Below are positions 1-34,981 of a stretch of DNA of 34,981 bases, piece by piece; positions within the stretch are counted from its first letter, which is position 1, and the number at the start of each line of letters is the position of its first letter. The notes beneath the pieces are model-generated. The model had not been told where the DNA came from. It did no database searches and saw only the letters and a program-made list of their open reading frames with translations. A program made the position numbers and the translations under genes. The stretch is taken from the NCBI GenBank assembly GCA_021793295.1, contig JAJYTA010000028.1, forward strand, positions 1 to 34,981. The letters run 5' to 3'. Source of the DNA: Actinomycetes bacterium. Lineage in GTDB: Bacteria > Actinomycetota > Actinomycetes > Jiangellales > Jiangellaceae.

Positions 1-2
1 CG

Positions 3-473
3 AGCCACGAGTTCACCGAACTACCCTTGCTGAAACGGCTGGCCGAGCTCAGCGACCGGGTCCACGTCGGCTTCGGGTTGGGGCGCACCGCCGCAGAAGC
101 CGAACTTCTGGCCCGTCGCGCCTTGACCCGTGCCCGCCGCGCCGGTCCCGTCGCTGCAGTGCTCTCACGGCGCAACGACGCCGATGTCGTCCTCGCCGAG
201 AAGGCGCCGGCAACGGCGGGACGGCCGCAGACTCTCGACGAGCTCGCCCAGCAGACTGGAATCGCGTCCAACACGCTGAGCGTGATCCAGACCCTCGACG
301 GCGACGTCCCGGTCACCGCCATGCTCCTGGCCGACCGGCTCGGGCTCCAGGCCCGCAGTGCGCGCCGGGTTCTGGCCAAGCTCGAGGGTGCCGGGCTCGC
401 CCAGCGTGCCGGCGAAGCTCCCAGCGGTTCCCGCGGCCGCCCGGCCACCGTCTACCGGATTCAGCTGCCGTGA
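3..473 (+). CDS. Regulator with GGDEF-like and C-terminal winged-helix domains (5' end outside window)
   Basis: The frame is open from base 3, so this is the C-terminal part (about 156 residues) of a longer protein. A TTG at 27 is probably not the true start. Visible are a segment with a VGFGLGRTAAEAE motif followed by a helix, resembling the C-terminal half of degenerate GGDEF or GTP-cyclohydrolase-III-like domains, and then a helix-turn-helix region (about the last 80 residues) ending in a basic GSRGRPATVYRI wing. The next gene has the same architecture and clear similarity over the whole visible part, so the two are tandem paralogues. The stop overlaps the GTG start of that gene by four bases (GTGA), suggesting translational coupling. 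A DNA-binding role is inferred from the HTH; ligand and targets are unknown. Confidence 0.6.
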   Translation, partial: SHEFTELPLLKRLAELSDRVHVGFGLGRTAAEAELLARRALTRARRAGPVAAVLSRRNDADVVLAEKAPATAGRPQTLDELAQQTGIASNTLSVIQTLDGDVPVTAMLLADRLGLQARSARRVLAKLEGAGLAQRAGEAPSGSRGRPATVYRIQLP

Positions 474-1699
474 GCAGGACGATCGGCGTGGTGGCGCCGC
501 ACGACCTGATGCCGGGCATCGCCTCGGTCGTGCGCGAGCAGCCGGGCACCGTCGTCCTCGAACTGGCCTACCGCGACGACACCGAGGTGCCCGGGCTGGT
601 CGGCGCCAACGGCACCGAGGTCGACGGCTGGTTGTTCTCCGACATCGTTCCGTACGCGGCGGCGCTGGCCGCACCCGAGCCGCCCGCCGCTCCTGCGGTG
701 TACGTCGAGTACAGCGGCCCCACCCTGGCCCAGGCCCTGCTGGTGCTCTCACGGCGCGGCCACGACGTCGCCCGGCTGTCCATCGACACCCTGCCCGCCG
801 ACGACGTCAAGCACACCTTCGGTGAGGCCGGCGTCTCGACCGACGACCTGCACATCCTGCCGTTCTCCGCGGGCGTCACCACCGCCGACATCGTCGAGTT
901 CCACCGTCGCCGTCATCTCGGGCCCGCGCGCGCGGAGGTCGCCATCACCTCCGTCTCGGCCGTACACGACGCACTCGCCCCCGAGATCCCGACGTTCCGT
1001 CTCGCGCCGCTGGCTGCCTCGGTGCGCATCGCGTTGCGCCACCTGCTGCTGACCGCCACCAACCAGCTCGCCGAGGACGCCCAGATCGCCGTCGGACTGA
1101 TCCAGACCTCCCATGGCGATACCGGCCTGGCCTCGGAGGTGTCAGCGCTCGGCGGGAGCCTTTCGACGGCCATCGGCGGCTCACACCTGCTCATCACCAC
1201 CCGGGGACCGCTCTACGCCGCGACGTCGGGCTTCACATGGCTGCCGATGCTCGGACGGCTCGCCGACCATCACCGCGTCGTCCGTGTCGGCCTCGGCCTC
1301 GGCGACACTGCCGCCGCGGCGGAGACCCGAGCGCGCCACGCTCTCGCCCGGGCCCGGGTCCTGGGCGACGTCCGGGCCGTGCTGTCGTTACGTGACGGCA
1401 CGGACATGGTGCTGGACGTGCCCGCCGCGCAGGCCACCACCGACACCACGAGCCTGTCGGTCCTGGCCCGACGCGTCGGCGTCGCGGTGTCCACGTTGCG
1501 TTCCCTGCAGGCACTGCGCGAGGCCACCGACGACGAACCCATCGTCATCCGCGACATCGCCGATCACCTCGGCATCCGCGTGCGCGCCGCCCACCGGATC
1601 GTCCAGCGCCTGGAACTCGGCGGGCTGGCCGAACGGACCGGGCAACGCAAGTCCGCCGGCGCAGGCAGGCCGAACACGCTGTACAAGCTGACGGTTTGA
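470..1699 (+). CDS. Tandem-paralogue transcriptional regulator, GGDEF-like plus winged HTH
   Basis: A 409-aa soluble protein starting at GTG 470, which overlaps the preceding stop. The N-terminal ~170 residues look like an alpha/beta sensor domain that begins TIGVVAPHDLMPGI and could be a periplasmic-binding or PrpR-N-like fold; this is a weak fold impression. The middle (about 215-310) contains a strand-rich stretch and VGLGLGDTAAAAETRARHAL, like a degenerate GGDEF/cyclase-type domain without a GGDEF catalytic motif. The last ~100 residues form a winged HTH ending AGRPNTLYKLTV. The C-terminal ~150 residues align with the upstream protein. There is no signal peptide or membrane segment. I infer a cytoplasmic one-component regulator, perhaps a heteromer with its neighbour; no specific family name is assigned. 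Confidence 0.6.
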   Translation: MSRTIGVVAPHDLMPGIASVVREQPGTVVLELAYRDDTEVPGLVGANGTEVDGWLFSDIVPYAAALAAPEPPAAPAVYVEYSGPTLAQALLVLSRRGHDVARLSIDTLPADDVKHTFGEAGVSTDDLHILPFSAGVTTADIVEFHRRRHLGPARAEVAITSVSAVHDALAPEIPTFRLAPLAASVRIALRHLLLTATNQLAEDAQIAVGLIQTSHGDTGLASEVSALGGSLSTAIGGSHLLITTRGPLYAATSGFTWLPMLGRLADHHRVVRVGLGLGDTAAAAETRARHALARARVLGDVRAVLSLRDGTDMVLDVPAAQATTDTTSLSVLARRVGVAVSTLRSLQALREATDDEPIVIRDIADHLGIRVRAAHRIVQRLELGGLAERTGQRKSAGAGRPNTLYKLTV

Positions 1700-1719
1700 C
1701 GCGTTCGGCGGCCGAACCT

Positions 1720-1827
1720 CGCCACGCCGATTCTCCGGCTCCGTCGTCCAAATGATCATGTTCACTTGCCAATTCCCTGCCACACCACCCATGCACGCCT
1801 TTTGGTGCAGCACAACGCCTCGTGATG
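1720..1827 (-). repeat. Left arm of an inverted intergenic repeat
   Basis: The core, 1750-1811, is the reverse complement of 2191-2252 with 58 of 62 bases identical. Weaker similarity extends on both sides: about 12/16 toward 1826, and a short GCCGGAGAA-containing block near 1728-1736. It includes the palindrome TGATCA. On the minus strand the core can be read as a peptide beginning LHQKACMGGVAGN. It could be a dispersed REP/MITE-like repeat, a structured RNA or a tiny coding element; the sequence alone does not decide. Confidence 0.8.
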
Positions 1828-1964
1828 CACACGCTCCAGTCGCAGGCGCGGGCCGCGCGCTCCAGGATCAGCCGCGCCTGGTACCCGGTGGCGTCGAACC
1901 CGATCGGCATGGCACAGTCGCTACCTTTCCGGCGAGGCAGGCACGACGGAGGGGCGACAGGTCC

Positions 1965-2126
1965 GTGGAAGCGCTCGGTGTGGCATTGACGGCGGCGTTC
2001 CTGTACGCCCTCTACTTTGTCGTTCGGGCCGGAGTTCGCGACGGCGTCCGGCAGGCTCTCAGCGATCGGGCCGCCGATACCGGTGGCGACGACGGCGCTC
2101 CGATCACGGGCGGGCAGCAAGACTGA
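1965..2126 (+). CDS. Small single-pass membrane protein, hypothetical
   Basis: A 53-codon frame starting at GTG 1965 behind a good ribosome-binding site (GGAGGGG near 1948-1954). The product begins VEALGVALTAAFLYALYF, a clear membrane helix from residues 3 to about 20, followed by an amphipathic basic stretch and an acidic, glycine-rich C-terminus. An ATG at 1752 in the same frame would add 71 residues, but that extension is compositionally odd and runs through the repeat, so I reject it. The gene sits alone between the arms of the inverted repeat. It resembles short actinobacterial membrane proteins of unknown role; I do not recognise a function. Confidence 0.5.
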   Translation: MEALGVALTAAFLYALYFVVRAGVRDGVRQALSDRAADTGGDDGAPITGGQQD

Positions 2127-2175
2127 CGGCACCCGCCTGTGTAGGGAACGCGCGGGCGACAGTGCTTTGACGGAC

Positions 2176-2285
2176 ACCACGAGGTCTTCTGTTGCACCAG
2201 AAGGCGTGCATGGGTGGTGTGGCAGGGAATCGCCAAGTGAACATGATCATTTCACTGGCGCCGGAGAAACCGGGTGGTGGGAGAA
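2176..2285 (+). repeat. Right arm of an inverted intergenic repeat
   Basis: The core, 2191-2252, matches the left arm (1750-1811) in opposite orientation with four mismatches. When read as LHQKACMGGVAGN-x-QVNMII, two of the mismatches are synonymous (CTG/TTG, CAA/CAG) and two fall in one codon (TGG versus CGC). A flanking block with CCGGAGAA is also shared, offset by three bases. The arm ends about 125 bp upstream of the GAF-ANTAR gene. Confidence 0.8.
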
Positions 2286-2297
2286 GGTTTACTTCGG

Positions 2298-2311
2298 GCA
2301 AACCGGTTTGC
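2298..2311. promoter_or_regulatory. 14-bp perfect palindrome, candidate operator
   Basis: GCAAACCGGTTTGC is an exact 14-bp dyad lying 100 bp upstream of the GAF-ANTAR start, in otherwise unassigned DNA. Its size and A/T-rich arms suit a dimeric repressor or activator site. Nothing in the window identifies the protein that binds it. Confidence 0.35.
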
Positions 2312-2410
2312 GTGCCCATCGTTTTGTGCTCAAGTGGCGAATTAGACGATGGATTGGCTCGCGGAACTGCCGGCCAGGGCGCCGGCAAGCCCGGACGTTC
2401 CGAGAGGCGG

Positions 2411-3097
2411 ATGCCCATGCGACCTGACGCCCCCCAGGTACTCGCCACTGTGGCGATGGATCTCCACGAAGAGCGCAGCCCCAATCGCACCTTGGCCGCC
2501 CTGACCCGCCACGCATGGCACCTCGTCGGTACGGGCGACACCGGGCTGCTCACCCGGCGGCCGGACGGATCGATGCGGTCGGCCGCCTGCACCCATCGGC
2601 TGGTGAGCAGGGCCCACGACCTGCAGATCAGGCTCGCTGACGGTCCGTCGTTGAGTTGTATGCACGACGGGACGGCGATCGTCGTCCACGACCTCACCAC
2701 CGAGGAGCGGTGGCCGGAGTGGGCGGCCCGCGCCGCGGACCTGAACTGGCGCAGCATGATGGCCGTGGCTCTCGGCACGCCGGATCAACGCGTCGGGGTG
2801 GCCGACTTCTACGCCGAAGCCCCGGGCGCGTTCGGCCCGGACGAGCTCGAACTCGGCTCCGCGTTCGCCCGGCACGCCTCCGTGGCCCTGATGTCGTCAG
2901 CCGCCGAGGATCGCCTCCGCGAGCAGGTCGACGTGTCCAACATGGTCGGTCAGGCCGAAGGCATCCTCATGGAACGCTACGGCGTCGACGCTGAACAGGC
3001 GTTCGCGATGCTTCGCCGTCGTTCGACCGAGCAGCACTCCGAACTACGCGAAACCGCGGCCGCGATCATCCAGACTCGGCGCGCGAGCGACATCTGA
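2411..3097 (+). CDS. GAF and ANTAR domain RNA-binding antiterminator
   Basis: A 228-aa cytoplasmic protein. The start is taken at ATG 2411, with GAGAGG just upstream; ATG 2417 is an alternative. A longer in-frame start at 2192 would run into the repeat and is rejected. Residues about 20-165 form a GAF-type sensor domain. Residues about 168-225 form an ANTAR domain, seen from the VSNMVGQAEGILMERYGVDA motif and the following helices (AFAMLRRRS). ANTAR proteins bind paired hairpins in nascent RNA and prevent termination; GAF-ANTAR proteins in actinomycetes often answer redox, ligand or stress signals. The gene converges on the gas-vesicle operon, with only 11 bases between the two stops. Its RNA targets are unknown. 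Confidence 0.85.
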   Translation: MPMRPDAPQVLATVAMDLHEERSPNRTLAALTRHAWHLVGTGDTGLLTRRPDGSMRSAACTHRLVSRAHDLQIRLADGPSLSCMHDGTAIVVHDLTTEERWPEWAARAADLNWRSMMAVALGTPDQRVGVADFYAEAPGAFGPDELELGSAFARHASVALMSSAAEDRLREQVDVSNMVGQAEGILMERYGVDAEQAFAMLRRRSTEQHSELRETAAAIIQTRRASDI

Positions 3098-3108
3098 CCC
3101 GCCTGGGC

Positions 3109-3414
3109 TCACGCGTCGGTGGCCAGCAGCGGGCCGAGCGGCCCGAGGTCGATGTTGAGATCTTCGACGCTCAGGTCGTAGCGGCCGCGCAGCTCCGCCA
3201 TCGCCTGGTCGAGCCGCATGAGCGCCACCCCCAGCGCCTCGACCTGCTCGTCGCTGAGGTCACCTTGGTCGACGCGGCGCAGGGCCTGCCGCTCCATGAG
3301 CTGCCTGATCAGTTCGATGATGGTGAGAACGAGCTTGAACAGGTCGCGTTCCACCGAATCCGGGTCGGTCTCCAACCGCTGCGGGAGGATGCTCGGCAGT
3401 CGCGGTGTGCTCAT
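3109..3414 (-). CDS. gvpK: Gas vesicle protein GvpK
   Basis: A 101-aa protein of normal GvpK length. It shows the family pattern: an N-terminal SVERDLFKLVLTIIELIRQLMERQALRRVD helix region (residues about 20-49), then a DLSDEQVEALGVALM helix and a C-terminal LGPLGPLL. GvpK is an accessory protein of gas vesicle assembly with no known enzymatic activity. This is the last gene of the operon, two bases after gvpS, and its end converges on the GAF-ANTAR gene. Confidence 0.93.
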   Translation of the reverse strand: MSTPRLPSILPQRLETDPDSVERDLFKLVLTIIELIRQLMERQALRRVDQGDLSDEQVEALGVALMRLDQAMAELRGRYDLSVEDLNIDLGPLGPLLATDA

Positions 3415-3416
3415 AC

Positions 3417-3605
3417 TCAGCCGCCTTCCTGCGCTGCCCGGACCGAGCTGAGCAACGCGCGCAACTCCAGCCGGACGAGGTCGACGCCGGCCAACGAGAT
3501 CGTGACGTCACCGGCCAGCACGACCCCGGTGCCAAGTAGCCGGTCGAGCAGGTCCACCAAAGCGATCTGCCCCGGCGGGACGGCGGGGGCCAACGCCTGG
3601 GTCAT
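3417..3605 (-). CDS. gvpS: Small GvpA-family protein (GvpS type)
   Basis: A 62-aa protein carrying only the GvpA-family core: ALVDLLDRLLGTGVVLAGDV, then TISLAGVDLVRLELRALLSSV, a helix-strand-strand-helix unit. GvpA is the hydrophobic rib-forming shell protein, and GvpJ, GvpM and GvpS are minor homologues with nucleation or capping roles. Position between gvpL and gvpK matches gvpS of Streptomyces clusters. Its start overlaps the gvpL stop by four bases (ATGA at 3602-3605). Confidence 0.85.
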   Translation of the reverse strand: MTQALAPAVPPGQIALVDLLDRLLGTGVVLAGDVTISLAGVDLVRLELRALLSSVRAAQEGG

Positions 3606-4381
3606 GGCTCACCCACCGAGACGAAGGAGTAGGCCGGCCACGGCCCTGCGTACTCGATACGCGACTGTTCGTAGCGCCCGCGCAGCGACTCCACGGCCGC
3701 ACAGAACGCGGGCGTGTCCTCAGCGCCGACCAGGCACGCCGCGTTGAGCGTCATCGGCACGGTCTCGCCGGTCAGCCGTGCGTCCTGTGGTGCCAGCCTG
3801 CGCGTGTCGCTCGAGTGCCGACTCACCTCGGCGTACACGTCGTTGGCCACCGTGGCCGCCCGCTCGGCGGCTTGGTGGCGGCTACTGACCTGGGCTTGGC
3901 GCCGGGCGAGGTACTCGCGCCCGCTTCCGGCCGGCGCTGCCGACGACGCGGCCCCGGCGAGGTCTTCGACCGGTGCCGGCGGTTCGGCGAAGACCTTGAC
4001 GCTCCATTCCGCGCGCCCGGAGATCAGGTCGAGGCTGCTGTGCAAGTCCGCTGCCGAGCGGTCCAACCGAGCCCGCACGCTGGATTCGCCCAGGCACACC
4101 GTGGCCAGACGCAATGGTGCGACCGGTGCTCTGGCCGCGACGTCGCACAGGACGGCATGGTGTGTCTGGGCCGTCTCGGCCAGCCAGGTGAGGTCTTGGA
4201 GGCTGCGCTCCAGCGCTTCCTCGCCGAAGTCGTCGAGGTCGACGGTGTTCACGATGCCGACCAGGCCGGAGTCGCTCTCGACTGGTCGTACCGGTTCGCC
4301 GCCGAGGCCACGAATACCGTCCAGATCAGCCGCGCCGACGTGGCGGCTGATGCCGTAGAGATAGCACGCCGGTTCACTCAT
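3602..4381 (-). CDS. gvpL: Gas vesicle protein GvpL/GvpF family (GvpL position)
   Basis: A 259-aa GvpL/GvpF-family protein: CYLYGISRH at the N-terminus, a central VAPLRLATVCLGESSVRARL segment (the family's characteristic PVRFGTVF-like stretch), a coiled middle, and a C-terminal ferredoxin-like unit ending GPWPAYSFVSV. These proteins are minor shell or assembly components. A second family member lies at 5363-6142; I assign L here from its place between gvpJ and gvpS. Its start overlaps the end of gvpJ by eight bases. Confidence 0.88.
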   Translation of the reverse strand: MSEPACYLYGISRHVGAADLDGIRGLGGEPVRPVESDSGLVGIVNTVDLDDFGEEALERSLQDLTWLAETAQTHHAVLCDVAARAPVAPLRLATVCLGESSVRARLDRSAADLHSSLDLISGRAEWSVKVFAEPPAPVEDLAGAASSAAPAGSGREYLARRQAQVSSRHQAAERAATVANDVYAEVSRHSSDTRRLAPQDARLTGETVPMTLNAACLVGAEDTPAFCAAVESLRGRYEQSRIEYAGPWPAYSFVSVGEP

Positions 4382-4703
4382 TCGACGACTCCAGCGACTC
4401 GATCTTCTGACGCAAGCGTTCGTTCTCCTCGATGAGATCGTTCTGGTCGTCGGAGAGCAACGGGTCGCGCCGCCACCAATCGATCCCCATCTCCTGGGCG
4501 CGATCGACCGAGGCGATCAAGAGCCGGATCTTGATCGTGAGGAGTTCGATGTCCAGCAGGTTGACTCGGATGTCGCCGGCGATCACGATGCCCTTGTCCA
4601 GCACGCGTTCCAGCACGTCGGCGATGTTCGCCGGCTGCGGCGCGGCGGCTACTGCCGACCCGTACGGCCGCGCCGGCGCGGGCCTGCTCATACCGTTGGT
4701 CAC
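4374..4703 (-). CDS. gvpJ: Gas vesicle protein GvpJ (minor GvpA homologue)
   Basis: A 109-aa protein starting at GTG 4703, chosen because a GGGAGGA site lies about nine bases upstream; ATG 4691 is an alternative. A frame that stays open farther upstream is antisense to nothing real and runs back into gvpO, so it is rejected. Residues about 25-75 are the GvpA-family core (IADVLERVLDKGIVIAGDI, NLLDIELLTIKIRLLIASV), followed by the GvpJ-type MGIDWWRRDP signature. The C-terminus (DLIEENERLRQKIESLE) is a short coiled coil. GvpJ is thought to act at the vesicle ends or in nucleation. It starts five bases after the gvpO stop. Confidence 0.9.
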   Translation of the reverse strand: MTNGMSRPAPARPYGSAVAAAPQPANIADVLERVLDKGIVIAGDIRVNLLDIELLTIKIRLLIASVDRAQEMGIDWWRRDPLLSDDQNDLIEENERLRQKIESLESSNE

Positions 4704-4708
4704 GTTCG

Positions 4709-5104
4709 TCAGTCCTCCCTCGGCTGCCCACGGTGGTACCGGCGCATCCGCCGCAGCCCGCTGAGCTCCGCATCGGCGTCGAGATCGACTTCGTACACGG
4801 CGAGCAGGTCGGTCGTGGCGGGTATTCGACGCAGTTCCACGACTTCGATCTGCACGCGCCATCCGTCGTCGAGGCGTTCGATGCCCACCACGCCCTCGAT
4901 GTCGTGTCCGGTCATGGCGGTCAGGGCCTCACCTGCCCGGGCGACCACGTCGGAGATGGCCGGCTTTCTTCCGCTCGGCGCGGCTCGTGCCTGCTTGTTC
5001 CCCGACGTGCTCGATCGCGACCCCGATGTGCTCGATCTCGACGACGTGCTCGACTTCGAGCCCGATGCACTCGACTTCGACTCCGATGTCTTCGATGTCG
5101 CCAT
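4709..5104 (-). CDS. gvpO: Gas vesicle protein GvpO with Ser-rich N-terminal repeat
   Basis: A 131-aa protein. The first ~37 residues are a low-complexity tract of repeated SSTSGSR-like units, encoded by an imperfect tandem DNA repeat at about 5000-5095. The GvpO domain follows from about residue 45: AISDVVARAGEALTAMTGHD, GWRVQIEVVELRRIPATTD and LAVYEVDLDADAELSGLRRM. GvpO is an accessory protein needed for vesicle formation in haloarchaea; its mechanism is not established. In Streptomyces clusters gvpO leads the operon, whereas here it lies between gvpG and gvpJ. Confidence 0.9.
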   Translation of the reverse strand: MATSKTSESKSSASGSKSSTSSRSSTSGSRSSTSGNKQARAAPSGRKPAISDVVARAGEALTAMTGHDIEGVVGIERLDDGWRVQIEVVELRRIPATTDLLAVYEVDLDADAELSGLRRMRRYHRGQPRED

Positions 5105-5108
5105 GGTG

Positions 5109-5360
5109 TCAACGCTCCTCGTCGACCGGGCCGAGGGGTTGCTGGATGAGTCGAGCGGTCAGTTCGTCCTCCATCGCCTCGGCGTCCTGCTCGGACAGCG
5201 TCCCCTCGGCTCGCTGGCGTTCGATCTCCTCCAGCTTGCGACGGATGACGGCGGGGTCGTAGTACTCACGTTCAGCCTGTTCGCGCACCACCTCCGCAAC
5301 GGCGGCCACGCCGCGAACCGGCGCGAGGGGCAGCGTCAACAATCCGGTGAACAGGCCCAT
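5109..5360 (-). CDS. gvpG: Gas vesicle protein GvpG
   Basis: An 83-aa protein of typical GvpG size: MGLFTGLLTLPLAPVRG at the N-terminus, then a charged helix with YYDPAVIRRKLEEIERQR and LSEQDAEAMEDELTARL, the usual GvpG layout of a hydrophobic start and a helical hairpin. GvpG is an assembly factor that works with GvpF and GvpL. It starts two bases after gvpF and ends four bases before gvpO. Confidence 0.92.
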   Translation of the reverse strand: MGLFTGLLTLPLAPVRGVAAVAEVVREQAEREYYDPAVIRRKLEEIERQRAEGTLSEQDAEAMEDELTARLIQQPLGPVDEER

Positions 5361-5362
5361 CG

Positions 5363-6142
5363 TCAGACGTCCGGAACGAAGTCGTAGGCCGCCGACGGGC
5401 CCAGCAGGCGCAGTCTGGCCCGGCCGGCCAGGGCGGTCGCGGCGGCTTCCGCGGCCTCCTCGAAGGTGTCCCGGTCGTGGTCGTCGACCAGCAACGACAC
5501 ATGGATGAGATCGTCCACGTCCGCCGACGCGCGGGTGTTCCAGTCCACCGCGTGCGGGCGCAACCGCTCGAGGACGGCGCGTGCGTCGTCGGCGCGTTTG
5601 GCGTCCAGGGCGTGCGAGACGAGTTCACCGAGGTGAACCTTCTCCGCCAGCCCGACGTCGTCGGGCAGTTCGCGCGTGCGGTCCCTGAGCTCAGCGATGT
5701 CGCGGCGTTCGGACACGATCTCGGCCAGCACCGTCTCTTCGTCGTAACGACCGCGGACGATGAACTGACGCCGACCGGCGACGTAGGCCAGCACGTCGCT
5801 GAAATACGACGTGTTCGGCGCGAGCAGGTCCGACTCGACCTCGGCGGCGTCGGTGAGGACCGACCCGAACCGAACCGGCACGGTCGGTCCCTGCGTGGCC
5901 ATGACGTCCACGACTCGCATGTGGGCGATCAGGTCGTTGCGCCGCCCGAGCGGGCGACCTGACGGTACCGAGCCCACGATCGCGCCCACGGAGCCGTGGC
6001 GGATGAGACCGACCGGCTGGTCGTCCAGACCGGCGAGGTCGGGTACGAGCTCGGTCGCTGCCGGCACGATGGCGTAGACGTACGACGCCTGCCCGGCCGA
6101 CGGCACGCCGCCGCCGGCGCGCTGTTGATGAGTGACGGTCAT
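5363..6142 (-). CDS. gvpF: Gas vesicle protein GvpF
   Basis: A 259-aa GvpL/GvpF-family protein. It shows [11 protein letters not shown] after a short leader, the family core [20 protein letters not shown] at residues about 83-102, a helical middle ([19 protein letters not shown]), and a C-terminal domain ending [15 protein letters not shown]. GvpF is a minor component thought to act early in assembly and to contact GvpA. It overlaps the gvpA stop by four bases (ATGA at 6139-6142), and the position directly after gvpA supports F rather than L. Confidence 0.92.
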
Positions 6143-6558
6143 TCGGACTCGCTCCTTCGCCGACGCGAGCTGGTCGCCTTGGCAGGCCGCCGTCGAGGCT
6201 GTTCGTCGTCGTCATCGCCGCCGGTGACGGCTTCCTTGATGCCTTCGATCGCGCCGGAGGTCTTGCCCTTGGCGCCCTCGCGCGCACCGTCGCCCATGAG
6301 CGTGGTGAGGTCCTTGCCGCCCTTCTCGTACAGGTCGAGACGGTTCGTCGCCTCGGCGAATCGCAAGTACGTGTCGACACTCGCGATGACGATGCGGGCA
6401 TCGATGGTGAGCAACTCGATGCCGACGAGCGAGACCCGCACGTAGGCGTCGATCACCATGCCCTTGTCGAGAATGATGTCGATGACTTCAGCGAGTCCGC
6501 TCGGCGACGGCCGTTCCAGTTGGCCGCGCCCGCCACGCGACTGATTCATCACGGTCAT
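6139..6558 (-). CDS. gvpA: Gas vesicle structural protein GvpA with long charged C-terminus
   Basis: A 139-aa protein. The GvpA core at about 20-75 contains [40 protein letters not shown] and [15 protein letters not shown], matching the shell protein whose beta-hairpins form the ribs. It is about 65 residues longer than cyanobacterial GvpA. The extra tail has a Gly/Lys stretch, a DDDDE acidic patch and an RRRRSESE end, as in Streptomyces GvpA-like proteins. A site reading GAAGGGTGA lies upstream of the ATG at 6558. Whether such long-tailed GvpA builds buoyant vesicles is uncertain. Confidence 0.92.
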
Positions 6559-6576
6559 GCGATCACCCTTCGGTTT

Positions 6577-7629
6577 TCAGCGTGTGCTTCGACGTCGGCG
6601 ACGAGGCGGTTCCTCGTCCGCCTCGTCCTCGATGGGTTCCTCGTCTTCGGCGGCCTCGTCTTCGAGTTCCTCGTCCTCGGGCTCGTCCTCGTACTCCTCC
6701 TCGGCGGCCTCGTCCTCGAACTCGTCATCGGCGGGCTCGTCTTCGTACTCCTCGCCGGCCTCGTCCGCGACGGACTCCTGATCCGATTCGGCTTCACCGT
6801 GTCCGGCGACCACTTCGCTGTCGTGGATCTCGCCGCGCCAGCCCTCGACCTGATCGGGATCGGGCAAAAGGTTCATCATCACGTGGCGGCGGAAGTGCTT
6901 CAGCTCCAAGCGCGCTCGACGCCCCTGCGCCCGCCAGATGTTCCCGGTGCGCTCGAAGAAGCCCTTCGGGTAGTACTCCAGGACGACGATCACCCGCGTC
7001 AGGCGGGGCGCTAGCTCGTGAAACGTCACAGCCCCGTCGACATGTCCCTTCTCGCCAGTCGAGCGCCAGACGATGAGCTCATCGGGGACCTGCTCGATGA
7101 TCGTCGCGTCCCACGTACGGTGCGACCACAGCACCTGGGCCTGGAAGGTGACCTTCTCGTCGGACTCCTGCTCGACGCTTTCGACCTTCTTCATGAAGCG
7201 GGGAAAGTCCTGCAGCTGCGTCCACTGGTTGTAGACGACGTCGACCGGCAGCCCGATGTCGATCTCTTCGATGATGTTCGTCGACCGGGTCGCTTCCTTG
7301 CCGCCACTACCCGAGCTGCCACCGGGCATGATGTCGCCGATCTTGTCCTTGGCAGAGTCGAAGGCTCCGCGTAGTCCGCCCTTGACCGCACCCTTGACCG
7401 GTGAGGAGTCCTCCACGGCGCCCTTGGCGGCTTCCTTGGCCACGCCACCGTCGCCGACACTGTCGAACTTGCTGGTGAGGTCGGTGATCCGGCTGGTCGC
7501 CGACTGCAGCGCCCATTGACTCAGCGCTTGTGCGCCCTGCTTGGCTTCGTCCTTCAACCGGTCCAGCGGCAGTTCATCCATGATGGACTGCAGTGGCGAT
7601 GTTCTCGGTTCGTCGGTCTCGGTCGCCAT
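6577..7629 (-). CDS. gvpZ: SRPBCC-domain protein of the gas vesicle cluster (GvpZ-like)
   Basis: A 350-aa protein. The N-terminal third is helical (IMDELPLDRLKDEAKQGAQ). Residues about 118-265 form an SRPBCC/START-like domain, recognised by VDVVYNQWTQLQDFPRFMKK, WDATIIEQVPDELIVWRS and RVIVVLEYYPKG; this fold usually holds a hydrophobic ligand. The last ~75 residues are a strongly acidic repeat (EEYEDEPADDEFEDEAAEE) ending in RRRRRSTR. Streptomyces gas vesicle clusters carry a similar SRPBCC protein; the name gvpZ is from memory and position. Function is not known. It begins six bases after the preceding gene. Confidence 0.7.
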   Translation of the reverse strand: MATETDEPRTSPLQSIMDELPLDRLKDEAKQGAQALSQWALQSATSRITDLTSKFDSVGDGGVAKEAAKGAVEDSSPVKGAVKGGLRGAFDSAKDKIGDIMPGGSSGSGGKEATRSTNIIEEIDIGLPVDVVYNQWTQLQDFPRFMKKVESVEQESDEKVTFQAQVLWSHRTWDATIIEQVPDELIVWRSTGEKGHVDGAVTFHELAPRLTRVIVVLEYYPKGFFERTGNIWRAQGRRARLELKHFRRHVMMNLLPDPDQVEGWRGEIHDSEVVAGHGEAESDQESVADEAGEEYEDEPADDEFEDEAAEEEYEDEPEDEELEDEAAEDEEPIEDEADEEPPRRRRRSTR

Positions 7630-7635
7630 GTCATG

Positions 7636-8340
7636 TCACCCCCGCGTCCTGGCCGCTCCGGACTGGGACCCGGCCTTCTTCGCCGTCCTCGACCCGCGCG
7701 ACGAGGTCGACTTCTTCGCCGTAGCCGACGATCCGGACGCCGACTTCTTGGCGGTCGACTTGGTCGCGGCCGTCTTCTTCGCTGCCTGACGCTTCTTCGG
7801 CGCGGCCTTCTTGGCGCTCGCCTTGCGGGCGGGTTGTTTCTCCTCGTCCGGCTGCTCCTCGTCCGGCTGCGCCTCCCCCTCGGGCTGTTCCTCATCCGGC
7901 TGTTCCTCGTCCGGCTGCGCCTCTACCTCGGACTGTTTCTCCTCGTCCGGCTGCGCCGCTGCGTCCGGCTCCCGTTCCTCCTCCGCCTCCTGCTCGGCGT
8001 CACCTTCTGCACCGTCGGCGGACGGCTCGATGACGGCGAGCTTGCCGACGCGCTCGTGGATGGTGTCGCTGAGCCGGTTGATGCGGTTGCTGGCGGTGCC
8101 GACCGCAGCCTGGCGGGCCGAGTCCATCAGCGTGGTGCGAACGCTCTCGGACAACTTGGCGAGCTCGGGATTCGCCTCGATGTACTCGTTCGCCTGCTTC
8201 AGCAGGCCTCGAGGCGTCGTGGCGATCCGTTTGCCGGCCAGCAGACCGCCAACCATGATTGCCAGCTTGATCTTTCTCCTGCGTCCCAGCAGGTAGCCGC
8301 TGGCCACCGCCGCAGCGATCCGCGCACTCGAGGAAGTCAT
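7636..8340 (-). CDS. gvpY: Gas vesicle cluster protein with histone-H1-like tail (GvpY-like)
   Basis: A 234-aa protein starting at ATG 8340 behind GGGAGA. The N-terminal ~100 residues contain ARIAAAVASGYLLGRRRKIK and a second apolar stretch (LAIMVGGLLAGKRI), followed by helices. Residues about 118-165 are tandem acidic units (QPDEEQPDEEQPEGEAQPDE). The last ~65 are Lys/Ala/Ser-rich (KASAKKAAPKKRQAAKKTAA), like histone H1 or HU tails, and such tails are often misannotated as DNA primase. The N-terminal pattern matches what I recall of Streptomyces gvpY. It is the first gene of the operon, so it may be important early, but its function is unknown. Confidence 0.65.
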   Translation of the reverse strand: MTSSSARIAAAVASGYLLGRRRKIKLAIMVGGLLAGKRIATTPRGLLKQANEYIEANPELAKLSESVRTTLMDSARQAAVGTASNRINRLSDTIHERVGKLAVIEPSADGAEGDAEQEAEEEREPDAAAQPDEEKQSEVEAQPDEEQPDEEQPEGEAQPDEEQPDEEKQPARKASAKKAAPKKRQAAKKTAATKSTAKKSASGSSATAKKSTSSRGSRTAKKAGSQSGAARTRG

Positions 8341-8391
8341 CGACGTTCTCCCGCACTCGCAGGAATGGTTCGGTTTGTCACGATCTGACCG

Positions 8392-8416
8392 GTACCCCTA
8401 CCGCCCGGACACAAAC
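8392..8416 (-). promoter_or_regulatory. Sigma-B/sigma-F-like promoter of the gvp operon
   Basis: On the minus strand GTTT (8416-8413) is followed after 15 bases by GGGTAC (8397-8392). This fits the published actinobacterial sigma-B consensus GNNT-N14-16-GGGTAY, and the related sigma-F pattern, exactly. Transcription would begin near 8384, giving a leader of about 44 bases before the gvpY ATG at 8340. It suggests stress-dependent expression of the gas vesicle genes. Confidence 0.55.
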
Positions 8417-8448
8417 GACCAGGGCCGGCGCCTTCGCGCCGCACCACC

Positions 8449-8670
8449 TCACACCAGGGCCTGGACCCGGCGGATCATCGGAATACTCGGATAGAGGTCT
8501 TCGTCGATCCGGTCGACCAGGAACTGCACGTATCCCGGCACTTCGTCTTCGGTGAGCAAGCTCTCGATGATGTCGAGCATCGTGGTCGACGGATACGTAT
8601 CGCTCTCCACCTTGCGCAGCAAGGCAGCCAGGAGCGCTTCGCGCGCGGAGTGTTCGCCGTTGGTCGGCAT
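8449..8670 (-). CDS. Hypothetical 73-aa protein with internal repeat
   Basis: The start is ATG 8670, with GGAGG five bases upstream. An in-frame ATG farther out (about 8724) would add 20 odd residues and lies upstream of a possible promoter element. The protein is a small soluble helix-rich chain with two similar halves: VESDTYPSTTMLDIIESLL and IDEDLYPSIPMIRRVQALV share the D-x-YPS-x-x-M pattern. It ends 108 bp before the gas vesicle operon on the same strand. I recall similar short actinobacterial hypothetical proteins but know of no function. Confidence 0.65.
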   Translation of the reverse strand: MPTNGEHSAREALLAALLRKVESDTYPSTTMLDIIESLLTEDEVPGYVQFLVDRIDEDLYPSIPMIRRVQALV

Positions 8671-8706
8671 GAGGTCCTCCAATGGACGACGACGGTTGCG
8701 CGCTGC

Positions 8707-8729
8707 GTACCCGCTTTCCATGATCATCC
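8707..8729 (-). promoter_or_regulatory. Weak GGGTAC promoter candidate before the 73-aa gene
   Basis: GGGTAC occurs on the minus strand at 8712-8707, with GGAT 13 bases upstream (8729-8726). The spacer is one base short of the sigma-B consensus, so this is a weaker match than that of the gvp operon. A start near 8700 would leave a 30-base leader for the 73-aa gene. Confidence 0.25.
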
Positions 8730-8769
8730 ACGGTCGTTCGTGACATCCCGGGTGATAACGTCGGCGATC

Positions 8770-10137
8770 ATGGGAGCCGGGCAGGAGGCGGCAGCAGTCC
8801 AGGTGGGCGTCGCGGCCGAGGTGGTCACTCCGCAGCCAGGCGGTGCCATGGGCGGCTACGCGTCGCGGGCGGGCTCGTCGGACGGCGTCCTGGACGACTT
8901 GTTCTGCCGAGTCGTCGTCATCCGCCAGGGGCGCAGCGTCCTCGCCCTGGTCGCTTTCGACCTGCTCTACGTGCCGACGCAGCTCGTGGACACCGTGGCT
9001 GCCGACATCGCCGCCGCGTTGAGTATCAACACCCAGCACGTTCTGGTGAGCGCCACGCACACGCACTGCGGACCGGCCATCGCCGGGCCTGGCAGCACCG
9101 CATTGCACCAGGAGCTCTCCGCTGCCGCGCAGCGATGCGCCCTGGCCGCCGAACGTGTGGCCGTCCCCGCGCGGCTGTTCCATACCGGCTTCTCCGCCGC
9201 CGAGCTCGTCCGGCACCGGCGCGAGCCGGCCGGCACCGTGGACGGCACCGGTTCGGTCCTCCTGGCCGTGTCGGATACCGCGGACGAGGTCATCGCCTCG
9301 ATCGTGACGATGGCCTGTCACCCGACCGTGTTGGACGGCGACACCGTCGCCTACTCACGCGACTATCCGGGCGTCGTCTGCGACACCGTCGAGGAGATCT
9401 GCGGCGGGCAGGCCGTGTTCTTTCAGGGCTTCGCCGGCGACGCGAATCCGATCTTTCACGATCACAGCCCGGGCGACATGCGCCTGTTCGGGCGGCAGGT
9501 CGGCACCCGTGCCGCTGATGCGATCCTGACCGCCCAGCGTGCGGCCCGAGACAACTGGACGATGAACCTCAGCCGGGGCATGAAGGTCGCCGCTCCGATG
9601 CCGTCGGTGGCCCGCGCCGTCGACGGCGCACGGTTGCGGGGGCAGGTGCGCCACGTCCAGGTCGAGACCAAAGAACCACTCACCGCCGACACGGTCCGGG
9701 CGGAACTCGCTGACGCCGACCACGCCATCGCCAGCGCGCGGACATCGGCCGAACACACGACGGCGATCGCCCGGCGAGCACGGTGGTGGATCGAGGACCT
9801 GATGGGCGAGAACCCGCCGTACTTGGGCGTCGATCTCCCGTCGGGCGCGACCAGCACCTTGCCCGTCCAGGTGCTCACCATCGGCGAGAACCTGCGGCTC
9901 GTGGCCCTGCCCGGCGAACCTCTCCACGGCGCGGCGGCCCGCCTGCGCAACGCGTTGGGTGACGGGGTGTTGCTCGTCGGCTACGCCCATCGAGCCGAGA
10001 GCTACCTGCCCTGCCTCAGCGACTTCGACCACCTCGGGTACGAAGTCGGCAGCACCCGCTATCAGCCTGGGACGGTCGAGCGTCTGGTCGAGGCCGCCAT
10101 CGACATGGTGCGTGACACCGCCGGCGGGTCGCCCTGA
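8770..10137 (+). CDS. Neutral/alkaline ceramidase-like metal hydrolase
   Basis: A 455-aa protein; ATG 8770 is preferred, although no strong ribosome-binding site is visible. It resembles the N-terminal catalytic domain of neutral/alkaline non-lysosomal ceramidases: VGVAAEVVTPQPGGAMGGYA at the start, SATHTHCGP at residues 94-102 (family HTHSGP), then ACHPTVLDGDT, YSRDYPG and FFQGFAGDANPI. The histidines would bind catalytic zinc. There is no signal peptide, and the chain is shorter than true ceramidases, which have an extra C-terminal domain. Such short homologues often occur beside sulfatases and may act on other amides. It converges on the sulfatase operon with ten bases between the stops. 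The substrate is unknown. Confidence 0.7.
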   Translation: MGAGQEAAAVQVGVAAEVVTPQPGGAMGGYASRAGSSDGVLDDLFCRVVVIRQGRSVLALVAFDLLYVPTQLVDTVAADIAAALSINTQHVLVSATHTHCGPAIAGPGSTALHQELSAAAQRCALAAERVAVPARLFHTGFSAAELVRHRREPAGTVDGTGSVLLAVSDTADEVIASIVTMACHPTVLDGDTVAYSRDYPGVVCDTVEEICGGQAVFFQGFAGDANPIFHDHSPGDMRLFGRQVGTRAADAILTAQRAARDNWTMNLSRGMKVAAPMPSVARAVDGARLRGQVRHVQVETKEPLTADTVRAELADADHAIASARTSAEHTTAIARRARWWIEDLMGENPPYLGVDLPSGATSTLPVQVLTIGENLRLVALPGEPLHGAAARLRNALGDGVLLVGYAHRAESYLPCLSDFDHLGYEVGSTRYQPGTVERLVEAAIDMVRDTAGGSP

Positions 10138-10147
10138 CCCGACGCAG

Positions 10148-11443
10148 CTAGCGGGCTCCGGCCCCAGCGCCCGCCGGCACCGACTTCCGACCGGCCGCAC
10201 GGGCTTCGGCTGCCAGTTGCTGGTCGGTGATCTCGGTGGCGAAACTCGCGGCGCGTGCGGTGAGCTGGTCCAGGACGTCGGGGTGGCGGTCTTTCAGGTC
10301 GTAGGTCTCGGCCGGGTCGAGTTCGAGGTCGAACAACTGCGGCAGCTCACGCCCATGCGCCCGGTTCGGATCGCGCGGATGCCGGTCGAGGTGCAACTTC
10401 CACCGGCCGGAGCGCACGGCGTTGAGCGTCCACCAGTGGAAGAAGTACAGCGTTCGCGGCTGCCGAAGCGATGCGCCGGAGAGCACGGCCGAGATGTCGA
10501 CGCCGTCGATCGGCCGGTCGTGCGGCAACTCCCCACCGCCCAGCGCCGCCAACGTCGGCAGCAGATCGAACAGGCACACCGGCTCGTCCGACACCGCGCC
10601 CGCGGGTATGTGTCCCGGCCACTGGGCGACGAACGGCACCCGGACGCCGCCCTCATAGGTGTGGATCTTGGTGCCGCGCAGCCCGCCGGTACTGCCTTCG
10701 AACCACGGACCGTTGTCGCTGGTGACCATGACGATGGTGTCGTCGGCCAGCCCGAGGTCGGCGATCGTGTCGAGCAGTCGCCCGATGTGGTGATCGAGGC
10801 ATTCGACGACGTCACCGTACGTTCCGCCGGCCGAACAGCCGCGGAACTCGTCGGTCACGTGCAGCGGCACGTGGGGCATCGTGTGCGCGACGTAGACGAA
10901 GAACGGCTCGCCGGCGTGCCGTTCGATGAAGTCGATGGCCTGGTCGGTGTAAGAACCGGTCAGTGCCGCCTGATCGACGTCGGTGGCCGAGATCTCCTCG
11001 CCGTCGAACAGCTCCACCGGATGCATGTCGTTGCTGTAGAGCAGCCCGGCGTACTCGTCGAAGCCGTGCCGGGTCGGATAATGCTCCGGGCGGCACCCCA
11101 GGTGCCACTTGCCGAACATCGCCGTGCGGTACCCGGCGTCACGCAACATCTGCGGCAGCGTGTACTCCCAGGACGACAGGCCGGCGCCGTCCCGCGGATT
11201 CAGCACCCGCGGCAACCCGACCCGCTGCGGATACCGCCCGGTCATCAGGGCCGCCCGCGACGGTGTGCACACCGACGACGCCGCGTACATGTGCCGCAGC
11301 GTGATGCCGTTGGCGGCGATGGAATCGATGCGTGGCGTGCGCAGGATCGGGTTGCCCATGCACCCGAGATCGCCGTAGCCGAGGTCGTCCATCACCACCA
11401 ACACGACGTTCGGTCGAGTCGATGGCGCCGCCTGATCACTCAT
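10148..11443 (-). CDS. Arylsulfatase-type sulfatase (cytoplasmic)
   Basis: A 431-aa formylglycine sulfatase of family S1. Residues 11-20 (PNVVLVVMDD) give the metal-binding Asp pair. Cys59 in VCTPSRAALMTGR is the C-x-P-S-R site converted to formylglycine. GKWHLG at 111-116 and HTMPHVPL near 187 supply the usual Lys and His residues, and SDNGPWFEGS near 242 carries the Asp-Asn metal ligands. No signal peptide is present, so it should act in the cytoplasm on imported sulfated sugars. It is the last gene of the LacI-led operon, and its start overlaps the upstream sulfatase by eight bases. Exact sulfate position specificity cannot be read from the sequence. Confidence 0.93.
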   Translation of the reverse strand: MSDQAAPSTRPNVVLVVMDDLGYGDLGCMGNPILRTPRIDSIAANGITLRHMYAASSVCTPSRAALMTGRYPQRVGLPRVLNPRDGAGLSSWEYTLPQMLRDAGYRTAMFGKWHLGCRPEHYPTRHGFDEYAGLLYSNDMHPVELFDGEEISATDVDQAALTGSYTDQAIDFIERHAGEPFFVYVAHTMPHVPLHVTDEFRGCSAGGTYGDVVECLDHHIGRLLDTIADLGLADDTIVMVTSDNGPWFEGSTGGLRGTKIHTYEGGVRVPFVAQWPGHIPAGAVSDEPVCLFDLLPTLAALGGGELPHDRPIDGVDISAVLSGASLRQPRTLYFFHWWTLNAVRSGRWKLHLDRHPRDPNRAHGRELPQLFDLELDPAETYDLKDRHPDVLDQLTARAASFATEITDQQLAAEARAAGRKSVPAGAGAGAR

Positions 11444-12743
11444 CGTGCTTGGTGTCCTTCCTGCCGGGTGTGCCTGGTGGTAGCCGCGGCGTGTCGACAG
11501 CTCCGGACAGGACCGGGTCGTTCGTCTCGGCCATCCACGCTTCGAGGCGTGCCGTGAGCTCGCGCTTCACCTGGGTGTAGGCGGGATCCGGGGCGAGATC
11601 GCGCAGTTGCCACGGATCGGCGTCGAGATCGTAGAGTTCTTCGACCGGCCGGGGCCGCAGATGGTCCTCGCCCAGGCCCGAGCGCACCGGGGCCGCTTCG
11701 ATGTCACCTGACAGCCGCATCGGCGTTCCCGGCTCGAGGTTGCGGATGTAGGCGAAGCGGTCCGTGCGAATGCAGCGGATCGGGTCGTACTCGTCGTGGA
11801 AGTTCTTCTCGGCGAAAATCTCCGTGCGTGGTTCAGCGGGTTCACCGCGCAGGACCGCGGCGAAACTGGTCCCTTGGACAGACGGCGGAATCTGGCCACC
11901 GGCGAGGTCGAGCAGGGTGGGCAGCACGTCCACATGACTGATCAGCCCGTCCGCCGTGCCAGCCGCGACGTGCCACGCGCGGGGCGGGCGGGCGAGCAAC
12001 GCCACTCGGATGCCCGGGTCGTACAGCGTGCCCTTCGCTCGCGGAAACGCGATCCCGTGGTCGGTCGTGAACAGGACCAGGGTGGACTCGGCGAGCCCGG
12101 TCCGCTCGATGGCATCGAGGACGCGGCCGGTGGCGGCATCGGCCACGCGGATCGAGCCGAGGAATCCGGCCAGATCCCCCCGGGTGTGGTGGTTGTCCGG
12201 CAGGAATGGCGGAACATCCACCGAGGCCGGATCCACCGGTGGGTACTGCGCCGCCGGGTACGGACGGTGCGTCTCGAAGAACCCGACCGTCAAGAAGAAC
12301 GGCTCGGCCGGTGCGGACTCGAGCCACTCCACCGCCTTCGCCGACACCGGGCCGCATCGCGCCGCGCCTGCATCCCAGGGGTACAGCTCGTCGAAACCGA
12401 GCCGGGACGGGTCCCGGCTCTCGTGCTGCTGACCGATGAGAGCGGTTCGGTAGCCGAGCTCGGACAGCAGCGCCGGCGCGGTGCGCTGGCCTGGGCGGTA
12501 CTCCCAGCCTCTGTTCACCAGGCCCATCAACCCGTGGTTGTGCGGGTATCGGCCGGTGAACAGCGAGCCCCGGGCCGGACTGCACAAGGGTGTGGTGCAG
12601 AACGCGCGGTCGAACCGGAGTCCCTGAGCCGCCAGCTCGTCGATGGCGGGACTGGTCACGTCGCCGTGACCGTACGCACCCAGATGAGTGCCGACGTCGT
12701 GCCAGTGGATCAGCACGATGTTGGGGCGCTCGGCGGTGGTCAT
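11436..12743 (-). CDS. Sulfatase resembling N-sulfoglucosamine sulfohydrolase
   Basis: A 435-aa S1-family sulfatase. It begins RPNIVLIHWHDVGTHLGAYG, where the usual DD is HD. Cys54 in LCSPARGSLFTGR is the C-x-P-A-R formylglycine site. FETHRPYP and TTDHGIAFPRAKGTLYDPGI supply the later metal and substrate residues. The N-terminal half, including the H-x-D start, LGAYG and HNHGLMGL, resembles heparan N-sulfatase (SGSH)-like enzymes more than arylsulfatases; this is a by-eye similarity. There is no signal peptide. It overlaps the FAH-domain gene by four bases (ATGA at 12740-12743). Different Cys contexts in the two sulfatases suggest different sulfate esters or amides. Confidence 0.88.
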   Translation of the reverse strand: MTTAERPNIVLIHWHDVGTHLGAYGHGDVTSPAIDELAAQGLRFDRAFCTTPLCSPARGSLFTGRYPHNHGLMGLVNRGWEYRPGQRTAPALLSELGYRTALIGQQHESRDPSRLGFDELYPWDAGAARCGPVSAKAVEWLESAPAEPFFLTVGFFETHRPYPAAQYPPVDPASVDVPPFLPDNHHTRGDLAGFLGSIRVADAATGRVLDAIERTGLAESTLVLFTTDHGIAFPRAKGTLYDPGIRVALLARPPRAWHVAAGTADGLISHVDVLPTLLDLAGGQIPPSVQGTSFAAVLRGEPAEPRTEIFAEKNFHDEYDPIRCIRTDRFAYIRNLEPGTPMRLSGDIEAAPVRSGLGEDHLRPRPVEELYDLDADPWQLRDLAPDPAYTQVKRELTARLEAWMAETNDPVLSGAVDTPRLPPGTPGRKDTKHDE

Positions 12744-14584
12744 GCCCCGCTCGCCGAGTGGTGCGGCACGAGTTCGGCGTGCACCTCGCCGAGGCCCTCG
12801 ATCTCGCCGCGCACCACCACGCCGGCCTCGTAGTGATCTTTGCTGAGCACGACCCTCACCTCGGTCGCGCCGAGCGTGATCACGTCCCCGGGAAAAAGAG
12901 TGATCATGGCCGAGATCGTGGCGAGCAACCGTTGCGGACCGGCGATGTAGGCCGATGTGGAACCGCGCACCACGGTCTCGCCGACGTGCAGTGTCATCTC
13001 CCGATCCTGCCAGTCATGGTCCGGCAACGGGGCCGGTGCCGCGCGCACGACGTTGAACCCGTCGGCCCACCGGCCGTACATGGCGCAGATCCCCCGTTCA
13101 CCCGCCCGGGCCGGCTCCACCACCGCGTCGGCGAACGAGCGGTCCGACAGCGACACCATCGGCGTGTAGCCCAAGACGAGCTCGTTCCCATCGGCCACGT
13201 CGGCCGCCAGCGCACGGACGACGACGGCCAGCTCGATGCTCACGACGAGGTCGCCGGCTCGTGGCGGAATCTCGACGGGCGATCCGCTGACGCCGAGCGA
13301 GCTGGCCGGGCCGTTCAGGAAGCGCGGCACCTCCAGCCGGGGCAGGTTCTCGGCCTGTTCGGCCCCCGCGTAGTTGCCGAACGAGGTGTAGAAATGCCGG
13401 GCCGATCCGGCCGACCACTGCTGCGGCGACTCCAGGACCGCACCTGGTGACGTGGCGACCTCACGTACCGCATACGACGGGTGCGACTCCAGTGGCACCG
13501 CGGACCGCTCGGCCGCGTCGCCGGGGCTGTCGGCCACGGCCACCGGGTTCACCAGGGTGCCGATGTCCTCGATCTCGACATCCAACCGTGTATCGGGACC
13601 CGCGGCCTCGGCGGCGGGGACCGGCAGGCCGTCGACCCCCATCGTCGCGAAGTGGATGACGTCGCCCGGGTACAGCGAGGCGAACGACGAGTACCAGGCG
13701 ATGACCCGTTCGATGCCCAACAGCATCGCCCCGGTGTGCGCGCGGTCACGAGTCCACCCCGACTGCCGCGTGTACATCAGCAGGTCGTAGGGGTTGCCGA
13801 CCTCGTCTTTCGTCACCAGGTACGGCCCCATGGGTGCGAGGCTGTCGGCCTTCTTGCCGGCCCACGAGGCCGTCACCTGATACAGCCAGTCGCTGTAGCC
13901 GTCCGGCAGTGAATATCCACGGCCCGCGTTGCCGGGGACGATGCCGTAGTAGTACGTCCCGGCGACGTCGTTGACCACCGTGTAACCGGCCACGTGATCC
14001 ATCGCCCGCTCGATCGGGATGTATCGGCCGGGTGCGCCGATCACCACGCCGAGCTCGACGTTGAACGACATCAGCGGCTGGTGATGCCCGTTGCGGAACG
14101 TGACCGGAGCCCCGGCGCCGATCGCCGCCCCTTGCGGGCGATGGTGCCCGAGCGGGAACAGGTTGACGATGGGGGTCTTCGGGTTGTTGCGGACGAACGA
14201 CGCAGCGTTGGTGACCAGCCCCCAGTAGAGGCGGGGCCGCGGGATGGGAGCGAGCAGCTCGACCTCGGCGACCGGGTGGCCTGAGCGTGGGAACAGCGCC
14301 GCGTCCGCGCTCGCCACGAACCGCCGAACGTAGGTCACCAGCCGGGACAGTACCGCCATGCCCTCGTCGCCGAGGGCGAGGAACTCGGTGAGCGTGCCCG
14401 GCCAGGGCTCGCCGAGAAACCGTGGCCGAGTGGCGATGAGACCCGACGACGGGATCGACGCGTACGCGGCGAGGAACGCCTCGGCGCGGCCGGGCTCGAG
14501 CACCCACGCCGTCCCGGTGCCGGGTTCGTCGAGCACGAACCCCCATCGTTCGCCGCCATCGGCGACAAAGCTGGCCAGTCGCAC
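12740..14584 (-). CDS. Double fumarylacetoacetate hydrolase (FAH)-domain protein
   Basis: A 614-aa protein starting at GTG 14584 with GAAGGG about eight bases upstream. Its length is about twice that of a usual FAH-family enzyme. The first half (about 100-350) has FNVELGVVIGAPGRYIPIER, DHVAGYTVVNDVAGTYY and LYPGDVIHFATMGVDGLPVP, the FAH core with its metal-binding Glu/Asp region. The second half (about 400-610) repeats the plan in weaker form: VSIELAVVVRALAADV, TLHVGETVVRGSTSAYI and LFPGDVITLGATEVRV. FAH enzymes cleave C-C bonds in diketo acids, including 2,4-diketo-3-deoxy sugar acids. Together with the aldolase this suggests sugar-acid breakdown. The second half may be catalytically inactive. 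Confidence 0.82.
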   Translation of the reverse strand: MRLASFVADGGERWGFVLDEPGTGTAWVLEPGRAEAFLAAYASIPSSGLIATRPRFLGEPWPGTLTEFLALGDEGMAVLSRLVTYVRRFVASADAALFPRSGHPVAEVELLAPIPRPRLYWGLVTNAASFVRNNPKTPIVNLFPLGHHRPQGAAIGAGAPVTFRNGHHQPLMSFNVELGVVIGAPGRYIPIERAMDHVAGYTVVNDVAGTYYYGIVPGNAGRGYSLPDGYSDWLYQVTASWAGKKADSLAPMGPYLVTKDEVGNPYDLLMYTRQSGWTRDRAHTGAMLLGIERVIAWYSSFASLYPGDVIHFATMGVDGLPVPAAEAAGPDTRLDVEIEDIGTLVNPVAVADSPGDAAERSAVPLESHPSYAVREVATSPGAVLESPQQWSAGSARHFYTSFGNYAGAEQAENLPRLEVPRFLNGPASSLGVSGSPVEIPPRAGDLVVSIELAVVVRALAADVADGNELVLGYTPMVSLSDRSFADAVVEPARAGERGICAMYGRWADGFNVVRAAPAPLPDHDWQDREMTLHVGETVVRGSTSAYIAGPQRLLATISAMITLFPGDVITLGATEVRVVLSKDHYEAGVVVRGEIEGLGEVHAELVPHHSASGA

Positions 14585-14602
14585 GCGTCGATCCCTTCGC
14601 GG

Positions 14603-16438
14603 TCAGGAGTTGTCGATCCGGTTGCCCAGCGGCAGGCGCCGCCACGAGCTGCCGTCGGAGACCACCAACATCGGCGCCCGGTTCGGCGAGTCGGTCACCA
14701 GTGCTATCGCGCCCGGCGCCGGCTCCGGAAGTTCAGCGGCGGGCACCACCGCCAACTGCAGATTGTGCGCGTGGACGGTCCGGACCCTGTTCTCCGCCGA
14801 GCCGACATCACGCGCGTTGTCCGCGGTCGGGATCAGTCCGTTGATGTCCACACGCATCGCCGCGACGCCGTTCGTGTCGTTCGTCGAGCACAGCAGCTCC
14901 ACCGCCGCCGCGCCGGAGTCGTTGGCCGGCACCACGCGCACACCGCCCTTGACTCCGGGCCCGGCACCGGTGTCTCGTTCCGAGGCGGCCACGAAGCTGC
15001 CGAAGGCGTCGGCACCGGCGCTCGGCGCGCCGGTGGCCCGTACGACGAGCGCACCGTTCTTCGCCGCCGTGACCTCGTGGCCGTTGGCGCCGGCGCTGCG
15101 CCGTTCCACGTAATTCTCGTCACCGAGCGACTCCGCATACAGGACGCCGGCGGTGTTGTCGAACGTGTTGCCGATGATCGTCGAACCGGACAGCGCACCG
15201 ACCACCCGGACCGGCGGCGCTTCGGGCACGGTGTTGCTGCCGAACACGTTGCCCACGATCGACACACCGGCAGCGTCGCCGTTGACGCGAATCGCGCCCC
15301 AGCGCTCCTCCGCGTCGAGGTTCCAGTGGTCGAACGAGTTCGCCGAGACCGTGATCTGCTCGGCTGCGGACGCGAAGTAGACCGGCGAGCGCGTGATCCA
15401 GTTGAAGCTGTTGGCCGTGATGGTGACGTTGCGCGCCTGCGCTTCAGGGCGGAACTCGATCGCGTGCGGCGGGCGGTTGCCGCCGTCGGGCTCGGCTCCA
15501 CCGAGGACGTTGCCGGTGAACGTGAGGTTCGTGCCCCCGGTCGTGACGCGGATGGCGGCCCCGTTCGACCCGTTCTCGACCACGTTGCCGGAGAACGTCG
15601 AGTTGATGATGCCGCCGGAGAACAGCCGACGCCCGATGTCGAGGAGGTTGTTGGCGATCACCGCGCCGCGGAAGTGGTGGGCTTCGGCCCCACTGGTCAC
15701 GATGGCCGTGCCCATGCTGTGGAAGTGGTTGCCTTCGATGAGCCACTTGCGCATCCCGTACGGCAGCAGATGCACGCCGCTACCCGAGACGCCATCGGTG
15801 GGCCACGAGATGTCGAGCCCGAAGTCACCCACGGCGACCAGGTTGTTCGTGAACACCAGGCCCCGGCCCACATGCTTCACCGCGGTGTAGAACTCGATGA
15901 ACGTGCACTCGGTGATCGTCGGGTCCATGTCGTCGGTGTTCGCGTTCTCGGCCTCGGGATCCCGCGCGGTGTGGATAGCCGTGGTGTTCTTCAAGCCACC
16001 GTCGACGACGAAGGCCAGGCCCCGGACGGCGGCCAGCGGTGCGCGCAGGAACAGGGCCGTCCCGTCGAAATCCGGGCGGATGATGGACGATCGAACGCCC
16101 ATCGTGCCCGCTCCGGCCAGGACGATGCGGTTGAAGTTGCCACCGCCGGCGCCCTCGATGTCGGGAACGACGAGGGGGCGGGTGGTGCGGTACGTTCCGG
16201 GCGGGAAGTAGACGATCTTGTTCAACCGCTCCAGCTGGGCGTCGATCGCCTGCTGGACGGCGTCGGTGTCGTCGGCGACGCCGTCACCGACAGCGCCGAA
16301 ATCCTGCGGAGTGGTCGCGTCGGTGACGTCGAACGGGGCCGGGCTCGCCGACGCGCCGACGGATACCGACGATGCGGTGGCCACACCAGCGAGGCCGGCG
16401 GCGCCGAGCAGATGGCGCCGTTTCACGGTCTTGGTCAT
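14603..16438 (-). CDS. Secreted right-handed beta-helix protein, pectate-lyase-like, tail-fibre-like C-terminus
   Basis: A 611-aa protein with a probable Tat signal (KRRHLLGAAGLAGVATA) and an ASA-type cleavage region near residue 32. Residues about 45-90 show the Pectate_lyase_3/GH28-type start (DFGAVGDGVADDTDAVQQAI, then VYFPPGTYRTTRPL). The middle to about residue 430 is a series of short beta-helix rungs with repeated GNxF/NxF motifs. The C-terminal ~150 residues, with GLIPTADNARDVGSAENRVR and a final SDGSSWRRLPLG, resemble phage tail-fibre or appendage ends. It is probably extracellular and acts on or binds polysaccharide; a catalytic set is not evident. Its start overlaps the aldolase stop by four bases. 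Confidence 0.8.
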   Translation of the reverse strand: MTKTVKRRHLLGAAGLAGVATASSVSVGASASPAPFDVTDATTPQDFGAVGDGVADDTDAVQQAIDAQLERLNKIVYFPPGTYRTTRPLVVPDIEGAGGGNFNRIVLAGAGTMGVRSSIIRPDFDGTALFLRAPLAAVRGLAFVVDGGLKNTTAIHTARDPEAENANTDDMDPTITECTFIEFYTAVKHVGRGLVFTNNLVAVGDFGLDISWPTDGVSGSGVHLLPYGMRKWLIEGNHFHSMGTAIVTSGAEAHHFRGAVIANNLLDIGRRLFSGGIINSTFSGNVVENGSNGAAIRVTTGGTNLTFTGNVLGGAEPDGGNRPPHAIEFRPEAQARNVTITANSFNWITRSPVYFASAAEQITVSANSFDHWNLDAEERWGAIRVNGDAAGVSIVGNVFGSNTVPEAPPVRVVGALSGSTIIGNTFDNTAGVLYAESLGDENYVERRSAGANGHEVTAAKNGALVVRATGAPSAGADAFGSFVAASERDTGAGPGVKGGVRVVPANDSGAAAVELLCSTNDTNGVAAMRVDINGLIPTADNARDVGSAENRVRTVHAHNLQLAVVPAAELPEPAPGAIALVTDSPNRAPMLVVSDGSSWRRLPLGNRIDNS

Positions 16439-17367
16439 GCTGCTGATCCCTTCACCGGGCGGAGTAGCTGGTCCTCGTGCGGGGTGATGAATTCGTGAAG
16501 CGCATGCCGTTCGGCCTCGTCACATCGCCGCAGGGGTGGCGCGACATGGGGCGGGCACAGGGACCGCTGTGCAAGGATCTCCTTCACAGTCGGGGTGCCA
16601 GGCCGGATCGTGTGGATCTTCGTCAGCTCGGTGATCCGGGCCTGCAGCCGTTGAGCCTGGTCGCGCTGGCCGGCCGCGTGTGCGCCGGCGAGCTGAAGCG
16701 AGAGGCCGGGTGCGATGTTGGCGATGCCGGGGGTGATGCCGTCAGCGCCGGCGTCGAGCGCGGCCGCGAGCTTGGTCTCGGCTCCCTGGCTGACGGCGAA
16801 GCCGGGACGGCGGCGACCGCGAGCGACGAGCTGGGTCAGGAAGGCCAGGTCGCCGGAGCTGTCCTTGATGCCGACCACATGTTCCAGCTCCAGCAGGCCG
16901 TCCAGCACGGCATCGGTGATCGGGTTGCTGTACCGCGGCGCGTTGTAGGCGATCACCGGCAGGCCGCTCCCGGCCAACGCGGCGTAGTGGTCCACGATCT
17001 CGACGTCGCGATGGTGGAAGTAGATCGGCGGGCTCATCACCAGTGCGTCGGCTCCGGCGTCGGCCGCGATCGTCGCCCGGCCGACGGCGTCCAGCGTGCC
17101 CGGCGCGGTCACGTTGACCGTCACCACACCGGACTCGCTCAGCGAACGCCAGTGCGCAACCACGTCCGCGACGAACGGCGCGAACGCAGCGGTCGGGATG
17201 AGCGGTCCCTCGCCGTTGCTACCGAGCAGCATCAACCGGCGCACCCCGGCGGCATGCATAGCCTCCAACAGGGCGAGCGACGCGGCTGCCGACGGCTGCC
17301 CGCCCGGATCCATCGGGGTGACCAGCGGCACGGTCACCCCGGACAACAGCTCGGTGCCCGTGCGCAT
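16435..17367 (-). CDS. DapA/NanA-family class I aldolase
   Basis: A 310-aa protein starting at ATG 17367, which shares one base with the preceding stop; a longer frame upstream is rejected because it lies inside the oxidoreductase gene. It is a TIM-barrel Schiff-base aldolase: GVTVPLVTPMD at 10-20, GSNGEGPL at 49-56 (usual GTTGE), Tyr141 in VIAYNAPRYSNP, and the Schiff-base Lys168 in VVGIKDSSGD. The family includes dihydrodipicolinate synthase, N-acetylneuraminate lyase and 2-keto-3-deoxy-sugar-acid aldolases. Context favours a catabolic sugar-acid or sialic-acid aldolase, not lysine synthesis. The exact substrate is open. Confidence 0.88.
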   Translation of the reverse strand: MRTGTELLSGVTVPLVTPMDPGGQPSAAASLALLEAMHAAGVRRLMLLGSNGEGPLIPTAAFAPFVADVVAHWRSLSESGVVTVNVTAPGTLDAVGRATIAADAGADALVMSPPIYFHHRDVEIVDHYAALAGSGLPVIAYNAPRYSNPITDAVLDGLLELEHVVGIKDSSGDLAFLTQLVARGRRRPGFAVSQGAETKLAAALDAGADGITPGIANIAPGLSLQLAGAHAAGQRDQAQRLQARITELTKIHTIRPGTPTVKEILAQRSLCPPHVAPPLRRCDEAERHALHEFITPHEDQLLRPVKGSAA

Positions 17368-18980
17368 CAGTAACCCTTGATCTCTGGCCAGGCCAACTCG
17401 AATCCGTCGGAGCGCAGCTCGTTCTGGAATGTCGCCAGCCGGCGCTCGTCGCCGTGGACCTGCTGCGGGGTCAGCGAGTTGGTCAGGCAGTGCGCGACCA
17501 GCGCGCCGGCGGCTTCGCCGATGTTCCACTCGACCGGATGCAGCCGATAACAGCCGTTGGTGATGTGCGTGGTCCCGATGTTCTTCCCGGCCGGAAGCAG
17601 ATTGCGCATCCGCACCGGCAGCAGCGCACCGAGCGGGATCTGGAACGGGCTACTGGGAACGTCGAGGTAATTGTCACCGCCGGTGGACGGATGCAGGTCG
17701 ATCCGGTACATGCCGATGCCGACGGAGTCCGGATACTGCACCGCGCCGGCGTCGCCGCGCACCGTCATCGACAGGTCCTGCTCGACCACGGTGGTGTGCG
17801 CCCGGATACGCCGAGACTCACGGATGTACGGCGCCATCGCCAGACCGTCAGGGGTGCCCATGATGTCCGGGCGCGTGCGCAGCCCGGGCCAGCCGGCACC
17901 GCCGTCCGGCCGCGGCGCCTCGGTCTGCAGCCAGTACAGCATGCTCAGCGAGAGCTGCCGGGCGCCTTCCAGATGCTTGGCGCGTTCCTCGTCGGAGACA
18001 CCCACCAGCGGACCGAGCAGATAGTCGATCATCGGCCAGTTGACGACCGTGACGTCACTGGTCGCGAACCCCGGCGGGAACTGCTCGCGGGCGAAGATCC
18101 GGCGGAACTGCCACAGATCCCGGTCGCCGGGATCGGCGCTCTGGTCGGCGATGATCGGGCCGGACTCCGTGTTCGGCACGAACGTGCGGGTCAACGGCTC
18201 CAACGTCCGCGGATCCGGCGCGGTCAGGCTCAACAGCCGATCCGGCCACACGTCGGGCTGGTAGTCGCGCCAGAAGCCGTACTGGTCCGGACGGTCGATG
18301 GTGTGGTCCTCGCCGTCGCGGTGCTCGATCGCCAACACCCACGAGAACGCCTGTTGGTTCAGTGGTTGGGCCTGGCTGGGAGCGCTCGGCTCACCGGTCT
18401 CGGATTGCGACTCGAAACCGATGACGTGCTCGACGTCGGCCAGCGGCAACAGGTCGCCGAGCTCGGTCGCGTCCAGGACGTAGGGCGCTTCGATCGTCTG
18501 GTGCTCCCCCGCCCGGTCGGCGACGGTGACGGCGGTGATCCGGTCGCCGTCGACGTGCGCGGCGACCGGGCGGCGGCCGGTCAAGACCTGCAACGTGCCG
18601 GCCGATCGATACGGCGCCAGCATGCCCTCCAGCACGGCGAGAGCGACCCGGGGTTCGTGGCACAACCGGCCCACCCGTCCGAGGCCGGGGTTGAGATCGG
18701 GGCGCTCGCGGGCCTGCTGCGTCAACGGGTACCAGGTGCGGTAGTAGGCGCGAACGCTGTCGCGAAACGATCGGTACGAACGGGTGCAGCCGAACTGCTC
18801 GATCCAGGTGTGCTCGTCCGGCGGCACGGCCTGGCTGGTGAGCTGCCCACCTATCCAATCGTGCTCTTCGGTGACGATCACCGACCGGCCGCGCCGCAAG
18901 GCCGCCAGTGCCGCTGCGACTCCCCCGACACCCCCTCCGACGATCAGGACGTCTGTACGCAGGTTCGCGTCATTACTCAA
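17367..18980 (-). CDS. FAD-dependent oxidoreductase (FAD_oxidored type)
   Basis: A 537-aa flavoprotein. The N-terminal Rossmann fold reads VLIVGGGVGGVAAALAALRR (GxGxxG), followed by an acidic strand end (VTEEHDW) and IGGQLTSQAVPPDEH, the signature of a family common next to sulfatases and glycan-degrading genes. The middle region includes EAPYVLDATELGDLLPLA, and the C-terminus has the second FAD-contact block (LLPAGKNIGTTHITNGCYR, then GEAAGALVAHCL). There is no signal peptide. I infer oxidation of an imported sugar or sugar acid before FAH/aldolase cleavage. Its start overlaps the ABC ATPase stop by four bases (18977-18980). Confidence 0.88.
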   Translation of the reverse strand: MSNDANLRTDVLIVGGGVGGVAAALAALRRGRSVIVTEEHDWIGGQLTSQAVPPDEHTWIEQFGCTRSYRSFRDSVRAYYRTWYPLTQQARERPDLNPGLGRVGRLCHEPRVALAVLEGMLAPYRSAGTLQVLTGRRPVAAHVDGDRITAVTVADRAGEHQTIEAPYVLDATELGDLLPLADVEHVIGFESQSETGEPSAPSQAQPLNQQAFSWVLAIEHRDGEDHTIDRPDQYGFWRDYQPDVWPDRLLSLTAPDPRTLEPLTRTFVPNTESGPIIADQSADPGDRDLWQFRRIFAREQFPPGFATSDVTVVNWPMIDYLLGPLVGVSDEERAKHLEGARQLSLSMLYWLQTEAPRPDGGAGWPGLRTRPDIMGTPDGLAMAPYIRESRRIRAHTTVVEQDLSMTVRGDAGAVQYPDSVGIGMYRIDLHPSTGGDNYLDVPSSPFQIPLGALLPVRMRNLLPAGKNIGTTHITNGCYRLHPVEWNIGEAAGALVAHCLTNSLTPQQVHGDERRLATFQNELRSDGFELAWPEIKGY

Positions 18981-19819
18981 CTGATCTGCTCCCGTGCTTC
19001 TTCGAATGTGACCTCCACCGCGCCTTCCAGGTCGTAGGCGGCGCGAAGCAGGCCCTGGGTGTACCGATGGGTGGGGTTGGTGAACAGCTGCTCGGCGGTG
19101 GTGGACTCCACCAGCTCGCCCTTGCGCATCACCGCCACGCGGTCGGCGATCTGCCGGACCACCGCGAGGTCATGGGTGATGAACAGGATCGACAGCTCCC
19201 GCGTGCGTTGCAGTTCGACGAGCAAGCGCAGGATCTGCGACTGGACCGAGACGTCGAGCGCGGAGACCGCCTCGTCGCACACGAGCAGCCGCGGGCGCAG
19301 GGCGAGCGCTCGGGCGATGCTCACCCGCTGGCGTTGCCCGCCGGACAACGCGGTCGGCCGTCGCGCGGCGACGCCCTCGTCGAGCCCGACGGCGGCGAGC
19401 AGTTCCCGCATCGTCTCGCGTCGCTCGCCGCTCGGGGCCACGGCGGGATGGACCTTCCACGCCTCACGGATGATCGACCCGACGGTCATGCGGGGATTCA
19501 GCGACGATCCGGGATCCTGGAACACCATCTGGACCGCGCGTTGCAGCTCAGCCGGCCGCTTGTCGATGGGGCCGAGGGCCCGGCCCTCGTAGGTGATCGT
19601 GCCCTCCTGCGGCTGGACCAGACCCAGCACGCAGCGCGCGACCGTCGATTTGCCCGAGCCGGACTCGCCCACCAGCGCGAGGATCTCCTGCGGCTGGATG
19701 TCGAGGCTGACGCCGTCGACGGCCTGGGTGATCGTCCGGCCGCCGCGCAGGGATCGGCGCGGACCGTGGAACGCGACGCGCAGGTCGCGGATCTCGAGCA
19801 CCGGGTCGGACGACGTCAT
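18977..19819 (-). CDS. Dpp/Opp-type ABC transporter ATPase, second subunit (DppF-like)
   Basis: A 280-aa ATPase starting at ATG 19819, which overlaps the upstream ATPase stop (19816-19819). Walker A is GESGSGKST, the Q-loop lies in MVFQDPGSSLNPRMTV, the signature is LSGGQRQR, Walker B is LLVCDEAVSALD, and the switch His is in ITHDLAVV. The C-terminal NPTHRYTQGLL is typical of the oligopeptide/dipeptide family. It energises the importer with its partner ATPase. Despite the family name, such systems also carry oligosaccharides in several bacteria, which fits this locus. Confidence 0.93.
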   Translation of the reverse strand: MTSSDPVLEIRDLRVAFHGPRRSLRGGRTITQAVDGVSLDIQPQEILALVGESGSGKSTVARCVLGLVQPQEGTITYEGRALGPIDKRPAELQRAVQMVFQDPGSSLNPRMTVGSIIREAWKVHPAVAPSGERRETMRELLAAVGLDEGVAARRPTALSGGQRQRVSIARALALRPRLLVCDEAVSALDVSVQSQILRLLVELQRTRELSILFITHDLAVVRQIADRVAVMRKGELVESTTAEQLFTNPTHRYTQGLLRAAYDLEGAVEVTFEEAREQIS

Positions 19820-20859
19820 GGCGCCACCTCCGTGGCTCGGTGGCAGGCGCTGAACCGTCCGGGCTCGACCTCGCGCAGTTCCGGCTTCTCGGTGCGGCAG
19901 CGTTCCACGGCCAGCGGACACCGGGGATGGAAAGCACAGCCGGACGGCCGGTCGAACGGGTTGGCCGGCGCTCCCTGCAGAGGCTCGGCGATCGCCGTCT
20001 TGGTACTGACCGCCGGCACGTTGTTGGCCAGGGCCCGGGTGTACGGGTGGCGCGGACGTTCGAGCACCTCCCGGGCGGGGCCTCGTTCGGCGACCCGCCC
20101 GGCGTACATGACGACCACCTCGTCCGCCACGTGGGCCATGACCCGCAGGTCGTGGCTGACCAGCAACATGGCCAGCCCCTCCTGGTGGCGCAGGTCGGCC
20201 AGCAGCCGGAGGATGCGCGCTTGGGTGGTCACGTCCAGCGCCGTCGTGGGTTCGTCGGCGATGATCAGCTGCGGCTCACCGGCCAGCGCCATCGCGATCA
20301 TCACCCGCTGGCGCAGCCCGCCGGACAACTCGTGCGGATAAACGTCGACGCGTTGCTCCGGGTCGGGAATCCCGGCCCGGCCGAGCAACTCGAGCACCCG
20401 TGCGTGCACGTCCTGGCGAGCCATGCCGCCGCGCCGGAGGATCTCGCCGACCTGCTTGCCGATCGGCTGGATCGGATTCAGCGCCGCCAACGGATCCTGG
20501 AAGATCACGCCGATCTCGCGACCACGTACCTCCCGGATGCGGCGACGTGGAGCATCGAGCAGGTTCTGCGAGCGCCAGACGATCCGCCCGGAGGTCTCGG
20601 CGCCGTCCGGCAACAGCCGCACGATCGACATCGCGCTCATGGTCTTGCCGCTGCCGGACTCACCGATCAGGCCAGTCGTACGACCGGCACCGACGCCGAA
20701 GGACACCCCGTCGATCACGCGTCCGGTCACGCTACCCGTGGACAGCACGACCTCGAGGTCCTCCACCTGGAGCAGGGGTGCTCCCGGTGCCGGTGCGGCG
20801 CCGGCCCCGGAGGCCGGGGATCCGGAGGCCGCGACGGTGGACAAGGGCTTCTCAGTCAC
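19816..20859 (-). CDS. Dpp/Opp-type ABC transporter ATPase, first subunit (DppD-like)
   Basis: A 347-aa ATPase starting at GTG 20859, which overlaps the binding-protein stop by eight bases. A longer frame that runs into the binding-protein gene is rejected. Residues about 1-25 are a flexible Ala/Gly/Pro segment. Walker A is GESGSGKTM, the signature is LSGGLRQR, Walker B is LIIADEPTTALD, and the switch His is in VSHDLRVM. The C-terminus has the family's cysteine-rich block (CAFHPRCPLAVERCRTEKP), which in relatives can bind an Fe-S cluster. It pairs with the next gene. Confidence 0.93.
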   Translation of the reverse strand: MTEKPLSTVAASGSPASGAGAAPAPGAPLLQVEDLEVVLSTGSVTGRVIDGVSFGVGAGRTTGLIGESGSGKTMSAMSIVRLLPDGAETSGRIVWRSQNLLDAPRRRIREVRGREIGVIFQDPLAALNPIQPIGKQVGEILRRGGMARQDVHARVLELLGRAGIPDPEQRVDVYPHELSGGLRQRVMIAMALAGEPQLIIADEPTTALDVTTQARILRLLADLRHQEGLAMLLVSHDLRVMAHVADEVVVMYAGRVAERGPAREVLERPRHPYTRALANNVPAVSTKTAIAEPLQGAPANPFDRPSGCAFHPRCPLAVERCRTEKPELREVEPGRFSACHRATEVAP

Positions 20860-22396
20860 CCGAGACCGTGACCTCGTGGAAGTAGGGCACGCCGTCGGAG
20901 ACCGGGGTGAAACCCTCGACGGAGTTGCGCCAGGCGTAGGGCTGCTCGACGAACATCGGGTACATGCCGACGGCGTCGTTCCAGATGATCTCGGTGGCCT
21001 GGGCGTAGAGGTCTTCGCGCTCGGCGACGTCACTGGTCGACCCGGCCGCGGCCAGCAGCTTGTCGAGCTCCTCGTTGCAGTAGCCGATGCGGTTGGCCTC
21101 GCACGTGTACAGGCGGCCGAGGTTGGTTGCGGCGTCGTAACCCTGCGACCCGATCTGCTGCATGTTCATGTCCCAGTTCAGGGCCAGCAGGTCCTCGAGA
21201 AACACCGCTTGTTCCTTGTTGGTCGGCTCGACCTTGACGCCGATCTCGGCCAGATCCGAAGCGACAGCGTTCATGAAGTTCCGGAACTGCGGTTGGGAGT
21301 ACTGCCACTCGATGACCGTGTTCTCGTAGTCGAATCCGGCCTGGTCGAGCGCAGCCTTGGCGGCGTCGGGGTCGTACTGCACCGGTTCCTGCGGCGCGTA
21401 GCCCAGCACGGACGGCGAGACGGGCGCGTCCGCCGGGGTACCGGTCTCGGGGAACAGCGATTCGATGATCGCCTCGAAGTCCACCGCCTGCCACAGGGCC
21501 CGGCGGACGGCCGGATCCGCCAGCGCAGGTCGAGAGGCGTTCATCCACATGGTGAACACGCCCGGGCTGGGCACCGACTCGACCGTGAGGTTCTCGTCGG
21601 CCCTGAGCTCGGCGATCTGGTCGTCAGGCATGCTCCACGTGATGTCGACCTCGCCGGTCTTCAGCGCCGTCATCCGCGCCGCGACCTCGGGAATCGACTG
21701 GAACTCCAGGGTTTCCAACTCCGGCTCGCCGTCCCAGTAGCCGGGGTTGGCACTGACCTGGAGCACCTGCCCCGGCTCGAACGACTCGACCACGAACGGG
21801 CCCGAGCCGACCGGCGCGGAGAAGAACTCTCCGTCGTTCTCGACCTGCGGCGTGACGAAGAACGACGAGATCTTGCCCAGGAAAGCCGCGTCGGGGCTCG
21901 GAGCGGTGAACACGACCGTGGACTCGTCGGGCGCGTCGACGGTGTAACCCTCGAAGTTTCCGGCCAGCGGTCCTTCGCCGGCGAGTACCCGCTCGAACGA
22001 GGCGACGACGTCCTCGGCCGTCACCGGCGTACCGTCGGAGAACTCAACCCCTGACCGCAACGAGAACGTCCAGACGCTCGCGTCGTCGTTGGACTGCCAT
22101 GACTCGGCCAGCTCCCCCTCGAACTCGCCGCTGCCGGTACTGATCACCAGCTGGCTGAAGATCGCCCGGGCCGCGAGCTGGGTGCCGGCATCCATGCTGG
22201 CCGCCCCGTGCGGATCGAGGTTCTCGATCGCGATCGGTCCGGCAACCGTCAGTGTGCCGCCACCGGCACCGCCGTCGCCGTCGCTCTCCGCACCGGCGGT
22301 GTCCGACGATTCACCGAACGAACATCCGGCGACCACGGCCATCGCCGTCAGGGTCGCTGCCACCGCGCTGAGCGGTCGCCGCATCCGAAGTGTCAT
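20852..22396 (-). CDS. ABC transporter substrate-binding lipoprotein (SBP_bac_5 family)
   Basis: A 514-aa lipoprotein. The start is ATG 22396, behind GGAAGG; an ATG at 22414 would put the ribosome-binding site inside the gene. The signal peptide ends in the lipobox VVAGC, so it is anchored to the membrane by a lipidated Cys near residue 25. The body shows the family-5 pattern, with ASVWTFSLRSGVEFSDGTPV, a VEITW-like VDITWSMP segment, and a C-terminal YPMFVEQPYAWRNSVEGF. It binds the ligand outside the cell for the Dpp/Opp-type importer. From the surrounding genes I expect an oligosaccharide, although the family mostly binds peptides. Confidence 0.93.
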   Translation of the reverse strand: MTLRMRRPLSAVAATLTAMAVVAGCSFGESSDTAGAESDGDGGAGGGTLTVAGPIAIENLDPHGAASMDAGTQLAARAIFSQLVISTGSGEFEGELAESWQSNDDASVWTFSLRSGVEFSDGTPVTAEDVVASFERVLAGEGPLAGNFEGYTVDAPDESTVVFTAPSPDAAFLGKISSFFVTPQVENDGEFFSAPVGSGPFVVESFEPGQVLQVSANPGYWDGEPELETLEFQSIPEVAARMTALKTGEVDITWSMPDDQIAELRADENLTVESVPSPGVFTMWMNASRPALADPAVRRALWQAVDFEAIIESLFPETGTPADAPVSPSVLGYAPQEPVQYDPDAAKAALDQAGFDYENTVIEWQYSQPQFRNFMNAVASDLAEIGVKVEPTNKEQAVFLEDLLALNWDMNMQQIGSQGYDAATNLGRLYTCEANRIGYCNEELDKLLAAAGSTSDVAEREDLYAQATEIIWNDAVGMYPMFVEQPYAWRNSVEGFTPVSDGVPYFHEVTVSGD

Positions 22397-22440
22397 GGTC
22401 GTTCCTTCCGTCATGGAATCGCACCACCGTGGGTGCGTTG

Positions 22441-23322
22441 CTAGTCGCGTTTGCGGGTGTATCGCCGGGTCAGTCGATCGCCGGCCAATCCGATGGAGAT
22501 GACCAGGATGGTCAGGGCGATGCCTGGGAAGACGGTGATCCACCAGGCGGTTTCGAGGTATTCGCGCCCGTTCGCGATGCTCTGCCCCCAGGACACGACG
22601 TCGGGCGGTAGCCCGAGCCCGAGGAAGCTCAATGCGGCCTCGGCGAGGATCGCCGAGGCGAGTTCGATCGTGGCCAGGGCGATGACCGACCCGGCCAGGA
22701 ACGGCACGATGTGCCGGGTGAGGGTGGCCGGCTTGGACACCCCCATGATTCGCGCGGCGTCGACCCAATCGCGTTCCCGCGTCGACATCGTGATGCTGCG
22801 CGACAACCGGGCGAAGCCCACCCAGCCGCCCACCGACAACGCGATGATCACCACGTGCATGCCGCGCCCGAGTATCCCGGCGATGATGATCGCCAGCAGG
22901 ATCCCGGGGAAGGCCATCAGGATGTCGATGAGCCGCGAGACCACGGCGTCGGACAGGCCACGCAGGTATCCGGCCAGCGCCCCGAGTGCGACGCCGACCG
23001 TGCCGCACACCCCCACCACGGCGATGCCGATGATGAACGACGTCCGGGCGCCGTAGACGATCTGGGCGAGCATGTCGCGGCCGACGGCGTCGGTGCCGAG
23101 CCACGCCGTCCCCGTCGACGTCTGCGAGCCGGGCGGCAGCAGGCGCTCGGTCACCTCGGTACGCACCGGGTCGTAGTCGATGAGCAGCGGCCCGATGATC
23201 GCGGCCAGCAGGTAGACACCGATGATCACGTACGGCACGGCGGCCAGGGGCCGCTTGCGGCGACGGGTCGGCGCCTCGACGTCAGGCACCGGATCGGCGC
23301 CGAGCAGATCCGCCTGGGTCAT
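22441..23322 (-). CDS. ABC transporter permease (DppC-like)
   Basis: A 293-aa membrane protein starting at ATG 23322, which overlaps the DppB-like stop (23319-23322). It has a cytoplasmic N-tail, a first helix (VIIGVYLLAAIIGPLLI), a GTDAVGRDMLAQIVYGARTS segment typical of DppC/OppC, and further helices. The EAA loop is seen as DAARIMGVSKPATLTRHIVP. With the partner permease it forms the channel. A 44-base gap follows before the binding-protein gene, the largest in the operon; no clear hairpin is seen there. Confidence 0.93.
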   Translation of the reverse strand: MTQADLLGADPVPDVEAPTRRRKRPLAAVPYVIIGVYLLAAIIGPLLIDYDPVRTEVTERLLPPGSQTSTGTAWLGTDAVGRDMLAQIVYGARTSFIIGIAVVGVCGTVGVALGALAGYLRGLSDAVVSRLIDILMAFPGILLAIIIAGILGRGMHVVIIALSVGGWVGFARLSRSITMSTRERDWVDAARIMGVSKPATLTRHIVPFLAGSVIALATIELASAILAEAALSFLGLGLPPDVVSWGQSIANGREYLETAWWITVFPGIALTILVISIGLAGDRLTRRYTRKRD

Positions 23323-24248
23323 CGCGGTGCCTCCAATCGGATCCGCGGGTCGAGCTTGGCGTTCACGATGTCCGCGGTCAGGTTGAGCACGATCACGCAC
23401 AAGGCGATGAGCACGGTGGCGGCCTGCACGACGGCGAAGTCTCGGTTTCCGACCGCGCTCACCAGCAGTGATCCGAGCCCAGGCCAGGCGAAGACCGTCT
23501 CGATCACCACCGCGCCGCCGAGCAGGTTGCCCAACTGCAATCCCACGACCGTGACCACCGGAATCAGGGAGTTCTTCAGTACATGCCCGCTGAGGACCGA
23601 TCGCTCCGTCAGCCCCTTGGACCGCGCGGTCTGGACATAGGCCTCACCCATCGCCTCGGCGATGCCGCTGCGGGATATCCGAGCCACCAGCGCGGTGAAG
23701 GGAATGGACAGCGTGACCGCCGGCAGCACCAGATGTGCTGGGCTTCCACCGCCCGCGCTCGGCAGCATCCGGAACTGCAGCGCGAAGACCAGGATGAACA
23801 TGATGCCGACCCAGAACGGCGGCACAGCCTGCAGACCCAGGGTGAACGTGGACACCGCCCGGTCCAGCAGGCTGCCGGGCCGCTGGCCGGCCAGCACGCC
23901 GAGCAGCAGCCCGGCGATGAGCGCGATGACGGTGGCGGTCAGGGTCAGCGTCACGGTGGCCGGGAAGCGCTCGAGCACCGCTTGCATCGCCGGGCGCCCG
24001 TACCGGTAGGACTCGCCGAAGTCGAGCGCTGCGACGTCACCGAGGTACGAAAAGTACTGGACGAGCAGCGGGCGGTCGAGGCCGAGGCTGTGCCGCAACG
24101 CCTCGACCTGTTCGACGGTCGCGTCGGGGCCGAGCGCGACGGTGGCCTGGTCGCCCGGGGCGAACCGGATCACCACGAACACGGCGGTGACGACGCCCCA
24201 GATCGTGAGCAACCCGATCGCCAGGCGCTTGACGAGGTAGTAGGTCAC
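23319..24248 (-). CDS. ABC transporter permease (DppB-like)
   Basis: A 309-aa membrane protein starting at GTG 24248, which overlaps the lacI stop by four bases (GTGA). The N-terminus (YLVKRLAIGLLTIWGVVTAVF) is the family's first helix and is followed by the RFAPGDQATVALGPDAT extracytoplasmic part and LDFGESYRYGRP. Later come five further helices and the EAA loop (YVQTARSKGLTERSVLSGHV). It is the first transporter gene, directly coupled to its regulator. Confidence 0.93.
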   Translation of the reverse strand: MTYYLVKRLAIGLLTIWGVVTAVFVVIRFAPGDQATVALGPDATVEQVEALRHSLGLDRPLLVQYFSYLGDVAALDFGESYRYGRPAMQAVLERFPATVTLTLTATVIALIAGLLLGVLAGQRPGSLLDRAVSTFTLGLQAVPPFWVGIMFILVFALQFRMLPSAGGGSPAHLVLPAVTLSIPFTALVARISRSGIAEAMGEAYVQTARSKGLTERSVLSGHVLKNSLIPVVTVVGLQLGNLLGGAVVIETVFAWPGLGSLLVSAVGNRDFAVVQAATVLIALCVIVLNLTADIVNAKLDPRIRLEAPR

Positions 24249-25315
24249 CGCGACGTCCCCTTCCGCGGTGGTGCGGCCACGGTGTCGCCCTCGACCGGCG
24301 TGCAGCCGACGAACATCTGGCGCGGCCGTCCGTCGTCGGTTTCGAGCAGTTCCAACAGCAGCCGGACAGCTTCGCGACCCATCTGCGCACGTGGGAGGGT
24401 GTAGCGGGTCCAGTTCCGCTCGGTCGCCTCGCTCAATGGCGGATCGCCCAACAGGACGGCGGAACAGTCTTCCGGGATGCGCACGCCGGCAGCAGCGGCG
24501 GCTTGCTCGACAGCGACCACGGCGGTGTCGTCTTCACTCGGCTCGATCAGCACCGCGGTGACGCCGGCCGCGAGCCACTCGTCGAACAGCGCGGGGGTGA
24601 TCGCGGCCGCGTCGTCGATCGGGTGGACGACGACGTCGTCGTCGTGGATTCCGGCGTCGCGGGTGCCCTGCCGGAGACCCATTTCACGGTCCCGGGTCGG
24701 TTCCTGGTCGCCGGTGAGCTTCAGGTAGGCCAACCGTCGATGCCCGCGCTCGGCCAGAGCGCTGACGGTGTCGCGGGTCGCGCCGACGTAGTCCACGGCG
24801 ACGTAGGACAGCTCGTGCCCGGGGACCTCACGGCGCCCGATGAACACGAACGGGAAGTCCTCGTCGACGAGTTCGGCCAGGTCGTCGCGGTGCAGGTGGC
24901 GCCCCAGGAGGACACAGCCGTCCGCGACTTTCAGCCGGTTCACCCCGCCGGCGTAGATGCGGCGCAGGTCGCCCTCCGTGGCCGAACTGAACAACAGCAG
25001 GTCGTAGCCGTGCTGGGCGGTCGCCTCCTCGACACCGAGCAGGAACGGGAAGTAGAAGTCGCGCTGGTCGACCGGGAAGACCGGCTCGAAGGTGTACAGG
25101 CCGAGCAGCCGGTTGCGCCCGCCCTTGAGGCTGCGCGCAGCTGCGTTGACCGTGTAACCGAGCTCGGCAGCGGCTTCCAGCACAGCCCGTCGCGTATCCG
25201 CGGCGACCTGGTCACTGGCCGGACCGCCGCTCACGACCAACGACACCGTCGCCTGGGACACGCCGAGGTGACGAGCGATGTCCTTCTGGGTGGCTCGCCG
25301 CCGTTGTGCCGCCAT
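24245..25315 (-). CDS. LacI-family repressor leading the sulfatase/transporter operon
   Basis: A 356-aa regulator starting at ATG 25315 with GAAAGG upstream. The N-terminal HTH (ATQKDIARHLGVSQATVSLVVSG) is followed by a hinge helix (VNAAARSLKGGR) and a periplasmic-binding-like effector domain (LLGLYTFEPVFPVDQRDF onward). As first gene of the operon it should regulate itself and the eleven genes behind it. Two palindromes with central CG lie just upstream. The effector is presumably a sugar released from the imported substrate; it cannot be read from the sequence. Confidence 0.93.
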   Translation of the reverse strand: MAAQRRRATQKDIARHLGVSQATVSLVVSGGPASDQVAADTRRAVLEAAAELGYTVNAAARSLKGGRNRLLGLYTFEPVFPVDQRDFYFPFLLGVEEATAQHGYDLLLFSSATEGDLRRIYAGGVNRLKVADGCVLLGRHLHRDDLAELVDEDFPFVFIGRREVPGHELSYVAVDYVGATRDTVSALAERGHRRLAYLKLTGDQEPTRDREMGLRQGTRDAGIHDDDVVVHPIDDAAAITPALFDEWLAAGVTAVLIEPSEDDTAVVAVEQAAAAAGVRIPEDCSAVLLGDPPLSEATERNWTRYTLPRAQMGREAVRLLLELLETDDGRPRQMFVGCTPVEGDTVAAPPRKGTSR

Positions 25316-25325
25316 GTCGACCTTT

Positions 25326-25339
25326 CTAATACGTATAAG
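25326..25339. promoter_or_regulatory. Imperfect 14-bp palindrome in the lacI leader
   Basis: CTAATACGTATAAG is a dyad with a CG centre and one mismatched pair out of seven. It lies 11 bases before the lacI start and its centre is 18 bases from that of the stronger palindrome at 25345-25356. It could be a second LacI-family operator in the 5' leader. Confidence 0.35.
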
Positions 25340-25344
25340 TGATG

Positions 25345-25356
25345 TTGGTCGACCAA
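25345..25356. promoter_or_regulatory. Likely LacI operator overlapping the -10 region
   Basis: TTGGTCGACCAA is a perfect 12-bp palindrome with the central CG usual for LacI-family sites. It lies at the predicted transcription start and touches the -10 hexamer of the promoter, where a bound repressor would block polymerase. Autoregulation by the LacI protein encoded 30 bases downstream is the simplest reading. Confidence 0.6.
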
Positions 25357-25384
25357 ACTACGCACGAGCGACGGAGTCCGTCAA
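25355..25384 (-). promoter_or_regulatory. Sigma-70-type promoter of the lacI-led operon
   Basis: On the minus strand TTGACG (25384-25379) and TAGTTT (25360-25355) are separated by 18 bases. Both hexamers fit housekeeping actinobacterial promoters. Start would be near 25348, giving a leader of about 33 bases. This is the only convincing promoter seen for the whole 15-kb gene run. Confidence 0.6.
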
Positions 25385-25484
25385 GCGCGCCGCGACATCC
25401 GTCGTCCGGGACTTCGACCGCGCCCTTGCTCGAATATCGGTGCAGGCCGAAACGTGATTTCGCCCGTCGCGCCGTGCTGACCGC

Positions 25485-25507
25485 CGAGTCACATGGCCAA
25501 TGACTCG
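25485..25507 (-). terminator. Possible hairpin after the GH84 gene
   Basis: CGAGTCA and TGACTCG form a 7-bp stem with a 9-base loop, located 14-36 bases past the GH84 stop. No T-rich run follows, so it would be a weak or factor-assisted terminator. It separates the GH84 gene from the lacI promoter. Confidence 0.35.
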
Positions 25508-25520
25508 AGCCCCAACGGGC

Positions 25521-28500
25521 CTATGACCGGCCGCCCAGGTACCGCCACGCCACGTCTTCGGCCGTGAGCGCGCGATCGTAGACAGCGGGCTCGTCCAATT
25601 GTCCGGCAAGCCGGTTCTGGGCGTCATCGCCGCGGGCACCCAACTTGAGACTGCCGCTGCCGTCGCCTGGCGAGATCGGCGCATCGACAGTGCCGTCGGC
25701 GAGACCGTCGACGTACAGGGTGAGCGTCGAACCATCGTAGACCGCGGCGACGTGGTGCCACTCACCCGGGGAGACGATCGCCGACCCGGTGACATTGACG
25801 GCACCGGAATCGCCCAGCACCCAGGCCTGCAGAGTATTGGCCGAAGTCAAACGGAGTGCATAACCGTTGAAAGCCGGGCGGTCGTATTTCTCGATCAGGC
25901 CCTGATCTCGGCCGGGCCCGTCATGCCGGACCCATGTTTCCAGAGTGAAAGCACCCTCGGGGCTGATGACGCCGGAGTCCTGGATCTCCACATAGCCCCC
26001 ACCGAAACGTGCAGAGCTGTCGGTGTCTCCGGCGATCGCTCCCGGCTCCCCCAGCTCCACCTGACCTTCGTAGGTTCCGTCCTGGGCGCGGCCCGACGCA
26101 TCGGCCGCGACATCGCCGTCCAGTTCACCCAGGCGCCAGTAGCCCAGCGGCTCATCGCCGAGGACGAGATCGCGGTACGGCTTGCCCGACGGGCGAGCCA
26201 CCGTCAGCGACGTGGCGGCCGTCGCCCGGCGCCCGTCCGTGGTCGTCGCGACGAAGCGGACGGGATACGTCCCCGGCTCGGCATCCGGAGGCACACTGAC
26301 GTCGGTCTCGAAGGCCTGCCGCACCGTCCGGCCGTCGCTATCCAGATCGAACGACTGAGACGCCGGTTCCGCGCTCCAACTGTCCGGGACCTCGACGTCG
26401 ACCGAACCGGTGAGCCGGTCGTCGCCGACACCTTCGAGCGTCACGCCGACGGACGTCGTCGTCCCCGGAGCCATGAGGGCCGGCGGCTGGTCGACGCTCA
26501 GCTGGCCGGTCATCGCATCGGCAAAGCGAGGGATCACCTCGTACACGACGGGTGCGGACGTGTCGTCCGCACCGGGCCAGGCGATGCGGATCGCGGTCGC
26601 GGTCACATCGCCGCCGTCGACCTCCGTGTAGCCACCGGCCAGCTCACCGATGGTGCTCCAGGTTCCGTCCTCGGCGCGGACCTGCACGGCGCCCGCAGCC
26701 GGTGCCTCCGGGTCCTGCAGTACGGCCACCTCGCGCAGCGGGCGCGGGCGGGACAAGGCGATCGTCAGCGATTCGTCACCCTCGGCTGCACGTTCGGCCC
26801 GGTAGGCGGTCGTGACGTCCTGATCGGCCACGTCGGCGACAGCCGACCCCGGCACCGGGGGCGGCCCGCCGGTCACCTCGTCGATGCCGGTGACCCAGCG
26901 TGCCCCGAGCCAACTGTCGCTTTCGCCGGCGGCGAGGGCGAGGAAGGGGTCGACCACCCCTGGCGCGATCATCTGCGGGATCGCACCGGCACCTGCCCTC
27001 GCCTTCTCCAGGTCGAGTCGCGCCCGCCAGGCTGCTGGCGCGTCGTTCGCCTGGTGGGCCAACAGAGTGTCGATCGCGGCCTGGCCGCCCTGTCCGTAGA
27101 GCTCGAGCTTGTCGAGATGACCCTCGGCCTGCTCGAGGAAGCGGGCGTTGTCCAGCTCGGCGCGCAGCTCGGCGGGGGCGCTCTGGATCGCGGAGAGCTC
27201 GGCCCGCAGCGCAGCAGCGCTGGCACCGATGTGCTCTCCCCCGTCGTAGGCCTGGGTGAACGCGTCGATCAACGGCTTGAGGACCGGAGATTCGCCGCCG
27301 GGGTCGATGGTCGACGAGCGAGAGTTCTCGGCGAAGGTGCGCAGCGCCTCGAAGGCGGCGCCGCCGAACTCCCGCAGGCTGGCTTCCCACGACCGCTCCG
27401 CGTCGTAGGCCTCCGGGTTCCACGTGAAGTCGGCGATGGTGAACAGCGGAATGAGCGAGGCCTCTTGCTGATTCATCTCGTTGGCCGTGTAGCCGAGCGA
27501 GTGATCCTCGAGTCCCGCTTCGCGCCCGACCAGGGGGCCGAGCAGCAGCCGGTTCGGCGTGTAGTCGTTGACCGGGTAGTTGTCCCAGATGACGAGCTCA
27601 TGCCTCGGGAACGCCTGCTGCGTCTCCAGGAGGTCCGCCACGTCGATGTGCGACCAGTAGTAGTCCGGCCCGGCCCAGTAGATGGCGATCGAGGGATCCA
27701 GCAGTTCGTCGAAGCGGGACCGGTACGGGGATGCGGCGTTTCCCGCGTACTCCATCGGCACGGTGATGAGCGGCTCGGCAGCTGGGTGCTTGTCGATGAA
27801 GTTGGCTTGGACGTAGTTGGTGGCGTGGGCTTGCGCGGCGGCGACGGGATCGGGATCGTCGCCGAACTCCTGCTCGTCCTGCTCACACTGAAAGAGCCCG
27901 GGGATGTCGTCCCAGGCGATCGTGTAGGTTCGCACGCCGACGTCCCAGAGCTGTTCGAATCGCGCGACCAGGGCGTCCAGATCGGCCGGGTCCGAGTGGC
28001 ACATCCCGTTCTGCGGCGCCAGCGGCGCAGACGGCGAAACGCGGTAGATGAACTCCACGTGCTGCCGCTCGCCGGCCGCCACCACCTCGGCCAGCGCGGC
28101 GAGTTCGTCGCCCTCGTACACCGCGTCCCAGCGCGTACCCGTGCGCACGTCGTCCGCCGGGCCGTAGAAGAACGCGTTCATCTTGTGCCGCGCGAGAAAC
28201 TCGATCTGGCTGAGTCGATCCGCGTGCGACCAGACCGGGCCGTAGAACGATTCCATCCCGCCACGCAGACCGAACCCCGGCCAGTCGCGCACGTGCACGC
28301 CGGGCACCACGGCCCGCCCCGGCTGATCCAGGACGAGTTGACGCAGCGTCTGCACGGCGTAGTACGTTCCGGCGCGGTCGACCCCGGCCAGCACGAGGTG
28401 GGCGCGATCGTCGCCGTCGCGCCCCGCCGCCAGCACGTACCCTTCCTCCGTCAGCCCTTCTGGCCCATCGACGCCCAGAGCTTCCAGAGCCGGCGCAGCC

Positions 28501-28865
28501 GCATGGTTCTCCTCCGGACCGCCGAGCCACACCGTCACCGGCGCGTCGGGCATCTCACCCGGCGGTGTGCGACGGATCATCCGGACGTCGTGCGAGCGCA
28601 GGACCGACTGAACCTCGCGGAGCGCGTCAGGATCGACGTCGTCGCCGGCCACCAACGCCACCACGGGCGTCAACCGGATGGACTCCGAGAATGGTTGCAC
28701 GGACCGCGGCGTCGGCCAGATCTCGGGCAGATCCGGGCCGCCGGCCGCTGCCGGGCCGCTCGGCGCAGCCACCGACGACAAGGCAGTCACCAGCAGCGCA
28801 ACCAGCGCGACGGCGACCGCCTTGGTGCCGCGGGCGGAGACGCGGGACGGCGTAGGAGGCAGCAT
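25521..28865 (-). CDS. Secreted GH84 beta-N-acetylglucosaminidase with LamG domain
   Basis: A 1114-aa secreted enzyme. The start is ATG 28865 (GGAG six bases upstream), and a signal peptide (AVAVALVALLVTALSSVAA) ends near residue 40. Residues about 45-190 are the GH20b-like N-domain. Residues about 195-490 are the GH84 catalytic barrel, with GGMESFYGPVWSHADRL and the catalytic pair Asp319-Asp320 in AWDDIPG. A helical region follows, then a discoidin-like domain (about 690-800), a NEW3-type domain (LSVDQPPALMAPGTTTSVGV) and a C-terminal LamG domain (about 910-1105). GH84 enzymes remove terminal N-acetylglucosamine by substrate-assisted catalysis. It probably trims amino-sugar-containing glycans outside the cell for import by the neighbouring system. 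Confidence 0.92.
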   Translation of the reverse strand: MLPPTPSRVSARGTKAVAVALVALLVTALSSVAAPSGPAAAGGPDLPEIWPTPRSVQPFSESIRLTPVVALVAGDDVDPDALREVQSVLRSHDVRMIRRTPPGEMPDAPVTVWLGGPEENHAAAPALEALGVDGPEGLTEEGYVLAAGRDGDDRAHLVLAGVDRAGTYYAVQTLRQLVLDQPGRAVVPGVHVRDWPGFGLRGGMESFYGPVWSHADRLSQIEFLARHKMNAFFYGPADDVRTGTRWDAVYEGDELAALAEVVAAGERQHVEFIYRVSPSAPLAPQNGMCHSDPADLDALVARFEQLWDVGVRTYTIAWDDIPGLFQCEQDEQEFGDDPDPVAAAQAHATNYVQANFIDKHPAAEPLITVPMEYAGNAASPYRSRFDELLDPSIAIYWAGPDYYWSHIDVADLLETQQAFPRHELVIWDNYPVNDYTPNRLLLGPLVGREAGLEDHSLGYTANEMNQQEASLIPLFTIADFTWNPEAYDAERSWEASLREFGGAAFEALRTFAENSRSSTIDPGGESPVLKPLIDAFTQAYDGGEHIGASAAALRAELSAIQSAPAELRAELDNARFLEQAEGHLDKLELYGQGGQAAIDTLLAHQANDAPAAWRARLDLEKARAGAGAIPQMIAPGVVDPFLALAAGESDSWLGARWVTGIDEVTGGPPPVPGSAVADVADQDVTTAYRAERAAEGDESLTIALSRPRPLREVAVLQDPEAPAAGAVQVRAEDGTWSTIGELAGGYTEVDGGDVTATAIRIAWPGADDTSAPVVYEVIPRFADAMTGQLSVDQPPALMAPGTTTSVGVTLEGVGDDRLTGSVDVEVPDSWSAEPASQSFDLDSDGRTVRQAFETDVSVPPDAEPGTYPVRFVATTTDGRRATAATSLTVARPSGKPYRDLVLGDEPLGYWRLGELDGDVAADASGRAQDGTYEGQVELGEPGAIAGDTDSSARFGGGYVEIQDSGVISPEGAFTLETWVRHDGPGRDQGLIEKYDRPAFNGYALRLTSANTLQAWVLGDSGAVNVTGSAIVSPGEWHHVAAVYDGSTLTLYVDGLADGTVDAPISPGDGSGSLKLGARGDDAQNRLAGQLDEPAVYDRALTAEDVAWRYLGGRS

Positions 28866-28899
28866 CGGGGCTCCTGACAGGTAGGCCTGCGGCAACCAA

Positions 28900-28919
28900 A
28901 TACCGGACTAGTCCGGTAT
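28900..28919. promoter_or_regulatory. 20-bp perfect palindrome at the GH84 transcription start
   Basis: ATACCGGACTAGTCCGGTAT is an exact 20-bp dyad. It sits just past the -10 box of the GH84 promoter, the position for repression. It does not resemble the LacI palindrome of the adjoining operon, so another regulator, perhaps of GntR or TetR type encoded elsewhere, is implied. Confidence 0.6.
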
Positions 28920-28925
28920 GTCGCG

Positions 28926-28955
28926 ACCGTACTGAGATCGGGAGGAACCAGTCAA
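28926..28955 (-). promoter_or_regulatory. Sigma-70-type promoter of the GH84 gene
   Basis: TTGACT (28955-28950) and TACGGT (28931-28926) on the minus strand are 18 bases apart. The predicted start, about 28919, coincides with the edge of the 20-bp palindrome, leaving a leader of about 54 bases. Confidence 0.55.
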
Positions 28956-28980
28956 GATCTCGAAGTGGCCTGCAGCGGTC

Positions 28981-29001
28981 ACCCGGCTCACTGAACCGGG
29001 T
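28981..29001 (-). terminator. Possible hairpin after the alpha/beta hydrolase gene
   Basis: ACCCGG and CCGGGT form a G+C-rich 6-bp stem with a 9-base loop, 32-52 bases past the hydrolase stop. No T run is seen. It could end the hydrolase transcript before the GH84 promoter. Confidence 0.3.
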
Positions 29002-29019
29002 CGGGGTCGCTCCGGCAGT

Positions 29020-29034
29020 GGACTAGCCCGGTTT
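29020..29034. promoter_or_regulatory. Degenerate second copy of the GH84 operator half
   Basis: GGACTAGCCCGGTTT matches the right part of the 20-bp palindrome (GGACTAGTCCGGTAT) at 13 of 15 positions. It lies 115 bp upstream of the main site, at the hydrolase stop codon. A weak auxiliary operator or chance similarity are both possible. Confidence 0.3.
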
Positions 29035-29890
29035 ACCCCGCCGCCGTGGACACCGCCGCCTCATCGGCCAGGCCGGCGAGAAAGTCTCGGACAGCAGCAT
29101 TGAACTCGCCGGGCCGCTCCATGTTCGGATAGTGCGCAGTGTGGGAGATCGTGACCGCCCGGCCGTCCTGGACGCTCGCGGCCAGCTCATGGGAAAAGCG
29201 CTGGTGGTCGTCCGCATCCAGGGCGCCGATGACAGCCAGCACGGGAACGTCGATGTTGCCGAGCCGGGCCGTTGCGTCGGCGACGGGCGTCGGCCGGACC
29301 GGCGCAGCGGGCACGCTCGAGCCCGGTTCGACCCGGACGTGTGCCGCAAGCGTGTCGCGCACCATACGGTCCACGCGAGCCAGCACCCTCGAGTCGACAT
29401 CATCGCCACCGCGGTGCGGCCCGGACACGAACGCCAGGAATGCGGCGATCCACCCCTCGGCGTCGCCGGCCTCCTGGGCCTGCTGCATGGCTCGGAAGAC
29501 CTCCTGCACCCACGGGTCGCGGAAGTCCGGATCACTCACACTGGCTCCGCTGACCACCAGCGCGGACGTCCGCTCGGGATACTCCAGGGCAACTTCGGTC
29601 GCCGTCGCGCCGCCCATCGACACCCCGGCCAGTACGGCTCGATCCACACCGGCGTGGTCCAGCACGGCTACCACGTCGTCGCAGGACCGGAAGGCCGTCG
29701 TGGGCGTCGACGACGCGCCGTGCCCGCGGGCATCCAGAGCCAGGACCCGGCGGGCCGGGAACGCCGTCAGCTGATCGTCCCACATGCGGTGATCGACGCC
29801 GCCGCCGTGCAGCAGCACGAGGGGCTCACCGTCGCCGTGATCGACGTAGGCCACATGTCCGCCCGGAAGAGGTGCTCGCTTCAGACTCAT
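29033..29890 (-). CDS. Alpha/beta hydrolase fold protein
   Basis: A 285-aa soluble enzyme. The oxyanion region is LLHGGGVDHRMWDDQ (25-40), the nucleophile is Ser91 in GVSMGG, the acid is probably in VIGALDADDHQ, and the catalytic His is in ISHTAHYPNMERPGEF. This is the ester or lactone hydrolase/haloperoxidase-like branch; the substrate is unknown. It is transcribed divergently from a marR gene. One of the two operators between them ends on its start codon, so it is almost certainly a target of that regulator. Confidence 0.88.
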   Translation of the reverse strand: MSLKRAPLPGGHVAYVDHGDGEPLVLLHGGGVDHRMWDDQLTAFPARRVLALDARGHGASSTPTTAFRSCDDVVAVLDHAGVDRAVLAGVSMGGATATEVALEYPERTSALVVSGASVSDPDFRDPWVQEVFRAMQQAQEAGDAEGWIAAFLAFVSGPHRGGDDVDSRVLARVDRMVRDTLAAHVRVEPGSSVPAAPVRPTPVADATARLGNIDVPVLAVIGALDADDHQRFSHELAASVQDGRAVTISHTAHYPNMERPGEFNAAVRDFLAGLADEAAVSTAAG

Positions 29891-29907
29891 GACACCTAAG
29901 GTGCCAT
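29889..29907. promoter_or_regulatory. MarR operator 1, at the hydrolase start
   Basis: ATGACACC-TAA-GGTGCCAT is an 8+3+8 inverted repeat with a single mismatch. It overlaps the first bases of the hydrolase start codon, so bound repressor would block this promoter or the 5' end of its message. It has the same consensus as operator 2. Confidence 0.65.
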
Positions 29908-29920
29908 AGTTGCGGCCTCG

Positions 29921-29939
29921 ATGACACCTCGGGTGTCAT
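29921..29939. promoter_or_regulatory. MarR operator 2, at the marR promoter
   Basis: ATGACACC-TCG-GGTGTCAT is a perfect 8+3+8 inverted repeat whose centre lies 32 bp from that of operator 1, about three helical turns. It runs into a CATAAT hexamer (29937-29942) placed seven bases before the marR ATG, so it should control marR itself. Confidence 0.7.
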
Positions 29940-29942
29940 AAT
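29937..29942 (+). promoter_or_regulatory. -10 element implying a leaderless marR transcript
   Basis: CATAAT ends seven bases before the marR ATG at 29949. That distance would place the transcription start on or next to the A of ATG, as in leaderless actinobacterial messages, and no ribosome-binding site is visible. No convincing -35 box was found. Confidence 0.4.
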
Positions 29943-29948
29943 GCTTCG

Positions 29949-30479
29949 ATGAGCGCGCAGCGACCCCTGCCCCCTGACGAGCTCGGCCTCCGACTGGCCG
30001 AGGTCTACCGCGTCGTCGGCCCGCTGTACCGGCGCGCCCTGCGTCGCGTCGAGCGCGACCAGCCGGCGATGGGGATGTCCGTCGGCGTACGCGCCGTCCT
30101 CGACGAACTGCGCCGGACCGGGGCGTTGACCGTGCCCGGACTGGCGCGCCGACTCGATCTGAGCCGCCAGTTCGTCCAGCGGATGGTCAACGACGCACAC
30201 ACGGCGACGTGGGTCGAACTACGGGCCAACCCCGCGCACCGCCGATCGTCCCTGGTCACCATCACGCCGGCCGGCGAAGCGGCCATCGATCGAGTGGCCC
30301 GCCGCGAACACGAGCTGATGAGCCAGGTCGGCGGCGGGCTGACCCGCGGCGAGATCGACGCGACGCTGCGTGTGCTCGGCGAGATGCTCGCCGCTCTCGA
30401 CGCCGTGGACGACACCGTTTCGGGCGACGGGCCGACGGGTAATTCGTCACATCACGACCGACACGGGGGTGAGTCATGA
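29949..30479 (+). CDS. MarR-family transcriptional regulator
   Basis: A 176-aa winged-helix regulator. N-terminal dimerisation helices are followed by the HTH in LTVPGLARRLDLSRQFVQRMVNDA (residues about 59-82) and the wing at NPAHRRSSLVTITPAGEAAI, then C-terminal helices. The last ~25 residues are polar and probably disordered. MarR proteins repress until a small ligand binds. Two matching inverted repeats in the intergenic region point to control of itself, the divergent hydrolase and the methyltransferase, whose start overlaps its stop (30476-30479). Confidence 0.92.
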   Translation: MSAQRPLPPDELGLRLAEVYRVVGPLYRRALRRVERDQPAMGMSVGVRAVLDELRRTGALTVPGLARRLDLSRQFVQRMVNDAHTATWVELRANPAHRRSSLVTITPAGEAAIDRVARREHELMSQVGGGLTRGEIDATLRVLGEMLAALDAVDDTVSGDGPTGNSSHHDRHGGES

Positions 30480-31192
30480 CGACGTCCTCGGCCGCCGACG
30501 AGGGCATAGCCGGCCGCGAGCCGCTCAGGCCGAGCACGATGCGCTTCGGCCGGCTGCTCATCGATTTCGACGCCCGGGTACTACAGCCTCGGCCGTGGAC
30601 GACGAACCAATCGCGCTGGGCAGCCAAGTTGCTGCGCTCGGTCCCCGACGGCCCGGTGCTGGAGCTGTGCGCGGGCGCCGGCCAGATCGGCCTGCTCGGG
30701 CTGGCCGACCAGGACCGCGAGCTGGTGCTCGTCGACGTCGACGAGACCGCCTGCGCCTACGCGCGTTTCAACGCCACCCGCGCCGGGCTCGCGGACCGAG
30801 TCAGTGTCCGCTGCGCCGCGGTGACCGAGGCGCTCGAGCCGCACGAGCGTTTCGCCCTCGTCATCGCCGACCCGCCGTGGGTGCCCAGCGCGGACGTCCA
30901 GCGCTACCCCGGTGACCCCGTCCACGCCATCGACGGCGGCGCCGACGGTCTGGGCATGGCGTGGGTCTGCCTCGACGTCATCGCCGACCATCTGCTGGCC
31001 GGAGGCTGTGCGCTGGTGCAACTGGGCAGCGCCGACCAGGCGGCAGCGCTGGGACACCGCCTCGACCAGATGCCGGCGTCCGGACTGACGGTGACCGACG
31101 TGCGCCGCTTCGATCCGCATGGCGCGCTGGTCCTCGTCCAACGACGCGACCAGCGCGAAACCAGTCCTACGGTCTCGCCCGCTCCGGAATGA
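30476..31192 (+). CDS. Class I SAM methyltransferase, HemK/MTQ2-PrmC type
   Basis: A 238-aa protein. Motif I is VLELCAGAGQIGLLG at 61-75, the acidic residue of motif II is in LVLVDVDETAC, and motif IV is ADPPW at 131-135. The (N/D)PP(Y/W) motif marks enzymes that methylate amide or exocyclic amino nitrogens, such as glutamines of release factors, but the N-terminal PrmC domain is absent, so the target is open. It is coupled to marR by a four-base overlap. Its last 26 bases overlap the end of the CDGSH gene on the opposite strand. Confidence 0.85.
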   Translation: MTTSSAADEGIAGREPLRPSTMRFGRLLIDFDARVLQPRPWTTNQSRWAAKLLRSVPDGPVLELCAGAGQIGLLGLADQDRELVLVDVDETACAYARFNATRAGLADRVSVRCAAVTEALEPHERFALVIADPPWVPSADVQRYPGDPVHAIDGGADGLGMAWVCLDVIADHLLAGGCALVQLGSADQAAALGHRLDQMPASGLTVTDVRRFDPHGALVLVQRRDQRETSPTVSPAPE

Positions 31193-31376
31193 CCTTGTGA
31201 GTGCCGTCGCACCACGGCTGCTTGGCTGACTTGCCGCACCGACACACCGCACTGACCGGCCGGGTGGTGCGATGCAGGCCGCCCTTGTCGTCCTCGATGA
31301 CGTGCTCGCCGCGTAGCAACAACGGGCCGCCGGGGCACAGGACCACGTCGGCGTGCTCGAACTCGTTGAGACTCAT
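31167..31376 (-). CDS. CDGSH iron-sulfur domain protein
   Basis: A 69-aa protein starting at ATG 31376, which overlaps the stop of the upstream iron-enzyme gene by four bases. The C-terminal motif VCRCGKSAKQPWCDGTHK supplies three Cys and one His for the [2Fe-2S] cluster, as in mitoNEET-type CDGSH proteins. The N-terminal part (VVLCPGGPLLLRGEHVIED) is the strand region seen in small bacterial forms. Such proteins pass electrons or clusters. Here it is probably the redox partner of the iron enzyme encoded before it. Confidence 0.92.
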   Translation of the reverse strand: MSLNEFEHADVVLCPGGPLLLRGEHVIEDDKGGLHRTTRPVSAVCRCGKSAKQPWCDGTHKVIPERARP

Positions 31377-32317
31377 GCCGACCACTCCCCGAGCATGCGC
31401 CGCGCGAACTCGTCTTCCAAGCCCAGGCAGGTCATCGCACCGAAGACGACGTCCGCTGCCAGCGACGGCGTCTCCTCCACGAGGGCTCCGCAGATGGTGC
31501 GGATGGCCAGCTGTTCGTGTACGGCGTCGGCCTCCACGTGCTCGTCGTAATAGGCGATCATCTCGCCCGGCAGGCCCAGGCGCTCCATGCCGCCGGCGAT
31601 GCGGCGCGATGGCAGCGAGCTGGTCGCCTCGAACGCCGCGAGGTGGCCGAGTGCGGCACCACGCAGCCGACGGTGCAGCCCGAGCAGACTCCAGGCGTTG
31701 TTCTGCTTGAGCACTTCCAGCGGTACGTCGTCGATGTAGGCGCCGTACTCCGAACGCAGCCCACACGCTTCGAGCCCGCGCACGAACATGTTGGAGTGCA
31801 GCCGATTCGGGTCGCCGCAGCCGTACTCGTCATACTGCAGCTCGATCACCGCAGCTTTGGGTCCGGTCGACAGTCGCGGAATCACCCAGGTCGTCGGGTC
31901 TGCTTCCTTGACGTGGTAGATCGACTTGTACCGGAGGAACTCCAGCACCTGCTCGAGATCGGCATCGCGCTGGATGAACGCGGCCACCGACACGCCGTCA
32001 TGGTTCTCGATGCACTCGGCCAGCTTGTCGGCGAACGGCTCCGGCAACGGCTCGCCTGCATACTTCGACCGAAGCTCGTCCTCGAACAGCCGCTCCAGGC
32101 TGCGCCGGAGTTCGAGCACCGTCGGATTCCACTCGACGTCGTCGTCGACGTCGTCGAAACCCCGGTACATCAGTTCGTACATCACCCAGAGGCTGATGTG
32201 CAGATCGCCGTCGTCGGTCGGGTCCAGGGCCAGGGCCGGGCGCGCGTCGACCGAGTCCGTGCGCAGCGCATCGATCAGAGCCTCACTCAGCTCTCCGCGT
32301 GCCTTGGGTGTGAACAT
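31373..32317 (-). CDS. Iron-containing redox enzyme, heme-oxygenase fold
   Basis: A 314-aa protein starting at ATG 32317 behind AAGGAG; the longer frame upstream is rejected because it runs through the promoter region. It is all-helical, with candidate metal ligands in VIELQYDEYGCGDPNRLHSN (residues 157-176) and in YYDEHVEADAVHEQLA. This matches the heme-oxygenase-like diiron/iron-containing redox enzymes (PF14518 group), which activate O2. The true reaction is unknown. The gene is coupled to the CDGSH gene, and the pair is divergent from the molybdoenzyme, which suggests a shared redox or stress role. Confidence 0.85.
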   Translation of the reverse strand: MFTPKARGELSEALIDALRTDSVDARPALALDPTDDGDLHISLWVMYELMYRGFDDVDDDVEWNPTVLELRRSLERLFEDELRSKYAGEPLPEPFADKLAECIENHDGVSVAAFIQRDADLEQVLEFLRYKSIYHVKEADPTTWVIPRLSTGPKAAVIELQYDEYGCGDPNRLHSNMFVRGLEACGLRSEYGAYIDDVPLEVLKQNNAWSLLGLHRRLRGAALGHLAAFEATSSLPSRRIAGGMERLGLPGEMIAYYDEHVEADAVHEQLAIRTICGALVEETPSLAADVVFGAMTCLGLEDEFARRMLGEWSA

Positions 32318-32425
32318 TCCGTGCTCCTTCGCTTCCCCAGTCGCCGGATGGCGTCGAGGTGACGTGTCTGTGTCTTTCCCGAACCGCGCATCGCTACACG
32401 GAGCGGTCCACGGGTTGAGCCGGCG

Positions 32426-32450
32426 GTTTCGGTTCGGCCGGCGCGGGTAG
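32426..32450 (+). promoter_or_regulatory. Sigma-B/sigma-F-like promoter of the molybdoenzyme gene
   Basis: GTTT (32426-32429), a 15-base spacer and GGGTAG (32445-32450) match the sigma-B/F pattern except at the last base of the -10 (consensus Y). Start would be near 32457, about 19 bases before ATG 32476. The spacing equals that of the gvp promoter in this window. Confidence 0.45.
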
Positions 32451-32475
32451 CTCAACTGCGCGAAGGAGGGTGCCC

Positions 32476-34839
32476 ATGAACGCCGACGGCCCCGCTGACC
32501 GGATCGAGAATCCCTGGGGTGAACGCACGCCGTACGGCCGCGGCGAGGCGTGGCCGGTCCGGGTGGACACCCATTTGGCCGACGGAATCGAGCCCGGCGA
32601 GGTGGAGCGCTGGGCGGTCTCGGCGTCCTTGCTGCATTCCAACGGCGATGCCATGGACATCGCGGTCAATGAAGAGCGGATCGTGGGCGTGCGTGGCCGG
32701 TCCCAGGACCGTGTCAATCACGGCCGGCTCGACGTGAAAGATCTCTACGGCTGGCAGGCGAACTCGTCCCCGGACCGGCTGACCACGCCACTGGTTCGCC
32801 GCGACGGCGCTTTGGTGCCGACCAACTGGGACACGGCGATGTCCGCCATCGTCGGGCAGACCCGCGACCTGCTCAGTGAGCGCGGACCCAGCAGCATCTC
32901 CTTCTACACCACCGGACAACTGTTCCTCGAGGAGTACTACACCCTGGGCCTCATCGCCCACGGCGGCATCGGCACTGCGCATCTGGACGGCAACACCCGG
33001 CTGTGCACCGCGACCGCCGCGGAGTCGCTCAAGGAGTCCTTCGGCTGCGATGGCCAGCCGGGCTCGTACGCCGACATCGACCACGCCGACGTCGTGGCGC
33101 TGTTCGGGCACAACGTGGCTGAGACACAGACCGTGCTGTGGATGCGCATCCTCGACCGGCTGGCCGGCCCGGACCCGCCCAGCATCGTCTGCGTGGATCC
33201 GCGCCTGACTCCGGTGGCCCGCGCGGCCACGGTCCACCTGGCGCCCCGGCCGGGGACCAACGTCGCCCTGATGAACGCCCTGTTGCACGAGATCATCGAG
33301 AACGGCTGGTACGACGAGGCCTACGTGCAGGCGCACACGGTGGGCTTCGGCGAACTGGCGCAGACGGTGCGCGACTACCCGCCCGAGCATGCCGCGGAGA
33401 TCACCGGTGTACCCGCCGAGCGGATTCGTGCCGCGGCCCGGTTACTCGGCACGACCGAGCGGCTGGTGTCGACGGTCTTGCAGGGCTTCTATCAGTCTCA
33501 TCAAGCCACTGCCGCGGCAGTCCAGGTCAACAACGTGCACCTCATCCGCGGCATGCTCGGCCGCCCTGGCGCCGGCGTGTTGCAGATGAACGGCCAGCCG
33601 ACGGCGGAGAACACCCGCGAGGCCGGCGCGGACGGCGACCTGCCGGGCTTTCGCAACTGGTCCAACGACTCACACATCGCCGATCTCGCGCGGGTGTGGA
33701 ACCTCGACACCATGCAGATCCCGCACTACGCCCCGCCGACGCACGTCATGCAGATGATGCGCTACGCCGAAGAGGGTTCCATCCGGTTCATGTGGATCAC
33801 CGGGACGAACCCCGCGGTGTCGCTACCCGAACTGGCGCGGATCCGCTCGATCCTGGGCGACGATCGGCTGTTCGTCGTCGCGCAGGACATCTTCCACACC
33901 GAGACGTGTCAACTCGCCGACGTCGTCCTGCCGGCTGCCACCTGGGGCGAGAAGACCGGCACGTTCACCAACACCGACCGCACCGTGCACCTGTCCGAGA
34001 AAGCCGTCGAGCCTCCGGGGGACGCGCGGGCCGACCTCGACATCTTCCTCGACTTCGCTCACAGGATGGAATTCACCGACAAGGACGGCGCCCCGCTGAT
34101 CCGATGGACCGACCCGGAATCGGCGTTCGAGGCGTGGAAGGTCTGCAGCGCCGGGCGCCCGTGTGACTACACCGGGCTGTCCTACGACCGGCTGCGCGAC
34201 GGCGGCATCCAGTGGCCCTGCACCAGCACGGATTCGCCCGGGACCGAGCGGTTGTACGCCGACGGGCAGTTCTTCGCCGACCCGGACTACTGCGAGTCCT
34301 ACGGGCGCGACCTGATCACCGGCGCACCGTTCGAAGAGATCGACTATCGGGCCATGAACCCGTACGGCCGGGCGATCATCCGGGCCGCCGGGTACCAGCC
34401 GGCGCACGAGCCGCCGACCGAGGAGTACCCGTTCTCGTTGATCACCGGTCGGACCATCTTCCATTTCCACACCCGAACCAAGACCGCCCGAGCCCCCGAG
34501 CTGCAGAGCGCCGCACCGGAGGTGTGGGTCGAGATGTCTGCTGCCGATGCTGCCGACATCGGCGCCGACGACGGCGACATGGTCGAAATCACCACCGCAC
34601 GAAGCGCCGTGCAAGCGCGGTTGCGGGTCGGTGGCATCCGCGACGGCGTGGTCTTCCTGCCGTTCCACTACGGTTACTGGGACACGCCAGGCGGCTACCA
34701 GCCCGACGGCGCGGGCCGGGCGGCGAACGAACTGACGCTCACCGATTGGGATCCCCCGTCGAAACAGCCCATCTTCAAGACCGCTGCGGCCAACGTCCGG
34801 CGGGTACGAGATCGCGAAGAACGGCAGGTGCGGCCGTGA
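32476..34839 (+). CDS. Molybdopterin oxidoreductase lacking N-terminal Fe-S cysteines
   Basis: A 787-aa protein. ATG 32476 is chosen because GGAGGG lies six bases upstream; GTG 32470 is too close to it. It has the layout of formate dehydrogenase/assimilatory nitrate reductase catalytic subunits: DRVNHGRLDVKDLYGWQA, the Mo-ligand Cys177 in DGNTRLCTATAAESL, MLGRPGAGVLQMNGQPTAEN, WITGTNPAVSLPEL, and a C-terminal molydopterin-binding domain (FSLITGRTIFHFHTRTKTA). The four Cys that normally bind [4Fe-4S] are absent: residues 46-60 read WAVSASLLHSNGDAM and GRLDVKD replaces the GRLC site. No Tat signal is present, so it is cytoplasmic. Electron donor or acceptor and substrate are unknown. It overlaps the next gene by four bases. 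Confidence 0.88.
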   Translation: MNADGPADRIENPWGERTPYGRGEAWPVRVDTHLADGIEPGEVERWAVSASLLHSNGDAMDIAVNEERIVGVRGRSQDRVNHGRLDVKDLYGWQANSSPDRLTTPLVRRDGALVPTNWDTAMSAIVGQTRDLLSERGPSSISFYTTGQLFLEEYYTLGLIAHGGIGTAHLDGNTRLCTATAAESLKESFGCDGQPGSYADIDHADVVALFGHNVAETQTVLWMRILDRLAGPDPPSIVCVDPRLTPVARAATVHLAPRPGTNVALMNALLHEIIENGWYDEAYVQAHTVGFGELAQTVRDYPPEHAAEITGVPAERIRAAARLLGTTERLVSTVLQGFYQSHQATAAAVQVNNVHLIRGMLGRPGAGVLQMNGQPTAENTREAGADGDLPGFRNWSNDSHIADLARVWNLDTMQIPHYAPPTHVMQMMRYAEEGSIRFMWITGTNPAVSLPELARIRSILGDDRLFVVAQDIFHTETCQLADVVLPAATWGEKTGTFTNTDRTVHLSEKAVEPPGDARADLDIFLDFAHRMEFTDKDGAPLIRWTDPESAFEAWKVCSAGRPCDYTGLSYDRLRDGGIQWPCTSTDSPGTERLYADGQFFADPDYCESYGRDLITGAPFEEIDYRAMNPYGRAIIRAAGYQPAHEPPTEEYPFSLITGRTIFHFHTRTKTARAPELQSAAPEVWVEMSAADAADIGADDGDMVEITTARSAVQARLRVGGIRDGVVFLPFHYGYWDTPGGYQPDGAGRAANELTLTDWDPPSKQPIFKTAAANVRRVRDREERQVRP

Positions 34840-34981
34840 ACAAATTCGTCTTGTTGATCCGCCTGGTCTACCGAGCCGAGACCAAGGTGGCCAGCGACAT
34901 GCTGGCCATCGGGGAACGACACAAGACCGACCACGAGATCTACCACCTCACCCACGACTTCGCCCGCTGGTCACGACGGCA
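34836..34981 (+). CDS. Unknown small protein downstream of the molybdoenzyme (cut by window end)
   Basis: Starts at GTG 34836, overlapping the molybdoenzyme stop (GTGA), and stays open to the window edge: about 48 residues beginning MNKFVLLIRLVYRAETKVAS. The visible part is helical and charged, with several His (ERHKTDHEIYHLTHDFARW). The coupling suggests a partner or maturation protein of the molybdoenzyme. I do not recognise the family. Confidence 0.6.
   Translation, partial: MNKFVLLIRLVYRAETKVASDMLAIGERHKTDHEIYHLTHDFARWSRR

Follow-up and report, generated by a model that had tools for sequence, protein, structure and literature searches.

In Cys-ligated enzymes of the MopB (DMSO reductase) superfamily, electrons are normally taken to pass through the N-terminal iron-sulfur cluster as their port. 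A gene near the end of the window, the stretch of 34,981 nucleotides of actinobacterial DNA analyzed here, raises the question of how such an enzyme came to lose every cysteine that would hold this cluster and how it might work without them. The features concerned are listed below. Residue numbers count from ATG 32476; numbers counted from GTG 32470 are 2 higher.

32476 to 34839, forward strand: gene for a MopB molybdoenzyme without the cluster cysteines; the product has 787 aa with ATG 32476 as the start and 789 aa with GTG 32470
32464 to 32468, forward strand: ribosome-binding site GGAGG ahead of ATG 32476, read from the sequence
32620 to 32649, forward strand: SASLLHSNGD, the place where C-x2-C-x3-C once bound the [4Fe-4S] cluster; its alignment columns read S51/H54/D58
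32722 to 32742, forward strand: GRLDVKD, with the former fourth Cys (D86), the retained pterin-cluster K88 and the clade-specific D89 that replaces Gly
32722 to 32733, forward strand: GRLD, the fourth site alone
33004 to 33009, forward strand: Cys177, the Mo ligand (codon 33004 to 33006), then Thr178
34836 to 34979, forward strand: start of the partner gene, which has a 4-nt overlap with the stop of the enzyme gene and is truncated where the window ends

ATG 32476 was kept as the start because GGAGG stands at 32464 to 32468. The enzyme reading frame is intact from 32470 or 32476 through 34839, and no Tat signal is visible in the protein, as in cytoplasmic Nas. The Pfam domains Molybdopterin (PF00384, 1.6e-61) and Molydop_binding (PF01568, 3e-25), together with the Mo ligand Cys177, make the protein a member of MopB. 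Pfam gave no Molybdop_Fe4S4 match for the enzyme but does match this domain in the tested relatives with three or four cluster cysteines (3-Cys and 4-Cys forms). A NasC/Fdh-like lineage, assigned in an earlier note on this DNA, held up on comparison. Desulfovibrio NapA was the top PDB match, with FdhF of the hydrogen-dependent CO2 reductase also among the best solved relatives. The best NCBIfam match was formate dehydrogenase TIGR01591, at 430.9 bits against a cut-off of 666.25, and the nitrate reductase equivalogs NF047855 (NasC; 395.4 of 1100 bits) and NF041323 (375.7 of 1000 bits) likewise fell below their cut-offs. We assign the gene product, with high confidence, as the catalytic half of a molybdoenzyme encoded by two genes, in the assimilatory nitrate reductase/cytoplasmic formate dehydrogenase branch of the superfamily. 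It shares with NasC, NasA and NapA the overall fold, length, Cys Mo ligand, Asp192 and Arg381 columns and pterin Lys88, but it has none of their four [4Fe-4S] cysteines. FdhD and MoaA were found in the genome to which the window belongs.

The positions of the four cluster cysteines are occupied in the enzyme by S51, H54, D58 and D86. Column-by-column alignment placed S, T or A at 51, H at 54, D at 58 and G or D at 86 in all 104 aligned members of the Cys-less (0-Cys) clade, each of which also has Cys177. The loss of all four cysteines with retention of the Mo ligand, which the earlier note had read from this one gene, is thus seen in the sequence, in the alignment and in the missing Fe4S4 domain, and the homologue alignment that it proposed shows the Cys-less form to be a widespread group. 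Its reading of the fourth site as GRLD stands for the lost cysteine and not for the aspartate as a general replacement: Gly occupies this site in 65 of the 104 members and Asp in 39, so that GRLD is one of two common states. H54, D58, K88 and D89 are invariant in all 104. Full-length identity is 65 to 76% among more than 100 genomes, with the frame intact. Close relatives (55 to 76% identity) are spread across the Actinomycetota: several of the genomes belong to the family and class from which the window comes, and others to further classes. Of at least 579 confirmed relatives in the species-genome scan, the best 80 were inspected; occurrence outside the Actinomycetota was seen through a plasmid collection alone and is a lower bound.

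Chance or alignment error is excluded because relatives 57 to 64% identical hold C-x2-C-x3-C in exactly the same columns. Relocation of the cysteines was also ruled out: those of the relatives occupy identical columns, and no other N-terminal Cys is conserved among the 0-Cys members. An unselected site would drift, yet the replacement residues are invariant, and we therefore consider that the cluster site was remodeled and then fixed. Judged by this conservation, a strictly conserved arrangement of His54, Asp58 and Asp89 took over the cavity that had housed the cluster, with Lys88 still in place. The counterpart of Lys88 in NapA bridges cluster and pterin (PMC12769810), and Lys88 is perhaps retained for structure.

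The intermediate stage of this loss, missed in the earlier note, survives in living relatives. C-x2-C-x3-C with Gly at the fourth site was found in Deinococcus, Hymenobacter, Halomonas, Curtobacterium, Streptomyces BHT-5-2, Staphylococcus saprophyticus and three actinobacterial genomes, and three cysteines are visible in another frame of a broken Gloeothece copy. In these 3-Cys forms the fourth-site Gly is always followed by P-K-G, as opposed to P-K-D; D89 is present in 104/104 0-Cys rows and in 0/11 3-Cys rows. Deeper homologues (the 4-Cys set, up to 39% identity) keep all four cysteines. A tree was built without the cluster region and with the 4-Cys rows as the outgroup, which had a support of 100; the 3-Cys forms branched successively, and the 0-Cys forms were innermost. 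One 0-Cys row (L143) and an odd row (L050) were placed beside 3-Cys rows, but a single clade of all 0-Cys rows was not rejected (p-AU of 0.625, with a slightly higher likelihood). These results strongly suggest, along with the architecture assigned to the enzyme, that the [4Fe-4S] site was lost in place and stepwise, from four cysteines to three plus Gly and then to none.

Two other MopB enzymes, AioA and IdrA, use a Rieske-type partner. Their N-terminal cluster is [3Fe-4S] instead of [4Fe-4S] (PMC10100899). The 3-Cys relatives look analogous and may likewise bind [3Fe-4S]. AioA and IdrA differ in having no protein ligand to Mo (PMC10100899, PMC7331816), where Cys177 is invariant here.

The Mo pocket has a different history from the cluster site. 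Cys177-Thr178, Asp192, Gln336, Asn372 and Arg381 are found in both 3-Cys and 0-Cys forms with almost no exception, and this C-T-D-Q-N-R signature is not that of the 4-Cys relatives. Nitrate-reductase-like relatives, and NasC, NasA and NapA in particular, have Met after the Mo-Cys in place of Thr178, Met or Arg in place of Gln336, and Thr in place of Asn372. In formate dehydrogenases the residue after the Mo-Cys is His, and the pocket has the Arg of RGQNN. Columns aligned to 7qv7 show Cys-Thr and Asn372 at these places in our enzyme; despite TIGR01591 being its top NCBIfam match, the enzyme differs from FdhF, FdsA and ForC in lacking both residues as well as the cluster. Because the signature fits neither nitrate reductase nor formate dehydrogenase, the 3-Cys and 0-Cys forms constitute one enzyme family with its own pocket, a point that the earlier note did not reach. 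As far as aligned residues can tell, this pocket was unchanged during the second step of Cys loss, from three to none. Many members are annotated by NCBI simply as "nitrate reductase," a name that is unproven for the family.

The best clue to the substrate, also overlooked before, comes from a same-operon gene present in several phyla. Nine loci, which represent four phyla and include both 3-Cys and 0-Cys enzymes, have an HPP gene (PF04982) directly downstream of the enzyme-partner pair in the same orientation (L167:11811-12350, L168:11572-12126, L135, L137, L138, L141, L142, L048 and L175). The carriers are Halomonas, Gloeothece, Deinococcus taeanensis (a fragment) and, among the actinobacteria, one with a 3-Cys enzyme and five 0-Cys genomes of another class. 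In plants and cyanobacteria, proteins of the HPP family are nitrite transporters (PMC10605003, PMC4137279). Because a gene of this nitrite transporter family follows the pair in several phyla, nitrate/nitrite is our tentative choice of substrate, and the reaction would be a two-electron oxygen transfer on a small oxyanion, most likely one of these two. The pocket residues run counter to a nitrate reading, in that the Met after the Mo-Cys and the Met/Arg336 of nitrate reductases appear here as Thr and Gln. Since the genome that holds the window has no HPP gene, and none turned up close to the main actinobacterial loci, the link to nitrite may miss some members.

The gene at 34836, proposed in the earlier note as a partner, proved to be a nearly constant companion. 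A homologue lies directly downstream of the enzyme gene in 114 of 116 loci (the two without it are L145 and L172) and overlaps it in 87. Among 396 genomes of the phylum, 28 carry the enzyme, 28 the partner and 25 both (Fisher p of 4e-33); the exceptions that could be judged looked like contig ends or fragments, plus one genome (G233) truly without a downstream partner. The partner accompanies 3-Cys forms too. In Halomonas sp. KO116 it is fused to the enzyme C terminus, giving a protein of 942 aa, and because this fusion joins both proteins, the enzyme and its partner probably form a permanent complex. A second apparent fusion (L047) was discarded, being best explained by a contig frameshift that puts the last ~50 enzyme residues in another frame.

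In the window's genome, the full partner gene is present on another contig (C213), one end of which matches the end of the window at 96% identity. The repeated segment is the last 623 bases of the window (34359 to 34981), and its recurrence on C213 points to strain variation or to a duplicated segment in the assembly.

The partner had no convincing Pfam or NCBIfam family match, and the DUF1641 (ForE) profile matched none of 36 members; one Deinococcus partner gave a weak DUF892 match. The AlphaFold model of an ortholog (L098; pLDDT of 88.4) is a ferritin-like four-helix bundle, which resembles bacterioferritins and related proteins with Z of 17 to 18 and rmsd of 1.9 to 2.9 over 129 to 145 residues (YciE, Z of 17.2). 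On this modeled structure, the partner would be a ferritin-like four-helix bundle. The likeness to bacterioferritin and YciE/DUF892 is one of fold, whereas their di-iron ligands (E, ExxH, E, ExxH) are not matched: no ExxH pair is conserved across the partner family alignment, nor are any other cofactor ligands.

How would electrons reach the Mo in such a complex? We lean modestly toward an explanation that combines stepwise loss, a dedicated partner, direct electron entry and oxyanion chemistry. A soluble or quinone donor, docked at or near the enzyme-partner interface, would pass its electrons straight to the Mo-pterin centre, with no cluster relay. That this happens without any metal at the old site is an evenly balanced proposition. 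A similar arrangement is found in ForCE of Bacillus subtilis, a two-gene Mo enzyme in which ForE, a small partner without hemes or Fe-S clusters, provides a quinone site (PMC8808070). ForC differs in retaining five Fe-S clusters, and ForE belongs to DUF1641 and is unrelated by sequence to the partner described here, which has no Pfam family. In a more doubtful version, the ferritin-fold subunit itself would feed or drain electrons directly at the Mo-pterin, possibly via a metal or hydrogen-bond site at His54/Asp58/Asp89, and would so replace the proximal [4Fe-4S] cluster.

Somewhat less probable again is that the partner is an assembly factor, a cofactor-insertion chaperone, while NAD(P)H, a thiol or a flavin protein passes its electrons straight to the enzyme. 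Cluster-free Ser-ligated enzymes, namely biotin sulfoxide reductase and DorA/TorA with their own donors, would be models for such direct donors, and the lack of conserved cofactor ligands in the partner is consistent with a chaperone. NarG and DmsA depend on dedicated all-helical chaperones, and their Fe-S cluster has to be in place before the Mo cofactor is inserted (PMC10609526). Because those enzymes need the cluster first, the Cys-less family must load its Mo cofactor in another way, for which it may rely on the His-Asp-Asp arrangement or on the partner; an enzyme with no cluster could thus require a new chaperone. However, the presence of the partner beside 3-Cys forms and its fusion in Halomonas fit a permanent subunit better, and the best matches of its ferritin-like model include no chaperone of the NarJ/TorD type.

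The earlier note held that electron transfer must bypass the usual cluster. This follows if the net reaction is a redox reaction, but it would not apply to a redox-neutral one, such as oxygen transfer between two substrates in the manner of pyrogallol-phloroglucinol transhydroxylase. Because such a reaction needs no relay, the cluster would have been free to be lost, and a Mo pocket that stayed strongly constrained and identical in 3-Cys and 0-Cys forms while the relay vanished agrees with this. We regard it as improbable, since neither the HPP nor the plasmid contexts hint at such a substrate pair and since the 3-Cys forms retain a possible cluster that the enzyme would not need.

Equally improbable is a mononuclear metal, newly acquired in the old cavity with His54, Asp58 and Asp89 as its ligands, that carries electrons or has a structural role. 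All three residues are invariant in 104/104 members, with D89 confined to 0-Cys forms, and a gene for a DUF326 four-helix copper-binding protein occurs in the retrieved neighborhood of 23/115 loci, often divergent and within ~1 kb (upstream of the enzyme in L076, L060, L069, L070, L089, L094, L099, L130, L131, L040 and others). Against a metal site, the window's own genome has no DUF326 gene, and H54 and D58 may do no more than form hydrogen bonds and occupy the cavity; the enzyme model from AlphaFold (pLDDT of 66) is too poor for the geometry of H54, D58 and D89 or of the complex. Finally, although the window stops inside the partner gene and its end recurs on another contig, pseudogene decay or an assembly or frame artifact is close to inconceivable, given the intact frame, the full-length conservation in more than 100 genomes and the invariant replacement residues, and the earlier note was right to reject decay.

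DorA, TorA, BisC and PgtL also lack an N-terminal Fe-S cluster, a state deduced for our enzyme from its missing cysteines. They have a Ser ligand to Mo and lie in a different branch (PMC10100899), while our enzyme is Cys ligated, and its cluster loss is independent of theirs. Surveys name cluster loss for Ser-ligated enzymes such as DorA (PMC10100899). Two surveys had the cluster-binding motif among their criteria for retaining sequences (PMC7331816, PMC10100899), and the Cys-less group may have been filtered out of both for this reason. Our literature search, which covered papers outside subscription, found no description of a cluster-free Cys-ligated family. A large group in which the cluster is lost and the pocket kept makes the rules for electron ports and cofactor insertion testable across 4-Cys, 3-Cys and 0-Cys relatives; if electrons do enter directly, these living forms offer a natural series in which the purpose of the cluster can be tested. 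The unproven "nitrate reductase" name carries over into what is predicted about nitrogen metabolism in several phyla, for plasmids as well as chromosomes.

Other neighbors were considered as redox partners. On the reverse strand of the window, a gene for a Haem_oxygenas_2-type iron-containing redox enzyme (31373 to 32320) is followed by an overlapping CDGSH gene (31167 to 31394). The CDGSH protein, suggested earlier as an electron route, is encoded beside the enzyme in 0/92 loci and the haem-oxygenase-like protein in 1/92, and both were rejected. No third gene next to the pair is conserved in the main clade, where shadow ORFs add noise. The family is often plasmid borne (NZ_AP026561.1, NZ_AP026563.1, NZ_CP083456.1 and others), with some copies among stress-type genes. 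The enzyme copies on Gloeothece and Vreelandella plasmids (L168:8750-11400 and L176:5001-7435) are broken by frameshifts or stops. At another locus (L051:2106-2669, reverse strand), a 188-aa ORF matches just the N-terminal ~50 residues of the enzyme and is probably the remnant of a lost copy.
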